The translations under genes and the position numbers were made by a program. Below, in pieces: positions 1 through 64,000 of a stretch of DNA of 64,000 bases; the first letter of the stretch is position 1; each line of letters opens with the position of its first letter. Under the pieces are notes generated by a model. The model was given only the letters and a program-made list of their open reading frames with translations, did no database searches and was not told where the DNA came from. The stretch lies in assembly GCF_016632335.1 (NCBI RefSeq), contig NZ_JAEPBG010000009.1:124001-188000 (forward strand), read 5' to 3'. The DNA is from Noviherbaspirillum pedocola. GTDB lineage: Bacteria > Pseudomonadota > Gammaproteobacteria > Burkholderiales > Burkholderiaceae_D.

Positions 1-1942
1 GTCCGCCGCCACGGCCGACGGTGCCGCCGCGGCCGTGGAACAGGCGCAGCGTTACGCCGGCGCGGCGGAAGACATCGACCAGGCGGTTTTCCGCCTTGTA
101 CAGTTCCCAGTTCGAGGTCAGGAAGCCGCCATCCTTGTTCGAATCCGAGTAGCCGAGCATGACTTCCTGCAGCTCGCCCTGGCGCGTGATCAGCGCACGC
201 ACCATCGGAATGGCCATCAGGCTTTCCATGATGCCGGCGGCGCGTCGCAGATCCGGGATGGTTTCGAACAGCGGGATCACCATCAGATCCATATCGTTCT
301 CGGGCGCGGCTCCTGCTGCCCCGGTCCAGCGGGTGCGCAGCAGGCCGGTTTCCTTCTGCAGCAGCAGCACTTCAAGCAGATCGGATACGGTCTCGGTGTG
401 CGAAATGATGTAGTTGCGAATCGCGCGCGAACCATAGCGTTCGCGGATCGCTCGCGCCGTACGCAGGATCTCGAGCTCGGATTCGGTTTCCTCGGAATAG
501 CCGACGTAGGGCGAGTACAGCAGGCGCGGGCGCGACAATTCATCGAGCAGCAACGCCACGCGCGCGTCTTCGTCGAGTTCGGCATAGCGCGGCTCGACCT
601 GGGCGCGGGCGAAAAGTTCGGACAGCACCCGTTCATGCACATCCGAGCTTTGGCGCATGTCCAGCGTGGCCAGATGAAAGCCGAAGATCTCGGAGGCGCG
701 CAGCAGCGACGCTAGCCGCGGCTTGACCATCGCGCCGCCATGATGGCTGTTCAGCGACTCGACCAGCACTTGCAGATCGGTGGTGAATTCAGCGGCATTG
801 CGATAGGGCTGCGCCGGGCCGACTTCGCGGCGCAACACATTGCTGGCGCCGAGATCGCGTGCCGTTGCTGCAAGGCGTGCATACATGCCGATCAGCGCGC
901 GGCGATAGGGTTCGTCATTGCGGTGCGGCGAAGTGTCGGGCGAGGCATCGGCCAGCGCCTGCAGTTCCGGGCTGACGCCGACGAGCAGCGTCGAGGCGGA
1001 CAATTCCGCGCCGAGCGCATGCACTTCCTGCAGATAGAAATCGAAGATCGTGGTCGATTGCCGCGTCATCGCATGCTGCATCGTCGTCGCGTTCACATTC
1101 GGATTGCCATCGCGGTCGCCGCCGATCCAGCTGCCCATTTGCAGGAAGGGCGGCAGCTTGGGCGGCGTCGCGTTCTTGCGGTTGCGGTGCGGGTATTGCG
1201 CGGCGATTTCGCATTCGACATCGTCGTACAGCGCCGGCAATTCGCGCAGGAAGGTGATGCGGTAGTAGGACAGTGCGTTCTCGATTTCATCGGCCACCGT
1301 CAGCTTGGTGTAGCGCAGCATGCGGGTCTGCCACAGTGAGGCTACTTGCGCATGCAGCAGCTCGAGATTGCGCGCGCGTTCGCGCGGCGTCAGCGGCAAA
1401 TCGCGCTCGGCCAAGAGGCGCGCGATTTCATGCTCGGCGTCGAGGATGCTCTTGCGCTGCACCTCGGTCGGATGCGCCGTCAGCACCGGCGACACCAGTG
1501 CGCCATCGAAGAATTGCCGGATCGCGTCGCCGGAAACGCCGGCATCGTCAAGCCGGGACAGCGCGAACGCCACGCTGCCGCGCTGCGGCGCGGAGCCGGC
1601 CAGAAGGTGTGCGCGGCGACGGCGGTTGTGATGCTGGTCTTCGGCGATATTGGCCAGGTGCGAGAAATACGAGAAGGCGCGGACCACGGAAATCGTCTGT
1701 TCCCGGGTCAGCTTCTTGAGCATGCGATTGAGTTCGGAGCCTGCCGCGGAATCGGCTTCGCGGCGAAAGCGCACCGCGGTCTGGCGTATGGTTTCCACGA
1801 CTTCGTACACCGACTCGCCTTCCTGGCTGCGCAGCACGTCGCCGAGCAGGCGGCCGAGCAGACGGATGTCTTCTTTGAGCGGTAAGTCTTTGTCAGTGAT
1901 TGCGGATGCGGTGGACGCGGGTTTTTTTGCCTGTGCTGCCAT
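1..1942 (-). CDS. ppc: Phosphoenolpyruvate carboxylase, C-terminus beyond window
   Basis: PEP carboxylase makes oxaloacetate from PEP and bicarbonate, replenishing the TCA cycle. About 647 codons are visible of a family usually near 900-950 residues, so the last third lies off the left edge. The segment [12 protein letters not shown] (His near residue 157) is the family's catalytic-His motif, and the last visible residues read [13 protein letters not shown], the glycine-rich active-site loop. The ATG at 1942 opens with an Ala/Lys-rich stretch before the conserved helix [16 protein letters not shown]. It is divergent from hemC with about 110 bp between them, a common betaproteobacterial arrangement. 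Its long ORF has no stop inside the window. Confidence 0.97.
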
Positions 1943-2054
1943 GATGCGGATCTGCGCTCCATTCAAAAGGGAAGGTCACCGTAGGGTGCGGCGGGGGCTT
2001 GTGAAGCTGGTGCTAGAATCGCCCCTTCTTTTTCATGCTGACAAAGGGACAAAC

Positions 2055-2996
2055 TTGGATCCCAGCTTTTCCGGAAAACTCATCATTGCGTCGCGCGAAA
2101 GCCGGCTGGCAATGTGGCAGGCAGAATGTGTCCGCGCGCGATTGTCGGAATTATATCCGCAGGGCAGTGTGGAAATTCTCGGAATGACAACGCGCGGCGA
2201 TCAAATCCTCGATCGCACGCTCTCCAAAGTCGGCGGCAAGGGGCTGTTCGTCAAGGAACTCGAGATCGCGATGCTGGAAGGCCGCGCCGATCTTGCGGTG
2301 CATTCGCTCAAGGATGTGCCGATGGAACTGCCGCCCGAATTCGAACTCGCCGCCGTGCTCGAGCGCGAGGATGCGCGCGATGCCTTCGTGTCGAATGACT
2401 ACGACTCGCTGGAAGCCCTGCCCGAAGGGGCGATCGTGGGCACCAGCAGCCTGCGGCGCCAGGCGCTGATCGCCTCGCGCTTTCCTCACCTCGTGATCAA
2501 GCCGCTGCGCGGCAACCTCGACACCCGCCTTGGCAAACTCGACCGCGGTGAATACGCCGCCATCATCCTCGCGGCCGCGGGACTGAAGCGGCTCGGCATG
2601 GAGTCGCGCATCCGCCGCTTCCTGAGCGCGGAGCAGAGCCTGCCGGCGCCGGGGCAGGGCGCGATGGCGATCGAGATACCGGCCGGGCGTCCCGAGCTGC
2701 GCGCTCTGCTGGCGCCCTTGAACCATCAGGACACCGCGCGCGCGGTCGAGGCCGAACGCATGGTGTCGCGTGTTTTCGGCGGCAGCTGCCAGATACCGCT
2801 GGCCGCGTATGCAGTGCCCGATGGCGAGGCGCTGCGAATGCGGGCGATGGTCGCCACGCCCGACGGCAAGCGCATTGCCAGCGCCGAAGCCATCGGTCCG
2901 GCCGATACGCCCGAGGCGCTCGGCCGCCAAGTCGCGCATGCGCTGGAGGCACAGGATGCGGCAGCGATCCTCGCCGCATGCCGGACCGATGCCTGA
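2055..2996 (+). CDS. hemC: Porphobilinogen deaminase (hydroxymethylbilane synthase)
   Basis: Condenses four porphobilinogens into hydroxymethylbilane in haem and sirohaem synthesis. The 313-residue product has the N-terminal substrate-binding segment [14 protein letters not shown], the VHSLKDVP motif and, near residue 240, the dipyrromethane-cofactor Cys in [13 protein letters not shown]. The frame stays open upstream to 1650, but homology starts only after 2055. The chosen start is TTG at 2055, preceded at good spacing by the SD-like AAAGGGA at 2042-2048. It overlaps hemD by 8 bp and heads hemCDXY. A TAGAAT hexamer at 2014-2019 is a possible -10 element. Confidence 0.95.
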
Positions 2997-3759
2997 CACC
3001 GTCGTCATTACCCGTCCGCTGGCGCAGGCGCAAGCTTTCGCGCAGCGGGTGAGGCAGGCGGGGCTGGCGGCGGAAATCTTTCCGCTGCTGGAAATTCATC
3101 CGCTGGCCGACCAATCGGCGCTGCAGGCGGCACTGGACGAGGTGACGCGTTATGCACTGGTGGCTTTCGTCAGCCCGAGTGCGATCGACATCGCCTGCCA
3201 ATTGCGCGCCGGCTGGCCGGCGCAGGTGGTGCTTGGGGTGATGGGCGAGGGCAGCCGCGCGGCACTGGCCCGGCATGGCATCACCGATGCGAATGCGCAT
3301 ATCGTCAGTCCGCGCGACGCGGAACGCAGCGATTCGGAAACACTGATGCGTGAACTGGATTTGCCGGCGCTGCGCGGGCGTCGTGCGCTAATCGTGCGTG
3401 GCACCGCAGGCCGGGAATGGCTGGCCGACGCGCTGCGGGCGGCGGGCATGGAGGTCGATCAGATCGCCGCTTACGAGCGCCGCGCACCGTCGCTCGATGC
3501 CGAACGGCGCGCGCAATTGTTGCGCCTTGCGGCGCTGGACGCGGCCTGGGTGATTACCAGCTCCGAAGGTCTGCACAATCTGCTGGCGCTGGCACAGGAG
3601 CTCGGCGGTGCGGCGATTGTGGCGCAATTGCAACGAAAATCTCTGTTCGTGCCGCATCCCAGAATCGCGCAAACCGCGCAAAACCTCGGTTTTCACTCGG
3701 TACGCTCTACCTCCTCAGGCGACGAAGCGCTGCTTGCCGCGTTACAATCCCGCGGATGA
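2989..3759 (+). CDS. hemD: Uroporphyrinogen-III synthase
   Basis: Cyclises hydroxymethylbilane with inversion of ring D to give uroporphyrinogen III. The 256-residue protein begins [20 protein letters not shown], the typical N-terminus of this divergent family. It has the two-lobed alternation of a HemD fold, with [10 protein letters not shown] near residue 60 and WVITSSEGL near 185. The start ATG lies inside hemC (8 bp overlap), and the stop overlaps the next start as ATGA, implying translational coupling along the operon. The assignment rests on the N-terminus plus operon position. Confidence 0.93.
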
Positions 3760-4841
3760 GCGAATCGCAATATCCCACCGAATTGGTCCATTCGGACCGC
3801 TATCCTCCCGGCGGCCCGGGTTGGCTGCGCGAGCGCGGTGCGCGCCTGATCTATCTTCTCGTCGGCGCTCTCGCAGTGCTGCTGGCGCTGCAGTGGTGGA
3901 GCACCCGTACCGAGATCCGCAATCTGCGGCGCGACATGGCGCAACGGATACAGAGTGGCGAAAGCGTATCGGCAGAGAGCCGCAACATCGCCAAGTCGGT
4001 GCAGGACGATGTAAAAGATTTGCAATCCAAGGTTTCCGTTCTCGAAAACAAGCAGGTGGAAGGCCAGAGCCAGCAAGTGGCGCTGGAGCAGATGTACCAG
4101 GAACTGTCGCGCAATCGCGATGACTGGGCGCTGGCGGAAATCGAGCAGGTGCTGTCCACGGCCAGCCAGCAGCTGCAATTGGCGGGCAATGTGCAGGGAG
4201 CGCTGATCGCGCTGCAAAATGCCGACGCCCGCCTGTCGCATTCGGACAAGCCGCAATTCATCACCATCCGCCGGGCGCTGGCACGGGATATCGAAAAACT
4301 CAAGGCGTTGCCCCTGGTCGATATCACCGGCATCGCGCTGCGTCTGGACACGCTGATGGGCCAGATCGATACGATGCCGCTGCTGTCCGATGAAAAGCCG
4401 GCGGCGCCTGCCGCTACGCCGAAAGGGAAAGCCTCAGCGCAGCAAGCCGTCGCTCCGAGCTTCCTGGGCACCGTGAAAGACAAGTGGAATGGCTTCAGCG
4501 CCGAAATGTGGGCCGAGCTGCGCCAGCTGGTGCAGATACGCCGGGTCGATACACCGCAGGCGCTGCTGCTGTCGCCGGGCGAGGCCTACTATGCCCGCGA
4601 AAACCTGAAGCTGCGGCTGTTGAGCGCCCGCCTGTCGCTGCTGTCGCGCAACCAGAATGCCTTCCGCAGCGACCTGGCGGCGGCGCAGGAGACGATCAGG
4701 CGGTATTTCGACACCCGCGCGCGGCAGACGCAGTCCGCGCTGGCCCTGCTCAAGCAATTGCAGGGCAGCGATCTGAACATCGAAATGCCCACGCTCAACG
4801 ATAGCCTGAACGCAGTTCGCGGCTACAAGGCCAAGCCCTGA
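3756..4841 (+). CDS. hemX: HemX-like membrane protein
   Basis: A 361-residue HemX-family protein, the membrane-anchored component found with hemCD and hemY in proteobacteria. Its exact role in tetrapyrrole metabolism is not settled. One transmembrane helix (about residues 30-48, LIYLLVGALAVLLALQWW) follows a short cytoplasmic N-terminus. Next is a probable coiled coil (residues 50-115) and then an alpha-helical domain. It lacks the methyltransferase catalytic domain of CysG-type enzymes, so it should not be called a uroporphyrinogen methyltransferase. The start overlaps the hemD stop by 4 bp; hemY begins 6 bp after its stop. Confidence 0.9.
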   Translation: MSESQYPTELVHSDRYPPGGPGWLRERGARLIYLLVGALAVLLALQWWSTRTEIRNLRRDMAQRIQSGESVSAESRNIAKSVQDDVKDLQSKVSVLENKQVEGQSQQVALEQMYQELSRNRDDWALAEIEQVLSTASQQLQLAGNVQGALIALQNADARLSHSDKPQFITIRRALARDIEKLKALPLVDITGIALRLDTLMGQIDTMPLLSDEKPAAPAATPKGKASAQQAVAPSFLGTVKDKWNGFSAEMWAELRQLVQIRRVDTPQALLLSPGEAYYARENLKLRLLSARLSLLSRNQNAFRSDLAAAQETIRRYFDTRARQTQSALALLKQLQGSDLNIEMPTLNDSLNAVRGYKAKP

Positions 4842-4847
4842 TCACCA

Positions 4848-6044
4848 ATGCGCATTTTCCTCTGGCTCATCGCTCTGTTTGCGGCCGCTATCGGACTCGC
4901 GGTCACCGCACGCTTCAACGCTGGCAATGTCGTGCTGTTCTATCCGCCTTACCGGATAGACCTCTCGCTGAATCTCTTCCTGGTCTTGTTGCTGCTGCTG
5001 TTCCTGCTGTGCTATGGCATCGCGAATGCCATCCGCGCCACGCAGCAGATGCCAATGCGGGTGGCGGAATATCGCCGCAGCCGGCGCGAACGCGAAGGTA
5101 ACCGCGCACTGCGCGATGCCTTGAAGACCTTGTTCGAAGGCCGTTTCGGTCAGGCTGAGAAAGCCGCGGCGCGCGCGGCCGAATTGCCGGAGAACGCGGG
5201 CCTGGCGGCATTGATCGGCGCACGCGCGGCACACCATATGAGCCAGTTCGAGCGTCGTGATGGCTGGCTGACCAAGGCGCAGGGCGAGCCGACGCTGAAA
5301 ATCGCGCGGCTGATGACGGCCATCGAATTGCTGGTCGACCAGAACCGGCCGGATGCCGCGCTCGACATCGTCTCGGAATTGAATGCCACCGGTTCACGCC
5401 ACATCCAGGCGCTGCGCCTGGCGCTGCGAGCCAATCAGCGCTCGGAAAACTGGCCGGAAGTGCTGCGCATCCTGCGCCTGCTCGACAAGAACGATGCGGT
5501 ACACCCGGCGCTGTCACGCCGACTGCGCGAACTGGCCTACGATGCGTTGCTTTCGGACAGCGCCTCCGATGCCGATGCGCTGCGCCGCACCTGGTCGCGG
5601 GTGCCGCCATCCGACCGCGTCGTGCCGAAAGTCGCGGTTCGTGCCGCCGAAGCGTTCAATGCGCGCGGACTGTATGAGGAAGCGGCAGCCATCGTCGAAA
5701 AGGCGCTGGCCATCGAATGGGATGAGCGTCTGGTCTGTGTCTATCGTCATGCCGCGGCCCCGGAAGGCTCGCCGACCCTGCTGAACCAGATCGAGCGCTG
5801 CGAGCAATGGAGCCGCCAGCATCCTGGCGACGCGGAATTGCAATTGACGCTGGGTTCTCTCTGCCTGAAGCAAAAGCTGTGGGGGCGGGCACAACGCTGT
5901 CTGGAGGATGCGCTGATCAACGCGATGCAGCCGCAGGTTGTGCGCGAAGCGCATCTGAAACTCGCGCAATTGCACGAGGCGCTGAACCATCCCGAACAGG
6001 CGGCGAAGCATTACCGGCAGTCTGCGCTGGCAATGCTGTTGTGA
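4848..6044 (+). CDS. hemY: HemY, haem biosynthesis-associated TPR protein
   Basis: A 398-residue inner-membrane protein of the HemY family: two N-terminal transmembrane helices (about residues 1-20 and 40-62, the second very Leu-rich), then a cytoplasmic region of tetratricopeptide-like helices (for example LALRANQRSENWPEVLRILR and the C-terminal AHLKLAQLHEALNHPEQAAK). It is the last gene of hemCDXY, 6 bp after hemX. It is not the protoporphyrinogen oxidase that carries the same symbol in Bacillus. A scaffolding role is inferred from the TPR architecture. Confidence 0.93.
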   Translation: MRIFLWLIALFAAAIGLAVTARFNAGNVVLFYPPYRIDLSLNLFLVLLLLLFLLCYGIANAIRATQQMPMRVAEYRRSRREREGNRALRDALKTLFEGRFGQAEKAAARAAELPENAGLAALIGARAAHHMSQFERRDGWLTKAQGEPTLKIARLMTAIELLVDQNRPDAALDIVSELNATGSRHIQALRLALRANQRSENWPEVLRILRLLDKNDAVHPALSRRLRELAYDALLSDSASDADALRRTWSRVPPSDRVVPKVAVRAAEAFNARGLYEEAAAIVEKALAIEWDERLVCVYRHAAAPEGSPTLLNQIERCEQWSRQHPGDAELQLTLGSLCLKQKLWGRAQRCLEDALINAMQPQVVREAHLKLAQLHEALNHPEQAAKHYRQSALAMLL

Positions 6045-6089
6045 TGCAGGCATGGCGTTCCGACGCCTCACGTGGGAGCGGCTTGATCA

Positions 6090-6124
6090 TCCGCGATTTT
6101 CTTTATGAACAAAATCGCTATAAT
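6090..6124 (+). promoter_or_regulatory. Putative ppa promoter with TATAAT -10
   Basis: A perfect TATAAT lies at 6119-6124 between hemY and ppa. The -35 region about 17 bp upstream (ATTTTC) is poor. The stretch GCGATTTT...AAAATCGC (6092-6118) is an inverted repeat abutting the -10, which could be a weak terminator of hemY or an operator. Confidence 0.45.
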
Positions 6125-6198
6125 CGGCCGGCTTATCAAGTCCGCCATCCGGCTTGCCGGCCGGAATGCACCGATTTTCTATCACACTGGAATGCACC

Positions 6199-6747
6199 AT
6201 GAGCCTCAATAACGTCCCCGCCGGCCGCGACGTGCCGAACGATTTCAACGTCATCATCGAAATTCCGATGAATGCCGATCCGATCAAGTACGAAGTGGAC
6301 AAGGAGTCCGGCGCGATTTTCGTCGATCGCTTCATGGGCACCGCGATGCACTATCCATGCAACTACGGCTATGTGCCGAAAACGATTTCCGACGACGGCG
6401 ACCCGGTCGACGTGCTGGTAATCACCCCGTTCCCGCTGATCCCCGGCGTCGTGGTGCGTTGCCGCCCGATCGGCATGCTGAAGATGACCGACGAAGCCGG
6501 TGGCGACGCCAAGCTGCTCGCCGTGCCGGTGGACAAGGTGCTGTCGATCTATACCCATTGGCAAAAGCCGGAAGACTTGAACGATCTGCGCCTGCAGCAG
6601 ATCCAGCATTTCTTCGAACACTACAAGGATCTGGAAAAGGGCAAGTGGGTGAAGGTGGAAGGCTGGGTTGGCCCGGAAGAAGCCAAGCAGGAAATCCTGA
6701 GCGGCATGGCCAAGTACAAGGAACTGGAAGCGCAAGGCAAGGCCTGA
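6199..6747 (+). CDS. ppa: Inorganic pyrophosphatase (family I)
   Basis: Hydrolyses pyrophosphate to phosphate in the cytoplasm, pulling biosynthetic reactions forward. The 182-residue product matches the family length and carries the signature [10 protein letters not shown] with the three metal-binding aspartates, plus the early NVIIEIPMN and [10 protein letters not shown] segments. An ATG lies further upstream at 6154, but family homology starts at [11 protein letters not shown], so 6199 is preferred. It has its own -10 element upstream and an intrinsic terminator downstream, so it is probably a single-gene transcript. Confidence 0.97.
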
Positions 6748-6769
6748 GCCTGTAGCTGCTCAATGACAA

Positions 6770-6791
6770 GGCGCGCTTCGGCGCGCTTTTT
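6770..6791 (+). terminator. Intrinsic terminator after ppa
   Basis: GCGCGC-TTCG-GCGCGC hairpin with a stable tetraloop (6771-6786) followed directly by TTTTTG, 23 bp past the ppa stop. Confidence 0.85.
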
Positions 6792-6838
6792 GTTTCCGGA
6801 TGGCGGATGCACGCCTTGATTCGCCCACCGTAGCTGCC

Positions 6839-7531
6839 TTAGATAATGCCGAGCACTGCGGCCTTGACTGCGGCATGCGCGCGATTGCTGGCGCGCAGTT
6901 TGGCAATGACATTGCGTACGTGAAAATTTACGGTGCTGACCGAGATGCCGAGTATGCAGCTGATTTCCGCTACGCTCTTGCCCTCGGCTGTCCACACCAG
7001 CACCTGCCTTTCGCGCGTCGTGATATTCGCATTCGCTTCCGGCATCAGACGACCAATCATCACTTCAGCCATCGCCGCATGTGCGGTACGTGCTAGCGGG
7101 TGCAGCTCACCGCTCGCATCCTCGGCCGCGTGCCTGTCCTCGGCGGTCACCAGAGTCAGCAAGGCCACGACGCCGCGCGCATCACGCCATCCCCATGCAT
7201 GTTCACGCAGTGTTGGGCCGCCACCGCGCGGCTGAAAGCGACCCTTCGGCAACTCGAGCAGGCCGCGCAAGGCGTCGGCGGTGATGTCTGTCCAGCCCTC
7301 GGTGTCGCCGTGAATGAATTGCTGGTAGGGCGCGACCGACCGCCAGGCGCTGGGGTAGGTCGTGTGCAGTGCGGAACGCGGGCGGGATAGCGGTAAGGGC
7401 ATGCGGATACGGTAGGAACAGGCCTGCACACCGAGCGCCTCCGCCAGATTGAGAATCTTCCGAAATAGTTGTCTTTCCGAAGTGACGCCGTACAAGAAGT
7501 CGGCATAGCGCATCACAGGCGATTCAGGCAT
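6839..7531 (-). CDS. LuxR-family transcriptional regulator (orphan, AHL-type architecture)
   Basis: A 230-residue regulator. The N-terminal part (about 1-150) resembles an autoinducer-binding domain, with YPSAWRSVAPYQQ and a later GGGPTLREHAWGW segment. The C-terminal LuxR helix-turn-helix is clear: TTRERQVLVWTAEGKSVAEI then SVSTVNFHVRNVIAKL. Several ligand-pocket residues of canonical AHL receptors are only partly recognisable, so ligand binding is uncertain. No luxI-type synthase is in the window, so it is a LuxR solo here. Upstream lies an inverted repeat GTTAA-N11-TTAAC (7591-7611), a candidate operator. The neighbouring 7647-8762 gene is on the same strand but 115 bp away. Confidence 0.85.
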   Translation of the reverse strand: MPESPVMRYADFLYGVTSERQLFRKILNLAEALGVQACSYRIRMPLPLSRPRSALHTTYPSAWRSVAPYQQFIHGDTEGWTDITADALRGLLELPKGRFQPRGGGPTLREHAWGWRDARGVVALLTLVTAEDRHAAEDASGELHPLARTAHAAMAEVMIGRLMPEANANITTRERQVLVWTAEGKSVAEISCILGISVSTVNFHVRNVIAKLRASNRAHAAVKAAVLGII

Positions 7532-7646
7532 GGAGCAGATCTGCGGAAAAAGAGGCTGCCTAGTCTGCCTTGTATCGCCTATCCGTTACCGTTAAATTAA
7601 TCGTAGTTAACATTGTGCAATCTTGTATTGCGGCAAACCACTTAGG

Positions 7647-8762
7647 TCAGGGCCGATGCGCAGCGCGGAAGGGCGTACGTTCGTTGAGTTCGTCCAGGTA
7701 GTCGTCAATCCCGCCGGTTTCCTGTTCCAGGAAGCGCTCCACCGCGTCGTAAAACGCCGGATGCGCAAGCCAGTGCGCAGACCAGGTCCGCACCGGGAGA
7801 AAGCCGCGTGCCATCTTATGCTCACCTTGCGCTCCGCCTTCGAAAGCGCCGATGCCGCGTTCGATACAGAATTCCAGCGGCTGGTAATAGGCGGTCTCGA
7901 AATGCAGACAGGCATGATGTTCGATCGCGCCCCAATACCGCCCGAACAGCGTGCGTTCGTTGTGGATCAGTAGCGAGGAGGCGATCGGCCGGCCATCCCG
8001 CTCGGCGATTACCAGCAGAATGTTCTGCGGCATGGTCGCGCCTATACGGAGAAAGAAGTCGAGATTCAGATAGGGCGAAGAGTAGTGCGCGGCATAGGTA
8101 TGGTCATAGCAGCGTTTGAAGAAGCGCCAATCGTCTTCGGTGGCTTCGACTCCCGGCACGCGGCGCAGTGTAATCCCGGCTTCCCTGACCTTGCGCCGCT
8201 CGGCCCGGATGTTCTTGCGCTTTTTTTGCTCCAGGGTGGACAGGAATTCCTCGAAACTTCCGTAGCCGGCGTTGAGCCAGTGAAACTGCACGCCGCTGCG
8301 CAGCAGGAATCCCGCATCCTCGAGTTCACGCGCCTGCTTCTGCGGCGGATACAGCACATGGGTGGAGGAGACGCCGGATTCGTGCTGCAGCTCGGTCAGC
8401 GTCGCCAGCAGCTCGCTGCGGGCGGCGTCATCGCGCGCCAGCAACCGACTGCCGGACACCGGCGTGAAGGGAATTGCCGACAGCAGTTTCGGGTAGTACT
8501 CCAGGCCGTTGCGCCGGTAAGCGTCGGCCCAGGCCCAGTCGAATACATATTCGCCGTAGGAGTGATCCTTCACATAAAGCGGCAGCGCCGCAACGAGCTG
8601 GCCGTCGCGCCACAGCGTCGGATACTGCGGTTGCCAGCCGGTCTTGGCCGATGCGCTGCGCGATTCATGCAGCGCATGGAGAAAGGCATGGGACAGAAAC
8701 GGATTGGCATCCTCCTGCATCCCAAGCAGTTCGTCCCAGGCTGCCTGGCCGACTTCGGACAA
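7647..8762 (-). CDS. FemAB/GNAT-like protein (COG3146 family)
   Basis: A 371-residue protein of the family annotated as GNAT or peptidoglycan-biosynthesis-like (double GNAT/FemX fold). Characteristic stretches are NPFLSHAFLHALHES near the N-terminus, EQKKRKNIRAERRKV in the middle and AYYQPLEFCIERGI with GEHKMARGFLPV near the C-terminus. The substrate is not known. The given start is TTG at 8762, because no ATG or GTG precedes the conserved region. The frame stays open upstream and reads KTEARIIS directly before it, which looks like genuine N-terminal sequence, so an earlier non-ATG start (CTG at 8792 or 8834) is possible. Confidence 0.8.
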   Translation of the reverse strand: MSEVGQAAWDELLGMQEDANPFLSHAFLHALHESRSASAKTGWQPQYPTLWRDGQLVAALPLYVKDHSYGEYVFDWAWADAYRRNGLEYYPKLLSAIPFTPVSGSRLLARDDAARSELLATLTELQHESGVSSTHVLYPPQKQARELEDAGFLLRSGVQFHWLNAGYGSFEEFLSTLEQKKRKNIRAERRKVREAGITLRRVPGVEATEDDWRFFKRCYDHTYAAHYSSPYLNLDFFLRIGATMPQNILLVIAERDGRPIASSLLIHNERTLFGRYWGAIEHHACLHFETAYYQPLEFCIERGIGAFEGGAQGEHKMARGFLPVRTWSAHWLAHPAFYDAVERFLEQETGGIDDYLDELNERTPFRAAHRP

Positions 8763-9469
<707 letters not shown>

Positions 9470-9488
9470 GCGCAGAGCGGAAAAAACG

Positions 9489-9513
9489 AAGGCCGGGAAT
9501 TCCCGGCCTTTTT
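9489..9513. terminator. Bidirectional terminator between glnB and the Smr gene
   Basis: Palindrome AAGGCCGGGAA/TTCCCGGCCTT (9489-9510) with a T-run on the right and an A-run (9481-9486) on the left, serving both converging genes. Confidence 0.85.
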
Positions 9514-9556
9514 CTTTGCGCCCTGCGATTTTCAATGCAGCTTCCGTTGCACGCTT

Positions 9557-10198
9557 TCAGCTCTGCGCCTTCAGCAGCACGACCAGCGCGCCGGCGCCGC
9601 CATCCACCGCGCGAGCCTGGCAAAAGGCGATCACTTCATCTTTCTGCACTAGCCAGTTGCGCACCTTGCGCTTCAAAACCGGTTCACGATTCACCGAGCC
9701 CAAGCCCTTGCCATGAATGATGCGCACGCAGCGCAGGCCGCGCTTGCCGACATCGCGCAGATAAGCCGCAAGCGCTTCGCGCGCCTCATCAGTGCGCATG
9801 CCATGCAGATCAAGCTGGCCCTGTATCACCCAGTGACCGCGGCGCAGCTTGCGCAGCGTGTCATGGCCAATGCCGTTGCGGGCAAAGCTCAGTTCCTCGT
9901 CGGTTTCCATCAGCGTTTCGACGCTGAACTCATCCGACAGCGATTGTTCGAGCGCTGCCTGCTCATCCGCAAGATGCTGCCTGGCCACCGGTTCCGGCTG
10001 TTCCGGCACATGCACCAGCCGTTCCTTCGTGCGCAGCGGCGCAACCTCGCCGATGCTGCGCTGGAACAGCTCGGCTTCGCGCCTGGCTTGTGCTTCCTGT
10101 TCGCGGCGACGTGCCTCGGCAGCGGCACGCTCGGCTTCCTGGGCCTTGAGCGTGTCGCGCAACGACTTCAGCGCGCCGAAATCCTTGATCGGTGCCAT
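9557..10198 (-). CDS. Smr-domain protein
   Basis: A 213-residue protein. The N-terminal half is Glu/Arg/Ala-rich and probably helical (residues 10-50). The C-terminal Smr domain (about 125-210) shows LDLHGMRTDEAREAL and the nuclease-motif region RIIHGKGLGSVNREPVLK. Small MutS-related domains like this are associated with nuclease or RNA/DNA-nicking activity, and the specific function of these stand-alone proteins is not known. It lies 21 bp downstream of trxB on the same strand, suggesting one transcript. Confidence 0.9.
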   Translation of the reverse strand: MAPIKDFGALKSLRDTLKAQEAERAAAEARRREQEAQARREAELFQRSIGEVAPLRTKERLVHVPEQPEPVARQHLADEQAALEQSLSDEFSVETLMETDEELSFARNGIGHDTLRKLRRGHWVIQGQLDLHGMRTDEAREALAAYLRDVGKRGLRCVRIIHGKGLGSVNREPVLKRKVRNWLVQKDEVIAFCQARAVDGGAGALVVLLKAQS

Positions 10199-10219
10199 GC
10201 CAGGCGCTCCCGCAACCGT

Positions 10220-11221
<1,002 letters not shown>

Positions 11222-11395
11222 CTACGGCGACGAAAGCTGCCCGGTAAACGCAGGTCGTATATCATGCCGGGCGTTTGGAATTCAACGGCGCGAAACCGTA
11301 ATGTTGCATCCGAAAAATGGTTAAGATTATAGACCACCCGTTCCAAGCCCATCCGGCTGCGCCGCACGCGCGCAGCGCAGCTCACATCCGGATTT

Positions 11396-13717
11396 ATGAC
11401 CCGAACCTCCCAAACCTACACCCGTAACACCAGCCCGCCGCCGCAGTTGCCGAGCCGATTGGTCAAGCTGTTGTCGGAAGCGAAATGGCTGGTGATGGCG
11501 GTTTCTTCGCTGTATCTGGCCCTGATCCTGCTGTCCTATGCCAAGGGTGACCCCGGCTGGTCGCATGCCAGCGTGGTGCCGCGCCTGCACAACTGGGGCG
11601 GCCGCTTCGGCGCTTACCTGTCCGATTTGCTGCTGTTCATCTTTGGTCTGTCCGCATGGTGGTTCTGCGTGCTTCTGTTCAAATCGGTCTGGCTCGGCTA
11701 TCGGCGGCTGTCCGAGGGCAGTGTCGAGGAGGTCGAACCGATCTACCGCCAGGAAAAAATCGCCCGCGCCATCGGGTTCCTCATGCTGCTCATCGGCAGT
11801 GTCGGCATCGAGCGCATCCGCATGTACAGCCTGAAGGTGCCGCTGCCGCGCGCCCCCGGCGGTGTGCTCGGTTCGATCATCGGTGGCAGCGCGCAAAGTG
11901 CGCTTGGCTTCACCGGCGCGACGCTGTTGCTGGTGCTGCTGTTCGGCCTTGGATTCTCGCTGTTCTTCCACGTCTCCTGGCTGACGCTGGCCGAGCGCAT
12001 AGGTGGACTGCTCGAGGACGGCCTGCTGAAGCTGCGCGACCTGTATGCCGCGCGCGAGGACCGCAAGGCCGGCCAGGTTGCGGCGGTCAAGCGCGACGAA
12101 GTGGTGGTGCAGGAGCGGGCCAAGATCGTCGAAGCGCCGCCGGTGCGCATCGAGCCGCAGATCGTCGCCGTGCCCAAGGCCGAGAAAGTGCTGGCCAAGG
12201 AGCGCCAGGGCAAGCTGTTCTCGGATTTGCGCGACACCAACCTCCCGCCGCTGTCGCTGCTGGACGAGGCGCCGGAATCGCAGGAAACCGTCAGCGTCGA
12301 AACCCTGGAATTCACCAGCCGATTGATCGAGAAGAAGCTGTCGGACTTCGGCGTCGAAGTGAAGGTGGTGGCCGCCTATCCGGGCCCGGTGATCACCCGT
12401 TACGAGATCGAGCCGGCCACGGGCGTGAAGGGCAGCCAGATCGTCAACCTGGCGCGCGACCTGGCGCGTGCGCTGTCGCTGACCTCGATCCGCGTGGTCG
12501 AAACCATCCCGGGCAAGAATTACATGGGCCTGGAGCTGCCGAATCCGAAGCGCCAGATCGTGCGCCTGACCGAGATCCTCGGCTCCAAGGTCTACAACGA
12601 AGGCGCCTCCAGCCTGACTGTTGCGCTGGGCAAGGATATCGCCGGCCATCCTGTAGTGGCAGACCTGGCCAAGATGCCGCACCTGCTGGTGGCCGGCACT
12701 ACCGGCTCGGGCAAGTCGGTGGGCATCAACGCCACCATCCTGTCGCTGCTGTACAAGTCCGACCCGAAGCAGGTGCGCCTGATCCTGATCGATCCGAAGA
12801 TGCTGGAGCTGTCGATCTACGAAGGCATTCCGCATCTGCTGGCTCCCGTGGTCACCGACATGAAGCAGGCCGGCCATGCGCTGAACTGGGCGGTGAACGA
12901 GATGGAGCGGCGCTACAAGCTGATGTCCAAGCTCGGTGTGCGCAACCTGGCTGGCTTCAATCAGAAGATCGTCGACGCGGAAAAGAACGAGCAAAAGATT
13001 CCGAACCCGTTCTCCTTGACGCCGGACGAACCCGAGCCGCTGGAAAAGCTGCCCACGATCGTGATCATCATCGACGAGCTGGCCGACCTGATGATGGTGG
13101 TCGGCAAGAAGATCGAGGAACTGATTGCCCGCATCGCGCAGAAGGCGCGCGCGGCCGGCATCCACCTGATCCTGGCAACGCAACGTCCTTCGGTCGATGT
13201 GATCACCGGCCTCATCAAGGCCAACATCCCGACCCGCATCGCTTTCCAGGTCAGCAGCAAGATCGACTCGCGCACCATCCTCGACCAGATGGGCGCTGAA
13301 GCGCTGCTCGGTATGGGCGACATGCTGTACATGCCGCCGGGCACCGGCCTGCCGGTGCGGGTGCATGGCGCATTCGTGTCGGATGACGAAGTGCATCGCG
13401 TGGTCGAGCACCTGAAGGAGCAGGGTGAGCCGAATTACATCGACGGCATCCTCGAAGGCGGCGTGGCCGAGGAAGGTGGCGAAGGCGCTGCCGTGGCTGG
13501 CGAAGGCGGCGGCGAAGCCGATGCGCTGTACGATCAGGCGGTGCAGGTGGTGCTGAAGAACCGGCGCGCCTCGATCTCGCTGGTGCAGCGGCATTTAAGG
13601 ATTGGTTACAATCGCGCCGCCCGCCTGCTGGAACAAATGGAGCAGAGCGGCATCGTATCCAGCATGCAATCCAACGGCAACCGCGACATCCTGGTCCCGG
13701 CCGGCAATACCGAATAG
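11396..13717 (+). CDS. ftsK: DNA translocase FtsK
   Basis: A septal DNA pump that clears chromosome termini and activates XerCD. It has 773 residues: N-terminal transmembrane helices (about 30-50, 75-100, 122-140 and 165-195), a short linker, then the RecA-like motor with Walker [12 protein letters not shown] (around 433) and Walker [14 protein letters not shown]. The C-terminal gamma winged helix (about 700-773, [20 protein letters not shown]) reads KOPS sites. The linker is short compared with E. coli FtsK, as in many betaproteobacteria. lolA follows 7 bp after the stop. Confidence 0.97.
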
Positions 13718-13724
13718 GAAACGA

Positions 13725-14366
13725 ATGAATACAGGCAGGAAAACCTTTGCGTCGATCGTGGCGCTCGTGGCCGCGGCATTGACGCTGCCGTCGCTGGCGC
13801 AGGCCACGGCACTGGATCAGTTCAAGTCCTTCGTCGCCGCGACCAAGAGCGCGCGCGGCGACTTCACGCAGCGGGTGACGAAGAACGATGGCGCGGCCAA
13901 GGCGGCCACTACCTCGTCGGGCACCTTCGAATTCGCCCGACCCGGGCGCTTCATCTGGACCTATCGCAAGCCCTACGAGCAGGTGCTGCAGGCCGATGGC
14001 GAAAGGCTCTACATCTACGATCGCGACCTCAACCAGGTCACCGTGCGCAAGCTGGGCAATGCGCTGGGATCGTCGCCGGCGGCGATCCTCTTCGGCAGCA
14101 ATGATCTCGAAAAGAACTTCACGCTGAAGGAAGGCGGCGAGCATGACGGCATGGAATGGCTGCAGGTGACGCCGAAAGCCAAGGACACCAGCTTCGAGCA
14201 GGTCGGCATCGGCATGCGCGACGGCTTGCCGGGGGCGATGGAATTGCGTGACAGCTTCGGCCAGGTCACCATGCTGACCTTCACCCGTTTTGAGAAGAAT
14301 CCGCAGCTGCCGCCCGGGCATTTCAAGTTCACGGCGCCCAAGGGCGCCGACGTGCTGGAGCAGTAA
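13725..14366 (+). CDS. lolA: Outer-membrane lipoprotein carrier protein LolA
   Basis: A periplasmic chaperone ferrying lipoproteins from LolCDE to LolB. The 213-residue precursor has a signal peptide ending LPSLAQATA and then the LolA core ([53 protein letters not shown]). The open frame begins inside ftsK, but the signal peptide fixes the ATG at 13725. It is probably co-transcribed with ftsK. Confidence 0.95.
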
Positions 14367-14383
14367 CACATCAAGAATGACTG

Positions 14384-14470
14384 GTAGGGTGGGCGCAGCC
14401 CACGCGTCTCTCCGATCAAGCGCACTCAGCTTGATTGAGTCAAGACCGCGTGGGTTGCGCCCACCCTACG
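14384..14470. repeat. Imperfect palindromic repeat (GTAGGGTGGGC type)
   Basis: The left arm begins GTAGGGTGGGCGCAGCCCAC (14384) and the right arm ends GTTGCGCCCACCCTAC (to about 14469), with a spacer containing a smaller dyad of AGCTTGATTGAG type. The ends are near-perfect inverted repeats of about 22 bp. This resembles short REP/MITE-like elements dispersed in proteobacterial genomes. It is the only copy seen in the window and lies between lolA and rarA, where it could also fold as a hairpin in the transcript. Confidence 0.75.
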
Positions 14471-14495
14471 TCCATTTGCCTACAAGGAGCCATCC

Positions 14496-15800
14496 GTGCC
14501 CGACCTGTTTTCCACCGCGCCCGCTGCGCCGCTGGCCGAGGCGCTGCGTCCAGGCAGCCTCGACGAGGTGATCGGCCAGTCGCACCTGCTCGGCGAAGGC
14601 AAGCCGCTGCGCCTGGCTTTTCAGTCCGGCAAGCCGCATTCAATGATCCTGTGGGGACCGCCCGGCGTCGGCAAGACTACGCTGGCGCGCCTGACCGCCA
14701 AGGCCTTCGATTGCGAATTCATTGCGCTGTCCGCGGTGTTCTCGGGCGTGAAGGACATCCGCGCCGCGATGGAACAGGCCGAGCGCAACCTGACGCAGGG
14801 CAGGCCGACCATCCTGTTCGTCGATGAAATCCACCGCTTCAACAAGGCGCAGCAGGATGCGCTCCTGCCTTTCGTCGAATCCGGGCTCGTTACCTTTATC
14901 GGCGCAACCACCGAGAACCCGTCCTTCGAAGTGAACTCGGCGCTGCTGTCGCGCGCCCAAGTTTATGTGTTGCAGTCGCTGGCCGAAGACGACTTGCGCC
15001 AGTTGTTCGAGCGCGCGCAGCGCACCGCGCTGCAGGGCCTGGAATTCGACGATCTGGCCCGCGACACCTTGATCGGCTACGCCGACGGCGATGCGCGCCG
15101 CTTCCTGAATCTTCTTGAGCAATGCGCCACTGCTGCCGGCGCCGCGCATGTCACGCATATCGATGCCACCTTCATCGAGAACGCACTGACGCTGAATTCC
15201 CGCCGCTTCGACAAGGGCGGCGACAATTTCTACGACCAGATCTCGGCGCTGCACAAATCGGTGCGCGGCTCGCATCCGGATGCCGCGCTGTACTGGTTGT
15301 GTCGCATGCTCGACGGCGGCGCGGACCCGCGCTATCTGTCGCGCCGCATTGTGCGCATGGCCTGGGAAGATATCGGCCTGGCCGACCCGCGCGCGATACA
15401 GATTGCCAATGACGCCGCTTCGACCTATGAACGACTTGGCTCGCCCGAAGGCGAACTGGCCTTGGGCCAGGCGGTGATCTATCTCGCGGTCGCCGCCAAG
15501 AGCAACGCCGGCTACAACGCCTACAACGCCGCGCGCGCCTTCGTGAAGTCCGACAGGAGCCGCGAAGTGCCGGTGCATCTGCGCAATGCGCCGACCAAGC
15601 TGATGAAGGAACTGGGATACGGTCATGAATACCGCTATGCCCATGACGAGCCGGATGCCTATGCCGCCGGCGAAACCTATCTGCCGGAAGGCATGCGCGA
15701 GCCGAACTGGTATCAGCCCACGCCGCGCGGCCTGGAGGCGAAGATCGGCGACAAGCTGGCCTACCTGCGCAAGCTCGACAGGGACGCCGACAAGTCCTGA
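14496..15800 (+). CDS. rarA: Replication-associated recombination protein A (MgsA/RarA ATPase)
   Basis: A clamp-loader-like AAA+ ATPase acting at stalled forks. The 434 residues carry Walker [15 protein letters not shown], Walker B FVDEIHRF, the sensor motif [19 protein letters not shown] and the C-terminal tetramerisation domain. The start is GTG at 14496, with AAGGAG at 14483-14488. It sits between the palindromic repeat and serS (78-bp gap), a conserved lolA-rarA-serS order. Confidence 0.96.
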
Positions 15801-17174
<1,374 letters not shown>

Positions 17175-17213
17175 GCATGAGCGGTGAGCGCATGAGAAAG
17201 CCGCTCGGCGCTA

Positions 17214-17243
17214 TTCCATGTTTCAGAAGTCGTCTGCTATAAT
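17214..17243 (+). promoter_or_regulatory. Putative promoter of tRNA-Ser
   Basis: Perfect TATAAT at 17238-17243, 43 bp before the mature tRNA 5' end. The -35 candidate TTCCAT (17214-17219, 18-bp spacer) is weak. Confidence 0.5.
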
Positions 17244-17286
17244 TCGACGCCTTTGCAGCACGGCAGTGTTGCAGACGGTAAAACCA

Positions 17287-17377
17287 GGAAAGGTGGCAGA
17301 GTGGTCGAATGCGCTGGACTCGAAATCCAGTGTACGGTCATACCGTACCGTGGGTTCGAATCCCACCCTTTCCGCCA
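17287..17377 (+). tRNA. tRNA-Ser (anticodon CGA)
   Basis: The cloverleaf can be drawn by hand. The acceptor arm is GGAAAGG (17287-17293) paired with CCTTTCC (17367-17373), followed by G and encoded CCA (17375-17377). The anticodon stem is CTGGA/TCCAG with loop CTCGAAA (anticodon CGA, reading UCG). A long class II variable arm (TGTACGGTCATACCGTACC) follows, then the T arm GTGGG-TTCGAAT-CCCAC. The 91-nt length including CCA fits tRNA-Ser. Confidence 0.97.
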
Positions 17378-17383
17378 TATTCA

Positions 17384-17408
17384 AAAAGGCTCCCATCGGG
17401 AGCCTTTT
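17384..17408 (+). terminator. Intrinsic terminator after tRNA-Ser
   Basis: AAAAAGGCTCCC-ATC-GGGAGCCTTTTT: a 12-bp stem with a 3-nt loop ending in a T-run, starting 6 bp after the tRNA CCA end. Confidence 0.9.
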
Positions 17409-17448
17409 TACTTTCTGCGGAAAGGAGCGGGCCAACGGCTTGGCCCGC

Positions 17449-17568
17449 GCGTGGGATTCGAAGCTGCGCGCCTGCAGGCGCGCAGGCTGCCTGCGGGATG
17501 TAGGCGAATCCCACCCTTTCCGCCAGATTCGAAAGAAAAAGCCCAAGATATTCAGGGGGTTTTTTATT
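17449..17568 (+). repeat. Partial duplicate of the tRNA-Ser 3' end with inverted-repeat arms and terminator
   Basis: CGAATCCCACCCTTTCCGCC at about 17506-17525, followed by A, repeats the 3' part of tRNA-Ser (T-stem 3' strand, acceptor, discriminator and CCA). Upstream, CGTGGGATTCGAA (17450-17462) can pair with it as a false T-stem separated by about 43 bp that contain a GC-rich palindrome (GCGCGCCTGCAGGCGCGC). No D arm or anticodon arm is present, so it is not a working tRNA. A second hairpin (AAAAAGCCC...GGGGGTTTTTT, 17536-17562) ends the unit. It is either a relic att site from integration into the tRNA gene or a decayed second tRNA-Ser. Confidence 0.65.
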
Positions 17569-18008
17569 TTGCTGCGTCGTTTGTCCCAATTCTATCCATA
17601 GTTAAGAAGCTGATTCGGCGAGGTTGATGAAGCCATGCCCGCCGCTGAAGCCGCTACACGGAACGTCGGGTGCGAAATGTGCTGCTTAATCTGGTTGCGA
17701 TAGTGAAGCCTACATTGCTGAGTAAATGACTAAGCGGCGCTGATCAAGGCAGTGCGGTGATGTCATAGGCAGGTCGCACTACGTCCTGTCAGCCTGCGCG
17801 CTGTCCTGAAACCGTTGGCGCAAGTTCCGGCGGGGCCGCAAGCGCAATCCCAAGTTGAGGCGATCGCAGGCTTACTTCATTTTTTGATGGAGCGACTTTA
17901 GGCCATTTCCGCATGTGTTCTATGGGCGAGAAGGCGACAGCGGCCAAGTGCGGCTGGTATCCTGCAAGCTGCACCCGCCGCGTCGGCGCTGGTTTCTGCC
18001 GCTGCTGT
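17569..18008. other. Intergenic region, possibly decayed DNA
   Basis: No supported gene. An open frame on the minus strand (17789-18043) gives a Pro/Ala-rich 84-residue sequence without family features and overlaps the end of the neighbouring membrane-protein gene. Given the tRNA scar on one side and a broken kinase beyond, this may be remnant accessory DNA. Confidence 0.35.
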
Positions 18009-19541
18009 TTAGGGGGCGGGTGTAGTGGGGAGATTAGCCACAACGGGCGGGTTTAACTTGAAAACTGCATAGTCTCCGATGTGAGTGGCCGGCCGCAGTG
18101 TTTCGAGTGACCAGCCATGCTTTTTCAGCGACACGGCTGTGTTTCCCCAGAAAAATCCATCATCGAGGATCACAGCGTAGTCCGGGCGGAAACGCATTGC
18201 AATTTCGCGCACTGCCATATCGCGCTTGGCGCCATTGCTAGGCGCGGTCCATTTCGTGTGGAACGGAATGCTCTCCGGAGTTTTTAATCCGACCAGGTCA
18301 AAGAGTTGAAAGCTCGTCGCATAAGAAATATAGCCGGCATCGTGTACAAGAATCTTCGCTCCCTGCGGGATATTCGTATTTGACCAAGCGGCTACTTCTT
18401 TCAACTCCCGCTCAGTATGTACTTGATCGTTAACATAGGTGCCCCAAGCGCGCGGCAATGTAAGGACGAGAAGCGCCGCAGAAAAGACAATCAGATACCG
18501 AGCGAGCGGCCTTTGTTTGCTGCTGGCTAGCATCGAGAATATGCCAAGCGGTGTCAGTATTTGGATGTAGCGGAAATAGTTGTGATGTAACGCGCCTGGT
18601 AATTGAAGGTAATAGGCTGCCAAGAATATTGCGCAGAACGAAATCGCAACAACTCCCAGGGAGTTTTTCGGAAATACAACGAAGCCGAGATAAACCGCCG
18701 CTAATGTCATGACGTTAATCGAAAAAAACATCGTAGCGAATTTTGCTGCGGCCGGTAATCCGCTCTCTGCGAAAAACATTGCTTTTGCGGACATGGTCTC
18801 AGGGAAAAGATGACCTGTATTGAAGCGCGTCCACAAGAACCATGGAAACGCTATCAAAGCCGCTATGACAAAATCAAGAGCAATACTCCTCATGGCGCGG
18901 GAAGACTTGCTCCGCATCCACTCCTGTCTTCCCACAAGCAACATGGACAGCGCAGCAAGTTCCGGTCGGAGGAAGGGCAAGATGCCGCACAGTGCAGCTA
19001 GCTTCCATGATGGTTTTTCCGAAACCGCAAACACGATCGCCCAAGTTACCCCGGCCATTGCCAGACCAGTTTCCAGTCCGTTAAGCAATTGGTAAGGCGC
19101 ATATCCGGAAAGCGCACCAAGGGCTACAGCTATTGTCGCAAGCGTCCTGCTGCCTCCAAGTTCAAAGGCCAGCCGAGCTAGCCCGAGCACATACAGCAGG
19201 GTTCCGGCCTCGGAAATCAGAAAGGAGGCCATTGTCGGCGGCGCAATAAGGCTTAATGCAGTGACGAGCGCCAAGTGTACCGAACTGGTTGCTCCTGCAA
19301 GAGCGGGAGCGCCGACATAGTTTCGATCAAAGCCTGAAACTAAAACGGAGGCGTTATGCAGTGTGATATAGGCGTCGTCCAACGGGAACAGAATCGGTCC
19401 CCGGGCAGTGAGCCATGTGCATGTTAAGAGGACGATGAGAAGCAGCCTGAGATAGTAGGCGTGGCGCTCATTGGTGTTGGTCTCCGCGAAAAGGATATTT
19501 GCGAGCCGCCTTTTATCCGACAGCACGGTCGATTGCTGCAT
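18009..19541 (-). CDS. Polytopic membrane protein, GT-C glycosyltransferase-like
   Basis: A 510-residue protein with about ten predicted transmembrane helices. An acidic pair appears early in the first loop (ILFPLDDAYITLHNA), the usual place for the catalytic Asp of GT-C glycosyltransferases that use polyprenyl-linked sugars. The C-terminal 130 residues look periplasmic (for example VAAWSNTNIPQGAKILVHDA). ATG at 19541 is preferred over the upstream open frame because GAGGA sits 7 bp before it. Base composition looks less GC-rich than the neighbours, suggesting acquisition. The acceptor and sugar are unknown, and it could be an O-antigen or protein-mannosyl-type transferase. Confidence 0.65.
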   Translation of the reverse strand: MQQSTVLSDKRRLANILFAETNTNERHAYYLRLLLIVLLTCTWLTARGPILFPLDDAYITLHNASVLVSGFDRNYVGAPALAGATSSVHLALVTALSLIAPPTMASFLISEAGTLLYVLGLARLAFELGGSRTLATIAVALGALSGYAPYQLLNGLETGLAMAGVTWAIVFAVSEKPSWKLAALCGILPFLRPELAALSMLLVGRQEWMRSKSSRAMRSIALDFVIAALIAFPWFLWTRFNTGHLFPETMSAKAMFFAESGLPAAAKFATMFFSINVMTLAAVYLGFVVFPKNSLGVVAISFCAIFLAAYYLQLPGALHHNYFRYIQILTPLGIFSMLASSKQRPLARYLIVFSAALLVLTLPRAWGTYVNDQVHTERELKEVAAWSNTNIPQGAKILVHDAGYISYATSFQLFDLVGLKTPESIPFHTKWTAPSNGAKRDMAVREIAMRFRPDYAVILDDGFFWGNTAVSLKKHGWSLETLRPATHIGDYAVFKLNPPVVANLPTTPAP

Positions 19542-19729
19542 GCCATTCCTCGTTATTATTTGCTCGGCACTACTGCATCTTGGACGGCATAGCGCCACAT
19601 GTGACAACGGTTTGCAAACCTGCGAATTTCTTGCCGAGCCTAAAGGAAGCACCAGCTGCCGTCCATAGTATTTTGTGGGGCGAAAGTACTATGTTGAGGT
19701 TGGCGGCCGAGTACTGCTCGATCTTCTGA

Positions 19730-20624
19730 GTAAGCTCGCTGCCGCGGGAGCTGGTGGCGATGGCGCGCAACGCCGCCACCATCCGGCACATGGTGGAAAG
19801 GCAGGCCCGCATTCTCTATGACCTGATGGATCTGTCGCGCCTGCAAACCGACAAGCTCACGCTGTCGCAAACCCGGGTCAACCTGAGCGAGACGGTGTCG
19901 CATGTGATCAGCCTGATGGCGGCCGATGCGCGGGAAAAGGGCATCTCGGTGTTCCTGGAGGGGGCATCGAAGGAGTTGATCGTGCATGGCGATGTGGTCC
20001 GCCTGAAGCAGATCGCCTGGAACCTGCTGTCGAATCCGTTGAAGTTCACGCCGGCAGGCGGCAAAGCCTGGGTGCGGCTGGCGGAAGAAGGCGAGATGGC
20101 GCATATCGAAGTGGCCGACAGCGGCAAGGGCATCGCGTCCGAGCATCTGCCTGTGATCTTCAAGCTGTTCCGGCAGGGCGACACTGGCACCACACGCAAA
20201 TATGGCGGCACGGGCATCGGGCTGGCGCTGGTGCGGGAATTAACACGCAGCCATGGCGGGCGGGTCGGGGCGACCTCCGAAGGCGAAGGTCGGGGCGCGC
20301 AGTTCCATGTCTGGCTGCCGCTGGCCGCGGGTCATCACGGCGCGACCGATATGATGCCGGAAGTGCAAACCTCGCTGGCGGGAAAACGCCGAAGCCTATG
20401 CGCTGATCATTTCCGACATCGGCATGCCGGGCATGGATGGCTACACCCTGCTGGCGGCATTGCGCGCTCATGCGGCTACGGCCTCGACGCCGGCGATCGC
20501 GCTTTCCGGCTTCACCCGGCCGCGCGATGTGCAGCAGGCGCTGGACGCCGGCTTCGAGACCCATGCGTGCAAGCCGATCGTGCTGGAGCAATTCCTGCGC
20601 ATGGCAAGCCGCATTGCGAAATGA
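19730..20624 (+). pseudogene. Remnant of a hybrid histidine kinase
   Basis: The 5' end begins mid-HisKA: after a stop at 19727 the frame reads RELVAMARN then LYDLMDLSRLQTDKL, so the H-box His and all sensor domains are missing. The HATPase domain is fairly intact (IAWNLLSNPLKFTPAGG, VADSGKGI, YGGTGIGLAL). After LPLAAG the frame is lost and picks up again about 20 codons later in a different frame, inside a receiver domain (ISDIGMPGMDGYTLLAAL, CKPIVLEQFL). The receiver's first beta strands are absent, so this is a deletion plus a frameshift, not a sequencing slip alone. It ends at the receiver's TGA at 20624. Confidence 0.85.
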
Positions 20625-20823
20625 CAGAGCGGCTGTCTTCTCCCGGTTTCGAATTTCCGGTGCGAATGAGCACGTGGTTGTCGCATGGATGGCGTTGCCC
20701 ACCGGCATCGCACATCGCTTTTGATCCCGCGCAGGCGTCGAGCGGCGGCCGGCGTTGCGCGTGCCGATTCCTGTCCGATAATGAAGTCGTCACCTTGACG
20801 GGTGATATCTCTCGGAAGTGTTC

Positions 20824-20861
20824 CGGCCGCTACGATGTCGTTTTGTAGCGGCCGTTTTCTT
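20824..20861 (+). terminator. Intrinsic terminator
   Basis: CGGCCGCTAC (20824-20833) pairs with GTAGCGGCCG (20845-20854), followed by TTTTCTT. It lies between the kinase remnant and the converging glycosyltransferase. Confidence 0.75.
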
Positions 20862-20889
20862 GTCCGCTGCCAGCGCCGCCCAGCGCGTT

Positions 20890-21879
20890 TCAGCGCCCGT
20901 GCGCTACCTGACGTGGGAAGCCGCGGCAGATCGACAGCACATCTTTCAGCGTGCGCAATCCCGGTTGCCTGATCAGGCTCGGCAACACGCCGCGAATCGC
21001 GTCGGCGCGGCGTCCGGCGCGCAGATAGGCATAGGCCAGGCTCAGGCGGGTGTGCCGGCACTTCTCCACATAACCCTTGCGTATCGGCATCGGCGCATCG
21101 CGGATTTCGGGCGCGAGCGAGTCGAGGGCTTCGACGAACAATTCCATCGTGCGCACCGGATTTTTGCGCAGGGTGCTGTCCTCGTGGATCAGATAAGTCG
21201 CCAGCACCTGACGCACCGCGCCGGCCTTGCTGCTGGCCGCATACAGCCGGATGAAGAAATGCAGATCCTCGCCGATGCGGCAGTCAACCGGGAAACCGCC
21301 GACTTCGAGGAACTTCGCGCGCGGCACGGACAGCGTGCGAATCTCGCCAAAGCCGTCGGCGACCAGCGCTTCGAAATGCCGCGGCGTCATGCGCATGCGC
21401 GAGGCGTTCGGATTCTCGGCGATCAGCATGCGCCCGGCGCTCGATTCGGCCAGGAAGCGGTTCAGCAGGCGGCCATCCGGTGTGCGCGACTCCTGCTCGG
21501 CCAGAAGGAAGTCCAAGTCGGGTTCTTCGCGGATCCAGTCTGCATGCTGTTTCAGGCGGTCTGGCAGGAAGACATCGTCCGCATCCAGGAAAGCCAGCCA
21601 ATCACCTTCGGCACTCGCAACGGCGCGGTTACGCGCGGCCGAAACGCCAGCGTTGTCCTGAAAGATCGCCCTGACATGCCCGGCATAGCGCTCGATGACG
21701 CTGCGGGAATCGTCGGTGGAGCCATCGTCGATCACGATGATTTCCTCGGCGGGATAGCTTTGCGCCAGCACGGAATCAATAGCCTGCGCCAGACTGGCCG
21801 CGTGATTGAAGTTCGGGATGATGACCGAGAAGCGGGGAAAGGAAGCTTTCATTGGCTGCGGAATGTGAAATAACGACAT
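20890..21879 (-). CDS. Family 2 glycosyltransferase
   Basis: A cytoplasmic or membrane-associated GT-A enzyme of 329 residues. The N-terminus is canonical (FSVIIPNFNHAASLAQAIDS), followed by the nucleotide-binding VIDDGSTDDS and the metal-binding DAD in WLAFLDADDVF. The acceptor-side motif GEDLHFFIRL is near residue 215. The C-terminal 90 residues are helical and without assignment. Either ATG 21879 or ATG 21852 may be the start; the shorter form begins directly at MKASFPRFSVII as in most relatives. The sugar and acceptor cannot be told from sequence. Confidence 0.88.
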   Translation of the reverse strand: MSLFHIPQPMKASFPRFSVIIPNFNHAASLAQAIDSVLAQSYPAEEIIVIDDGSTDDSRSVIERYAGHVRAIFQDNAGVSAARNRAVASAEGDWLAFLDADDVFLPDRLKQHADWIREEPDLDFLLAEQESRTPDGRLLNRFLAESSAGRMLIAENPNASRMRMTPRHFEALVADGFGEIRTLSVPRAKFLEVGGFPVDCRIGEDLHFFIRLYAASSKAGAVRQVLATYLIHEDSTLRKNPVRTMELFVEALDSLAPEIRDAPMPIRKGYVEKCRHTRLSLAYAYLRAGRRADAIRGVLPSLIRQPGLRTLKDVLSICRGFPRQVAHGR

Positions 21880-21976
21880 CCTCGGAAGGATACGTTCGGT
21901 AGTCGCCGCAGGCCTGATACAACCGTGGTGTCATCTCGAATGCCGCAAGCCTTCTGCGCTTGCGCAGTGGATGGGC

Positions 21977-22035
21977 AAAAAAAAGCCCGCTACGGGAGCG
22001 GGCGAATCCATCCTTGTTCAGGCTGGAGGAGACAG
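21977..22035 (-). ncRNA. Putative small RNA 1 (anti-SD hairpin plus terminator)
   Basis: A 59-nt unit starting at C22035: CTGTCTCCTCCA, a 7-nt variable part, CAAGGATGGATTCG, then a GC-rich terminator stem (GCCCGCT/AGCGGGC) and eight U. TATAGT (22047 to 22042 on this strand) is a -10 element 6 bp before the proposed 5' end. UCCUCC can pair with GGA(U)GGA through one bulged U, giving a first hairpin that hides an anti-Shine-Dalgarno sequence. A close paralogue of the same length lies at 25476-25534 on the other strand. Conservation of every part except the loop and terminator bases argues for a real RNA. Confidence 0.7.
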
Positions 22036-22180
22036 GGAAGGACTATACACTGTTTCCGCATGTAAATAAAATGCCGTTAGGAAATAATAGCCATCAGTGT
22101 TGCAGATATTGCCGGTCCTGTTAACCAGGACGCTCTGCCCACATGTCGCTGTCGTCCTTGCGCACGCAGGCAGAACGGCA

Positions 22181-22276
22181 TCAGATCTCGTCGCTAATAA
22201 GGCCGGCAGGCAGTTCTTCGGTCTGCGCCGGCGGTGCTTGCCAAGTGTCTTCGGCGGGAATGGTATGGTCGGACAT
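22181..22276 (-). CDS. Small ORF, 31 residues, unknown
   Basis: An ATG at 22276 with a strong ribosome binding site (AGGAGG, 5 bp spacing) opens a 31-codon frame ending TGA at 22181. The peptide is acidic and Pro-rich, starts MSDHTIPAEDTWQAPPAQ and ends ISDEI. TATAGT 30 bp upstream (22311 to 22306) could be its -10; no good -35 was seen. The SD and -10 support expression, but no family is recognised. A leader or RiPP-type precursor is only a speculation, since no modification enzymes adjoin it. A longer overlapping frame on the same strand (22018-22335) lacks comparable signals. Confidence 0.45.
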   Translation of the reverse strand: MSDHTIPAEDTWQAPPAQTEELPAGLISDEI

Positions 22277-22311
22277 GTTGCCTCCTGAAAAAAGTGTACG
22301 CCCGTACTATA

Positions 22312-22618
22312 TCGTTCTCTGATGCGATGCACCATTCATGTAAACCCTTAATCCATGTCGGATAAATCCCGCAAGTATCAAAAAGCATGCTGCGAACGCA
22401 AATAATGCATGTGCATCCGATGCATTAGGCAAGGACTTTGCATTGCTTATGGGAAATAATGTATTTCATTCCGCGAGGAAATTTTTTGCATCCATGCGGA
22501 AATATTCTTCACTGGACCAGGCTGAGCCACGGTGTGAACACAAGCGGAAGGAAATGCGGGGAGGGAAATCTCAATGCCGGCCGCGGCACCATCCACGGTG
22601 CCGGGACCGGCGCGGCGT
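22312..22618. other. Intergenic region with low GC
   Basis: AT-richer than its surroundings. It includes repeats of ATGCAT/TGCAT type around 22395-22445 and no frame with a plausible start and SD. It separates the small ORF from the end of phaB. No terminator was recognised for phaB. Confidence 0.4.
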
Positions 22619-23359
22619 TCAGAACATATGCTGACCGCCGTTGATGGCAATGTTGGCGCCGGTGAGGAAGGCGGCCTCGTCCGAGGCGAGATAGGCAACC
22701 AGACCGGCTACTTCCTCCGGCTTGCCCAGGCGTGCCATCGGAATCTGCGGAATGATCTTGGTGTCGAGCACTTCCTGCGGGATTGCCATCACCATTTTTG
22801 TCCCAATATAGCCCGGCGAAATGGTGTTCACCGTCACGCCACGCCGCGCCACCTCCAGCGCCAGCGCCTTGGTAAAGCCATGCATGCCGGCCTTGGCCGC
22901 CGAATAGTTGGTCTGCCCGAACGCGCCTTTCTGGCCATTGACCGAAGAGATATTGATGATGCGGCCCCAGCCGCGCTCGGTCATGCCATCGCACAGCGGC
23001 TTGGTCATGTTGAACACCGAGTCCAGGTTGGTGCGGATCACCGCATCCCAGGCGCTCTTGTCCATCTTCTTGAAGGTCGTGTCGCGCGTGATGCCGGCGT
23101 TGTTGACCAGGACATCGACCGGGCCGAGATCGGCTGTGATCTGCGCGATGCATGCCTGCGCTGAGTCGTAGTCGGCCACGTCGCACGGATAAGCGTGTAT
23201 GCGGTGGCCGCGGCGTTCCATGTCGGCCAGCCATTCCTGGCTGCGGGTATTGCTCGGCGAATGGGTGGTCGCCACGTCGAAGCCCAGCGCCGCCATTCTG
23301 GCGCAGATCGCTTCGCCGAGTCCGCCCATGCCGCCGGTAACAAGTGCAATGCGTGCCAT
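22619..23359 (-). CDS. phaB: Acetoacetyl-CoA reductase (PhaB-type SDR)
   Basis: NADPH-dependent reduction of acetoacetyl-CoA to (R)-3-hydroxybutyryl-CoA for polyhydroxybutyrate. The 246 residues show the Rossmann motif VTGGMGGLGEAI, NNAGITRD, the catalytic Ser in ISSVNGQKGAFGQ, YSAAK with the catalytic Tyr/Lys, and the C-terminus INGGQHMF. The SVNGQKG-FGQTNYS segment is typical of PhaB rather than FabG. The frame is open upstream to 23512, but ATG 23359 with AAGGAAAGGA just upstream is the right start. No phaA or phaC is nearby. Confidence 0.92.
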   Translation of the reverse strand: MARIALVTGGMGGLGEAICARMAALGFDVATTHSPSNTRSQEWLADMERRGHRIHAYPCDVADYDSAQACIAQITADLGPVDVLVNNAGITRDTTFKKMDKSAWDAVIRTNLDSVFNMTKPLCDGMTERGWGRIINISSVNGQKGAFGQTNYSAAKAGMHGFTKALALEVARRGVTVNTISPGYIGTKMVMAIPQEVLDTKIIPQIPMARLGKPEEVAGLVAYLASDEAAFLTGANIAINGGQHMF

Positions 23360-23508
23360 GATTTTTCCTTTCCTTAAAGGTCTTTTCGAAAATGGCGCTG
23401 TATCGCGCCTCCTGTCTGGCGCCCTGGTAAGGGCGTCCTCCTGCCGGGGGATGGCGGCAGGATCAAACATCAAGATCGCCGAAGCTGCGGTGACGCTTTT
23501 GGCCAGGC

Positions 23509-23943
23509 TCAAACGCGCTCAAGCTCCAGCAGGAACTGGATGTTGCGATCGGTCTTCACCACCCGCACCGAGCCGCGCACGGCGACCATGCCGCCATCGC
23601 GCGCGGCGATGCGCATCGGTAGCGGGCGGGTGGAATGGAAGCTGGCATAGGCGAGGTTGTAGCCCATGGTGCTGGCATGCAAGGGAAGCGAGGGCAGCAG
23701 GGCTTTCACCGGAATTCCGCAAACTTCATTGGGCAGCCGTTGCGCCAGTTCGGCAATGGCATTGCTGCAGCGCAGAATCGCGCCACGCATGTCGAGAAGA
23801 ATGGTGCCCAGGATGGCTCTTGCGCCATGGGCTGCGCTGGTGCTCGCGCTCGCTACTGCACATATGACGGCGATGTCCTTGCCGCTGGCGCTGCTACCAG
23901 CCTCGGCGCTGCCATGCTCGGCCGCGCGTACTGCCTGTTTCAT
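23509..23943 (-). CDS. Hypothetical protein with a PAS-like segment
   Basis: A 144-residue protein. After an Ala/Ser-rich N-terminus, GTILLDMRGAILRCSNAIAE resembles the opening strands of a PAS domain. The middle part is LPLHASTMGYNLAYASFHS, and the C-terminus (RGSVRVVKTDRNIQFLLELE) is strand-like. ATG 23943 is preferred over an in-frame TTG 12 codons upstream, with AGGAG nearby. It is transcribed toward phaB, 149 bp away. A regulatory role is only suggested by the PAS-like look. Confidence 0.55.
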   Translation of the reverse strand: MKQAVRAAEHGSAEAGSSASGKDIAVICAVASASTSAAHGARAILGTILLDMRGAILRCSNAIAELAQRLPNEVCGIPVKALLPSLPLHASTMGYNLAYASFHSTRPLPMRIAARDGGMVAVRGSVRVVKTDRNIQFLLELERV

Positions 23944-24239
23944 CAAACCCTGCTCCTGGAAATTCGGCGGCAATCGCAATGCGCTGCCATCGTTGTTGCT
24001 ATAAATGCAACGACATTATCGATGTCGCAGCGGTCTGCGCATATCGGCGAAATGCCAGACTTGTGTCACGAATCGTTGATAAATTGTTATAGGATTTTTC
24101 CGAATCCGGCTTAGCTTGCGTATTTGCGTTCCGCAATTCCTTGAGCGAACGACACTCCTACCGCTCTTTGTGCGGCTATCATTCGTCCCATCTGCATGCA
24201 GTACGTGTAGCCGCTTTCGTTTTTCCTCAGGAACTCTCA

Positions 24240-25346
24240 ATGCTCGGTCTTGATTTGCGTGTCGCAAGAATCGTCTGGACGGTTTTCGTCATCGCGTTGC
24301 TGTTATTCGTGATTTACTCCGTTCGGCAAACCGTGCTGGTCGTGACCTTTGCCATCTTCTTCAGCTACCTGGTCTATCCCTTGATCGAACTCGCGGAGCG
24401 CAGCCGCCCGGCACGGATTCCGCGCATGGTGTCGGTCGGCGCGGTGTTTGTGCTGGTGCTGCTGATCATCTCGATCGCCGGCAGCCTGTTCGGCGCGCAA
24501 ATTGCCGAAGAAGCGAGCGGGCTGAGTCAGCAGTTGCCCAAGCAGCTGGATGTGCAAAAGATGGCGGCGCATGTTCCGCTGCCGGAGTTTCTGCAGCCGC
24601 AGCGCGCCCGGATGGTCGGCTTCATCAATGAGCAGATACATTCCGGCACTTCGCAGGCGGTACCGTTCGCGCAGAAGTTCGGCTTGGGCGTCATGCATGC
24701 GGCGACCAACCTGATCTACCTGGTGCTGATCCCGATACTGAGCTTTCTGCTGATCAAGGAAGCGCCTGCCTGGCGCCGAGCGCTGCTGGCCTGGCTCGGG
24801 CGGCGCAGCAGCCCGAAATGGGCCGGCATCATCAGCGATCTCGACACGCTCATGGCCGGTTATGTCCGCGCGCTTCTGATCCTGTCGCTGGCGACCTTCG
24901 TCGTCTACAGCATTGTGTTTTCCCTGCTCGGCGTGCCCTATGCGCTGTTGCTCGGCGTGAGCGCCGGTCTCCTGGAAGTCATTCCCTTCGCCGGTCCGCT
25001 GATCGCAGCGGGCGTAGTGCTGGTGGTGTCCGGATTCAGCGGTTTCGCGCACCTGCTGTGGCTGGTACTGTTCATCGCGGCGTATCGCATCTTCCAGGAC
25101 TATGTGCTCAATCCCTACCTGATGAACAAGGGCCTGGAAGTCTCGCCGCTGCTGGTGATCATCGGCCTGCTGGCCGGCGATCAGCTCGGCGGGGTGGTCG
25201 GCATTTTCCTCGCGGTGCCGGTCATGGCGGCGATCAAGGTGATATTCACGCGTCTGAACGACACCCCGCCGGCACAGGTGGCTGCGGGCGACAGGGCGCT
25301 CGAGCGGAAAAACCAGGAATTGATGCGCAAAACGGGAGAGGGGTGA
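24240..25346 (+). CDS. AI-2E family transporter (PerM-like permease)
   Basis: A 368-residue inner-membrane protein with about eight transmembrane helices. The central soluble loop (about 110-165, LSQQLPKQLDVQKM) and the second half of packed helices (VPYALLLGVSAGLLEVIPFAGPL and YVLNPYLMNKGLEVSPL) are hallmarks of the family. Members have been linked to quorum-signal export or Na+/H+ antiport; the substrate here is unknown. The open frame begins at 24141, but ATG 24240 with CAGGAAC upstream fits the first helix. Confidence 0.88.
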   Translation: MLGLDLRVARIVWTVFVIALLLFVIYSVRQTVLVVTFAIFFSYLVYPLIELAERSRPARIPRMVSVGAVFVLVLLIISIAGSLFGAQIAEEASGLSQQLPKQLDVQKMAAHVPLPEFLQPQRARMVGFINEQIHSGTSQAVPFAQKFGLGVMHAATNLIYLVLIPILSFLLIKEAPAWRRALLAWLGRRSSPKWAGIISDLDTLMAGYVRALLILSLATFVVYSIVFSLLGVPYALLLGVSAGLLEVIPFAGPLIAAGVVLVVSGFSGFAHLLWLVLFIAAYRIFQDYVLNPYLMNKGLEVSPLLVIIGLLAGDQLGGVVGIFLAVPVMAAIKVIFTRLNDTPPAQVAAGDRALERKNQELMRKTGEG

Positions 25347-25475
25347 ATGCTGTCCACGGGCATGCGAAAAATCACGTGTATCGGAACGGCGCCGACAGCA
25401 ACATGCGCCATCGTCCTACCGCGCATGGCGACATTGTCCGACTGCGCGAGCTCATGCCTGCCCTTATGCTTTGAA

Positions 25476-25534
25476 CTGTCTCCTCCACTCCCCCAAGGAT
25501 GGATTCGGCCCGCCGGCAACGGCGGGCTTTTTTT
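25476..25534 (+). ncRNA. Putative small RNA 2 (anti-SD hairpin plus terminator)
   Basis: Paralogue of the unit at 21977-22035: CTGTCTCCTCCA at 25476, a variable 6-nt C-rich part, CAAGGATGGATTCG, then terminator stem GCCCGCCG/CGGCGGGC (25508-25527) and seven T. It is also 59 nt long. TATGCT (25465-25470) is a -10 element 5 bp upstream. UCCUCC pairs with GGA(U)GGA as in copy 1. It stands alone between the AI-2E permease gene and a small membrane-protein gene, in the same orientation as both, so readthrough from the permease gene is the alternative. Confidence 0.7.
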
Positions 25535-25596
25535 CTTTGCGGACGAACCCTGTCACGCTGAAGCAGCCTAATCCATGTCATTCACAGTGCCGATCC

Positions 25597-25974
25597 ATGG
25601 ATACCCATAACGCTCCCTGTGCTTTCCGACTGCTGATGCAACTGCGCGCCTTCTGGCGTCTGGCCATGCCGTTCTGGCTGTTTCGCGACGCCCACGGCGG
25701 CAGTGCCGAACAACGCATCGCCAACTATCGCTTCAACCGTTCGCTGCGCAATGTCCTGCCTTTCTATCTCGCCAAATGGGTGGGCATGTCCTTTTGCCTG
25801 ATGCAGATCATGCAACTGCTGTCGCGCCTCATGCTGCGTACCGAAGCCGGCGGCACCGAGCATTTGTGGGCCACGCTGGCGTGCATGAGCGCCGGCATCG
25901 GCTTTGCCTTTTCCTGCATCGTGATCCTGCTGCTGTCAGCGAGCTATCTGTACCTGAGCTGCGTGAAGCGCTAG
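25597..25974 (+). CDS. Small membrane protein, unknown
   Basis: A 125-residue protein: a basic, aromatic N-terminal third, then two predicted transmembrane helices (about 55-75, LAKWVGMSFCLMQIMQLLS, and 92-118, ACMSAGIGFAFSCIVILLL). ATG at 25597 has only a weak SD. No recognisable family. It converges on the Tat-type protein gene 10 bp downstream. Confidence 0.6.
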   Translation: MDTHNAPCAFRLLMQLRAFWRLAMPFWLFRDAHGGSAEQRIANYRFNRSLRNVLPFYLAKWVGMSFCLMQIMQLLSRLMLRTEAGGTEHLWATLACMSAGIGFAFSCIVILLLSASYLYLSCVKR

Positions 25975-25984
25975 CAATGCGGGT

Positions 25985-26578
25985 TCAGCCGGTCTGCACA
26001 TTGATGTGGTACAGCGCCCAGGGGCACAGGCCGAAACGCTGTTCGAGCGGGCGCGACTTCATCTCCGGATCGCGGTCGGCATCGAAGATTGCCCACAACG
26101 GTCCCAGTCCGCCGAGCGGCATCGGCGCCTCGTCCAGATGCGTGGCGACGATGAAGCGCATGCGGCGCGCATCGGCGCCGTCCAGCGTCACGCCATAGCC
26201 ATCGATGGCCCGCAGCAGCAGGCTGGTGCGCGCGCCGAGATCGGCGCCGGCGGCTTGCAGCACATCGGTCAGCAGCGGGCCCGTGAGTTGGTGCTGCTTG
26301 CCGTCGTATTCCAGTGTCGGCCGGATGGTGGTTTTGGGCAGGGCGGTCAGCTCGGCGAAATCGAAGGCATGTGCACGTTCGAAGGAAAGCTTCTGTTTTG
26401 CCATGAGCTGATCCAGCGCCGGATCGAGCGGGCCGCGATTGCCGTGCGTGATGTCGCCGGTCACGGTCAACAGGGTCGGACCGCGCCCGGCCGACGACTT
26501 GCTCCGCGGCGCGGCATGGGTGCGCGCGGAAAGGAGGGCAGTGGCGATACCGGTAGCGAGAAAGCGGCGTTTATTCAT
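25985..26578 (-). CDS. Exported molybdopterin-binding-domain-like protein
   Basis: A 197-residue precursor. The N-terminus NKRRFLATGIATALL fits a twin-arginine signal, with cleavage probably after THAA. The mature part resembles the small stand-alone proteins of the oxidoreductase molybdopterin-binding (SUOX-like) family: LLTVTGDITHGN, TGPLLTDVLQAAGA, IDGYGVTLDGADARR and the C-terminal GPLWAIFDADR...PWALYHINV. The cofactor-ligating Cys of true sulfite oxidases was not recognised, so cofactor binding and catalysis are uncertain. Confidence 0.7.
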   Translation of the reverse strand: MNKRRFLATGIATALLSARTHAAPRSKSSAGRGPTLLTVTGDITHGNRGPLDPALDQLMAKQKLSFERAHAFDFAELTALPKTTIRPTLEYDGKQHQLTGPLLTDVLQAAGADLGARTSLLLRAIDGYGVTLDGADARRMRFIVATHLDEAPMPLGGLGPLWAIFDADRDPEMKSRPLEQRFGLCPWALYHINVQTG

Positions 26579-26719
26579 TCTTGTGCCTTGTGGAAAGTCG
26601 GATGCGGCAGAGCATACACCGCGATGCGGTTTGCTCGCGCGCGGCGAGCAATCGCGCCGTCTGGCTTAAGATGCCCGGGCTGCGATCTTCGCACCGAATA
26701 ATCATTTAAAGGAGACATC

Positions 26720-27832
26720 ATGGCAGGTCCCCTCTCCGGCTTGAAAGTTATCGAAATGGCTGGTCTCGGCCCGGCACCATTCTGCGCCATGCTGCTGGCC
26801 GACATGGGCGCCGAGGTGCTGCGCATCGAACGCCCGGGAAAGGCCGATGTGACCGGCGCTTCGGGGCCGCATGACGTGCTGGCGCGCAATCGGACGTCGT
26901 TGGCGCTGGACTTGAAGCAGCCGGCGGCGATCGAAGCGCTGCTTGGCGCGGTCGACCGCGCCGACGCCATCATCGAAGGCTTTCGTCCGGGTGTGATGGA
27001 ACGCCTCGGTCTCGGACCGGAGCCCTGCCTGCAGCGCAATCCGCGCCTGGTGTACGGCCGCATGACCGGCTGGGGCCAGGACGGGCCGCTGGCCAAGGCG
27101 CCGGGCCATGACATCAACTACATCGCCATCAGCGGCGCGCTGCATGCGATCGGACGGCCAGGCGAGCCGCCGGTGGTGCCGTTGAATTACATCGGCGACT
27201 TTGGCGGCGGCGGCATGCTGCTTGCCTTCGGTCTGGTATGCGCCTTGCTCCAGGCAAAGGAGAGCGGACGAGGGCAGGTGGTCGATGCGGCGATGACCGA
27301 CGGTGCGGCGCTGCTGTCGGCAATGATGTACGGCATGAAGGCTGCCGGCGCGCTATCGAACCAGCGTGGCGAGAACTGGCTCGACGGCGGCGCGCATTTC
27401 TACGGCACCTATGCCTGCGCCGACGGCAAATATGTGGCGATCGGCTCGCTGGAGCCGCAGTTCTATGCGCGCCTGCTGCAGCTGGTCGGCGTTGATGAAA
27501 TCGAATTCGCCAGCCAGCATGATGCGCAATCCTGGCCACCGCTCAAGGCCAGGCTGGCCGAAGTCTTTCGCGGCAAGACACGCGATGAATGGTGCGCGCT
27601 GATGGAAGGCAGCGAGGCTTGCTTCGCGCCGGTGCTCGACTGGGACGAAGCGCCGCGCCATGCGCACAATGTCGCGCGTGGCACGTTCATCGACATCGCA
27701 GGTGTGACGCAGCCCGCGCCAGCGCCTCGCTTTTCGGCCACCCCTGCCGCCATGCCCGGGCCGGCGCGCTCAATTTCCACCGACCCGCTGCAATTCCTGG
27801 CCGCATGGAGCCACGGCAAAGCAGGCACATAA
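26720..27832 (+). CDS. Alpha-methylacyl-CoA racemase-type CaiB/BaiF CoA-transferase family protein
   Basis: A family III CoA-transferase fold protein of 370 residues. Three segments match the AMACR active site: GHDINYIA (His), [11 protein letters not shown] (Asp) and IGSLEPQFY (Glu). This favours epimerisation of 2-methylacyl-CoA over CoA transfer. AAAGGAGA at 26707-26714 supports the ATG at 26720. It is a single gene, divergent from the Tat protein gene. A role in branched-chain or methyl-branched lipid breakdown is inferred. Confidence 0.9.
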
Positions 27833-27851
27833 GCAGCCAATTTCCGTTTCC

Positions 27852-27883
27852 CCTGCCGCGCGCCACAGTGCTTGCGCGGCAGG
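27852..27883 (+). terminator. Hairpin after the racemase gene
   Basis: CCTGCCGCGC (27852-27861) pairs with GCGCGGCAGG (27874-27883) across a 12-nt loop. It is followed by a pyrimidine-rich CTTCCTTCCTTTTCC rather than a clean T-run, so it is a probable but atypical terminator. Confidence 0.5.
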
Positions 27884-28134
27884 AACTTCCTTCCTTTTCC
27901 CGTCACTCAGGCGCCGCGTATGGTCTTCGGACCTTCGCCTGCGGCTGTTCCTTTCACTTCCTGGCACAGCCGGTCTTTCCCCGCCCGACAGGGCATTGCC
28001 GCAAAGACCTCGCGTACACATGACCGGCCGGCATGGCTTCTGCTCAGCGCGTGGGACTTTCGTGCGGGTTCGATGAGCCCGCCGCAGCGATGCCATTGGG
28101 CTTTGCTCGGCAAACACTCTCTCAGGCAAACATC
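27884..28134. other. Intergenic region before the lipoprotein gene
   Basis: The lipoprotein frame is open from 28033, but its N-terminal extension has no signal features. Nothing else was recognised. No clear promoter was seen. Confidence 0.35.
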
Positions 28135-29172
28135 ATGCATAACAAACCTTTTCGCGCATGGGCGACCGCGTTCTCGCTTGCATCCACTCTGGCGTTTTAT
28201 GGCTGCGGCGGCGGCGGTTCTGACAGCAACGCATCGTCCGGTTCCGGTTCTACGCCGGTGACTCCTACCCCGAGCGCACTGACCGGCATTACCGAAGCCA
28301 AGCATGTCAATGTAAGCGCGAACGCCTACGTCGGCGCCCAGTCACTGCTGGACGCGCCGGAGCAGAGTAGCGATCTGCTCGCCGGAGTCACGGTGGGCGG
28401 TGACGTGTTCAACGCCCCGCGCGCGACGATCAGTCTGCTCACGCTTGGCCTCGGCGGCGCCGCACCCCTGGTTTCCGGCGTCACTCAAAACGTGACTTGT
28501 CCGGGCGGCGGCAGCGCGCAGTTGGATGCGACGATGTCCAGTTCCAGCCAGGTCAAACCCGGCGACACCATCGCCGTCTCGGCCAATGACTGCGTCTCGG
28601 GCGGCGCCAGAATCAACGGCAGGATGTCGATCGTCGTGCAGCAGACCAGCGGCACATTGTCCGATGGCGTGCTGTCGATGAAGCTGGCCGTGCAATACCA
28701 GGGTTTCACGGTCGCGTTGAACTCGGGTTCACGCAATATCGATGGCGACATGCTGCTGACTTACCAGCGTGACGCCGCGGGAGCGCTGAGCTATGTCATC
28801 TCGGGCAATGCCCTGAGCATCGCCGAAACCGATAAAAGCGCACAGGTGGTGCAGCGCACGCTGCAGGGCTACTCGGGCACCATCAACAGCAGCGGCCTGA
28901 ACACCACCAGCACCGTGCAGGGCCGTCTGAGCGGCCAGACTGCCGCTGCCGGACAGTTCAGCGTCGACCTGAAAACGCTGCAGCCATTTGTCAATGACGG
29001 TTCCGGCAACGCGCCGAAATCAGGCGTCATGCTGGTCAGCGGCGCCGGCTCCACAGTGACGATGACGGCCGTCGATGCGCTGAATGTACGTTTGGACTAC
29101 AGCGCCAATGGCGATGGCGTGACCACCAAGTCCACGACCGTGACCTGGGATGCGCTGAAAAAAGCCATCTAG
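28135..29172 (+). CDS. Putative lipoprotein, unknown
   Basis: A 345-residue precursor. ATG 28135 begins a signal peptide (basic MHNKPFR, then an Ala/Leu core) ending LAFYGCGGGGSDSN. The Cys followed by a Gly run and a Ser/Thr/Pro linker is typical of betaproteobacterial lipoproteins, although FYGC deviates from the usual LSAC lipobox. The mature part is Ser/Thr/Gly-rich and strand-like, with one Cys pair (NVTCPG and ANDCVSGG) that may form a disulfide. No known domain. A strong hairpin follows the stop. Confidence 0.65.
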   Translation: MHNKPFRAWATAFSLASTLAFYGCGGGGSDSNASSGSGSTPVTPTPSALTGITEAKHVNVSANAYVGAQSLLDAPEQSSDLLAGVTVGGDVFNAPRATISLLTLGLGGAAPLVSGVTQNVTCPGGGSAQLDATMSSSSQVKPGDTIAVSANDCVSGGARINGRMSIVVQQTSGTLSDGVLSMKLAVQYQGFTVALNSGSRNIDGDMLLTYQRDAAGALSYVISGNALSIAETDKSAQVVQRTLQGYSGTINSSGLNTTSTVQGRLSGQTAAAGQFSVDLKTLQPFVNDGSGNAPKSGVMLVSGAGSTVTMTAVDALNVRLDYSANGDGVTTKSTTVTWDALKKAI

Positions 29173-29178
29173 CAAACC

Positions 29179-29208
29179 TTGCGGTGCCCGGCATGCTGGG
29201 CACCGCAA
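29179..29208. terminator. Hairpin after the lipoprotein gene
   Basis: TTGCGGTGCCC / GGGCACCGCAA, an 11-bp perfect stem with an 8-nt loop, 6 bp after the stop. No T-run follows, so it may protect mRNA ends or terminate weakly. Confidence 0.5.
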
Positions 29209-29440
29209 CAGCTCGCATGTCTTCCTTCCAGTCTGCCTGTCCACTGCGACATTCCACCTGCAGTACTTTGTCCTCCCGAGTTACCTTTCTGGACGCGATG
29301 ACGCGCTAGCCGCACAAGCACGTTTCTCCTTTCTTCCAGGCCGATGAATGTTCCTTGCGTCCGCGGCAGCATTCCGGCGCGATATGACTGACAGCAAGTC
29401 CCCGCCCGGCATGCGGTTTCATACAGGGAACAAATATCCA

Positions 29441-29488
29441 GTTCGATTGTCGAACGTCAATTCCAATATTTCTAGAAATCAATATACT
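29441..29488 (+). promoter_or_regulatory. Two palindromes and a -10 upstream of the binding-protein/kinase operon
   Basis: GTTCGA-TTG-TCGAAC (29441-29455) and ATTTCTAGAAAT (29468-29479) are perfect dyads lying just before TATACT (29483-29488). The second palindrome sits where RNA polymerase would contact the spacer. They are candidate operators for the transcript starting near 29495. No good -35 was seen, consistent with an activator-dependent promoter. Confidence 0.45.
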
Positions 29489-29563
29489 ATGGCCGCGCGG
29501 CTGCGGCCTCCTGACGTCAGCAAGGAAAGCGGTCGCCAATTCGACCCGTTTCTGGAAAAGGGC

Positions 29564-30778
29564 ATGGACCGATCATCGACATCACAAACGCGGCGCGATG
29601 CATTGCGCCGCATGGCAGCCCTGACCGCGGCCGCGACACTTCCTACACTGGCGCGCGCGGCCGACGACAAACCGGTGCTGATCGGGCTCGACGGCGAGTT
29701 CGGTCTGGACAACAGCACTTCCGCGCAAGCGGTCGAACTCGGCATGCGCGCTGCGATCGCCGAGATCAATGACGCCGGCGGCGTGCTCAACGGCCGGCCC
29801 CTGGAACTGGTGATCCGGGATCATCGTTCGATGCCCGCACGGGGCATTCGCAATATCCGTGAATTCGCTGCCATGGGCGACATGGTGGCCGTATTCGGCG
29901 GCCGGTTTTCGCCGGTCATCATCGAAGAATTGCCGACGCTGTTGCAGACCAACATGCCGTTCATCGCGGTCTGGTCGTCGGCTGACGCGATCGTCGACAA
30001 CGGCATGCAGCCGAACTACATCTTCCGCGTATCGCTGCGCGACAGCCTGGCGATGCCGCGCATGCTGAAAAGCGCCGAGAAACGCGGACTCAAGCGCGTC
30101 GGCTTGCTGCTCACGAACACTTCCTGGGGACGCAGCAGCCAGGCGGCAGCGGACCGCTATTCCAGCCAGCCGGGCGGGGTCAAGATCGTGCAGACCGCCT
30201 GGTACAACTGGCGCGATACCTCGCTGATCGCCGCCTACAACCGGCTGCGTCAGGCAGGCGCCGACGCCATCGTGCTGGTTGCCAACGATGACGAGGCAGC
30301 GATTCTGGTCAAGGAAATGGCCGCCTTGCCGGCCGCGCAGCGGCTGCCGATCATCAGCCACTGGGGCATCACCGGCGGCAACTTCGTCGCCCAGGCCGGC
30401 CCGGCCTTGCAGCAGGTCGACCTGACCGTGATTCAGACCTTCAGTTTCTTCGATGCCGACAAGCGCGCGCTGCAAGGTTTCATGCGGGCCGCGGCCATGG
30501 TCTCGCCGATACGCCATATCGAGCAGATCCAGTCGCCGGTCGGCGTTGCCCATGCCTATGACGCCACGCATCTGCTGGCGCGGGCGATACGCATTGCCGG
30601 CAGCGCCGAACGCGCCGCGGTGCGCGATGCGCTGGAAAACATACCGGACCATCGCGGCCTGGTACGGCGCTACCATCCGGCGTTTACCTCGACACGGCAT
30701 GAGGCGCTCGGTCCCGAACAGCTGCTCATGGCGCGCTTTCGCGCCGATGGCGTGCTGGTGCCGGCCAGGGAAGCCTGA
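29564..30778 (+). CDS. Periplasmic substrate-binding protein, Leu/Ile/Val-binding (Peripla_BP_6) type
   Basis: A 404-residue precursor. The N-terminus TRRDALRRMAALTAAATLPT has a paired-Arg, Tat-like signal ending ARAA. The mature protein begins KPVLIGLDGEFG and shows the LivJ-like layout: GMRAAIAEINDAGGVLNGRP, FGGRFSPVIIEELP, NYIFRVSLRDS and DATHLLARAI. The longer open frame from 29348 lacks signal features. Its TGA overlaps the ATG of the hybrid kinase, and no permease or ATPase genes adjoin it. It is therefore more likely the ligand sensor for that kinase than part of an ABC importer. Confidence 0.85.
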   Translation: MDRSSTSQTRRDALRRMAALTAAATLPTLARAADDKPVLIGLDGEFGLDNSTSAQAVELGMRAAIAEINDAGGVLNGRPLELVIRDHRSMPARGIRNIREFAAMGDMVAVFGGRFSPVIIEELPTLLQTNMPFIAVWSSADAIVDNGMQPNYIFRVSLRDSLAMPRMLKSAEKRGLKRVGLLLTNTSWGRSSQAAADRYSSQPGGVKIVQTAWYNWRDTSLIAAYNRLRQAGADAIVLVANDDEAAILVKEMAALPAAQRLPIISHWGITGGNFVAQAGPALQQVDLTVIQTFSFFDADKRALQGFMRAAAMVSPIRHIEQIQSPVGVAHAYDATHLLARAIRIAGSAERAAVRDALENIPDHRGLVRRYHPAFTSTRHEALGPEQLLMARFRADGVLVPAREA

Positions 30779-33594
30779 TGCGCCTCGACCGCTTCCTTTC
30801 CGGCAGCCTCGCACGCCGCTTCGCGCTGGTTTCGGCAGCGCTGGCCGGCGCGGCGCTGCTGCTAACGCTGCTGGCGTCCTGGTGGCTGGTTACCCAGCAG
30901 CACCAGGCCGGCCTGCGTGAATTGCGCGTCAAGGAAGCGGGTTTCCATGCGTCCGCGGTCGGCTCGTCGCTGCGCTCACTGGCCGCGCGCATGTCCGAGG
31001 TGGCCGGCAGCGCGATTCTTGCCAACGGACTGGTCGACAGCGCCGGGCGCGAAACCTATCTGCAGCCCTATCTCGATGGCGCGCGCGAAGTAGACGGCAT
31101 CCACGTCGAGCTGATGGTCAGCGATTTCGAATCCGCGCCGATCGCCAGCAGTGCCGGCGCCAATTTTTCCCGGCGCCAGCTGGAATGGATGCGCCGGCTG
31201 ATGGAGCGCGATGAGGAGGGCGCGGCGGTGTTCGACGGGCCGTCGGGGCCGCAACTGGTTGGACTCAAGCTGCTGCGTTATTCGCGCACCAAGAGCGCCG
31301 AAGGCGCGCTGCTCTACAAGACGCCGCTGGCCGAGATCGAGCCCGACCGCACCTTCCACATCGCAGCCGCGCAACGCCCGCAGCCGCCGGACGATCGCAC
31401 CTGGCCGATACCAGTGCCAGCGGATTACCAGGATTTGCATCTGCAACTGGTGCGCGATGTCATCCCGCCGACGGACTATGGCGCGCTGCTGCCGCACTAT
31501 GCGCTGATCCTGGTCATCGCTGCGGCGCTGGCGGCGGCGGTGCTGCTGCTTGGCGCGCGACTGGCGCTGCTGCTGACTTCGGACCTGCGCCATCTCGAAT
31601 TGTTCGCCAGCAACGTGGTGCGCGAAGGCTTTGGCCTGCGTCGCGCGGCGATCCAGGGCAGCGGCGAAGTCGCCGGCCTGGCCGTGGCAATCAATCACAT
31701 GCTGGACCGCCTGAACCAGCAGCATGCCTTGCTGCAGGCAGAAAGCGAAAAATTCCACCAGCTTGCCAATACCATTCCGCAACTGGCCTGGAGCGCGCAT
31801 GCCGACGGTACCGCGGACTGGTTCAACGAACGCTGGTATGCCTACACCGGCACCAGGCGCGCCGACATGGTCAATGACGGTTGGAGCAAGCTGGTCGCGC
31901 CCGAGGAACGCGATGCCGTGCTGACGCAATGGCGCGAAGGCGTCGCGGCCGGTGCGCCGATCACGATGACTTTTTCGCTGCGCGGCGCCGATGGCATTTA
32001 CCGCCGCTTCTTCACACAGGTCGCGCCGCTCAAAAGCGCTTCGGGGCGCATCGTGCAATGGTTCGGCACCAATACTGATGTCACGCCGCTGGAGCTGGCC
32101 GAACAGGCAGCGCGCGAATCCGGCCGGCGCCTGCGCGAAGCGCTGCTGGCGGCAAACATGGCGGCCTGGAATTGGGATCTGGAAAGCGGCCGCGCCGAGT
32201 TTTCCGACAATGCGCCCTCGGTGTTCGGCGATGCCTATGTCGCGGGTAACAACTGGGACTTCCTAAGCGCGGAAGACCGCACCCGTCTGGTCGGCATGGC
32301 GACGGAAGCCGCCGCCTGCCAGGACTCCTTCCGCTGCGAAGTCGAATTGCCCGGTGAGGACGGCCAGCCGCGCTGGTTCGAGATACGCGGCCGCTCCGCC
32401 GGGCGCGCCTCGATGCCGCGCGGCATGTCCGGCGTTGCGCTCGATGTCAGCGAACGCCGCCGCGCCGAGAATGCGCTTTTGCAAGCCGACCAGCGCAAGG
32501 ACGAATTCCTGGCGATGCTGGCGCACGAACTGCGCAATCCGCTGGCGCCCATCTCCAGCGCGGTCAAGATCATGGAATTGCTGATTCCGGACCCGGCGCC
32601 GCCGGTGCAGAAGGCCAGGGAAGTGATCGACCGCCAGACGCGCCACCTCTCGCGGCTAGTCGACGATCTGCTCGATGTCTCGCGCATCTCCACCGGCAAG
32701 ATCGTGCTGCGCGGCGAGCAGGTCGACGCGGCCACCATGGTGTCGCGCGCGATCGAGATGAACCGGCCGCTGCTCGATGCCCGCGGGCATCAACTGATCA
32801 CCCATGGGCTGGACCGCCATGAAACCTTGCACGGCGACCCGACCCGACTGACCCAGATCATCGGCAATCTGATCAACAACGCGGCGAAATACACCGAGGC
32901 CGGCGGCATCATCACCGTTGCACTCGAGCGAGAGCGCGAGTGGGTGCTCATCCGCGTGGCCGATAACGGCATCGGCATTTCGCCGCAGGTGCTGCCGCAT
33001 GTGTTCAACCTGTTCCTCCAGGCCGAACGCAGCCTGGACCGCTCGCTTGGCGGCCTGGGCATCGGCCTGTCCGTGGTGCAACGCCTGACCGAATTGCATG
33101 GCGGCCAGGTCGAGGCGAAAAGCGCCGGCGAGCGCCAGGGCAGCGAATTCATCGTTCGCCTGCCTGCTGTCGACGGGCATGGCGATGTGGCAGGCAGCGC
33201 GCCGAAATCGGCCGCGGCCTCGCGCAGCGCGCGCCGCATCCTGGTCGTGGATGACAACCGCGACGCGGTCGATTCACTGGCGATGATGCTCAAGCTTTCC
33301 GGCAACGATGTCGAAGTCGCCTACGAGGGCGAGAGCGCGCTGCGTATCGCGCAATCCTTCCGTCCCGACGCGGTGGTGCTCGACATCGGCTTGCCCGGCA
33401 TGGATGGCTACGAAGTGGCGCGCCGCCTGCGCCGTCTGCCGGAAACCGCCGGCGCGCTGGTGGTTGCCGTCACCGGCTATGGCCAGAAGGAAGACCGCGA
33501 GCGCGCGCATGCCGCCGGCTTCGACCACCACCTGGTCAAGCCGATCGAAGCGGACATGCTACTGTCGCTGCTGTCGCTGTCGCGCACGGCCTGA
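30778..33594 (+). CDS. Hybrid sensor histidine kinase/response regulator
   Basis: A 938-residue inner-membrane kinase. TM1 is at about 14-38, a periplasmic sensor of roughly 200 residues follows, and TM2 is at about 240-265. Next come a HAMP-like linker, two PAS domains (near 325-440, [20 protein letters not shown], and 450-565) and HisKA with the phospho-acceptor in [12 protein letters not shown] (His about 583). The HATPase has [22 protein letters not shown] and [11 protein letters not shown], and the C-terminal receiver has [12 protein letters not shown] (Asp about 868) and the conserved Lys in LVKPIE. It starts within the stop of the binding-protein gene (TGATG overlap), so the two are coupled. 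There is no DNA-binding output domain, so phosphate probably moves to another protein. Confidence 0.93.
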
Positions 33595-33821
33595 GTCGCA
33601 TCCGTAGGAAAGCGCCGACAGCGCACGCAGCGCCGCGTTGCTTCTTTCCTGTCCGATGCTTGCGCCATCAAGGAGATTCCGCTCGGCATCCGCTCCTGCG
33701 GGAACGACCGCGGCCGCGCGCGATCTATCCGGACAATGACGACCGGCGCGCGGGCTCGCTTGAATCATCGCGGCCCGCCATTCCGCCGGCGTCCATCCTC
33801 CACCCCCGAAAGGATCAGCGC

Positions 33822-34850
33822 ATGAAAATCAAATTGAAGAAGCTGTCGGACCAGGTGATCGTCATTACCGGCGCCTCCAGCGGCATCGGCTTAACCACCG
33901 CACGCAAGGCGGCCGAGCGCGGCGCGCGCCTCGTGCTGGCCGCACGCAATGCCGAGGCGCTGGAAACCATCATCGGCGACCTGAACGCGCTTGGCGCCGA
34001 AGCCATCCATGTCGTTGCCGACGTCGGCAAGGAGGACGAGGTGCGCGCGATTGCCAAGGCCGCCATCGACCGCTTTGGCGGCTTCGACACCTGGATCAAC
34101 AATGCCGGCGTCTCCATCTTCGGCCGCAACGAGGAAGTCTCGCGCGAAGACCAGCGCCAGCTGTTCGAAACCAATTTCTGGGGCGTGGTGCACGGCTCGC
34201 TGGCGGCGATCGAGCATCTGAAGCAGCACGGCGGCGCGCTGATCAATCTCGGCAGCGAACTGTCGGATACCGCAGTGCCGCTGCAGGGCATGTATTCGGC
34301 GTCGAAGCACGCGGTCAAGGGCTTCACCGATTCGCTGCGCATCGAACTGATGGAAGAGAATGCGCCAGTGTCGGTCACGCTGATCAAGCCGGCCGCGATC
34401 GACACCATGTTCGTCGAGCATGCGAAGAACTACATGGATGTCGAACCGAAGCTGCCGCCGCCGATCTATGCGCCGGACATCGTTGCCGACGCAATCCTGG
34501 CCGCGGCCGAATCGCCGCATCGTGATATCTATGTCGGCGCGGCGTCCAAGCTCGCGTCGTCGACCTCGCATCATGCGCCGGCGGTGGTGGATGCCTTGAT
34601 GAAGCGGCTGATGTTCAAGCAGCAGCGCAGCGATCTGCCGGTGCGCGACCGTGCCAACAACAACCTGCACACGCACAGCGACGACGGCCGCGAGCGCCAG
34701 GGCGTCAAGGGCATGGTGTTCGAGACGGCGCCTTACACCACCGCGACGCTGTATCCGAAGACGACCGCGCTGGCGACCATCGGCGCCGGGCTGGCGCTGT
34801 TTGCGCTGTGGCAGGCGAAGAAGCGGCCGCAGCGCAGGGTGGGGTGGTGA
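33822..34850 (+). CDS. Short-chain dehydrogenase/reductase with C-terminal tail
   Basis: A classical SDR core in the first 250 residues: TGASSGIGLTTAR, NNAGVSIFGR, Ser in NLGSELSD and YSASKHAVKGF. About 90 further residues follow, ending in a predicted membrane helix and basic tail (ALATIGAGLALFALWQAKKR), so it is probably membrane-tethered. The substrate is unknown. The start ATG 33822 follows GAAAGGAT. ATCCT (33795-33799) could pair with AGGAT (33811-33815) and cover that ribosome binding site. The frame is open back to 33660 without support. Confidence 0.85.
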   Translation: MKIKLKKLSDQVIVITGASSGIGLTTARKAAERGARLVLAARNAEALETIIGDLNALGAEAIHVVADVGKEDEVRAIAKAAIDRFGGFDTWINNAGVSIFGRNEEVSREDQRQLFETNFWGVVHGSLAAIEHLKQHGGALINLGSELSDTAVPLQGMYSASKHAVKGFTDSLRIELMEENAPVSVTLIKPAAIDTMFVEHAKNYMDVEPKLPPPIYAPDIVADAILAAAESPHRDIYVGAASKLASSTSHHAPAVVDALMKRLMFKQQRSDLPVRDRANNNLHTHSDDGRERQGVKGMVFETAPYTTATLYPKTTALATIGAGLALFALWQAKKRPQRRVGW

Positions 34851-35428
34851 GCGTAGGCAGGCCGGCGTGGCCAGCCTGCCGTTGCGGTTCTACCGTTCCC
34901 TTTTCCATCTCTTGATACCCGCTGCCGGCCGGAATGTCGGCATGTTGTCGTGCGAAGGTGCGCAGCACTGCAACGCCGCCCAACGAAACCAATGTAGACC
35001 TGAACCCTACGCATGTCCGGTAGGCGTTCGGGTTGGGCACTCCATCCAGTTTTTTTCCAGTCATTGATGCGGCACGTGCTGATCGCGTTCATGATCCTGA
35101 TCAGCCTGAGCCGCCTTGCGCTTTCATCCCGTCCAGATCGGCAAGAGGCCGGGGATCGCCACAAATCATGTGATGCCCGTAACCCTGCACCGCTGATCCC
35201 GTGACCGCTGCATCGCCATTTCGCCCTTCCTGTTTCGACGGTATTCACGCGCATGGATTGCGCACGCGCGACTCACGTATATACGCGCATTAACAAATCT
35301 GTGGTCCGGGCAGTGACGTCGATAGAGTTCGTGCTCTCGTTCGGCCGTGTCTGCTTCCTGCCATGCAGCGGCTTTTCCCCGCGGCGTTTCGCCGCCAATT
35401 TCATACGTTGCATACCAGGGAGCCATTC
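34851..35428. other. Long intergenic region (about 580 bp)
   Basis: Several frames are open on both strands, but none has an SD, a composition or a family match that supports a gene. TATATA near 35277 is a possible -10 for the lipoprotein pair downstream. The segment 35060-35200 shows no clear repeats. I see nothing certain here. Confidence 0.35.
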
Positions 35429-36049
35429 ATGCAGGCACAGGTCTTTTCGCGCTTGAAGAAGTTGTCCTATCTATTCGCGGTCTCGTTGTTCATGCTGCTC
35501 ATCGCCGGCTGCGGCACGCTGTATGTCGATGGCGGCTTGCCGGAAGTCCCGTCCGATAAATTCAAGGTGGCAGCCCGCCCGCACCCGGTCCAGCTTCTCT
35601 ACGAATTCCAGACCAAGGGTGCAGTCAATTCGGTGGCGGCCGAGCAGACCCGGGCCATTGCGCTGGAAGCGGTGAAACGCACCGGGTTGTTTTCTGAAAT
35701 TAGTACTGCACCGGTCACCGATGGCGCGGTGCTGAGCATAATCATCAACAACGTTCCGTTGACGGATGATGCCGCTGCCAAAGGCTTTGTCACGGGTCTG
35801 ACATTTGGCGTGGTCGGCAACCAGGTCACGGATGGTTATCTGTGCACCGTTGAATATCTACCGTCGGCAAAAGCGCCCAAGATTACGAAGACGGTGCGTC
35901 ATGCGATCCATACGACAGTCGGCGCCAAGGGAGCGCCGGAAAAGTCGATCCCGGCGGCATCGGCCCGTGATGCCGTGGAAATGATGGTCCGGCAAGCAGT
36001 ATCCAATCTCCTCGATGCCGTAGCTTCCGATGCGGCGTTCAAGGGTTGA
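35429..36049 (+). CDS. Putative lipoprotein, unknown (first of a pair)
   Basis: A 206-residue precursor. The signal peptide LSYLFAVSLFMLLIAGCGTL has a good lipobox (LIAGC). The mature part contains KAARPHPVQL-like and QTRAIALEAVKRTGLFSEI segments, the latter reminiscent of small outer-membrane or envelope lipoproteins that combine with a second partner. AGGGAG at 35417-35422 supports ATG 35429. A second lipoprotein gene starts 10 bp after its stop, so the two form an operon. Confidence 0.75.
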   Translation: MQAQVFSRLKKLSYLFAVSLFMLLIAGCGTLYVDGGLPEVPSDKFKVAARPHPVQLLYEFQTKGAVNSVAAEQTRAIALEAVKRTGLFSEISTAPVTDGAVLSIIINNVPLTDDAAAKGFVTGLTFGVVGNQVTDGYLCTVEYLPSAKAPKITKTVRHAIHTTVGAKGAPEKSIPAASARDAVEMMVRQAVSNLLDAVASDAAFKG

Positions 36050-36059
36050 GGAGGTCGTG

Positions 36060-36632
36060 ATGCGATCGCTTGTTCTGTCCTTCATGCTGGCCGCGCTGCT
36101 TTGCGGTTGCGGCTCGGTGCCGCTCAATTACCAGCCGGCCATGACCAATCTGGAGGCCTTGCGCGCGGATGACATCGCCAAGGCGGCGGTCGGCGATTTT
36201 TCGCTCGCTCCCGGCAAGCCTGCCGAGGTCGACCAATCGGTAACTGCGCGTAGCGTGAGCGTCGTGCCGCCAGCCGGCAAATCCTTCTCCTGGGCGCTCG
36301 GTGATGCGTTGAAAAAGGAGTTGGAGGCCGCCGGCAAATTCGATGAGCACGCCGCTACGGTCATCAGTGGACAACTAACCCGCAGTGAGCTTGCCGTTCC
36401 CATCGGGACCGGCCGCGGCGAACTCGGCGCCAAGTTCCAGATTACGCGCCGCGGCACTACGGTTTTCGAAAAGGAATATATCGAGAAGGCGGAATGGCCG
36501 TCGGTATACCTCGGTGCAGAAGCCATCCCTACGGCGATCACTCAGTACATGAGTCTGTACAAGCAACTCCTGCATCAGCTTTTCATCGACAAGGAGTTTC
36601 GCCTGGCGATGCAGCCAGACAAGTCGAAGTAG
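36060..36632 (+). CDS. Putative lipoprotein, unknown (second of a pair)
   Basis: A 190-residue precursor beginning MRSLVLSFMLAALLCGCGSV, with lipobox LLCGC. GAGGAGG directly upstream of ATG 36060 is a strong SD. The mature segment GDFSLAPGKPAEVDQSVTAR and the later KELEAAGKF...VISGQLTRSEL resemble small periplasm-facing lipoproteins of unknown role. It is co-transcribed with the preceding gene and converges on the GspE-type gene. Confidence 0.75.
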   Translation: MRSLVLSFMLAALLCGCGSVPLNYQPAMTNLEALRADDIAKAAVGDFSLAPGKPAEVDQSVTARSVSVVPPAGKSFSWALGDALKKELEAAGKFDEHAATVISGQLTRSELAVPIGTGRGELGAKFQITRRGTTVFEKEYIEKAEWPSVYLGAEAIPTAITQYMSLYKQLLHQLFIDKEFRLAMQPDKSK

Positions 36633-36725
36633 AGCTGTGCGCGCCGGGCGGTGAAAGACTCAGGGCGGCAGGCATCCGGTACCTGGCCCGGGCCAGTGAA
36701 ATCAGGCCCGGGCGACCGATTCAAG

Positions 36726-38504
36726 TCACCGCCGTGACGAATACGACTCCAACCCCGCCGTCACCTTCAGCACCTCATCCGCCGTGGTCACACCCTCCAC
36801 GATGCGGCGCGCGCCGGCCACGCGCAGCGGCGTCATGCCATCGGCCATGCCTTGCTTGAACAACGCATGGCTGTCAGTCTCGGCGCGGATAAGCTGCGAA
36901 AACGCCGGCGTAACCGCCAGCAGTTCATACAATCCAGTGCGGCCGCGGTAGCCGGTCTGTCGACATTCGGGGCAGCCGACCGGGCGCCACAGTCTGGCCG
37001 GTTTTTCGATCTTCCAGCTGCCGGCGAGATTGGCCCAGATGTCGTCGACCAGTTCACCGTCATCCGCCTTGCAATGCGGGCACAGCACCCGCACCAGGCG
37101 CTGCGCCAGCACGCCGGCCAGTGTCGCTTCGAGCAGGTAATGCGGCACGCCCAGCTCCAGGAGGCGCATCACCGCCGACGGCGCATCGTTGGTATGCAGC
37201 GTCGACAGCACCAGGTGCCCGGTCAGCGCTGCCTGTATCGCCATCTCGGCGGTTTCCAGGTCGCGGATCTCGCCGATCATGATGATGTCCGGGTCCTGGC
37301 GCATCAGCGCGCGTACGCCGTCGGCAAAGGACAGTTCGATGCCGTGCTGCACCTGCATCTGGTTGAACGCCGGTTCGACCATCTCGATCGGGTCTTCCAC
37401 TGTGCAGACGTTCACCTCCGGCGTGGCCAGCGCCTTCAGGCTGGTGTAGAGCGTGCTGGTCTTGCCCGAGCCGGTCGGGCCGGTGACGAGCAGGATGCCG
37501 TGTGGCCGGGCTGTGAGCGCATGCCAGCGCTCGGCGTCGGCCGGCGGAAAGCCGAGCTCGGGCAGGGTGCGCACCACGACTTCGGGATCGAAGATGCGCA
37601 TGACCAGCTTCTCGCCGAAGGCGGTTGGCAAGGTCGACAGGCGCAGCTCGATTTCCTGGCCGCCATTGGTGCGGGTCTTGATGCGGCCATCCTGGGGACG
37701 GCGTTTTTCCACCACGTCCATGCGGCCGAGCAGCTTGATGCGCGCGGTCATGGCGATCAATACCTGCGGCGGCACCTGGTAGACCTGGTGCAGCACGCCA
37801 TCGATGCGAAAGCGCACCAGGCCGGCTTCGCGCTTCGGTTCGAGGTGGATGTCCGAGGCGCGCTGCTCGAAGGCGTACTGCCACAGCCAATCGACGATGT
37901 TGATGATGTGCTGATCGTTCGCATCGAGCTGGCGGTTCGATTTGCCCAGCTCGACCAATTGCTCGAAGTTGTTGCGCAGCGCGATGTCTTGCCCGCCCTG
38001 GCGGCTGGCACCCTTGATCGACTTGGCCAGCGCGAAGAACTGGGCGGTGTATTGCGCGATGTCCAGCGGGTTGGCTACCACCAGCCGCACCGTGCGCCGC
38101 GACAGCCGCGCGATCTCGGGCAGCCATTCGGTCTGCAACGGATCGGCCGTGGCGACCGTCAGTTCAGTGGCGCTGATCTCGACCGGCAGGATATGAAAGC
38201 GGCCGGCATAGCTGGCCGACATTACATCGGCTACGCGGGTGAAATCGATCTTCAGCGGGTCGATGCGGTAGAAGGGCAGCTTGCATTTGCCGGCCAGCCA
38301 CTCGGTCAGTGCATCCAGCGTCAGCAGCTTGTGCGGCGGTTGCGGCGCATGCAGCTTTACCTGCGCGACGGCCACCAGCGGATGCATCGCCGGCGCGCTG
38401 CCTTTCATCAAGGCCTGCGCCTGCAGATACAGGCCGCGCGCGTCGGCCTGCGGCACGATGCGGTCGGCGACCAGCCAGGTGAACAGCCGGTGCAGGTCGA
38501 TGAC
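36726..38504 (-). CDS. GspE/PilB-type secretion ATPase
   Basis: A cytoplasmic hexameric ATPase of the type II secretion/type IV pilus superfamily, about 592 residues from GTG 38504. The N-terminal T2SSE domain (about 70-130, FHILPVEISATELTVATADP) precedes the catalytic part. That part contains Walker A VTGPTGSGKTSTLYTS, the Asp box VEDPIE, Walker B IIMIGEIRDLETAEMA, the His box STLHTNDAPS and a zinc tetracysteine (CPHC...CPEC). AGAGGAAGG precedes the GTG. ATG 38558 would overlap the upstream gene by 29 bp. No other secretion or pilus genes are in the window, so its machine is unknown. Confidence 0.88.
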   Translation of the reverse strand, partial: VIDLHRLFTWLVADRIVPQADARGLYLQAQALMKGSAPAMHPLVAVAQVKLHAPQPPHKLLTLDALTEWLAGKCKLPFYRIDPLKIDFTRVADVMSASYAGRFHILPVEISATELTVATADPLQTEWLPEIARLSRRTVRLVVANPLDIAQYTAQFFALAKSIKGASRQGGQDIALRNNFEQLVELGKSNRQLDANDQHIINIVDWLWQYAFEQRASDIHLEPKREAGLVRFRIDGVLHQVYQVPPQVLIAMTARIKLLGRMDVVEKRRPQDGRIKTRTNGGQEIELRLSTLPTAFGEKLVMRIFDPEVVVRTLPELGFPPADAERWHALTARPHGILLVTGPTGSGKTSTLYTSLKALATPEVNVCTVEDPIEMVEPAFNQMQVQHGIELSFADGVRALMRQDPDIIMIGEIRDLETAEMAIQAALTGHLVLSTLHTNDAPSAVMRLLELGVPHYLLEATLAGVLAQRLVRVLCPHCKADDGELVDDIWANLAGSWKIEKPARLWRPVGCPECRQTGYRGRTGLYELLAVTPAFSQLIRAETDSHALFKQGMADGMTPLRVAGARRIVEGVTTADEVLKVTAGLESYSSRR

Positions 38505-38529
38505 GCCGCCTTCCTCTTTCAACGCGGCC

Positions 38530-39345
38530 TCATGCGGGGCGGGAAGCGCGCATGCCATTGACCCAGGAACGGGCCGGCATCCTGGTCGCGGCGCGGATCG
38601 CGGCGGCGCGCTCGTACAGCGCGCCCCAGTCAAGCGTGGGCTTGTCGCGGAAGGCCAGCGCGACCACATTGCCTTCATGGACCTCGGGCAAGGGAATCAC
38701 ATCGGCAAAGGCGTAACGCATCGCCTTCAGGTTCTTTGCATAGCTCGGATGGTCGCCGAACAGGTTCACCGTGGCGATGCCGCCGGGAGCCAGGCAGGCG
38801 CAGCAATCGGCATAGAACTCGGCGCTGTCGAGCACCGGGCCGCGCGCGGTGGCGTCATACAAGTCGATCTGCAGCGCATTGACGCGGCCATGCCAGGCAC
38901 GGTCGGCGACGAATGCGCCGGCATCCATTTCCAGCACCTGCAGCCGCTCGTCCGGCGGCGGCAGCTTGAACATGGTTTCGCAGATGGCGATCACCGAAGG
39001 ATTGAGTTCGACCGCGGTCACGTTCGCGCGCGGAAACTGGCGGTAGCTGAACTTGGTCAGCGCGCCGGTGCCCAGGCCGAGCTGCACGATGTGCTCCGGC
39101 TCGTCGATGAACAGCATCCAGGCCATCATCTGCTGCGCGTATTCGAGCTCGATCCAGTCGGGCTTTCTGAGGCGCATGGCGCCCTGGACCCACTCGGTGC
39201 CGAAATGCAGGAAGCGCACGCCGTCTTCTTCGGACAGGGTGACGGGAGCGAACTTGGGTTTTCTGGAAGGGCGGGCGCTGGCGGGACCGGGACGGGCAGG
39301 GCGCAGCGATTCTTCCTTTTCGATGGATTTGCGTTTGATGAGCAT
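38530..39345 (-). CDS. Spermidine synthase-like protein (SAM-binding fold)
   Basis: 271 residues with the spermidine-synthase-type Rossmann fold: YAQQMMAWMLFIDEPEHIVQ, the nucleotide motif QLGLGTGALTKF, the acidic ribose-binding VTAVELNPSVI, and DLYDATARGPVLDS in place of the catalytic loop. The N-terminal 35 residues are basic and Pro-rich, without the beta-sheet domain of SpeE. Such proteins are often annotated as spermidine synthase without proof. Its stop lies about 26 bp before the GspE-type start on the same strand. Confidence 0.82.
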   Translation of the reverse strand: MLIKRKSIEKEESLRPARPGPASARPSRKPKFAPVTLSEEDGVRFLHFGTEWVQGAMRLRKPDWIELEYAQQMMAWMLFIDEPEHIVQLGLGTGALTKFSYRQFPRANVTAVELNPSVIAICETMFKLPPPDERLQVLEMDAGAFVADRAWHGRVNALQIDLYDATARGPVLDSAEFYADCCACLAPGGIATVNLFGDHPSYAKNLKAMRYAFADVIPLPEVHEGNVVALAFRDKPTLDWGALYERAAAIRAATRMPARSWVNGMRASRPA

Positions 39346-39398
39346 GCGGGATTATCCGTTCGCGCCATGCCGCAGCGCAAGCAAAATGCCGGGCGGCC

Positions 39399-39902
39399 TC
39401 AGTCAGGGAGGTCAGGAATGCCGCGCCAGATGGCGAGCTTTTGTTCAAACGACAGCGACGCATTCGCCGGCGAGGATGAAGGCAGCACTAGCGTGCCGAA
39501 GCCGGCGGCAGCGAACTGCGGTTCGAACTTGCCTGAAGCCTTGCCGTTGAAGCACACCTTGGCAAGCGCCGGGCAGCGCGCCTTCAGCGGTGAGAAGTCG
39601 TTCGGGCGTGGATTACGGATTGCGCTGTCGAGGCTGCCCTCGCGGTAGCAGGCGTCCAGCACATCCCACAGACCGATGCGGTGCGCGAGCAGCCGCGTCA
39701 AACGCTCTTCATAAGGCAGCTTGGCCAGCGGCTCGTTCAGCACCGCGCCCAGCAGCCGCCAGAAGTTATTGCGCGGATGGGCGTAATACTGGCTGGCCGC
39801 CAGCGACGCTTCGCCCGGAAAGCTGCCCAGCACCAGGATGCGGGTATGCGCATCCAGCACCGGCGGAAAACCGGTCAACAGCGGCGCCTTGGCTGTCTTC
39901 AT
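39399..39902 (-). CDS. DNA-deoxyinosine/mismatch glycosylase (UDG superfamily)
   Basis: A 167-residue member of the UDG superfamily subgroup acting on hypoxanthine or mismatched bases. The N-terminal catalytic motif LVLGSFPGEASLAASQYYAH is followed by PRNNFWRLL, GLWDVLDAC and the C-terminal LPSSSPANASL loop. The first residue pair of the motif (GSFPG) differs from classical UNG. The start ATG 39902 overlaps the stop of the upstream MFS gene by 4 bp (ATGA), so it is translationally coupled to it. Confidence 0.88.
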   Translation of the reverse strand: MKTAKAPLLTGFPPVLDAHTRILVLGSFPGEASLAASQYYAHPRNNFWRLLGAVLNEPLAKLPYEERLTRLLAHRIGLWDVLDACYREGSLDSAIRNPRPNDFSPLKARCPALAKVCFNGKASGKFEPQFAAAGFGTLVLPSSSPANASLSFEQKLAIWRGIPDLPD

Positions 39903-41107
39903 TTCGCGCGCAATCCGGTGGCGAAATACGCCAGCGACAGCAAGGGCAGGGCGGCGCCGGTCCAGCAGGCCAGCGCCCAGCCGCCGTGGGCGTAGGTCCA
40001 GGCACCCAGCGCCGAGCAAATCGCGCCGCCGACGAAAAAGGTCGCCATGAACATGCCATTCAGGCGGCTGCGGTATTGCGCGCCAAGCGCGAAGATGGCG
40101 CGCTGGCCGGTGACGAGGTTGGCCGATACGCCGTAATCGATCACGATCGCCGCTGCGGTCAGCACCGCCAGCGCCAGCATCGAGCCGCTGTCGGCGTAGC
40201 GGCTGACGATGAAGCCGACAGCGACCAGCAGCATGCCCGTGACCGACACCGCGCGGCCATGGCCGCGGTCGGCCAGTCGGCCCGAGATTGGCGCGGCGAT
40301 CGCGCCGGCCACGCCCGCCAGCGCGAACAGGCCGATGCCGCGCTGGCCGAGGTGATAGGCCGGACCGGCGAGGAACAGCGGCGCGGTGGTCCAGAACAGG
40401 CTGAAAGCGCCGAACAAACAAGCCTGGTAAGCCGCGCGCCGACGCAGCACCGGCTCACGGCGCATGAAGCGCAGCATCGACGCGATCAGGCTCAGATAGG
40501 GCAGGTCCGCATGCGGCTGCCGCGATGGCAGCACCGCGAGCAGAAACAGCGCCAGCGCCGCCATCAGTAGCGCCGACAGCCAGAACACCGCATGCCAGCC
40601 CAGAACCGCTGCTACAAAACTCGAGGCCGGCCGCGCCAGCATGATGCCGAGCAGAAGGCCGCTAGTGACGCTGCCGACCACGCGGCCGCGATTGGCTTCG
40701 GTGGCCAGGTGCGCCGACCACGGCACCAGGATCTGCACCGTCACCGACGTGATGCCGATGGCCGCGGCCGCCAGCAGGAACAGCGGCGCCACCCGCACGA
40801 CAGCCGCGCCGACCAGCGCCAGCGCCGACAGGACAAGGAGAGTAAGCACCAGCTTGCGGTTTTCCAGGATGTCGCCAAGCGGCACCAGCAGCAACAGGCC
40901 CAAGCCATAGCCGATCTGCGTCAGCGTGACGATCAGTCCGGCGGCGTCCTGGCTCATGCCGAGCGCGGCGGCGATCGGTCCGACCAGCGGCTGCGCATAG
41001 TAGAGATTGGCGACGATCAGGCCGCAGGCGACGGCGAACAGCCGCGGCAGCCAGGCCGGCGCGGCATGGGCATCGCGCAGCGGCGTGGATGAGACTTGGG
41101 GTTTCAT
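39899..41107 (-). CDS. MFS transporter, sugar-efflux/drug-export type
   Basis: A 402-residue permease with 12 predicted helices. Family features are NLYYAQPLVGPIAAALGMS near the N-terminus, LVPLGDILENRKLVL (the loop 2-3 GD-x3-ENR variant of the MFS signature), TSGLLLGIMLARPASSF in helix 5 and the second-half GRLADRGHGR. Members are usually exporters, but the substrate cannot be assigned. ATG 41107 is at the expected N-terminus, and the longer open frame to 41338 has no support. Confidence 0.88.
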   Translation of the reverse strand: MKPQVSSTPLRDAHAAPAWLPRLFAVACGLIVANLYYAQPLVGPIAAALGMSQDAAGLIVTLTQIGYGLGLLLLVPLGDILENRKLVLTLLVLSALALVGAAVVRVAPLFLLAAAAIGITSVTVQILVPWSAHLATEANRGRVVGSVTSGLLLGIMLARPASSFVAAVLGWHAVFWLSALLMAALALFLLAVLPSRQPHADLPYLSLIASMLRFMRREPVLRRRAAYQACLFGAFSLFWTTAPLFLAGPAYHLGQRGIGLFALAGVAGAIAAPISGRLADRGHGRAVSVTGMLLVAVGFIVSRYADSGSMLALAVLTAAAIVIDYGVSANLVTGQRAIFALGAQYRSRLNGMFMATFFVGGAICSALGAWTYAHGGWALACWTGAALPLLSLAYFATGLRAK

Positions 41108-41377
41108 TGAGGCGAGGAGGGCGTGAGGCAAAAGTCCGACATGATAGCGGCTGCCCGGGATTGGCGCTTTGATGGGCCGCGTGCTTGCCCGTTGATGGCA
41201 GCTCGTCTTCATGCCGGACTTCAGGGCATTCCGTGCCACGTGTGCCGCTTGCCTGCACTCCGGATAGCTATACTGCGGACTTGCATTTCCAGAACAAACA
41301 TAACGAGGAGACACACGCATGCCTTTCCTGCCGAGCAAAGCGGCTCGCTATCGCCATGTTTCAGGCGGTCCTCAGTC

Positions 41378-42385
41378 ATGAATCATTCCATCGCCATCTT
41401 CGGCGCCGGCTCCATCGGCGCCTACGTCGGCGCGGCCCTGATCGCCGGCGGCGCCGACGTGGTCCTGATCGCCCGTCCCCGCAGCTGCGAACGCTACGTC
41501 CGCGAAGGCATCGCCATCAGCGACCTCGAAGGCCGGCGCGAGCATATCGACGCCGCGCGCATTCATTGCAGTGCCGATCCGGCTGCGCTGGCCGATGCCG
41601 GCCTGATCCTGGTCACCGTGAAGAGCGCCGACACTGCCGCAGCGGCGCAGGCCCTGGCCGCGCATGCCAGGCGCGACGCGCTGGTGCTGAGCCTGCAGAA
41701 CGGCATCGGTAATGCCGACACGCTGCGCGCAGCCTTGCCCGGCATGACGGTGTTGGGCGGCATGGTGCCCTTCAACGTGGTGCAAACCGCCGACGGTCGC
41801 TTTCATCGCGGCACCGAAGGGCAGCTGATGGCGGAAGCCTCGCCAGCGCTGGCGACCTGGCTGCCTGCGTTTGCCGCGGCCGGATTGCCTTTGTCCGAGC
41901 GCAGCGATTTCGCCGCGGTGCAATGGGGCAAGCTGCTGCTGAACCTGAACAATGCGGTCAATGCCTTGTCCGGCCTGCCGCTGAAGGCCGAGCTGTCGCA
42001 ACGCGATTACCGGCGCTGCCTGGCGTTGCTGATGGAGGAAGCCCTGCGCGCGCTTGCGGCATCCGGCATCGCGCCGGCGCAGATCGGCGGCGTGGCGCCG
42101 CGAAGGCTGCCGACGATGCTGCGGCTGCCGGACTGGATCTATCGCCGCATTGCTTCGGCCTCGCTGAAGATCGATCCCGAAGCCCGCTCCTCGATGTGGG
42201 AAGACCTGCAGGCCGGCCGGCGCACCGAGGTCGATTACCTCAACGGCGCGGTGGCGCGGCTGGCGCAGCGCGCCGGGCTGGACGCGCCGGCGAACCGGCG
42301 CATCGTCGCGCTGGTGCACGAAGCGGAAGCGGGCAAGGGGCAGGCGATGGCGGGCGCGCAGTTGCTGGCGGCGCTGCGCGCCTAG
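41378..42385 (+). CDS. 2-Dehydropantoate 2-reductase (ketopantoate reductase family)
   Basis: A 335-residue NADPH enzyme that converts ketopantoate to pantoate for CoA synthesis. It starts MNHSIAIFGAGSIGAYVGAA (dinucleotide fold) and has VTVKSADTAAAA, LQNGIGNAD, the catalytic Lys in QWGKLLLNLNNAVNAL and the C-terminal SSMWEDLQAGRRTEVDYLNG with the conserved Glu. No panB or panC is nearby, so whether it is the pantothenate enzyme or a paralogue is open. The SD is poor, and the region upstream (41108-41377) holds no gene. Confidence 0.9.
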   Translation: MNHSIAIFGAGSIGAYVGAALIAGGADVVLIARPRSCERYVREGIAISDLEGRREHIDAARIHCSADPAALADAGLILVTVKSADTAAAAQALAAHARRDALVLSLQNGIGNADTLRAALPGMTVLGGMVPFNVVQTADGRFHRGTEGQLMAEASPALATWLPAFAAAGLPLSERSDFAAVQWGKLLLNLNNAVNALSGLPLKAELSQRDYRRCLALLMEEALRALAASGIAPAQIGGVAPRRLPTMLRLPDWIYRRIASASLKIDPEARSSMWEDLQAGRRTEVDYLNGAVARLAQRAGLDAPANRRIVALVHEAEAGKGQAMAGAQLLAALRA

Positions 42386-42466
42386 GCTCACAGCCCTGTT
42401 CGCATGACATCGCGCGACATGATCGCGCGCATGAAGCGTTGCGAGCGGCGCGGCTAGAATCGGCCC

Positions 42467-42877
42467 ATGCCGCCCGTCATCCTCCTTGTCGAAGACCATC
42501 CGCTCGATGCCGATCTCGCGCTGATTGCCATCGAGCGCTGCAGTCTGCCGCACCGGATTGTCGTTGCGCGCGACGGCGTCGAAGCGCTCGACTATCTTGA
42601 GTGCACCGGGAAACACCAGGACCGCCCGCCGCAAAAGCCCGACCTGGTGCTGCTCGACATCAAGCTGCCGCGGCTAGACGGGCTCGAGCTGCTGCGCCGG
42701 ATGCGCGCCACCCCGGCGCTGGCCGACATCCCGGTGATCATGCTGTCGGCTTCCAACCTCGAAGAAGACCGTCGCGCCGCCAGGCGCCTGGGCATCAGCG
42801 CCTACCTCGTCAAGCCCATCGACTGGCTGGGGTTTTCGAAGACCATCTGCGAATCGCTACGCCTGCATCTTTGCTAG
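42467..42877 (+). CDS. Single-domain response regulator (Rcp1-like)
   Basis: 136 residues, receiver domain only. Acidic pair VEDHPLDADL, phospho-Asp in DLVLLDIKLPRLDGLELLRR (around residue 66), Thr/Ser position in MLSASN and conserved Lys in LVKPIDW. The extended loop after beta 3 (CTGKHQDRPPQKPD) is typical of the Rcp1 group that partners phytochrome-like or hybrid kinases. No kinase adjoins it; the hybrid kinase at 30778-33594 is a possible source of phosphate but 9 kb away. Confidence 0.93.
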   Translation: MPPVILLVEDHPLDADLALIAIERCSLPHRIVVARDGVEALDYLECTGKHQDRPPQKPDLVLLDIKLPRLDGLELLRRMRATPALADIPVIMLSASNLEEDRRAARRLGISAYLVKPIDWLGFSKTICESLRLHLC

Positions 42878-43046
42878 GGCGCATCTTGTTTTCGCGCAAG
42901 GAAAATGCGTGCCGGATCGTCCGGTTCGCATCGCGGGCGATTCAGCACAAGTCACGCATCCCGTTCTACTGCTAGTGTCACTGCATGCCAAGCTTGCCGC
43001 GGGCAAGTGGGCAGAAAGTGAGCAGACCTCGATATCGGGATCGATC

Positions 43047-44342
43047 ATGGACAAGGCAAGAAGCACCGGCGCTCTGCGCTGGGGAAGCCTGCTGCTGTTG
43101 TTCGTGCTGGCATGCGCCGCGCTGCTGGTAGTGAGCCGGCGTGCCGCGATCGATCCTGCGGCCGCGCCGGCGAAGTCCTCGTTCACACCCGAACTGGTTG
43201 CGCGCGGCGCGCGTCTTGCCGCCATCGGCGATTGCGCCGGTTGTCATTCGAGCGCAGCGCCCCTGGCCGGCGGCGTAGCCATGCACACGTCCTTCGGCAT
43301 CATCTACAGCACCAACATCACGCCGGACACTGCCACCGGCATCGGCGCCTGGACCGAAGCCGCCTTCGCCCGCGCGATGCGCGAAGGCGTCGCGCGTGAT
43401 GGCAGCCATCTGTATCCGGCCTTTCCCTATGAGCACTTCACCAGGCTGACCGACGCCGACATTCATGCGCTCTATGCCTGGCTGATGACGCGCGATGCGG
43501 TGTCGGCGCGCGCGCCGGCGAACCGGCTCATCTTCCCGCTCGGATTCCGGCCGCTGCTGGCCGGCTGGAAGCTGTTGTTCCTCGAACGCACGCCGCCGTC
43601 GGTGAACGCGTCGCAGGACGCGGCCTATCAGCGCGGCGCCTATCTGGCCGATGCGCTCGGACATTGCGGCGCCTGCCACACGCCGCGCAACCGACTCGGC
43701 GCGGAAGAGCGCCGGCATTACCTCGAGGGCGGTGAAGCCGATGGCTGGCATGCGACGGCGCTGAATGCGGCATCGCCGTCGCCGCAGCCCTGGAGCGAGG
43801 AGCAGCTCGCCGCCTACCTGCGAACCGGCATGGCGCCGAACCATGCGATCGCGGGCGGGCCGATGCAGCTCGTCGTACAGAATCTGGCCGCCGCCGGCGA
43901 CGACGATATCCATGCGCTCGCGGTGTACATCCATGCGATGCAGTCCGAAGCCAAGCCGCCGGCCGCAGCCAGCGAGCGCCGCGCGCAGCAGCCGCTGGCA
44001 AGTGTCGCAGGCAGCGACGCGCAATGGGAAGCGGGCCGGCAAGTCTATGCGCAGACCTGCGCCCGCTGCCACGATGCCGGACGCGAACCCGGTTCGGCCG
44101 GCGCGCTGCAGATGCCGCTGGCCATTGCCAACTATCTGCCCGATGCGCGCAACCTGATCCACATCATCCGCGACGGCATCCATCCACCGGACAACACGCC
44201 CGGACGCTGGATGCCGGCCTTCGGCAGCACCCTCACCAATGCGCAGCTGACCGCACTGGCCGCCTTCCTGCGGCACAACGCCGCCGACGCCGCGCCCTGG
44301 CCGGATCTGGCCGACGCCATAAAGAAGACTTCGTCGCCATGA
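43047..44342 (+). CDS. Tri-haem cytochrome c, membrane-anchored
   Basis: A 431-residue electron-transfer subunit. An N-terminal membrane helix (about 12-30, WGSLLLLFVLACAALLVV) anchors three cytochrome c domains with CxxCH haem sites: CAGCH at 63-67, CGACH at 207-211 and CARCH at 338-342. This is the arrangement of cytochromes that take electrons from periplasmic molybdo-hydroxylases, alcohol dehydrogenases or gluconate dehydrogenases. It overlaps the next gene by 4 bp (ATGA). The open frame from 42909 is not supported. Confidence 0.93.
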   Translation: MDKARSTGALRWGSLLLLFVLACAALLVVSRRAAIDPAAAPAKSSFTPELVARGARLAAIGDCAGCHSSAAPLAGGVAMHTSFGIIYSTNITPDTATGIGAWTEAAFARAMREGVARDGSHLYPAFPYEHFTRLTDADIHALYAWLMTRDAVSARAPANRLIFPLGFRPLLAGWKLLFLERTPPSVNASQDAAYQRGAYLADALGHCGACHTPRNRLGAEERRHYLEGGEADGWHATALNAASPSPQPWSEEQLAAYLRTGMAPNHAIAGGPMQLVVQNLAAAGDDDIHALAVYIHAMQSEAKPPAAASERRAQQPLASVAGSDAQWEAGRQVYAQTCARCHDAGREPGSAGALQMPLAIANYLPDARNLIHIIRDGIHPPDNTPGRWMPAFGSTLTNAQLTALAAFLRHNAADAAPWPDLADAIKKTSSP

Positions 44343-44827
44343 GCAAAATGAAGCTACGGGCCAATGGCCGCGAACACGACATCGATGTCGCTCCCGACAC
44401 GCCGTTGCTCTACGTGCTGCGCGACGACCTTGCGCTCAACGGCGCCAAGTTCGGTTGCGGTCTCGGCCAGTGCGGCGCCTGCACTGTCATGGTCGGCACG
44501 GAAGCAGCATTCTCCTGCCTGCTTCCGGTCGGGCAGATCGGCGACAGGCCGGTTACCACCGTCGAGGGCCTTGGCAGCGCCGAGCATCCGGGTCCGGTGC
44601 AGCGCGCCTTCCTCGAAGAACAGGCCGCGCAGTGCGGCTACTGCATCGCCGGCATGATCATGCGTGCGCAGGCGTTGCTGGCATCGAACCCTTCGCCGGA
44701 TGAAGCCACGATACGGCAGCACATGGCGGTGAACCTGTGCCGCTGCGGCACGCACATGCGCATCCTTCGTGCCGTGCGGCGAGCGGCGCGCGACATGAAG
44801 GGCGGCAAGCCCGGAGGCCATGCATGA
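44339..44827 (+). CDS. 2Fe-2S subunit of a xanthine-oxidase-family molybdo-hydroxylase
   Basis: A 162-residue small subunit (IorA/CoxS type). The N-terminal plant-ferredoxin cluster is KFGCGLGQCGACTVMV with the fourth Cys in AAFSCLLP. The C-terminal all-helical cluster domain is QCGYCIAGMIM then NLCRCGTHMRI. There is no signal peptide, so it is probably carried to the periplasm with the Tat-signalled Mo subunit. Both ends overlap the neighbours by 4 bp. Confidence 0.95.
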   Translation: MSKMKLRANGREHDIDVAPDTPLLYVLRDDLALNGAKFGCGLGQCGACTVMVGTEAAFSCLLPVGQIGDRPVTTVEGLGSAEHPGPVQRAFLEEQAAQCGYCIAGMIMRAQALLASNPSPDEATIRQHMAVNLCRCGTHMRILRAVRRAARDMKGGKPGGHA

Positions 44828-47043
44828 GCGAGGCCCGCCACATGCCGCCAAGCCCGGGCCGGCGCCGCATGCTGGCCGCCGGCGGCGCGCTGGTGATGGC
44901 CTTCGCGCTCGGGACAGGGCCGGCGCGCGGAGGCGGCGCAGCGCGGCCGGGCAGCCTGAAGAAGACGCCGCACCTGGACAGTTGGATACGCATCGATGCC
45001 GACAACCGCATCACGGTCTTTACCGGCAAGGCCGAACTCGGGCAGGGCATCAAGACCGCACTGATCCAGCTTGCCGCCGATGAGCTGATGGTGCCGCCGC
45101 AGCGCATTGCGCTCGTCACCGCCGACACCGCGCGTACTCCGAACGAGCAATACACCGCCGGCAGCCACTCGATGCAGGACAGCGGCACCGCGATCCGCCA
45201 TGCCGCGGCCCAGGTGCGCCTGCTGCTGGCGCAGCGCGCGGCGGCCCGGCTTGGCGCGCCGGTCGACAGTCTTGCCATTGCGGATGGCGTGGTCAGCGCC
45301 AGGGATGGCCGCAAGCTGTCGTATGGCGAACTGGTGCAGGGGCAGAATCTGCATGTCGAAGCGCAGCCGACGTCGCCGCTGCTGGCGCCGCAGAAGCGAC
45401 GCTCGATAGGGCAGTCCTTTCCCCGCGTGGACATCCCGGCCAAGCTCAGCGGTGGCGCCGCCTATGTCCAGGACATGCGCCCGCAAGGCATGGTGCATGC
45501 GCGGGTGGTACGACCAGGCGCGCCGGGCGCGACGCTGGAAGCGCTCGATACCACGGCAGTTGCCGCCATGCCCGGCGTGCTGAAGGTTGTTGTAGATGGC
45601 AGCTTCGTCGGCGTCATCGCGCAGCGCGAGTACACCGCCATCATCGCGGCGCAGCGATTGGCGAAGGCCGCGCGCTGGCGGCAGGGCGCAGCGCTGCCGG
45701 ATGAGGCGCGGCTGTATGACACGCTGCTCGCGCTGCCGTCTGTGGACAGCCGCATTCTCGATCGCGGCAACATCGGCACGACTCGGCGCGGCATCACGGC
45801 CACCTATCGCAAGCCGTATGGCATGCATGCGTCGATTGGTCCGTCCTGCGCGATCGCGCAGCGTACCGGCGATTCCTATTGCGTCTGGAGCCATACCCAG
45901 GGCGTGTATCCGCTGCGCGGCGCGCTGGCCGAGATGCTGGGCGTGGAAGAGGACAGGGTGCGCTGCATCCATGTCGAAGGGTCGGGCTGCTATGGTCACA
46001 ACGGCGCCGATGATGTCGCCGCCGATGCGGTGCTGCTGGCGCGCGCGTTTCCGGAGCGGCCGGTACGGCTGCAATGGATGCGCGAGGATGAGCATGCATG
46101 GGAGCCTTATGGGCCAGCGATGGTGGCCCGGGTATCCGCCGCGCTGGGCGCGGATGGCGCCATCGCCTCCTGGGAGTACGAAGTCTGGAGCAATACCCAT
46201 TCGACGCGCCCGGGACGCGCCGGCAATCTGCTGGCCGCGACCCTGCTGGCGCAGCCGTTCACGCCACCGCCGCCCGAGCCGCTGCCGCAGCCCGAAGGCG
46301 GTGGCGACCGCAATGCGATACCGCTATACGCGTTGCCCAATGCCCGCGTGACCCATCACTTCCTGCCCGAGATGCCGCTGCGGGTTTCGGCGCTGCGCTC
46401 GCTCGGCGCCTACTGCAATGTGTTTGCCATCGAAAGCTTCATGGACGAGCTTGCGCGCGCGGCCTATGTCGATCCGGTGCGGTTTCGCTTGCGCCACATG
46501 CAGGATGCGCGCGCCATCGACGTCATGCGCGAGGCCGCGCGCCGTTTCGGTTGGGAGAATTTCCGGCGGCGCGAAGGGCGCGGCCGCGGCTTCGCCTTTG
46601 CGCGCTACAAGAACCTCGGCGCCTATGCCGCGATTGCGGTCGAAGTCGAAGTGCAGCGCGCCACCGGCCTGGTGCGGCTGCTGCGCGCCGTGGCCGCGGT
46701 GGATTCGGGCGAAGCGGTGAATCCGGACGGCATACGCAACCAGATCGAGGGCGGCATCATCCAGTCGTGCAGCTGGACGCTGTGTGAAGCGGTGCGCTTT
46801 AGCCGCGAAAGCGTGCAGAGCATTGATTGGGGCGGCTATCCGATCCTGCGCTTCACGCAGATCCCGGAAAGCATCGAAGTCTTCGTCATCGATCGGCCCG
46901 GCCAGCCTTTTCTTGGCACCGGCGAAGCAGCGCAGGGACCGAGCGCAGCCGCGATCGCGAATGCCGTGGCCGATGCGGTCGACCTGCGGCTGCGCGATCT
47001 GCCGCTGTCGCGCGAGCGGGTCGGCGCAGCGATGGGCGCATGA
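44824..47043 (+). CDS. Molybdopterin-binding large subunit, isoquinoline 1-oxidoreductase/nicotinate dehydrogenase type
   Basis: The 739-residue catalytic subunit of a Mo-hydroxylase. A twin-arginine signal (SPGRRRMLAAGGALVMAF) sends it to the periplasm. Conserved stretches are TVFTGKAELGQGIKTALIQ, TPNEQYTAGSHSMQDSG and GCYGHNGADDVAADAV. The C-terminal GTGEAAQGPSAAAIANA carries the catalytic Glu (about residue 701). With the cytochrome and 2Fe-2S subunits it forms a three-gene coupled operon whose electrons would go to the respiratory chain. The substrate, an N-heterocycle or aldehyde, is not shown by sequence. Confidence 0.93.
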   Translation: MSEARHMPPSPGRRRMLAAGGALVMAFALGTGPARGGGAARPGSLKKTPHLDSWIRIDADNRITVFTGKAELGQGIKTALIQLAADELMVPPQRIALVTADTARTPNEQYTAGSHSMQDSGTAIRHAAAQVRLLLAQRAAARLGAPVDSLAIADGVVSARDGRKLSYGELVQGQNLHVEAQPTSPLLAPQKRRSIGQSFPRVDIPAKLSGGAAYVQDMRPQGMVHARVVRPGAPGATLEALDTTAVAAMPGVLKVVVDGSFVGVIAQREYTAIIAAQRLAKAARWRQGAALPDEARLYDTLLALPSVDSRILDRGNIGTTRRGITATYRKPYGMHASIGPSCAIAQRTGDSYCVWSHTQGVYPLRGALAEMLGVEEDRVRCIHVEGSGCYGHNGADDVAADAVLLARAFPERPVRLQWMREDEHAWEPYGPAMVARVSAALGADGAIASWEYEVWSNTHSTRPGRAGNLLAATLLAQPFTPPPPEPLPQPEGGGDRNAIPLYALPNARVTHHFLPEMPLRVSALRSLGAYCNVFAIESFMDELARAAYVDPVRFRLRHMQDARAIDVMREAARRFGWENFRRREGRGRGFAFARYKNLGAYAAIAVEVEVQRATGLVRLLRAVAAVDSGEAVNPDGIRNQIEGGIIQSCSWTLCEAVRFSRESVQSIDWGGYPILRFTQIPESIEVFVIDRPGQPFLGTGEAAQGPSAAAIANAVADAVDLRLRDLPLSRERVGAAMGA

Positions 47044-47299
47044 ATGGGTATCTGCGCCGGCGATGGCGGCGATGGCATAAAGATGAAATTTGGAACTTTT
47101 TTCGTTTTTTGTCTTGGACAATCGGCATGAATTTGCATTTGCTGCTAGGATAGCGCCGCGTTGCGTTGCGGCCATGAGAGCAGTCCATGCATCGCTTTGT
47201 TTTTCATAGCAGAACGCTACGTGGCAAGCAGAAAGCTTCAAGTTTTGCAGTCGCTTCACCGCAGCAAAAAGCAATAACAACCAAATCAGGAGACGAATT
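47044..47299. other. Intergenic region before the OFA carrier gene
   Basis: AT-richer, with T-runs (47098-47110) that may end the hydroxylase transcript. No clear sigma-70 or sigma-54 promoter was found. GGAG at about 47289-47292 is the SD of the carrier gene. Confidence 0.35.
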
Positions 47300-48718
47300 A
47301 TGTCCAGTTCCATTCCGAACGCCCATGGCGGGGCGCTCGCGCCCGCCAACGCTCCCTTCTTTTCCAAGGAAGCCACCATCGCCGGCCCTGGCTTCAATCG
47401 ATGGATGGTGCCGCCCGCCGCGCTCGCCGTGCATCTGTGCATCGGCCAAGCCTATGCCTTCTCGGTGTTCAATGCGCCCTTGTCAAAGGTGATCGGCATC
47501 ACCAAGTCCGCGCCCGATGACTGGGCGCTGACCACGCTGGGCTGGATCTTTTCGCTTGCCATCTTCTTTCTCGGTCTGTCCGCAGCCTTCGCCGGCAAAT
47601 GGCTGGAACGCGTTGGCCCGCGCCGCACAATGTTCACCGCGGCCTGCTGCTTCGGCGGCGGCCTGCTGATCTCGGCGCTGGGCGTGAAGCTGCATCAGAT
47701 CTGGCTGCTGTATCTCGGCTACGGCGTGATCGGCGGCATTGGCCTGGGTCTGGGTTATGTGTCGCCGGTATCGACGCTGATCCGCTGGTTCCCGGACCGC
47801 CGCGGCATGGCCACCGGCATGGCCATCATGGGCTTCGGCGGCGGCGCCATGATCGCCGCGCCGATGTCAGTGGCGCTGATGAAGCACTTCTCCTCGGACA
47901 CCAGCGTTGGCGTGGCCGAGACCTTCGTCGTGATGGGCGTGCTGTACTTCATCTCGATGAGCATAGGCGCGCTGGCGATCCGCGTGCCGGCGCCGGGCTG
48001 GAAGCCGGCAGGATGGACGCCGCCGGTCACGACCGGAAAGATGATCACCAAAAACCATGTGCACATCGACGAAGCGCTGAAGACGCCGCAGTTCTACCTG
48101 CTGTGGCTGGTGCTGTTCTTGAACGTGACCGCCGGCATCGGCGTGCTTGGCCAGGCTTCGGTGATGATCCAGGAGTCCTTCAAGGGCGTGGTCAGCGCTG
48201 CCGCGGCCGCAGGCTTCGTCGGCCTGCTGTCGCTGTTCAACATGGGCGGGCGCTTCGTGTGGGCATCGACCTCGGATTACATCGGCCGCAAGAACACCTA
48301 TTACCTGTACTTCGCCGTCGGCGCGGTGCTGTACTGGCTGGTGCCGGGCTTCGCTTCGGCCGGCAATGTGGTGCTGTTCGTGCTGGCCTACGGCATCATC
48401 CTGTCCTTCTACGGCGGCGGTTTCTCGACGGTGCCGGCCTACCTGGCCGACATCTTCGGCACCGCCTATGTCGGCGGCATCCACGGCCGCCTGCTCACCG
48501 CATGGGCCATGGCCGGCATCGCCGGTCCGGCGCTGGTGAACTACATCCGCGCTTACCAGGTCGCGCATGGCGTGACCGGCCCGGCGGCCTATGCGTCCAC
48601 GGTGCACATCATGGCGGTGCTGCTGGTGCTGGGCTTCATCTGCAATCTGCTGGTGCGGCCGGTGGATCCCAAGCATTACATGACGGGCGAGGCGCCGACG
48701 GATGCGCCGGCGCATTGA
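47300..48718 (+). CDS. MFS transporter, oxalate/formate antiporter (OFA) family
   Basis: A 472-residue carrier with 12 helices. OFA features are GQAYAFSVFNAPLSKVIG near the first helix, ALTTLGWIFSLAIFFLG, SPVSTLIRWFPDRRGMATG in the central loop, and GRFVWASTSDYIGRKNTYYL in the second half. Family members exchange oxalate/formate or take up short carboxylates; the substrate here is not certain. AGGAGACGAATT precedes the ATG. A 42-residue membrane peptide gene follows 28 bp after its stop, as is common for this family. Confidence 0.88.
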   Translation: MSSSIPNAHGGALAPANAPFFSKEATIAGPGFNRWMVPPAALAVHLCIGQAYAFSVFNAPLSKVIGITKSAPDDWALTTLGWIFSLAIFFLGLSAAFAGKWLERVGPRRTMFTAACCFGGGLLISALGVKLHQIWLLYLGYGVIGGIGLGLGYVSPVSTLIRWFPDRRGMATGMAIMGFGGGAMIAAPMSVALMKHFSSDTSVGVAETFVVMGVLYFISMSIGALAIRVPAPGWKPAGWTPPVTTGKMITKNHVHIDEALKTPQFYLLWLVLFLNVTAGIGVLGQASVMIQESFKGVVSAAAAAGFVGLLSLFNMGGRFVWASTSDYIGRKNTYYLYFAVGAVLYWLVPGFASAGNVVLFVLAYGIILSFYGGGFSTVPAYLADIFGTAYVGGIHGRLLTAWAMAGIAGPALVNYIRAYQVAHGVTGPAAYASTVHIMAVLLVLGFICNLLVRPVDPKHYMTGEAPTDAPAH

Positions 48719-48746
48719 CATCATCGACAATCCAGGACCAGGAGAA

Positions 48747-48875
48747 ATGACCATGGAAAACCAATCGAAGACCAGCCCGGTGGCGCTGGGCATTTTCTGG
48801 CTGTATGTGCTGGTGCCGCTGGCTTGGGGCGTGTTCAATACGCTGCGGTCGGCGAGCAAGTTGTTTACGGGGTGA
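48747..48875 (+). CDS. MFS transporter small subunit (42-residue membrane peptide)
   Basis: ATG 48747 with CAGGAGAA 5 bp upstream opens a 42-codon frame. One hydrophobic helix spans about residues 12-30 (VALGIFWLYVLVPLAWGVF), flanked by a Lys/Ser N-terminus and the tail LRSASKLFTG. Peptides of this look are annotated next to OFA carriers in many proteobacteria as a small subunit. They are thought to associate with the carrier, but their role is not well defined. It is too short for most ORF callers. Confidence 0.85.
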   Translation: MTMENQSKTSPVALGIFWLYVLVPLAWGVFNTLRSASKLFTG

Positions 48876-48904
48876 AGCTCCTATCACCGCGCAGAACACG
48901 CAGA

Positions 48905-48936
48905 TGCAATAGACCGCCTAGGGGCGGTCTATTGCA
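48905..48936. terminator. Perfect 14-bp hairpin between converging genes
   Basis: TGCAATAGACCGCC-TAGG-GGCGGTCTATTGCA. The symmetric stem with a 4-nt loop lies between the OFA operon and the LRR protein gene. There is no T-run, so it is a probable bidirectional end of transcripts. Confidence 0.65.
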
Positions 48937-48956
48937 GCCGCATATCAGAAAGCTGG

Positions 48957-50465
48957 CTACTGCATCTCGCACCCGCCATTTCGCATTGCAATGTCAATTT
49001 TCACTGTCCCACTGCCGTACGTAACATTGAGGTCAAACGGTTGTTTGCTCAAATCCCAGAGCGGTAAGGTGAAGTCCGGTTGTCCAGTACGGGTGAAATA
49101 TTCTTTCAGATCCCTCTCATGCATCGCAGTCAAAGCGTCTGAGGCGACTGGATTGCCCATCGCATCCGTGGACTTATCCATGATGGCGAGAATTTGCGGG
49201 TCCACATGCTTGAGGATCTGAGCTGCGAGTGAATCATGCTCGCAGAGATAGGAAGCAAAGTCCGTTTCCTCATTCTTTTTCACCAAGTAGTCAATGGAAA
49301 CAATTGCATATCTATCCGGATAGTCAATGCCGTTCCAGTATTTCACGTCAGCCATGTCGAAGCCGAGGTCGCCAACCTCATTGGTTATCGCCGCGACTCT
49401 GCCCGATGCCTGGTTCAGGTAGGCCGACTTCTGACGCACTTCGGGTGCGAGATGAAACGATGTATGGTGCATGAGCCGATCAAATCGGAATTTGCGCCTG
49501 AGATGGAGAACGATTTCTGCCGCGTTGCCATCGTACTTACCGCTCAGTATTTGCCGGTCCGTTGCGTGCAGACGTATCTTGTGGAACACGGTCGCCACCT
49601 GATAGTGGTCCAGCTGATCGAGCTGCCGGCTGAACTCGCACGCTTTCGCTCCAAGTTCCGAGTCGCTGGCGATCTGGACGATGAGTTGGGCAAGGGTCTG
49701 GCGGAAGGCGGGGTCCTTATAGCAGGGCGTCGCACGAACCTGCGTAAGGAGCACGCAGAAACTGCCGATATCCGGAAGATTGGCTACAAGCTGTTCGATG
49801 CTGAAGCCTTTGGGCATTTCAGCTGCAGGCAGCGCATCGGCCAGCATCTTTTTCCGTATTGCCTGTGCCGGCGCGCCCTGCGGCTGCTGGGCCTGGAATG
49901 CGGTCGAGTACTGGCGCAGACCATTCGTATTCTGTTCCGGCCCGAACTGCCCGGTCAGCACGTTTTCCTCAATCAGATTCCCCTTCAGGTAGACCTTGCA
50001 CTCGCGGCGCAGATTCAGGGCTGCACCCGAGAGCTCGTCGATCTGGTTGTACGCGGCATTGAGTAGCCGCAGGTTCGCAATCGGCAGCGTGTCTGGCAAG
50101 GAGGTGAGCTGATTCATGTGCACATCCAGCGATTCCAGGCCCACGGGCAGATGGTTCTCCGCGATAAAGCTCAACTTGTTCTTGTCGGCCTTCAGCTTCT
50201 TCAAGGCATCGGGCAGGGGCGGCAGGGTACGCAGTCCCAGCCCGGAAAGATCCAGCACAGCGTCGGTGTCGTTGCGTTCCAGCCAGTTGTTGATGATGCC
50301 CGCCGCATGCGTACCATTCTGTTCGCCCGCCGCCCATTGATTGAGGCGCGCCAGGTAATCCGCCAGATTCGGCTGAAGCATGGGTGTATCGGGACGGTTG
50401 GCCTGGTAATTGGCGTTGTGAGCGAACGCCGATGCGGCGCTGCTTGCAGAATTTGCTGATTGCAC
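48957..50465 (-). CDS. LRR / NEL-like protein resembling IpaH-SspH type III effectors, catalytic Cys absent
   Basis: A 502-residue protein from GTG 50465 (GGAG 7 bp upstream). The N-terminus is Ser/Ala/Asn-rich and without a Sec signal. DYLARLNQWAAGEQNG then VLDLSGLGLRTLPPLPDAL mark the W-containing cap and LPX-type leucine-rich repeats (about 65-160). The C-terminal half follows the NEL ubiquitin-ligase domain by eye: PAFRQTLAQLIVQIASDSEL and GKYDGNAAEIVLHLRRKFRF align with FR...LL and G-x-D...LGREMFRLE. Where active enzymes have CxD before the RV-L helix, this protein reads DHY (in LDQLDHYQVATVF). It may be an inactive or altered enzyme. A HrpL-like promoter lies upstream. Confidence 0.65.
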   Translation of the reverse strand: MQSANSASSAASAFAHNANYQANRPDTPMLQPNLADYLARLNQWAAGEQNGTHAAGIINNWLERNDTDAVLDLSGLGLRTLPPLPDALKKLKADKNKLSFIAENHLPVGLESLDVHMNQLTSLPDTLPIANLRLLNAAYNQIDELSGAALNLRRECKVYLKGNLIEENVLTGQFGPEQNTNGLRQYSTAFQAQQPQGAPAQAIRKKMLADALPAAEMPKGFSIEQLVANLPDIGSFCVLLTQVRATPCYKDPAFRQTLAQLIVQIASDSELGAKACEFSRQLDQLDHYQVATVFHKIRLHATDRQILSGKYDGNAAEIVLHLRRKFRFDRLMHHTSFHLAPEVRQKSAYLNQASGRVAAITNEVGDLGFDMADVKYWNGIDYPDRYAIVSIDYLVKKNEETDFASYLCEHDSLAAQILKHVDPQILAIMDKSTDAMGNPVASDALTAMHERDLKEYFTRTGQPDFTLPLWDLSKQPFDLNVTYGSGTVKIDIAMRNGGCEMQ

Positions 50466-50541
50466 GGTTGGACTCCATGTCGATCGGGATTATCGGGCGG
50501 ACGGCTTTCTGGATCCGCAGGCCATGAATGCCACCCGGGCA

Positions 50542-50569
50542 TAGGTGTCGAAGGGGGAAGGAATGTTCC
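50542..50569 (-). promoter_or_regulatory. Candidate hrp box (HrpL-type promoter)
   Basis: On the minus strand GGAACA (50569-50564), 15 bp, then ACACCTA (50548-50542). The HrpL consensus is GGAACC-N15/16-CCACNNA, so 9 of 11 defined positions match. It lies about 77 bp upstream of the LRR/NEL-like GTG start in the correct orientation. Chance matches of this quality are possible. Confidence 0.4.
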
Positions 50570-50770
50570 GCGCGTGAACGCGCCGAGCGTCACAATCGCG
50601 TTTGGAGCACAAGTTGGTAAGTGGTCGTGTGCTGGACATGAATGTGGCTGTTCGGTAGGGACGCTGAGAGCCCTATCCGAGCGCTTGCAGCAGCAGCCGC
50701 GTAAAGTCAGCGATCCAATTGATGTGTTCGATCGAACCTGATCCTGTCGCCATGAGGTTCTCTTATTGCA

Positions 50771-50797
50771 GAAAAAAGACCGACGCGAAGGTCGGCC
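50771..50797 (-). terminator. Intrinsic terminator of htpG
   Basis: On the minus strand CCGAC-CTTCGC-GTCGG followed by TCTTTTTTC, about 56 bp past the htpG stop. Confidence 0.8.
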
Positions 50798-50852
50798 TTT
50801 CAACAATGCAGCGCAGATGCTGGCAGCGCATGCATAGGGGAAGTGTGTTGCC

Positions 50853-52766
50853 TTACTTCGTCGCCATCGCCAGCAGCATCTCATTGAGCTTCTTCACGAA
50901 GCCGGCCGGATCCGCAAGTTGGCTACCCTCGGCCAGCGCCGCTTGGTCGAACAGGATGCTGGACCAGTCATTGAAACGCGCTTCTTCGTACTTCAGCCGC
51001 TGCACCAGCGGATGGTCCGGGTTGATCTCGAGAATGGGCTTGGTTTCCGGCGCCTTCTGGCCCGCGGCCTTCAGCATGCGCACGAGATTAGCCGACATCT
51101 CGTTCTCGTCGGCCACCAGGCAGGCCGGCGAATCGGTGAGGCGGAAGGTCACGCGCACATCCTTGGCCTTTTCGGCCAGCGCGGTCTTCATCTTCTCGAC
51201 CAGCTCCTTGTACTGGACCTCGGTCTCTTCATGCTGCTTCTTCTCCGCTTCGTCCTCGAGCTTGCCGAGGTCAAGGTCGCCCTTGGCCACCGACACCAGC
51301 TCCTTGCCCTCGAAGTCGTTCAGGAAGGACAGCATCCATTCATCGACGCGGTCGGTAAGCAGCAGCACTTCTACGCCCTTCTTGCGGAAGATCTCCAGGT
51401 GCGGGCTGTTCTTCGCGGCGTCAAAGGTCTCGGCGGCGACGTAGTAGATCTTGTCCTGGCCTTCCTTCATGCGCGCGACATAGTCGGCGAAGGACACGTT
51501 CTGCTCGTCGCTGTCGTTCTGCGTGGAAGCAAAGCGCAGCAGCTTGGCGATGCGTTCCTTGTTGCCGGCATCCTCGCCCATGCCTTCCTTGAGCACCTGG
51601 CCAAACTCCTTCCAGAAGCTCGCATACTTTTCCTTCTGCGCCGCGTCCTCGCTGTTGGCCAGTTCTTCCAGCATGCCAAGCACGCGCTTGGTCGAGCCTT
51701 CGCGAATCACTTTCACATCGCGCGATTCCTGCAGGATCTCGCGCGACACATTCAACGGCAGATCGTTGGAATCGATGACGCCCTTGACGAAGCGCAGGTA
51801 CACCGGCATCAGCTGCTCGGCATCGTCCATGATGAACACACGCTTCACATACAGCTTGATACCGCCGCGCTTGTTGCGGTCCCACAGGTCGAAGGGCGCA
51901 TGCGCCGGGATGTATAACAGCTGCGTGTATTCGCTGCGGCCTTCGACGCGGTTGTGGGTATAGGTCAGCGGGTCCTGGAAGTCGTGCGACACATGCTTGT
52001 AGAACTCGTTGTACTGCTCCGGCGTGATCTCGGACTTGCTGCGCGCCCACAGCGCGCTGGCCTGGTTCACGGTCTCGAGTTCTTCCGTGGTCTTCATCTC
52101 CTTGGCTTCCTCGTCCCACTCTTCCTTCTGCATGCGGATAGGCAGCGAGATATGGTCGGAGTACTTGCGGATGACGGACTTGATCTGCCACGCAGACAGG
52201 AATTCGTCTTCGCCTTCGCGCAGGTGCAGGATGATGTCGGTGCCGCGCGTGGGCTTGGTGATGGTTTCGACGCTGAAGTCGCCTTCGCCGCCGGATTCCC
52301 AGCGCACGCCCTGGTCGGCCGGCAGGTCGGCGCGGCGCGATTCGACGGTGATGCGGTCGGCGACGATGAAGGCCGAGTAAAAGCCCACGCCGAACTGGCC
52401 GATCAGGGCCGCGTCCTTCTGCTGGTCGCCGGAGAGTTTCGAGAAGAATTCCTTGGTGCCGGAGCGGGCAATGGTGCCCAGGTGCTCGACGGCTTCATCA
52501 CGGCTCATGCCGATGCCGTTGTCGGAAATGGTGATCGTGCGCGCGGCCTTGTCGACGGCGATGCGGATTTGCAGCTCGGGGTCGTTTTCGTACAGCGCGG
52601 CATTGTTGATCGCTTCGAAGCGCAGCTTATCGGCCGCGTCGGAGGCATTCGAGATCAATTCGCGCAGGAAGATTTCCTTGTTTGAGTACAGCGAATGGAT
52701 CATCAATTGCAGCAGTTGCTTGACTTCGGCCTGAAAGCCCAGGGTTTGTTTTTCTGTTGCGGCCAT
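50853..52766 (-). CDS. htpG: Chaperone HtpG (bacterial Hsp90)
   Basis: A 637-residue ATP-dependent chaperone. GHKL ATPase features are [31 protein letters not shown] and [12 protein letters not shown]. The middle domain has [16 protein letters not shown] with the catalytic-loop Arg. The C-terminal dimerisation domain follows, but cytosolic MEEVD is absent, as in all bacterial forms. The frame is also open from ATG 52781, but GAGGA sits 5 bp before ATG 52766 ([15 protein letters not shown]), which is therefore preferred. No CIRCE or heat-shock promoter was recognised. Confidence 0.97.
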
Positions 52767-52989
52767 ATTTTCCTCGGACATGGTTGACGGTTTGGTTGAC
52801 TGTTGACAAGGGGAAGCAGCGCGTATTCGCTACTCACTTCCGAACGCAGCGGCATATGGGGCTGTGCCCGAGGGTTTCAAGAGTGCAAACCGATGCGCGT
52901 TCGCGGCAATTCCGGCTTTGCGGGTAGAATCACGGCTTTCCCCGATTCATCACAGGCGCGCTCGCGCCGCTTCCCATCCGGAGCAGTCC

Positions 52990-53448
52990 ATGTCCATCCA
53001 AGAAAAACTCGATGCCCTGGGCATCGTCCTGCCGGCCTTGTCCCAGCCGGCCGCTGCCTATGTCATGTATGTGCAGAGCGGCAATCAGGTCTTTCTGTCC
53101 GGGCACATTGCGAAGCGGGATGGCAAGGTCTGGGTTGGACAGCTGGGCCGCGACCTGCATACCGACGAAGGCGCGCAGGCCGCGCGCGCCGTGGCGATCG
53201 ATCTGATGGCCACGCTGCGCGAAGCCTGCGGCGGCGATCTGAACCGCGTCAAGCGCATCGTCAAGCTGACCAGCCTGGTCAATTCCACGCCCGACTACAA
53301 GGAACATCACCTCGTCACCAATGGCGCTTCGCAAGTGCTGGTCGATGTTTTTGGCGAAGCCGGCCGCCATGCGCGCTCGGCCTTCGGCGTGGCCCAGATA
53401 CCCCTCGGCGCTTGCGTCGAAATCGAAATGATCGCGGAGATCGCCTGA
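52990..53448 (+). CDS. RidA family protein (YjgF/YER057c/UK114)
   Basis: A 152-residue trimeric enamine/imine deaminase-type protein. Family segments are YVQSGNQVFLSGHIAKRDGK, AARAVAIDLMATLREACGGD, RIVKLTSLVNSTPDYKEHH and the C-terminal SAFGVAQIPLGACVEIEMIA. The active-site Arg that canonical RidA places just before the final strands (GARSAVGV-type) appears as HARSAFGV, so catalysis is plausible. ATG 52990 has GGAGCAG upstream. A PLP aminotransferase gene follows 16 bp later, a sensible pairing because RidA removes the 2-aminoacrylate formed by PLP enzymes. Confidence 0.93.
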   Translation: MSIQEKLDALGIVLPALSQPAAAYVMYVQSGNQVFLSGHIAKRDGKVWVGQLGRDLHTDEGAQAARAVAIDLMATLREACGGDLNRVKRIVKLTSLVNSTPDYKEHHLVTNGASQVLVDVFGEAGRHARSAFGVAQIPLGACVEIEMIAEIA

Positions 53449-53464
53449 GCCGCGAAAGCAAAGC

Positions 53465-54658
53465 ATGAAACCCGAATCTCTTTCCCCGATGACCTGGCGC
53501 TTCTCCGATCGCGCCGAACAACTGCAAAGCTCCGCCATCCGTGAAATTTTGAAGATCACGATGCGGCCGGAGATCATTTCCTTCGCCGGTGGCCTGCCGT
53601 CGCCGCTGACCTTTCCGGTCGAGCGCATGCAGGCCGCGTATGAATCGGTATTGACACGCGAGGGCAAGACCGCGCTGCAATACGGCCCCAGCGATGGCTA
53701 TGCGCCGCTGCGCGCCTGGATCGCCGATTCGCTGTCCACCGACGGCGTGCACATCCTGCCCGAGCAGGTGCTGATGCTGTCCGGCTCGCAGCAGGGCCTG
53801 GACCTGCTGGGCAAGGTATTGATCGACGAAGGCGACCGCGTGCTGGTGGAAACGCCCAGCTATCTCGGCGCGCTGCAAGCCTTCTCGGTGTATCGGCCGC
53901 AATTCGTGTCGGTGGCCACCGATGACGATGGCCTGGTGCCGTCGCACCTGGCCGACGTGGGGCAGGGCGCGCGCCTCCTGTATTCGCTGCCCAACTTCCA
54001 GAACCCCACCGGCCGCAGCATGACGCTTGAGCGTCGCGTCGCGCTGGTCGACACCTGCGCACGCCTGGGCGTGCCGCTGATCGAGGACGATCCCTACGGC
54101 GCGCTGTCGTACAACGGCGAGCCGCTGCCCAAGCTCCTGACAATGAACCCGGGCGGCGTGATCTACATGGGCTCGTTCTCGAAGGTGCTCACGCCAGGCA
54201 TCCGCCTGGGCTACGTGGTCGCGCCGCTGCCGCTGATCCGCAAGCTCGAGCAGGCCAAACAGGCTACTGACCTGCATACCGCGCAGATCACGCAGATGGT
54301 GGTGCATGAAGTGGTGAAGGATGGTTTCCTGAAGGAGCACATCCCGACGATCAGGAAACTCTATGCGGCGCAATGCGGCGTGATGCTTGATGCGCTGGCC
54401 GAGCATTTCCCCGCCGGCGCGACCTGGACCCGGCCGCAGGGCGGCATGTTCATCTGGGTCAATCTGCCCGCGCACATCGACAGCATGGCGCTGCTCGAGG
54501 AAGCGGTGGCCAACAATGTGGCCTTCGTGCCGGGCGCGCCGTTTTATGCGAACGCACCGGCTTCCAATACCTTGCGCCTGAGCTTCGTCACGGTGCCGCC
54601 GGAGAAGATACGCGAAGGCGTGGCCACCCTGGGCCGGCTGATCGCAGCGCGCTGCTGA
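53465..54658 (+). CDS. PLP-dependent aminotransferase, class I fold (2-aminoadipate/aromatic type)
   Basis: A 397-residue aminotransferase of the PLP-fold type I MocR/LysN-like group. Substrate-side N-terminal segment ISFAGGLPSPLTFP, YGPSDGYAPLRAWIA, NFQNPTGRSMTLERR, DDPYGALSYNGEPLP and the Schiff-base Lys in MGSFSKVLTPGIRLGYV (about residue 245). The specific amino acid is uncertain. It is probably co-transcribed with the preceding ridA-type gene. AAAGCATG precedes the ATG without a strong SD. Confidence 0.92.
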   Translation: MKPESLSPMTWRFSDRAEQLQSSAIREILKITMRPEIISFAGGLPSPLTFPVERMQAAYESVLTREGKTALQYGPSDGYAPLRAWIADSLSTDGVHILPEQVLMLSGSQQGLDLLGKVLIDEGDRVLVETPSYLGALQAFSVYRPQFVSVATDDDGLVPSHLADVGQGARLLYSLPNFQNPTGRSMTLERRVALVDTCARLGVPLIEDDPYGALSYNGEPLPKLLTMNPGGVIYMGSFSKVLTPGIRLGYVVAPLPLIRKLEQAKQATDLHTAQITQMVVHEVVKDGFLKEHIPTIRKLYAAQCGVMLDALAEHFPAGATWTRPQGGMFIWVNLPAHIDSMALLEEAVANNVAFVPGAPFYANAPASNTLRLSFVTVPPEKIREGVATLGRLIAARC

Positions 54659-54864
54659 CGTTCTTTCTCGCGGCGGCCGGGCAGGGCCGCCGCGCTTTGT
54701 TCTCGGCCGTTATCTCCTTTCTTCCATCCTTTCCTCCCCATCTTTCTCTGGTTCCCGCGCATAGGGGGGCTTGTGCTCGAATTTTCGTTCGGCGGGAACG
54801 CACAGGCAGGTAATGGTGAATAAACGCGGGTCAGCAACTCAACTCCGGAAAGAGGACATTCACC

Positions 54865-56532
54865 ATGGCTTTTCCCCTGCCCCTTGCACAGAGAAATTTC
54901 TTACCCCCATCGCTGCCCCTTGCGCCGTCGAACAGTGCCTCACCTGCCGCAGCGACCTCCACCATATCTGACGCATTGCCCGAAAGCGAAAATCCGGCAG
55001 CTCACCTCCTTGTTATCTGGGGACCTCAGCAGAACGATGCGGATATACAGGCAATACGCGAGCATGCTCAACAGCTTGGCTTGCGGCTGGAGGTAATGGA
55101 AACGGCGGGCATGAGCCAGAAAGACATGGAACGAACCAAGAGCGACTGGTACCGCAGTGGCAAGCTTGGCCCAAGCGCGCAGGTACTCATCAGCGCGCGT
55201 GGCGGCGTTCACGGACCGGATGGTAGACATCACGTCGCGCTATGTGCCACTGACGAACCAAGGGAAACGGGCGCATTCATTTCCTGGCTGCGCACGCCGC
55301 CGGCTGACCTGCCACCGGGACCGCAGGTACCGGGCTGGCATGGCATCGCCCATCTGCACAGCTCCGCGGGCGGGTCCCTCGCGGCGGAAGTTCAGCAGAA
55401 AGAGGCGGATTGGAATCGCGGCAATTTCATTGTCCATGGCTCCTGCAAGGGAGTTGCCATGCATACGCTGTGCTCGCTGGCAAACGGCATCTGCGATGCC
55501 ATCGCGCAGCACGGGGAGAAGCCGGGTGCAATCAAGGCCATCGACATGGCCGCGCATGCAATGCGTGTCGCCGGCGACACCATTTATTGTGGTGGCGCCG
55601 ATTTCGATGCGCCACTGAAGATCGGCGCGCCGCGCGACGATGAGCAGGCATCGATGGCTACAGTCATGGAAAACCTTGAGTCCGGGCGGCACGAGGCGGT
55701 TCGCATCAGCGGTTCGGACCGGGACCGGGCAGCCTTGCTGGAAGCCATGCGCGGACAGCAGGACACATGCGAGGAAGAGCAGGGCCTCGATGACAAGCTA
55801 TCCAACATGATCCTCACGCGCACCGCGCGGGTACGGATAGACGAGCTACTGGCATTGGCCGAGGCCTATCCCGCAGCGCACGACCTGGCAATGCGCAAGG
55901 CTGGGTACATGGGCGCAAGCGATTGCGGCGCGGGATACCTGGCCATGCAGCGCTGGCATGTCGCTTTCCTGCGGGAAGTTCGCAACGGGGAAGGATCGCC
56001 GGAAAGCCTGCGCCAGTATCTGGATTACACGGGCCGCTACGGTTCCACCGACGCGGAATGGTGTGACCGGATCGCGCCGGCGCTACGTCAGAACCGCGCG
56101 TTGCTGCTCGTGGCGCTGGAGTGGGATAGTTCAAACAAGCGGTTTGGTCTATGCGAGGCCTTACGCCGCGAATTCGCTGCGCATCCCGAAGATGTGACTC
56201 GCCTGCTTGCGGCCACGCAGGGCAACGAAGCACAGCACACGCGATTGTGCGAGTTCTTGGAGGATACGAGCCGCGCGCAAGGCGCGTCGACAGGAAAAAT
56301 GGACGCAGAGGGATCGCGCCGCGATGCGCTAATTTCCCATCTGCACTTCCTCTTCGACACGCCAGCCGATGAGCGTGATGACTTTTCGTCCACCGAGAGC
56401 CGAGTGTCTGATCGTTGGTGGGAATCGGCACCTTCGATCATCGAGCCGGATTCGAGCACCGGGCAGCCTGTTAGTGCGGCGTCACGCGACGTCAAAATCG
56501 GTAGCGGCTTGGATGAATACTCAATGCTGTAA
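54865..56532 (+). CDS. Unknown 555-residue protein, effector-like
   Basis: ATG 54865 has AGAGGA 7 bp upstream. The first 45 residues are Pro/Ser/Ala-rich and lack a Sec signal. Residues 48-230 look like one alpha/beta domain: HLLVIWGPQQND, VLISARGGVHGPDGRHHVAL, IAHLHSSAGGSLAAEV and NFIVHGSCKGVAMHTLC. The strand-HG and strand-(C/S)xxG spacing recalls caspase-fold proteins, but a usable Cys/His pair is not certain. The rest is helical and Glu/Arg-rich (for example RKAGYMGASDCGAGYLAMQRWH), and the tail is Ser/Asp-rich. No family is recognised. It is inserted between an aminotransferase and parC and reads less GC-rich than its neighbours. Confidence 0.6.
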   Translation: MAFPLPLAQRNFLPPSLPLAPSNSASPAAATSTISDALPESENPAAHLLVIWGPQQNDADIQAIREHAQQLGLRLEVMETAGMSQKDMERTKSDWYRSGKLGPSAQVLISARGGVHGPDGRHHVALCATDEPRETGAFISWLRTPPADLPPGPQVPGWHGIAHLHSSAGGSLAAEVQQKEADWNRGNFIVHGSCKGVAMHTLCSLANGICDAIAQHGEKPGAIKAIDMAAHAMRVAGDTIYCGGADFDAPLKIGAPRDDEQASMATVMENLESGRHEAVRISGSDRDRAALLEAMRGQQDTCEEEQGLDDKLSNMILTRTARVRIDELLALAEAYPAAHDLAMRKAGYMGASDCGAGYLAMQRWHVAFLREVRNGEGSPESLRQYLDYTGRYGSTDAEWCDRIAPALRQNRALLLVALEWDSSNKRFGLCEALRREFAAHPEDVTRLLAATQGNEAQHTRLCEFLEDTSRAQGASTGKMDAEGSRRDALISHLHFLFDTPADERDDFSSTESRVSDRWWESAPSIIEPDSSTGQPVSAASRDVKIGSGLDEYSML

Positions 56533-56755
56533 AGAAGGCATGCGGCCTGGTCATGAACGGGCTGCTTCATGCGGCGTGCCGCCGGAACGCTCATTGCTGG
56601 AAGTGTCCATGCTTCTGCATACAGGAAAAACGACGCGCCGATCCGGTACTCGGCCACGAGGCATCCCGCAGATTGGCCTGAGCTGGCTGAACTCCCGGTG
56701 GAATGCGGGACAGCAATCGTAAGCGCGCCGTTGAGTGAGCCAATGATGACGAATA

Positions 56756-57316
56756 GTGCTTTCTGTGATCCGCATTCATGCCTGCCACAGCGTGATGGCG
56801 CACGCGCAGCCACTGGCCGTGAAGGCCGGTGGACATGAACCTGCCGCACGTTCTACCCCGGATCGTGCGGCACTGTCTTTCGATTGGCACCATCGCCTGA
56901 GCGACGACAACACGGAACCTCGCTGGATCGCGAGGCTAATAAGCGAACACCTGCATCGGGCGCTATACGGCGCGTGTCACGCTGCCCATCCATTGCTTAT
57001 CCCCATGAACGCGAATCCGATAACACGGCCGTCCCTGTCCGCGCTTCTCGCTTCAGTCGCTGTGCTCGATGAGCCTGGCGATTCTCCTGTTGACGACGCG
57101 GCATGCGACATCGGTAAGGGACAAGGTCGGCAAGACGGCGACAGAGTATGCATGGTAATGCGCCTCATCGGCGCGCGGCGGCAAGTTGATCCCATGGCAG
57201 CATATATCTCGTGCAGTCTGCATCGACGCCTGCCTGCGGAGCGCCCCGAATGGCGACGACAACAGCCCGTCGCCATAATGGAAATGATGACAAGCGGCGC
57301 TTATCTCTCGAGGTAA
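56756..57316 (+). CDS. Hypothetical protein, weakly supported
   Basis: A 186-codon frame from GTG 56756 (or ATG 56795). Parts look protein-like (FDWHHRLSDDNTEPRWIARL and PMAAYISCSLHRRLPAE), but there is no strong SD or known family. A 253-residue antisense frame (56088-56849) overlaps its start and mostly shadows the preceding gene. It ends inside an inverted repeat next to the parC terminus. It may be a degraded accessory gene linked to the 555-residue unknown. Confidence 0.3.
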   Translation: MLSVIRIHACHSVMAHAQPLAVKAGGHEPAARSTPDRAALSFDWHHRLSDDNTEPRWIARLISEHLHRALYGACHAAHPLLIPMNANPITRPSLSALLASVAVLDEPGDSPVDDAACDIGKGQGRQDGDRVCMVMRLIGARRQVDPMAAYISCSLHRRLPAERPEWRRQQPVAIMEMMTSGAYLSR

Positions 57317-57373
57317 GCGCCGCTTGTACTACGAGGTACGCCGCGCTTGCGTGACGAGGCACGCGCTGCTTAT
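57291..57373. repeat. Inverted repeat and three imperfect tandem units at the parC 3' end
   Basis: CAAGCGGCGCTTA-N10-TAAGCGCCGCTTG (57291-57326) is a perfect 13-bp hairpin. Its right part begins a series of three related units of about 22 bp: TCGAGGTAAGCGCCGCTTG, TACGAGGTACGCCGCGCTTG and GACGAGGCACGCGCTGCTT (57308-57372). It probably serves as a terminator zone for parC, but the tandem GAGG-x-ACGC units are unusual. Confidence 0.6.
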
Positions 57374-59679
57374 TGCGCGGCCAGGTCCGCCGCCTTGATG
57401 CGCGTTCCTTCCAGCACGCGGCCCTTGCGTGCGCGCTTGCCGATGTGCGGTGCCAGCGCGCTTGCCGACAGTGGCAATTCCTGCGCCTTGGCGCCGCGGC
57501 CGATGCCGGTGACGACGACGCCGCGCTGGCTGATCGGCTGGACTGCGAGCAGCTTTTCGTTCGGCTCCAGCTCCATGAAGATCACGCCGCGTCCGCCGGT
57601 CAGGGCTTTCACTTCATCCATGCCGAACACCAGCAGCCTGCCTTTCTCCGACAAGCAAGCCACCGCACTGGCATTGGCCGCGATCAGTTTCAGCGGCAGC
57701 GGCTCGTCCTTGCCATCCAGCGTCATGAAGGCCTTGCCGTTGCGGTTGCGGCTGACCATGTCGCCGAGTTTCGCGGCGAAGCCAAAGCCGGCGCTGGAAG
57801 CCAGCAGCAGCGGCGTGTCGGCCGGGCCGGCATGGTAGTGCAGCAGGCGGCTGCCGCTGGCCACATCGACCAGCGTGGTGATCGGCACGCCATCGCCGCG
57901 CGCACCGGGCAGGGCGGTGACGGGCACCGAATACGAGCGGCCGTTGGAGCCGAGCGCAACCACATTGTCGACAGTGCGGCATTCAAAGGCGGCATACAGG
58001 CTGTCGCCGGCCTTGAAGGTAAATTGGGCCGCGTCATGACCATGGCCGCCGCGGGCGCGCACCCAGCCCTTCTGCGAAATGATTACCGTGACGGGCTCGT
58101 CGATGATCTTCTGCTCGGCGCTGGCGCGCTCGGCTTCTTCGATCAGCGTGCGTCGCGCATCGCCATACGCCTTGCCGTCGGCCTCGATTTCGCGGATGAC
58201 CAGGCGCTTCATCGACGACGGGTTGTCCAGCAGGTCGTGCAGCGTCGCCTTTTCCTTGCGCAGTTCGGCCAGCTCCTGCTGGATCTTGATCGCTTCCAGG
58301 CGCGCCAACTGGCGCAGCCGGATTTCGAGGATGTCTTCGGCCTGGCGGTCCGACAATCTAAAGGCGGTCATCAACGCCGGCTTCGGCTCATCCGACTCGC
58401 GGATGATCTTGATGACCTTGTCGATGTTGAGCAGCACCGCTTCACGGCCTTCGAGGATGTGAATGCGGTCATCCACCTTCTGCAGCCGGAACTGCGTGCG
58501 GCGCGTGACGGTGGCGAAGCGGAAATCTATCCATTCGCGCAGAATCTGCAGCAGCGGCTTCTGCCGCGGCCGGCCGTCGCCGCCGATCATCACCAGGTTC
58601 ACCGCTGCATTCGATTCCAGCGAGGTGTGGGCCAGCAGCGTGTTCATGAACTCGGCCTGGCTCTGGTTGCGCGTCTTCGGCTCGAACACCAGGCGCACCG
58701 GCGCATCGCGGCCGGATTCATCGCGCACCGTGTCCAGCATCGTCAGCATGGTTTGCTTCATCGCCAGCTGTTCCGCCGACAGCGCCTTCTTGCCGAGCCT
58801 GACCTTCGGATTGGTCAGTTCCTCGATTTCCTCCAGCACCTTTTGCGACGAGGTGCCTGGCGGCAGCTCGGTGATTACCGCTTGCCACTGGCCGCGCGCC
58901 AGGTCTTCGATTTTCCAGCGCGCGCGCACCTTCACGCTGCCGCGGCCGGACGCATAAATTTCGCCGATCTGCGCGGCCGAGGTGATGATCTGTCCGCCGC
59001 CGGGAAAGTCCGGGCCGGGAATGATGGCCATCAGTTCTTCATGCGTGAGCTTGGGATTGCGGATCATTGCCACCGCCGCCTGCGCCACTTCGCGCAGGTT
59101 GTGCGACGGGATCTCGGTAGCCAGACCAACGGCGATGCCGGAAGCGCCATTGAGCAGCACCATCGGCAGGCGCGCCGGCAATTGCTTCGGCTCTTCGGCG
59201 GTGCCGTCGTAGTTCGGCTGGAAATCCACCGTGCCCATGTTGATTTCATCAAGCAGCAGCTTGGCGATCGGCGTCAGGCGCGCTTCGGTATAGCGCATCG
59301 CCGCGGCGCCATCGCCGTCGCGCGAGCCGAAATTGCCCTGGCCATCGATGAGCGGGTAGCGCAGCGAGAAGTCCTGGGCCATGCGAACCAGCGCGTCGTA
59401 CACCGACTGGTCGCCATGCGGATGCAGCTTGCCCAGCACATCGCCGACCACGGCCGCCGACTTGCGCGGCTTGGAGGTGGCGTTCAGGCCGAGCTCGTTC
59501 ATTGCGAACAGGATGCGACGCTGCACCGGCTTCTGGCCGTCGGAGACATCCGGCAGCGCGCGGCCCTTGACCACGGACACCGCGTAATCGAGATAGGCGC
59601 GCTCGGCAAAGGTGGCGAGCGTCAGGGCATCGCCGTCATTCGAGGGCGCGGCTTCAAACAGATTGGCTTGTTCAGTCAT
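57370..59679 (-). CDS. parC: DNA topoisomerase IV subunit A
   Basis: A 769-residue DNA-cleaving subunit that decatenates daughter chromosomes. The quinolone-resistance region and catalytic Tyr lie in [16 protein letters not shown] (Tyr about 125), preceded by [20 protein letters not shown] and [16 protein letters not shown]. The C-terminal beta-pinwheel (about 500-760) holds blades such as [10 protein letters not shown] and [14 protein letters not shown], shorter than in GyrA. The last gene of parE-slt-parC, it starts 12 bp after the transglycosylase stop. Confidence 0.96.
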
Positions 59680-59691
59680 GGCTAGTCTTGC

Positions 59692-60453
59692 TCAGTATTG
59701 CTGTGTCTGTGGTGCGGGCATGTTGGCGCGGCCGGGTATGGTCAGGAAAACCCGCCGTGGCTGCTGTTCCGGCGCGGCCGCGGCCGCCTGCGCCGGTTGA
59801 AAGACCCGGTAGAACTGCGTCACGAGCTTCACGTAATTGCGGGTCTCGGGATAGGGCGGCACCTGGTTGCGGTACTTCTCTACCGCGCCTTCGCCGGCAT
59901 TGTACGAAGCCAGCACCAGCGCAAGTTCGCCGGAGAACCTGTGCATCAGGTCGCGCAGATAACGCGCGGCCAGGCGGATGTTCGTCTTCGGATCGGCCAG
60001 CTTTTGCTCCACGGTTTTCTTGCGGTCGGTCTGCAGACCGTAGCGCTCGGCGGTGGCCGGCATCACCTGCATCAGGCCGATCGCGCCCTTGGGCGATACT
60101 GCGTCGGCATTGAAGCCGGATTCGGCCGCCATGACCGCCTTCAACAGCGGCAGGTCAATCGCGTATTCCTGCGCCGCTGCTTCCAGCAACGGCTCGTATT
60201 TACGCAGAGCCGGATGCTGCGTCAGCCAGGCTGGCGCGGTGGCCGCCGCTGCAGAGGCGGCAGCGCGCGGCGCGGATAATTTGCTCGAGTCGAAACTCGC
60301 ATCTCCCTGCAGGAATAGCTGATAGCGCTCGTCCAGCCGTTCCGCGGCGAAATGCGCATTGCCCGCCTCGTCGATGTAGCCATAGACGTCGGCATGGGCA
60401 AGGCCCGCTGCGCAGACGAAGGACAAGCCACAGAGGAGACGGAACAGGCGCAT
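59692..60453 (-). CDS. Lytic transglycosylase with DUF4124-type N-terminus
   Basis: A 253-residue periplasmic peptidoglycan lyase. A signal peptide ends GLAHADV. A DUF4124-like segment (YGYIDEAGNAHFAAERLDER) is followed by the SLT domain (about 95-205) with the catalytic Glu in MAAESGFNADAVSPKGAIGLMQVMPATAE and LVLASYNAGEGAVEKY. Its ATG overlaps the parE stop by one base, and it precedes parC by 12 bp. Topoisomerase and wall-remodelling genes therefore share an operon, a layout seen in other betaproteobacteria. Confidence 0.93.
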   Translation of the reverse strand: MRLFRLLCGLSFVCAAGLAHADVYGYIDEAGNAHFAAERLDERYQLFLQGDASFDSSKLSAPRAAASAAAATAPAWLTQHPALRKYEPLLEAAAQEYAIDLPLLKAVMAAESGFNADAVSPKGAIGLMQVMPATAERYGLQTDRKKTVEQKLADPKTNIRLAARYLRDLMHRFSGELALVLASYNAGEGAVEKYRNQVPPYPETRNYVKLVTQFYRVFQPAQAAAAAPEQQPRRVFLTIPGRANMPAPQTQQY

Positions 60454-62441
60454 CAGATATCGGCCTCGGCCTCGTTGCCATGCTCTTCAAGCCAGCTGCG
60501 CCGCGATGCCGCTTCGCCTTTGCCCATCAGCATGTTGAAACGGGCTTCGGATTGCGCGAGGTTGTAGTCGCCCAGCGCGACCGGCAACAGGCGCCGGGTA
60601 TCCGGGTTCATCGTGGTTTCCCACAACTGCTCGGCGCTCATCTCGCCCAGGCCCTTGAAGCGGGAAATCGACCAGCCGCCTTCCTTGATGCCGTCCTTGC
60701 GCAGCTTGTCCTCGATGGCTTCGAGTTCGCCATCGTCCAGCGCATACAGCTTTTGCGCGGGCTTCTTGCCGCGCGCCGGCGCATCGACCCGGTACAGTGG
60801 CGGACGCGCGACGTGGATATGGCCGCGATCGATCAGCTTCGGGAAATGGCGGAAGAACAGCGTCAGCAGCAGCACCTGGATGTGCGAGCCGTCCACGTCC
60901 GCATCCGACAGGATGCAGATGCGGCCGTAGCGCAGGCCGGACAGATCCGGCTCGTCGTTCTGGCCATGCGGATCAACGCCGATGGCCACCGCGATGTCGT
61001 GGATTTCATTGTTGGCGAACAGCCGGTCGCGCTCGGTTTCCCAGGCGTTCAGCACTTTGCCGCGCAGGGGCAGGATGGCCTGGAATTCCTTGTCGCGGCC
61101 CATCTTGGCCGAGCCGCCGGCGGAGTCGCCCTCGACCAGGAAGAGTTCATTGCGCGACACATCGCTGGATTCGCAATCGGTGAGCTTGCCCGGCAAGACG
61201 GCCACGCCCGAAGACTTCTTCTTCTCGACCTTCTGCGCCGAGCGCAGGCGGCTCTGCGCCTGCTTGATGACGAGTTCGGCCAGCTTCCTGCCATAGTCCA
61301 CGTGCTGGTTCAGCCACAGCTCCAGCGGCGGGCGGCTGAAGGTCGACACCAGGCGCACCGCGTCGCGCGAATTCAGGCGCTCCTTGGTCTGGCCCTGGAA
61401 CTGCGGATCGAGCACTTTGGCCGACAACACGAAGGAAGCGCGGGCGAACACGTCTTCCGGCAGCAGCTTCACGCCCTTGGGCAGCAGCGAATGCATCTCG
61501 ACGAAGCTCTTGACCGCGCCGAACAAGCCTTCACGCAGGCCGGATTCATGGGTGCCGCCGGCCGGCGTCGGAATCAGGTTGACGTAGGACTCGCGCACCA
61601 CATTGCCTTCCTCGGTCCAGGCCACGACCCAGGCCGCGCCTTCGCCCTCGGCAAAGCCTTCGGCATCGGCGCCGGCATACTGCTCGCCTTCGAACAGCGG
61701 GATCACGAGTTCGGCGCCCGAGCCCTGGGCCAAGGTTTCGGTCAGGTAGCCACGCAGGCCCTGGTCGTATTGCCAGGTCTGGGATTCGCCGGTGCGCTCG
61801 TTGACGAGCGTGACCTTCACGCCGGGCAGCAGCACTGCCTTCGAGCGCAAGAGGCGCTGCAGGTCAGCCAGCGGGATGGTGGCGGAGTCGAAATACTTCG
61901 GGTTCGGCCAGGCGGTGACGCGGGTGCCGGATTTCTTGTCGTCGCGGGTCAGCGCGCGGGACGTGAGTTTTTCGATCAGGTCGCCGTCGGCGAAGGCGAG
62001 GTGGTGCGCCCGGCCTTCACGCCAGACTTCGATGTCCAGCCGCGTCGACAGCGCATTGGTGACCGACACGCCGACGCCGTGCAAGCCGCCCGAGAAGGAA
62101 TACGCGCCACCGCTTCCCTTGTCGAACTTGCCGCCCGCATGCAGGCGGGTGAACACGATTTCCACCGTCGGCACTTTCTCCTCGGGATGCATGCCAACCG
62201 GGATGCCGCGCCCATCGTCATCGACGCTAATGCCGCCATCGGCGCGCATGGTGACGACGATATTGCGGCAGTAGCCGCCGAGCGCTTCGTCGGAGGAGTT
62301 GTCGATGACTTCCTGGATGATGTGCAGCGGATTCTCGGTGCGGGTGTACATGCCCGGACGCTGCTTGACCGGCTCCAGGCCTTTGAGGACCCGGATGGAC
62401 GATTCGCTGTAATCGGAAATGCGTGCTTTTTTGGTGGCCAT
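60453..62441 (-). CDS. parE: DNA topoisomerase IV subunit B
   Basis: A 662-residue GHKL ATPase subunit partnering ParC. ATP site: QEVIDNSSDEALGGY, DDDGRGIPVGMHPEEK and GGLHGVGVSVTNALS. The TOPRIM region has LFLVEGDSAGGSAKMGRD and LSDADVDGSHIQ. The C-terminus is RFKGLGEMSAEQLWETTMNP. ATG 62441 (MATKKARISDYSESSI) is the usual start although its SD is poor. The frame is open to 62633 without support. A LexA-like operator and TATAAT lie 150-180 bp upstream. Confidence 0.96.
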   Translation of the reverse strand: MATKKARISDYSESSIRVLKGLEPVKQRPGMYTRTENPLHIIQEVIDNSSDEALGGYCRNIVVTMRADGGISVDDDGRGIPVGMHPEEKVPTVEIVFTRLHAGGKFDKGSGGAYSFSGGLHGVGVSVTNALSTRLDIEVWREGRAHHLAFADGDLIEKLTSRALTRDDKKSGTRVTAWPNPKYFDSATIPLADLQRLLRSKAVLLPGVKVTLVNERTGESQTWQYDQGLRGYLTETLAQGSGAELVIPLFEGEQYAGADAEGFAEGEGAAWVVAWTEEGNVVRESYVNLIPTPAGGTHESGLREGLFGAVKSFVEMHSLLPKGVKLLPEDVFARASFVLSAKVLDPQFQGQTKERLNSRDAVRLVSTFSRPPLELWLNQHVDYGRKLAELVIKQAQSRLRSAQKVEKKKSSGVAVLPGKLTDCESSDVSRNELFLVEGDSAGGSAKMGRDKEFQAILPLRGKVLNAWETERDRLFANNEIHDIAVAIGVDPHGQNDEPDLSGLRYGRICILSDADVDGSHIQVLLLTLFFRHFPKLIDRGHIHVARPPLYRVDAPARGKKPAQKLYALDDGELEAIEDKLRKDGIKEGGWSISRFKGLGEMSAEQLWETTMNPDTRRLLPVALGDYNLAQSEARFNMLMGKGEAASRRSWLEEHGNEAEADI

Positions 62442-62589
62442 GCGGAGGATAAACCCTGGAATTCGTTCGGACCGTTCAGACGCCGAGCCGGCGATTCTTG
62501 AAGCCGCCGGCGGCAAAATGCGTGCATTGTAATGAAATTGCGGCGGTCGGGGCGGAATCAAGGCGGCGTGCTGGTGCCGGAGATGAAGG

Positions 62590-62621
62590 ATTATAGCAGA
62601 AGTATCTGTATATATATCCAG
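62590..62621 (-). promoter_or_regulatory. parE promoter with near-consensus LexA (SOS) box
   Basis: TATAAT (minus strand, 62595-62590) is a perfect -10. CTGT-ATATATAT-CCAG at 62606-62621 matches the proteobacterial LexA site CTGT-N8-ACAG in 7 of 8 fixed bases. It has the alternating AT core and the flanking TA of strong sites, and it covers the -35 position of this promoter. The leader to the parE ATG would be about 140 nt. Confidence 0.6.
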
Positions 62622-62651
62622 TATTTGCGGCAAGCAATATACTCATGCGTT

Positions 62652-62691
62652 CATGGTCGCGTTGCCGGGAGAAGCGGACAACGCGACCATG
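62652..62691. terminator. 13-bp perfect hairpin after the racemase-like gene
   Basis: CATGGTCGCGTTG / CAACGCGACCATG with a 14-nt loop, no T-run. It lies between the racemase-like stop (62764) and the parE promoter. It is a likely transcript end, or it could be an operator because of its symmetry. Confidence 0.5.
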
Positions 62692-62763
62692 CTTGGCGGC
62701 CATTGATTGAGCTCGGCGGGAGAGGCAGAGCCATATCGCAGCCTTCTGGACACACGGCAATGC

Positions 62764-64000
62764 CTAGGAGGCGGGAACGGACTCGTCTTTCTTGATCTCA
62801 TCCCCGAATTCATTGACGCCTACTGCGGCTGCGAGCTCCTTGAGTGGGACTTTCTCGAAGTGCACTCTGGTAACCCGAATGCCCTCGGTCTCGTTATCAG
62901 GCGCTTTCGGCGGTTTCTCGGTACCGTGTTGCGCATTGTCTTCATCTGAAAAATCTTCCACATTGGAAATGTCCGCTTTCAGATACTCGTTTAGCACGTC
63001 CATGTCCTTGCTGTATTTATTCACCGCATTCCTGACCTTGTCGGTATTCCCCGTTGTGGTATGGACTTCCACCTTGGGGAGGAAGTGCTTGTTGTCGGCT
63101 AGGGGCTGGCGATGCTCGCGCTTTTTCTCCGATACGCTTGTTACAAGGAAATGTGCTGTCTTGTCGGCCTGGTACTTTACTGGATCGATCAGTGGAACCT
63201 GGCCCGTCCTGCCAAGCGGAGCCCAGTACTCGCCGATGATTTTCGCTATCTGATCCCGAAGGGCGGGAAAATGCGTGCAGCACATGAAGACCGCCGTGGC
63301 ATTCACTGGCACATGGCTGCAGTAGTGGCGCATGGCATTCAATGACATCATTCCATTGTTGGAATTCGGGTTTTCAAGATAGCCTTCGTTAATGATCCTG
63401 GCCAGATCGAAGCCGTTGTACAGGGGGTTTTTGCGATCTCCACAGGCCACCACGGTGAGCTTCGGTACCGGTACGCCCAACTTCTTCGCCGCGTTCTCCA
63501 CTGCAGCCTGGTAGGCGCCGTTTTCGGCGGTTCCCTGCGTGGACAGGATGACCGGACACTCGCCGCCATATTTGACGATGGCTTCCGCGGTAGTCTCGAT
63601 CAGGTTGATCACTTCCACGGGAATGTCCTTGCCAAGCTTCAATCTGACGATTTCAATCGCCTTCTGCAGACTCTTTGAGCATGCGGTATTGCAGAGCATG
63701 ACAATGCCATCCGCATTGAGCTTGGCGGCATAGTGAATCCCGTCGACGACAACGGTAAACAGTTCGCAGCCGCGATCGCCATAACTTGCTTTCGCATGGT
63801 CAGTCACGATCGTGGTGTCGAACACAAAGGGCGATCGGGCATTCAGATAGCCAAGAAAGTCTTTCATTGCAATCAGCGCGCCATCGCTGGAATCGTAGAG
63901 CACGAGATATTTGACTTCTGGCCCATAGGCCCGGAAATGCTCGACCCCGTCCTGTGCCCACACCAGCTCGCCTTTGTCGATGGCCTGCTTGAATTCTTTC
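62764..64000 (-). CDS. Aspartate/glutamate racemase-like protein with C-terminal extension, N-terminus beyond window
   Basis: About 411 codons are visible and the frame runs open off the right edge. Both catalytic-Cys motifs of the Asp/Glu racemase superfamily are present, VMLCNTACSKS and VFMCCTHFPALRDQI, in the right order. Other recognisable parts are YLVLYDSSDGALIAM (the DSG-type opening) and the linker VINLIETTAEAIVK. True MurI proteins end soon after the second Cys region, whereas here about 170 residues follow. These are rich in Lys/Glu/Asp (VEDFSDEDNAQHGTEKP) and of no known fold. Lower GC than parE suggests an acquired gene. A cell-wall role (D-Glu supply) or an effector role cannot be told apart. 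Confidence 0.65.
   Translation of the reverse strand, partial: KEFKQAIDKGELVWAQDGVEHFRAYGPEVKYLVLYDSSDGALIAMKDFLGYLNARSPFVFDTTIVTDHAKASYGDRGCELFTVVVDGIHYAAKLNADGIVMLCNTACSKSLQKAIEIVRLKLGKDIPVEVINLIETTAEAIVKYGGECPVILSTQGTAENGAYQAAVENAAKKLGVPVPKLTVVACGDRKNPLYNGFDLARIINEGYLENPNSNNGMMSLNAMRHYCSHVPVNATAVFMCCTHFPALRDQIAKIIGEYWAPLGRTGQVPLIDPVKYQADKTAHFLVTSVSEKKREHRQPLADNKHFLPKVEVHTTTGNTDKVRNAVNKYSKDMDVLNEYLKADISNVEDFSDEDNAQHGTEKPPKAPDNETEGIRVTRVHFEKVPLKELAAAVGVNEFGDEIKKDESVPAS

Follow-up and report, generated by a model that had tools for sequence, protein, structure and literature searches.

Two similar 59-nt units lie at 21977-22035 (minus strand, copy 1) and 25476-25534 (plus strand, copy 2) of the window, the 64,000-nucleotide stretch of Noviherbaspirillum pedocola DNA that was analysed. 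The question is what kind of gene they are, whether their RNAs act directly on ribosome binding sites (RBSs) and what controls them. The explanation considered probable as a whole is that they are RBS-blocking small RNA (sRNA) genes of the Rfam RF02278 kind, present in many copies, about half of which would be under a LeuO/BsrA-like regulator of the LysR type.

Family membership of the two units

The positions of both units given in the original prediction proved exact, and the boxes that it described as common to them were recovered: the pattern CTGTCTCCTCCA-N6-7-CAAGGATGGATTCG occurs twice in the window and in none of 100 dinucleotide-preserving shuffles. Each unit is preceded at the proposed spacing by a -10-like hexamer, TATAGT (22042-22047, minus strand) 6 bp 5' of the first C of copy 1 and TATGCT (25465-25470, plus strand) 5 bp 5' of the first C of copy 2. 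A consensus sigma-70 scan found no complete -35/-10 pair at either copy. The hairpin and T run claimed for each 3' end were also seen in a terminator scan. The terminator of copy 1 (21977-22003, minus strand) has a 7-bp stem (22003-21985) and that of copy 2 (25507-25534, plus strand) a 9-bp stem (25507-25528), each followed by a T run. These are the longest stems and T runs among the four terminator-like sites in 3.8 kb; since shuffles contain 3.6 such sites, their number carries no evidential weight.

Covariance models were used to assign the family. Copy 2 matched RF02278, the toxic sRNA family or "double-hairpin RNAs", at 25477-25535 with 52.1 bits, which exceeds the 50-bit gathering score. 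Copy 1 scored 43.4 bits over the whole model (E 5.5e-7 for the genome); because this falls short of 50 bits, it was classed as a paralogue of copy 2 and not as a member by the Rfam threshold. Both copies align in full with model positions 1-64 and have the 5' box GUCUCCUC, hairpin 1 and a terminator hairpin with a U run. The Rfam search that the original prediction had suggested thus identified a known family. Of the 195 genomes searched in the same family-level group, 179 contain a match, so that conservation extends beyond the two copies. Copy number across these genomes ranges from 0 to 21, and the N. pedocola genome, with 21 copies (E<=0.001), has the most. Judged by sequence, the two units are not a new family but paralogous genes of the known RF02278 double-hairpin sRNA kind.

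Fold of the 5' end and candidate targets

The proposal of one sRNA gene family with anti-Shine-Dalgarno (anti-SD) capacity agrees with the RF02278 assignment. Its other part, in which hairpin 1 conceals the anti-SD until a trigger opens the RNA, is not supported. Both copies do permit the proposed pairing of UCCUCC with GGA-U-GGA around a bulged U, and in 37 of 110 distinct sequences a 4-bp helix starting at nt 5 could also form. However, this is not the predicted fold, being less stable in copy 1 (-4.9 vs -8.1 kcal/mol) and in copy 2 (-5.0 vs -6.4 kcal/mol), and the GGA-N-GGA partner was found in 33 of the 110 relatives. In the MFE folds, hairpin 1 begins at nt 8, spanning nt 8-28 of copy 1 (22007-22027, minus strand) and 25484-25503 of copy 2 (plus strand), where it has a C-rich loop. 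The 5' seed UGUCUCC (nt 1-7), which is the anti-SD half, occupies 22028-22034 (minus strand) in copy 1 and 25477-25483 (plus strand) in copy 2. It is predicted to be unpaired in copy 1, as in the relatives, and exposed in copy 2, with a pairing probability of at most about 0.2 at nt 5-7. The predicted mean pairing probability at nt 1-7 is 0.00-0.03, and averaged over nt 2-7 it stays under 0.3 in all 110 distinct relatives. A helix of at least 4 bp starts at nt 8 in 107 of the 110 and is favoured by covariation, with compensatory stems such as UCCA/UGGA, UCUAU/AUAGA, UCCAAU/AUUGGA and UCCACC/GGUGGA. With nt 2-7 open and the helix starting from nt 8, the 5' half would need no opening step. A hidden anti-SD is thus highly improbable, and the RNA, with its 5' half exposed, should act without a trigger.

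Each gene would give an RNA of about 59 nt in which an exposed 5' UGUCUCC is followed by a small hairpin, CU-rich in its loop, and then by an intrinsic terminator. We infer that these sRNAs repress at the RBS: the exposed 5' end and the loop would pair with GGAG-type RBSs and block the translation of many mRNAs, presumably mostly for nutrient uptake and catabolism, as has been partly shown in relatives. The pattern AGGAGACA-N1-9-ATG has 127 matches in the genome vs 4 for the reversed pattern, an excess much of which is explained by the SD sequence alone. The ACA of GGAGACA was weakly enriched at starts (9 vs 4.6 expected, p ~0.045, uncorrected for 64 triplets), and the CGC triplet was more enriched (14 vs 4.7 expected). 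In the window, GGAGACATC-ATG at 26711-26722 (plus strand), the start of the ORF at 26720-27832, is complementary to the exposed seed. Because the window contains two seed-complementary start sites and about one is expected by chance, this candidate target is a lead only.

A double operator and its candidate LysR regulator

What is new in this analysis is a double AT-N11-AT box, by its sequence of the LysR operator type, at 49 of 78 copies. In 39 aligned promoters the two boxes lie at -72 to -58 and -50 to -36, 22 bp apart, and the operator starts at a fixed -72 or -71 from the first base. The AT dinucleotides at -59/-58 and -50/-49 are invariant in these promoters, which were picked without using the AT at either position. 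Allowing up to 3 mismatches, the operator was present at 10 of 20 copies of the N. pedocola genome, 18 of 30 of the genus and 21 of 28 of other genera, the reversed motif at 0 of the 78, while random 100-mers gave 2 of 20000; ten of the 20 own copies are without a good operator. With at most 1 mismatch, four congeneric genomes contain 45 sites vs 0 for the reversed pattern, and for 26 of the 45 (10 of 14 in the own genome) a retrieved RF02278 copy follows at the -72 or -71 spacing.

The two window copies appear to differ in promoter class. Copy 1 has a degenerate LysR-type operator (22070-22107, minus strand) that keeps all four AT of AT-N11-AT-N7-AT-N11-AT, with 5 mismatches to the full consensus and 1 nt out of register; among 20000 random 100-mers drawn from the genome, without matching for promoter AT-richness, two contain all four AT. 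No operator was found upstream of copy 2. Its promoter seems to be of a second type, CCTAC ... CCGACT at -62 to -34 (25415-25443, plus strand), a post hoc pattern that is common to the syntenic copies of three congeners.

The same operator accompanies one LysR gene. Of 38 scorable LysR loci, almost all in genomes other than that of N. pedocola, 35 have it with at most 2 mismatches and pointing away from the gene (32 of 35 when the three congeners in which the gene was first seen are left out), and the reversed motif was found at 0 of 38; the loci without it are L240, L271 and L248. The gene is present in 34 of 44 genera sampled, and the best NCBIfam models of its protein are BsrA and LeuO, with scores under their cut-offs. 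LysR-positive genomes have a mean of 6.5 sRNA copies (at least three in 108 of 122) and LysR-negative genomes a mean of 1.0 (at least three in 2 of 23), a co-occurrence that is confounded by phylogeny. With one genome per genus, at least three copies were found in 27 of 32 LysR-positive vs 2 of 12 LysR-negative genomes. The best copy has the operator in 15 of 17 LysR-positive vs 0 of 5 LysR-negative genomes (Fisher p 8e-4), the two exceptions being L060 and L061; one further genome (G101) carries the LysR gene without any sRNA match. Among named genomes, Herbaspirillum huttiense, Noviherbaspirillum malthae, Collimonas humicola and Undibacterium umbellatum possess the LysR gene together with three or four of the four AT dinucleotides, whereas in three Burkholderia and one Pandoraea the gene is unmatched at E<=1e-60 and one or two of the four are present. 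Mismatch counts in these named genomes overlap (4-5 vs 5-9), and only the AT skeleton separates them.

The N. pedocola genome has no direct orthologue of the LysR gene, its best homologues being 67% (C23:157463) and 56% (C34:47669) identical. With the closest orthologue missing, only a paralogue could be the regulator acting there. The 67% homologue has nearly the same DNA-binding region as the LysR gene; of the two homologues it is the one whose upstream region was read, and no operator lies there (L248). Among the loci read in this genome, none of the studied LysR group has an operator beside its gene. About 950 bp separate the end of another LysR gene from the operator site C2:82459 that follows it.

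The LysR gene, of LeuO/BsrA-like type, is a good candidate for the controller of the sRNAs; from the operator we infer that a regulator of this kind would act at -72 to -35 of about half of the copies. Some twenty genes may be kept because, with promoters of different kinds, several signals could act on a single shared brake. It is possible, at somewhat less than even chances, that a dedicated LeuO/BsrA-like LysR drives a regulon consisting mostly of numerous near-identical genes for anti-SD sRNAs, along with a small conserved protein (about 100 aa), one factor setting the dose of a translation brake via copy number, with lineages wiring 0 to 21 copies. Cuckoo RNAs are linked to DUF1127/CcaF1. 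Such a link was rejected here: four operator-linked small proteins have no Pfam match and a fifth has only a sub-threshold match to DUF6895. Two of these proteins have no NCBIfam match.

The operator could instead belong to another regulator, with the LysR gene merely one of its targets and the LysR protein not controlling the sRNAs. The N. pedocola genome holds 12 exact operators yet lacks the direct orthologue, three Burkholderia genomes also lack a match at E<=1e-60, and AT-N11-AT is a general LysR-type half-site, as found by DAP-seq for BysR of a Burkholderia (in the part of PMC10100970 available). This reading is rather unlikely given the company of operator and gene at nearly all scorable loci and the absence of the operator where the gene is absent. 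Divergent autoregulated operators are, moreover, a common LysR arrangement. An origin of the sRNAs in 3' UTRs, from which RNase E would free them as it does S17S from S17L (so described in PMC11722255), would make the -10 boxes fortuitous; in 4 of 4 Noviherbaspirillum genomes one RF02278-like box does lie about 500 nt behind an operator and small-protein gene. The fixed operator distance in 39 promoters and the hexamers close upstream of both window copies make this origin improbable. Little credence is given to the idea that the copies are not regulators but selfish or addictive elements, spreading and persisting through the toxicity of their RNAs. Cloned members are inhibitory to E. coli (Kimelman et al., as cited in PMC4603805), copy number is variable, and among nine operator-bearing copies of the own genome the bodies average 94% identity and the 80-bp flanks 68% and 58%, but several copies are syntenic between species with conserved promoter class, and the operator itself is conserved.

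The preferred reading, RBS-blocking sRNAs partly under a LysR-type regulator, bears on the accumulation of double-hairpin RNAs, the cause of which is called unknown in the available part of PMC5688073. The operator, together with its association with one LysR gene, makes the question of control testable with one protein and one deletion, and the high copy number recommends N. pedocola for studying why a bacterium would retain twenty versions of a single anti-SD RNA.

Comparison with known systems

The statements that follow reflect the portions of the cited papers that were available. Relatives of RF02278 were seen as short RNAs by Northern blot or RNA-seq (PMC4603805, PMC5688073, PMC7011215), and RBS pairing by such expressed relatives was shown or predicted (PMC5688073, PMC11722255). 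The units resemble ncS03, ncS05, ncS27 and ncS62 of Burkholderia cenocepacia in sequence, length and two hairpins (PMC4603805, PMC5688073). These RNAs also have CU-rich unpaired stretches complementary to RBSs and occur in several copies per genome, 3-5 in Burkholderia (PMC5688073) vs 21 in N. pedocola. They are 57-67 nt long, with ncS27 of 92 nt plus a shorter processed form, and three of the four have a common upstream motif (PMC4603805, PMC5688073); the Burkholderia sRNA promoters differ in having one or two of the four operator AT. Overexpression of ncS27 slowed growth (PMC5688073). Hsnc059, Hsnc063, Hsnc086 and Hsnc107 of Herbaspirillum seropedicae, a closer relative, belong to RF02278 with RBS targeting suggested, but are 93-115 nt long with RF02278 in the 3' part and number four copies (PMC7011215).

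S17/S17S of Bordetella pertussis has a single-stranded 5' Site 1 and a loop Site 2 that pair with RBSs, and its authors noted the homology of S17S to the toxic sRNA family (PMC11722255). S17S represses BP2158 directly and depends on Hfq, whose binding is reported for S17; S17S is not similarly toxic, unlike the RF02278 members that inhibit E. coli (PMC11722255). It is an RNase E product of a 190-nt precursor, raised in Bvg+ mode (PMC11722255), whereas the copies described here have close upstream promoters. The NmsR siblings of Neisseria meningitidis, likened by description, have two unpaired CU-rich stretches complementary to the RBSs of metabolic genes, but form a tandem pair with TCA-cycle targets (PMC5688073). 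The operator resembles known T-N11-A operators of LysR regulators, including the nod box and the AT-N11-AT box of BysR, in having two boxes upstream of a promoter (PMC5002191, PMC10100970); it differs from them in sitting before sRNA genes.

Family, copy number and fold of the sRNAs

The two predicted 59-nt units, copy 1 at 22035-21977 (minus strand) and copy 2 at 25476-25534 (plus strand), proved to be real at these coordinates. The 12- and 14-nt boxes common to both, with a spacing of 6-7, had two occurrences in the window, and 100 shuffles gave none. The predicted -10-like hexamer was found at both units, separated from the first base by 6 bp in copy 1 and 5 bp in copy 2, and at both 3' ends the terminator scan recovered a hairpin of terminator type followed by a T run. 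The scanned region held four terminator-like sites vs. 3.6 in shuffles, so the evidence lies in the place and strength of the two terminators, not in their number. The promoter scan found no consensus -35/-10 pair at either unit.

The original prediction placed both units in one sRNA family and left open whether it was known. The single family stands, and it is a known one: a scan with all Rfam families assigned copy 2 to RF02278, the Betaproteobacteria toxic sRNA (52.1 bits, cut-off 50), which rules out a new family. In a whole-genome search with the model, both copies spanned positions 1-64 of RF02278; copy 1 scored 43.4 bits (E 5.5e-7), under the curated cut-off, and is therefore filed as a paralogue and copy 2 as a member. 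At E≤0.001 the model matched the genome 21 times, with 10 scores above the cut-off. Matches were present in 179 of 195 genomes of the same family-level group, where 25 candidates were scored per genome, and the highest copy number was that of the genome studied here, followed by 18 in G023; re-searching three genomes with 150 candidates raised the count by at most one. Family assignment and copy number are thus established by computation.

The copies analyzed comprised 20 of the 21 own copies at E≤0.001 (the weak matches L029-L038, at most 32.5 bits, were left out), loci for 30 of 38 congeneric copies, and 28 copies from other genera, drawn not at random but from the 30 best-scoring of the 195-genome search. 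In nine own copies (L009, L010, L011, L013, L014, L015, L017, L019 and L021) the bodies with their terminators average 94% identity, and the 80-bp flanks 68% (upstream) and 58% (downstream). Concerted evolution is at most suggested by this, because a constrained body would give the same result; selection and gene conversion are both compatible with it. A tandem pair (L010 and L012, G000:C6:25640-25891) has starts 193 bp apart and the operator described below at one copy only; pairs about 216-218 bp apart occur in other genera as well (G080, G022).

It had also been proposed that all of the anti-Shine-Dalgarno motif UCCUCC is hidden in hairpin 1 by pairing with GGA-U-GGA through a bulged U. Energy and the comparison of relatives weigh against this, and the hidden motif was rejected. 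The predicted 5' fold had -8.1 (copy 1) and -6.4 (copy 2) kcal/mol, vs. -4.9 and -5.0 for the proposed one. Among 110 distinct sequences (135 sRNAs minus 25 that were duplicates or lacked the 5' box), the GGA-N-GGA partner was present in 33, and a helix of at least 4 bp began at nt 8 in 107; an alternative 4 bp from nt 5 was possible in 37. Stem changes on both sides (UCCA/UGGA, UCUAU/AUAGA, UCCAAU/AUUGGA, UCCACC/GGUGGA and UCCGUUC/GAAUGGA) supply the covariation by which the fold is supported computationally. The mean pairing probability was 0.00-0.03 at nt 1-7 and 0.82-0.97 at nt 8-11, and for nt 2-7 it was below 0.3 in all 110. Energies, pairing probabilities and the nt 8 helix together indicate that UGUCUCC (nt 1-7) is an open seed; in the predicted fold hairpin 1 has its foot at the second UCC and carries a CU-rich loop.

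A double LysR-type operator in sRNA promoters

Of the 78 own, congeneric and other-genus copies, 39 have a promoter module, ATTCA-N8-AT-N6-TAT-N4-A-N5-AATT, at -72 to -35 relative to the first base. These promoters were chosen by the first and last blocks only, though AT at -59/-58 and -50/-49, outside the selecting blocks, is invariant in all 39. The module consists of two AT-N11-AT boxes 22 bp apart with T-N11-A within each, and T-N11-A is given as the LysR signature in the available text of PMC5002191 and PMC10100970. Allowing at most three mismatches, the operator was present at 10 of 20 own, 18 of 30 congeneric and 21 of 28 other-genus copies, vs. 0 of 78 for the reversed pattern and 2 of 20000 random 100-mers of the genome. 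At no more than one mismatch there were 14 sites in the own genome and 9, 12 and 10 in three congeners, with none for the reversed pattern; for 26 of these 45 the position is -72 or -71 relative to a retrieved RF02278 copy, and several of the others stand before small-protein genes. The reversed pattern and the random 100-mers were the controls relied on, since shuffling letters was too lenient (smallest mismatch count 2-5 over 60 shuffles) because swaps of like letters rebuild the motif. The operator itself is thus established by computation. In a scan of named genomes, a biased sample in that copies were chosen by their -10 region, one of 53 scored promoters (L158) had the operator without mismatch, and those of Herbaspirillum, Collimonas and Undibacterium had 3-5 mismatches.

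At copy 1 all four AT dinucleotides are present, one base out of register, with five mismatches to the consensus; no syntenic partner was found among the 30 congeneric copies. Scored against the consensus, the promoter of copy 2 lacks the operator. The 3' flank of copy 2 is homologous to those of L108, L109 and L112, one copy in each of three congeners, which marks it as an old, syntenic copy, and the four have in common a different promoter type, CCTAC ... GACT, at about -62 to -33 (25415-25443 at copy 2). This second class, with CCTAC or CTTAC at a fixed distance before GACT, was also seen at L114, L115, L090, L103 and L022. A third upstream type, TTGCG/TGCG(C/T)(T/C)GCAC at about -30 to -95, was seen at the mutually syntenic copies L024, L104, L110 and L111 and at L040, L060 and L062; it presumably resembles PhaR-type sites.

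The LysR gene and its company with operator and sRNAs

In three congeners an operator site is flanked by a LysR gene on one side and, on the other, by a divergent gene that encodes a protein of about 100 aa; an RF02278-like box follows behind that second gene, some 500 nt from the operator. In N. soli the LysR gene is at G078:C22:52443-53381. The LysR protein matches Pfam HTH_1 and LysR_substrate; its best NCBIfam models are BsrA and LeuO, both below cut-off. Matches at E≤1e-100 were found in 122 of 145 genomes (34 of 44 genera). The 39 best-scoring LysR loci were read, and one at a contig end (L265) was unscorable. An operator with at most two mismatches, within 450 bp and reading away from the LysR gene, was present in 35 of the remaining 38 (32 of 35 with the three first-seen congeners removed) and absent at L240, L271 and the own homologue L248; the reversed motif was found in none. 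The motif came from sRNA promoters, independently of the LysR loci, and its company with the LysR gene is established by computation. At 10 of the 35 loci with the operator, a GTCTCCTC box stands at a distance of 510-536 or about 810 nt from it. Behind the operator and divergent to LysR, many of the loci L237-L275 encode the conserved protein of about 100 aa (FKPLLxGxxRAxLLxxxPRxS...SQPNLAAELRxLASRG), one tested member of which had no Pfam or NCBIfam match.

Genomes with the LysR gene carried 6.5 sRNA copies on average vs. 1.0 in those without, and at least three copies were found in 108/122 vs. 2/23, counts that are raw and uncorrected for phylogeny. With one genome per genus the fractions were 27/32 vs. 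2/12, and in that set at genome sizes of at least 3 Mb 26/31 vs. 2/7 (p 0.008). The best copy had the operator in 15 of 17 LysR-positive and 0 of 5 LysR-negative genomes; the Fisher test left out six of 28 family loci, whose genomes did not belong to the LysR sample. Among eight named genomes, the LysR gene and 3-4 of the four AT dinucleotides were found in H. huttiense, N. malthae, C. humicola and U. umbellatum, and B. aenigmatica, B. cepacia, B. pseudomultivorans and one Pandoraea have no LysR match and 1-2; plain mismatch counts in these eight overlap (4-5 with the gene, 5-9 without). For the LysR-negative genomes G037 (six copies) and G046 (four copies), the gene is present in other genomes of their genera, and G101 has the gene and no sRNA match. 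Neither an sRNA nor a LysR match was seen in genomes of two small-genome genera, G006, G049, G073 and G093 (g7) and G041, G068 and G090 (g41).

Against a link between LysR gene and sRNAs, the genome with the most copies lacks a direct LysR orthologue, its nearest homologues being 67% (at C23:157463) and 56% identical. One of its sites (C2:82459) keeps operator, small protein and sRNA; no LysR gene of the studied group adjoins it, and the LysR gene that has its end about 950 bp upstream is a different one. In the 67% homologue the helix-turn-helix region hardly differs from that of the LysR protein, which suggests that this homologue may read the same operator. We infer that the LysR protein would control the sRNAs. 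The possibility was considered that it is the orthologue of BysR (Bcal3178), a protein of similar length for which DAP-seq gave the motif AT-N11-AT; three Burkholderia genomes had no match at E≤1e-60 when 150 of 183-258 candidates were scored, so this identity is not supported. A DUF1127/CcaF1-like system, considered because operator-linked small proteins and anti-SD RNAs co-occur, was rejected since those proteins had no DUF1127 match. A nod box or NahR operator was also considered, since their presumed sequences have a similar spacing; the literature search on both with LysR was empty. Among the paper titles listed by the literature searches, none concerned a LysR regulator of RF02278 sRNAs, and the regulator link is the part without precedent there; Kimelman 2012 or Sass 2019 may contain it. 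The word "LysR" does not occur in the available text of PMC5688073, PMC10987360 and PMC11722255.

Candidate targets and relation to known members

The pattern AGGAGACA-N1-9-ATG had 127 genome matches (some sites counted with two ATGs) vs. 4 for the reversed pattern, and much of this excess is explained by the Shine-Dalgarno sequence alone. Of 29 GGAGACA sites in 464 kb of own sequence, 9 were placed as at a gene start, compared with 198 of 1930 for GGAGNNN as a whole; position-wise 4.6 GGAGACA starts were expected (p about 0.045, uncorrected). The triplet CGC after GGAG was higher (14 vs. 4.7), and the window's two GGAGACA starts compare with about one by chance, so that a seed-specific target preference is suggested at most. 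These two starts are possible seed targets: one is at 26711-26722, where the ORF 26720-27832 begins 1.2 kb away from copy 2, and the other at 41307-41321. The sRNAs are probably expressed here and would repress at ribosome binding sites.

The portions of PMC4603805 and PMC5688073 available describe four Burkholderia cenocepacia members of 57-92 nt with double hairpins and predicted targets overlapping ribosome binding sites. Three of the four were measured and were raised in biofilms and glucose medium; three share an upstream motif, which that text does not identify, and control is called unknown. Overexpression of ncS27 slowed growth in the same reports, and ncS27 is summarized in an extract of PMC10987360 as acting in metabolic shutdown upon nutrient loss. 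Herbaspirillum seropedicae has four members listed in the accessible part of PMC7011215. According to the text available from PMC11722255, the Bordetella pertussis relative S17S depends on Hfq, is released through RNase E cleavage, directly represses BP2158 and is single-stranded at the 5' end and first loop. Its Sites 1 and 2 match the open seed and the CU-rich loop of the sRNAs here.
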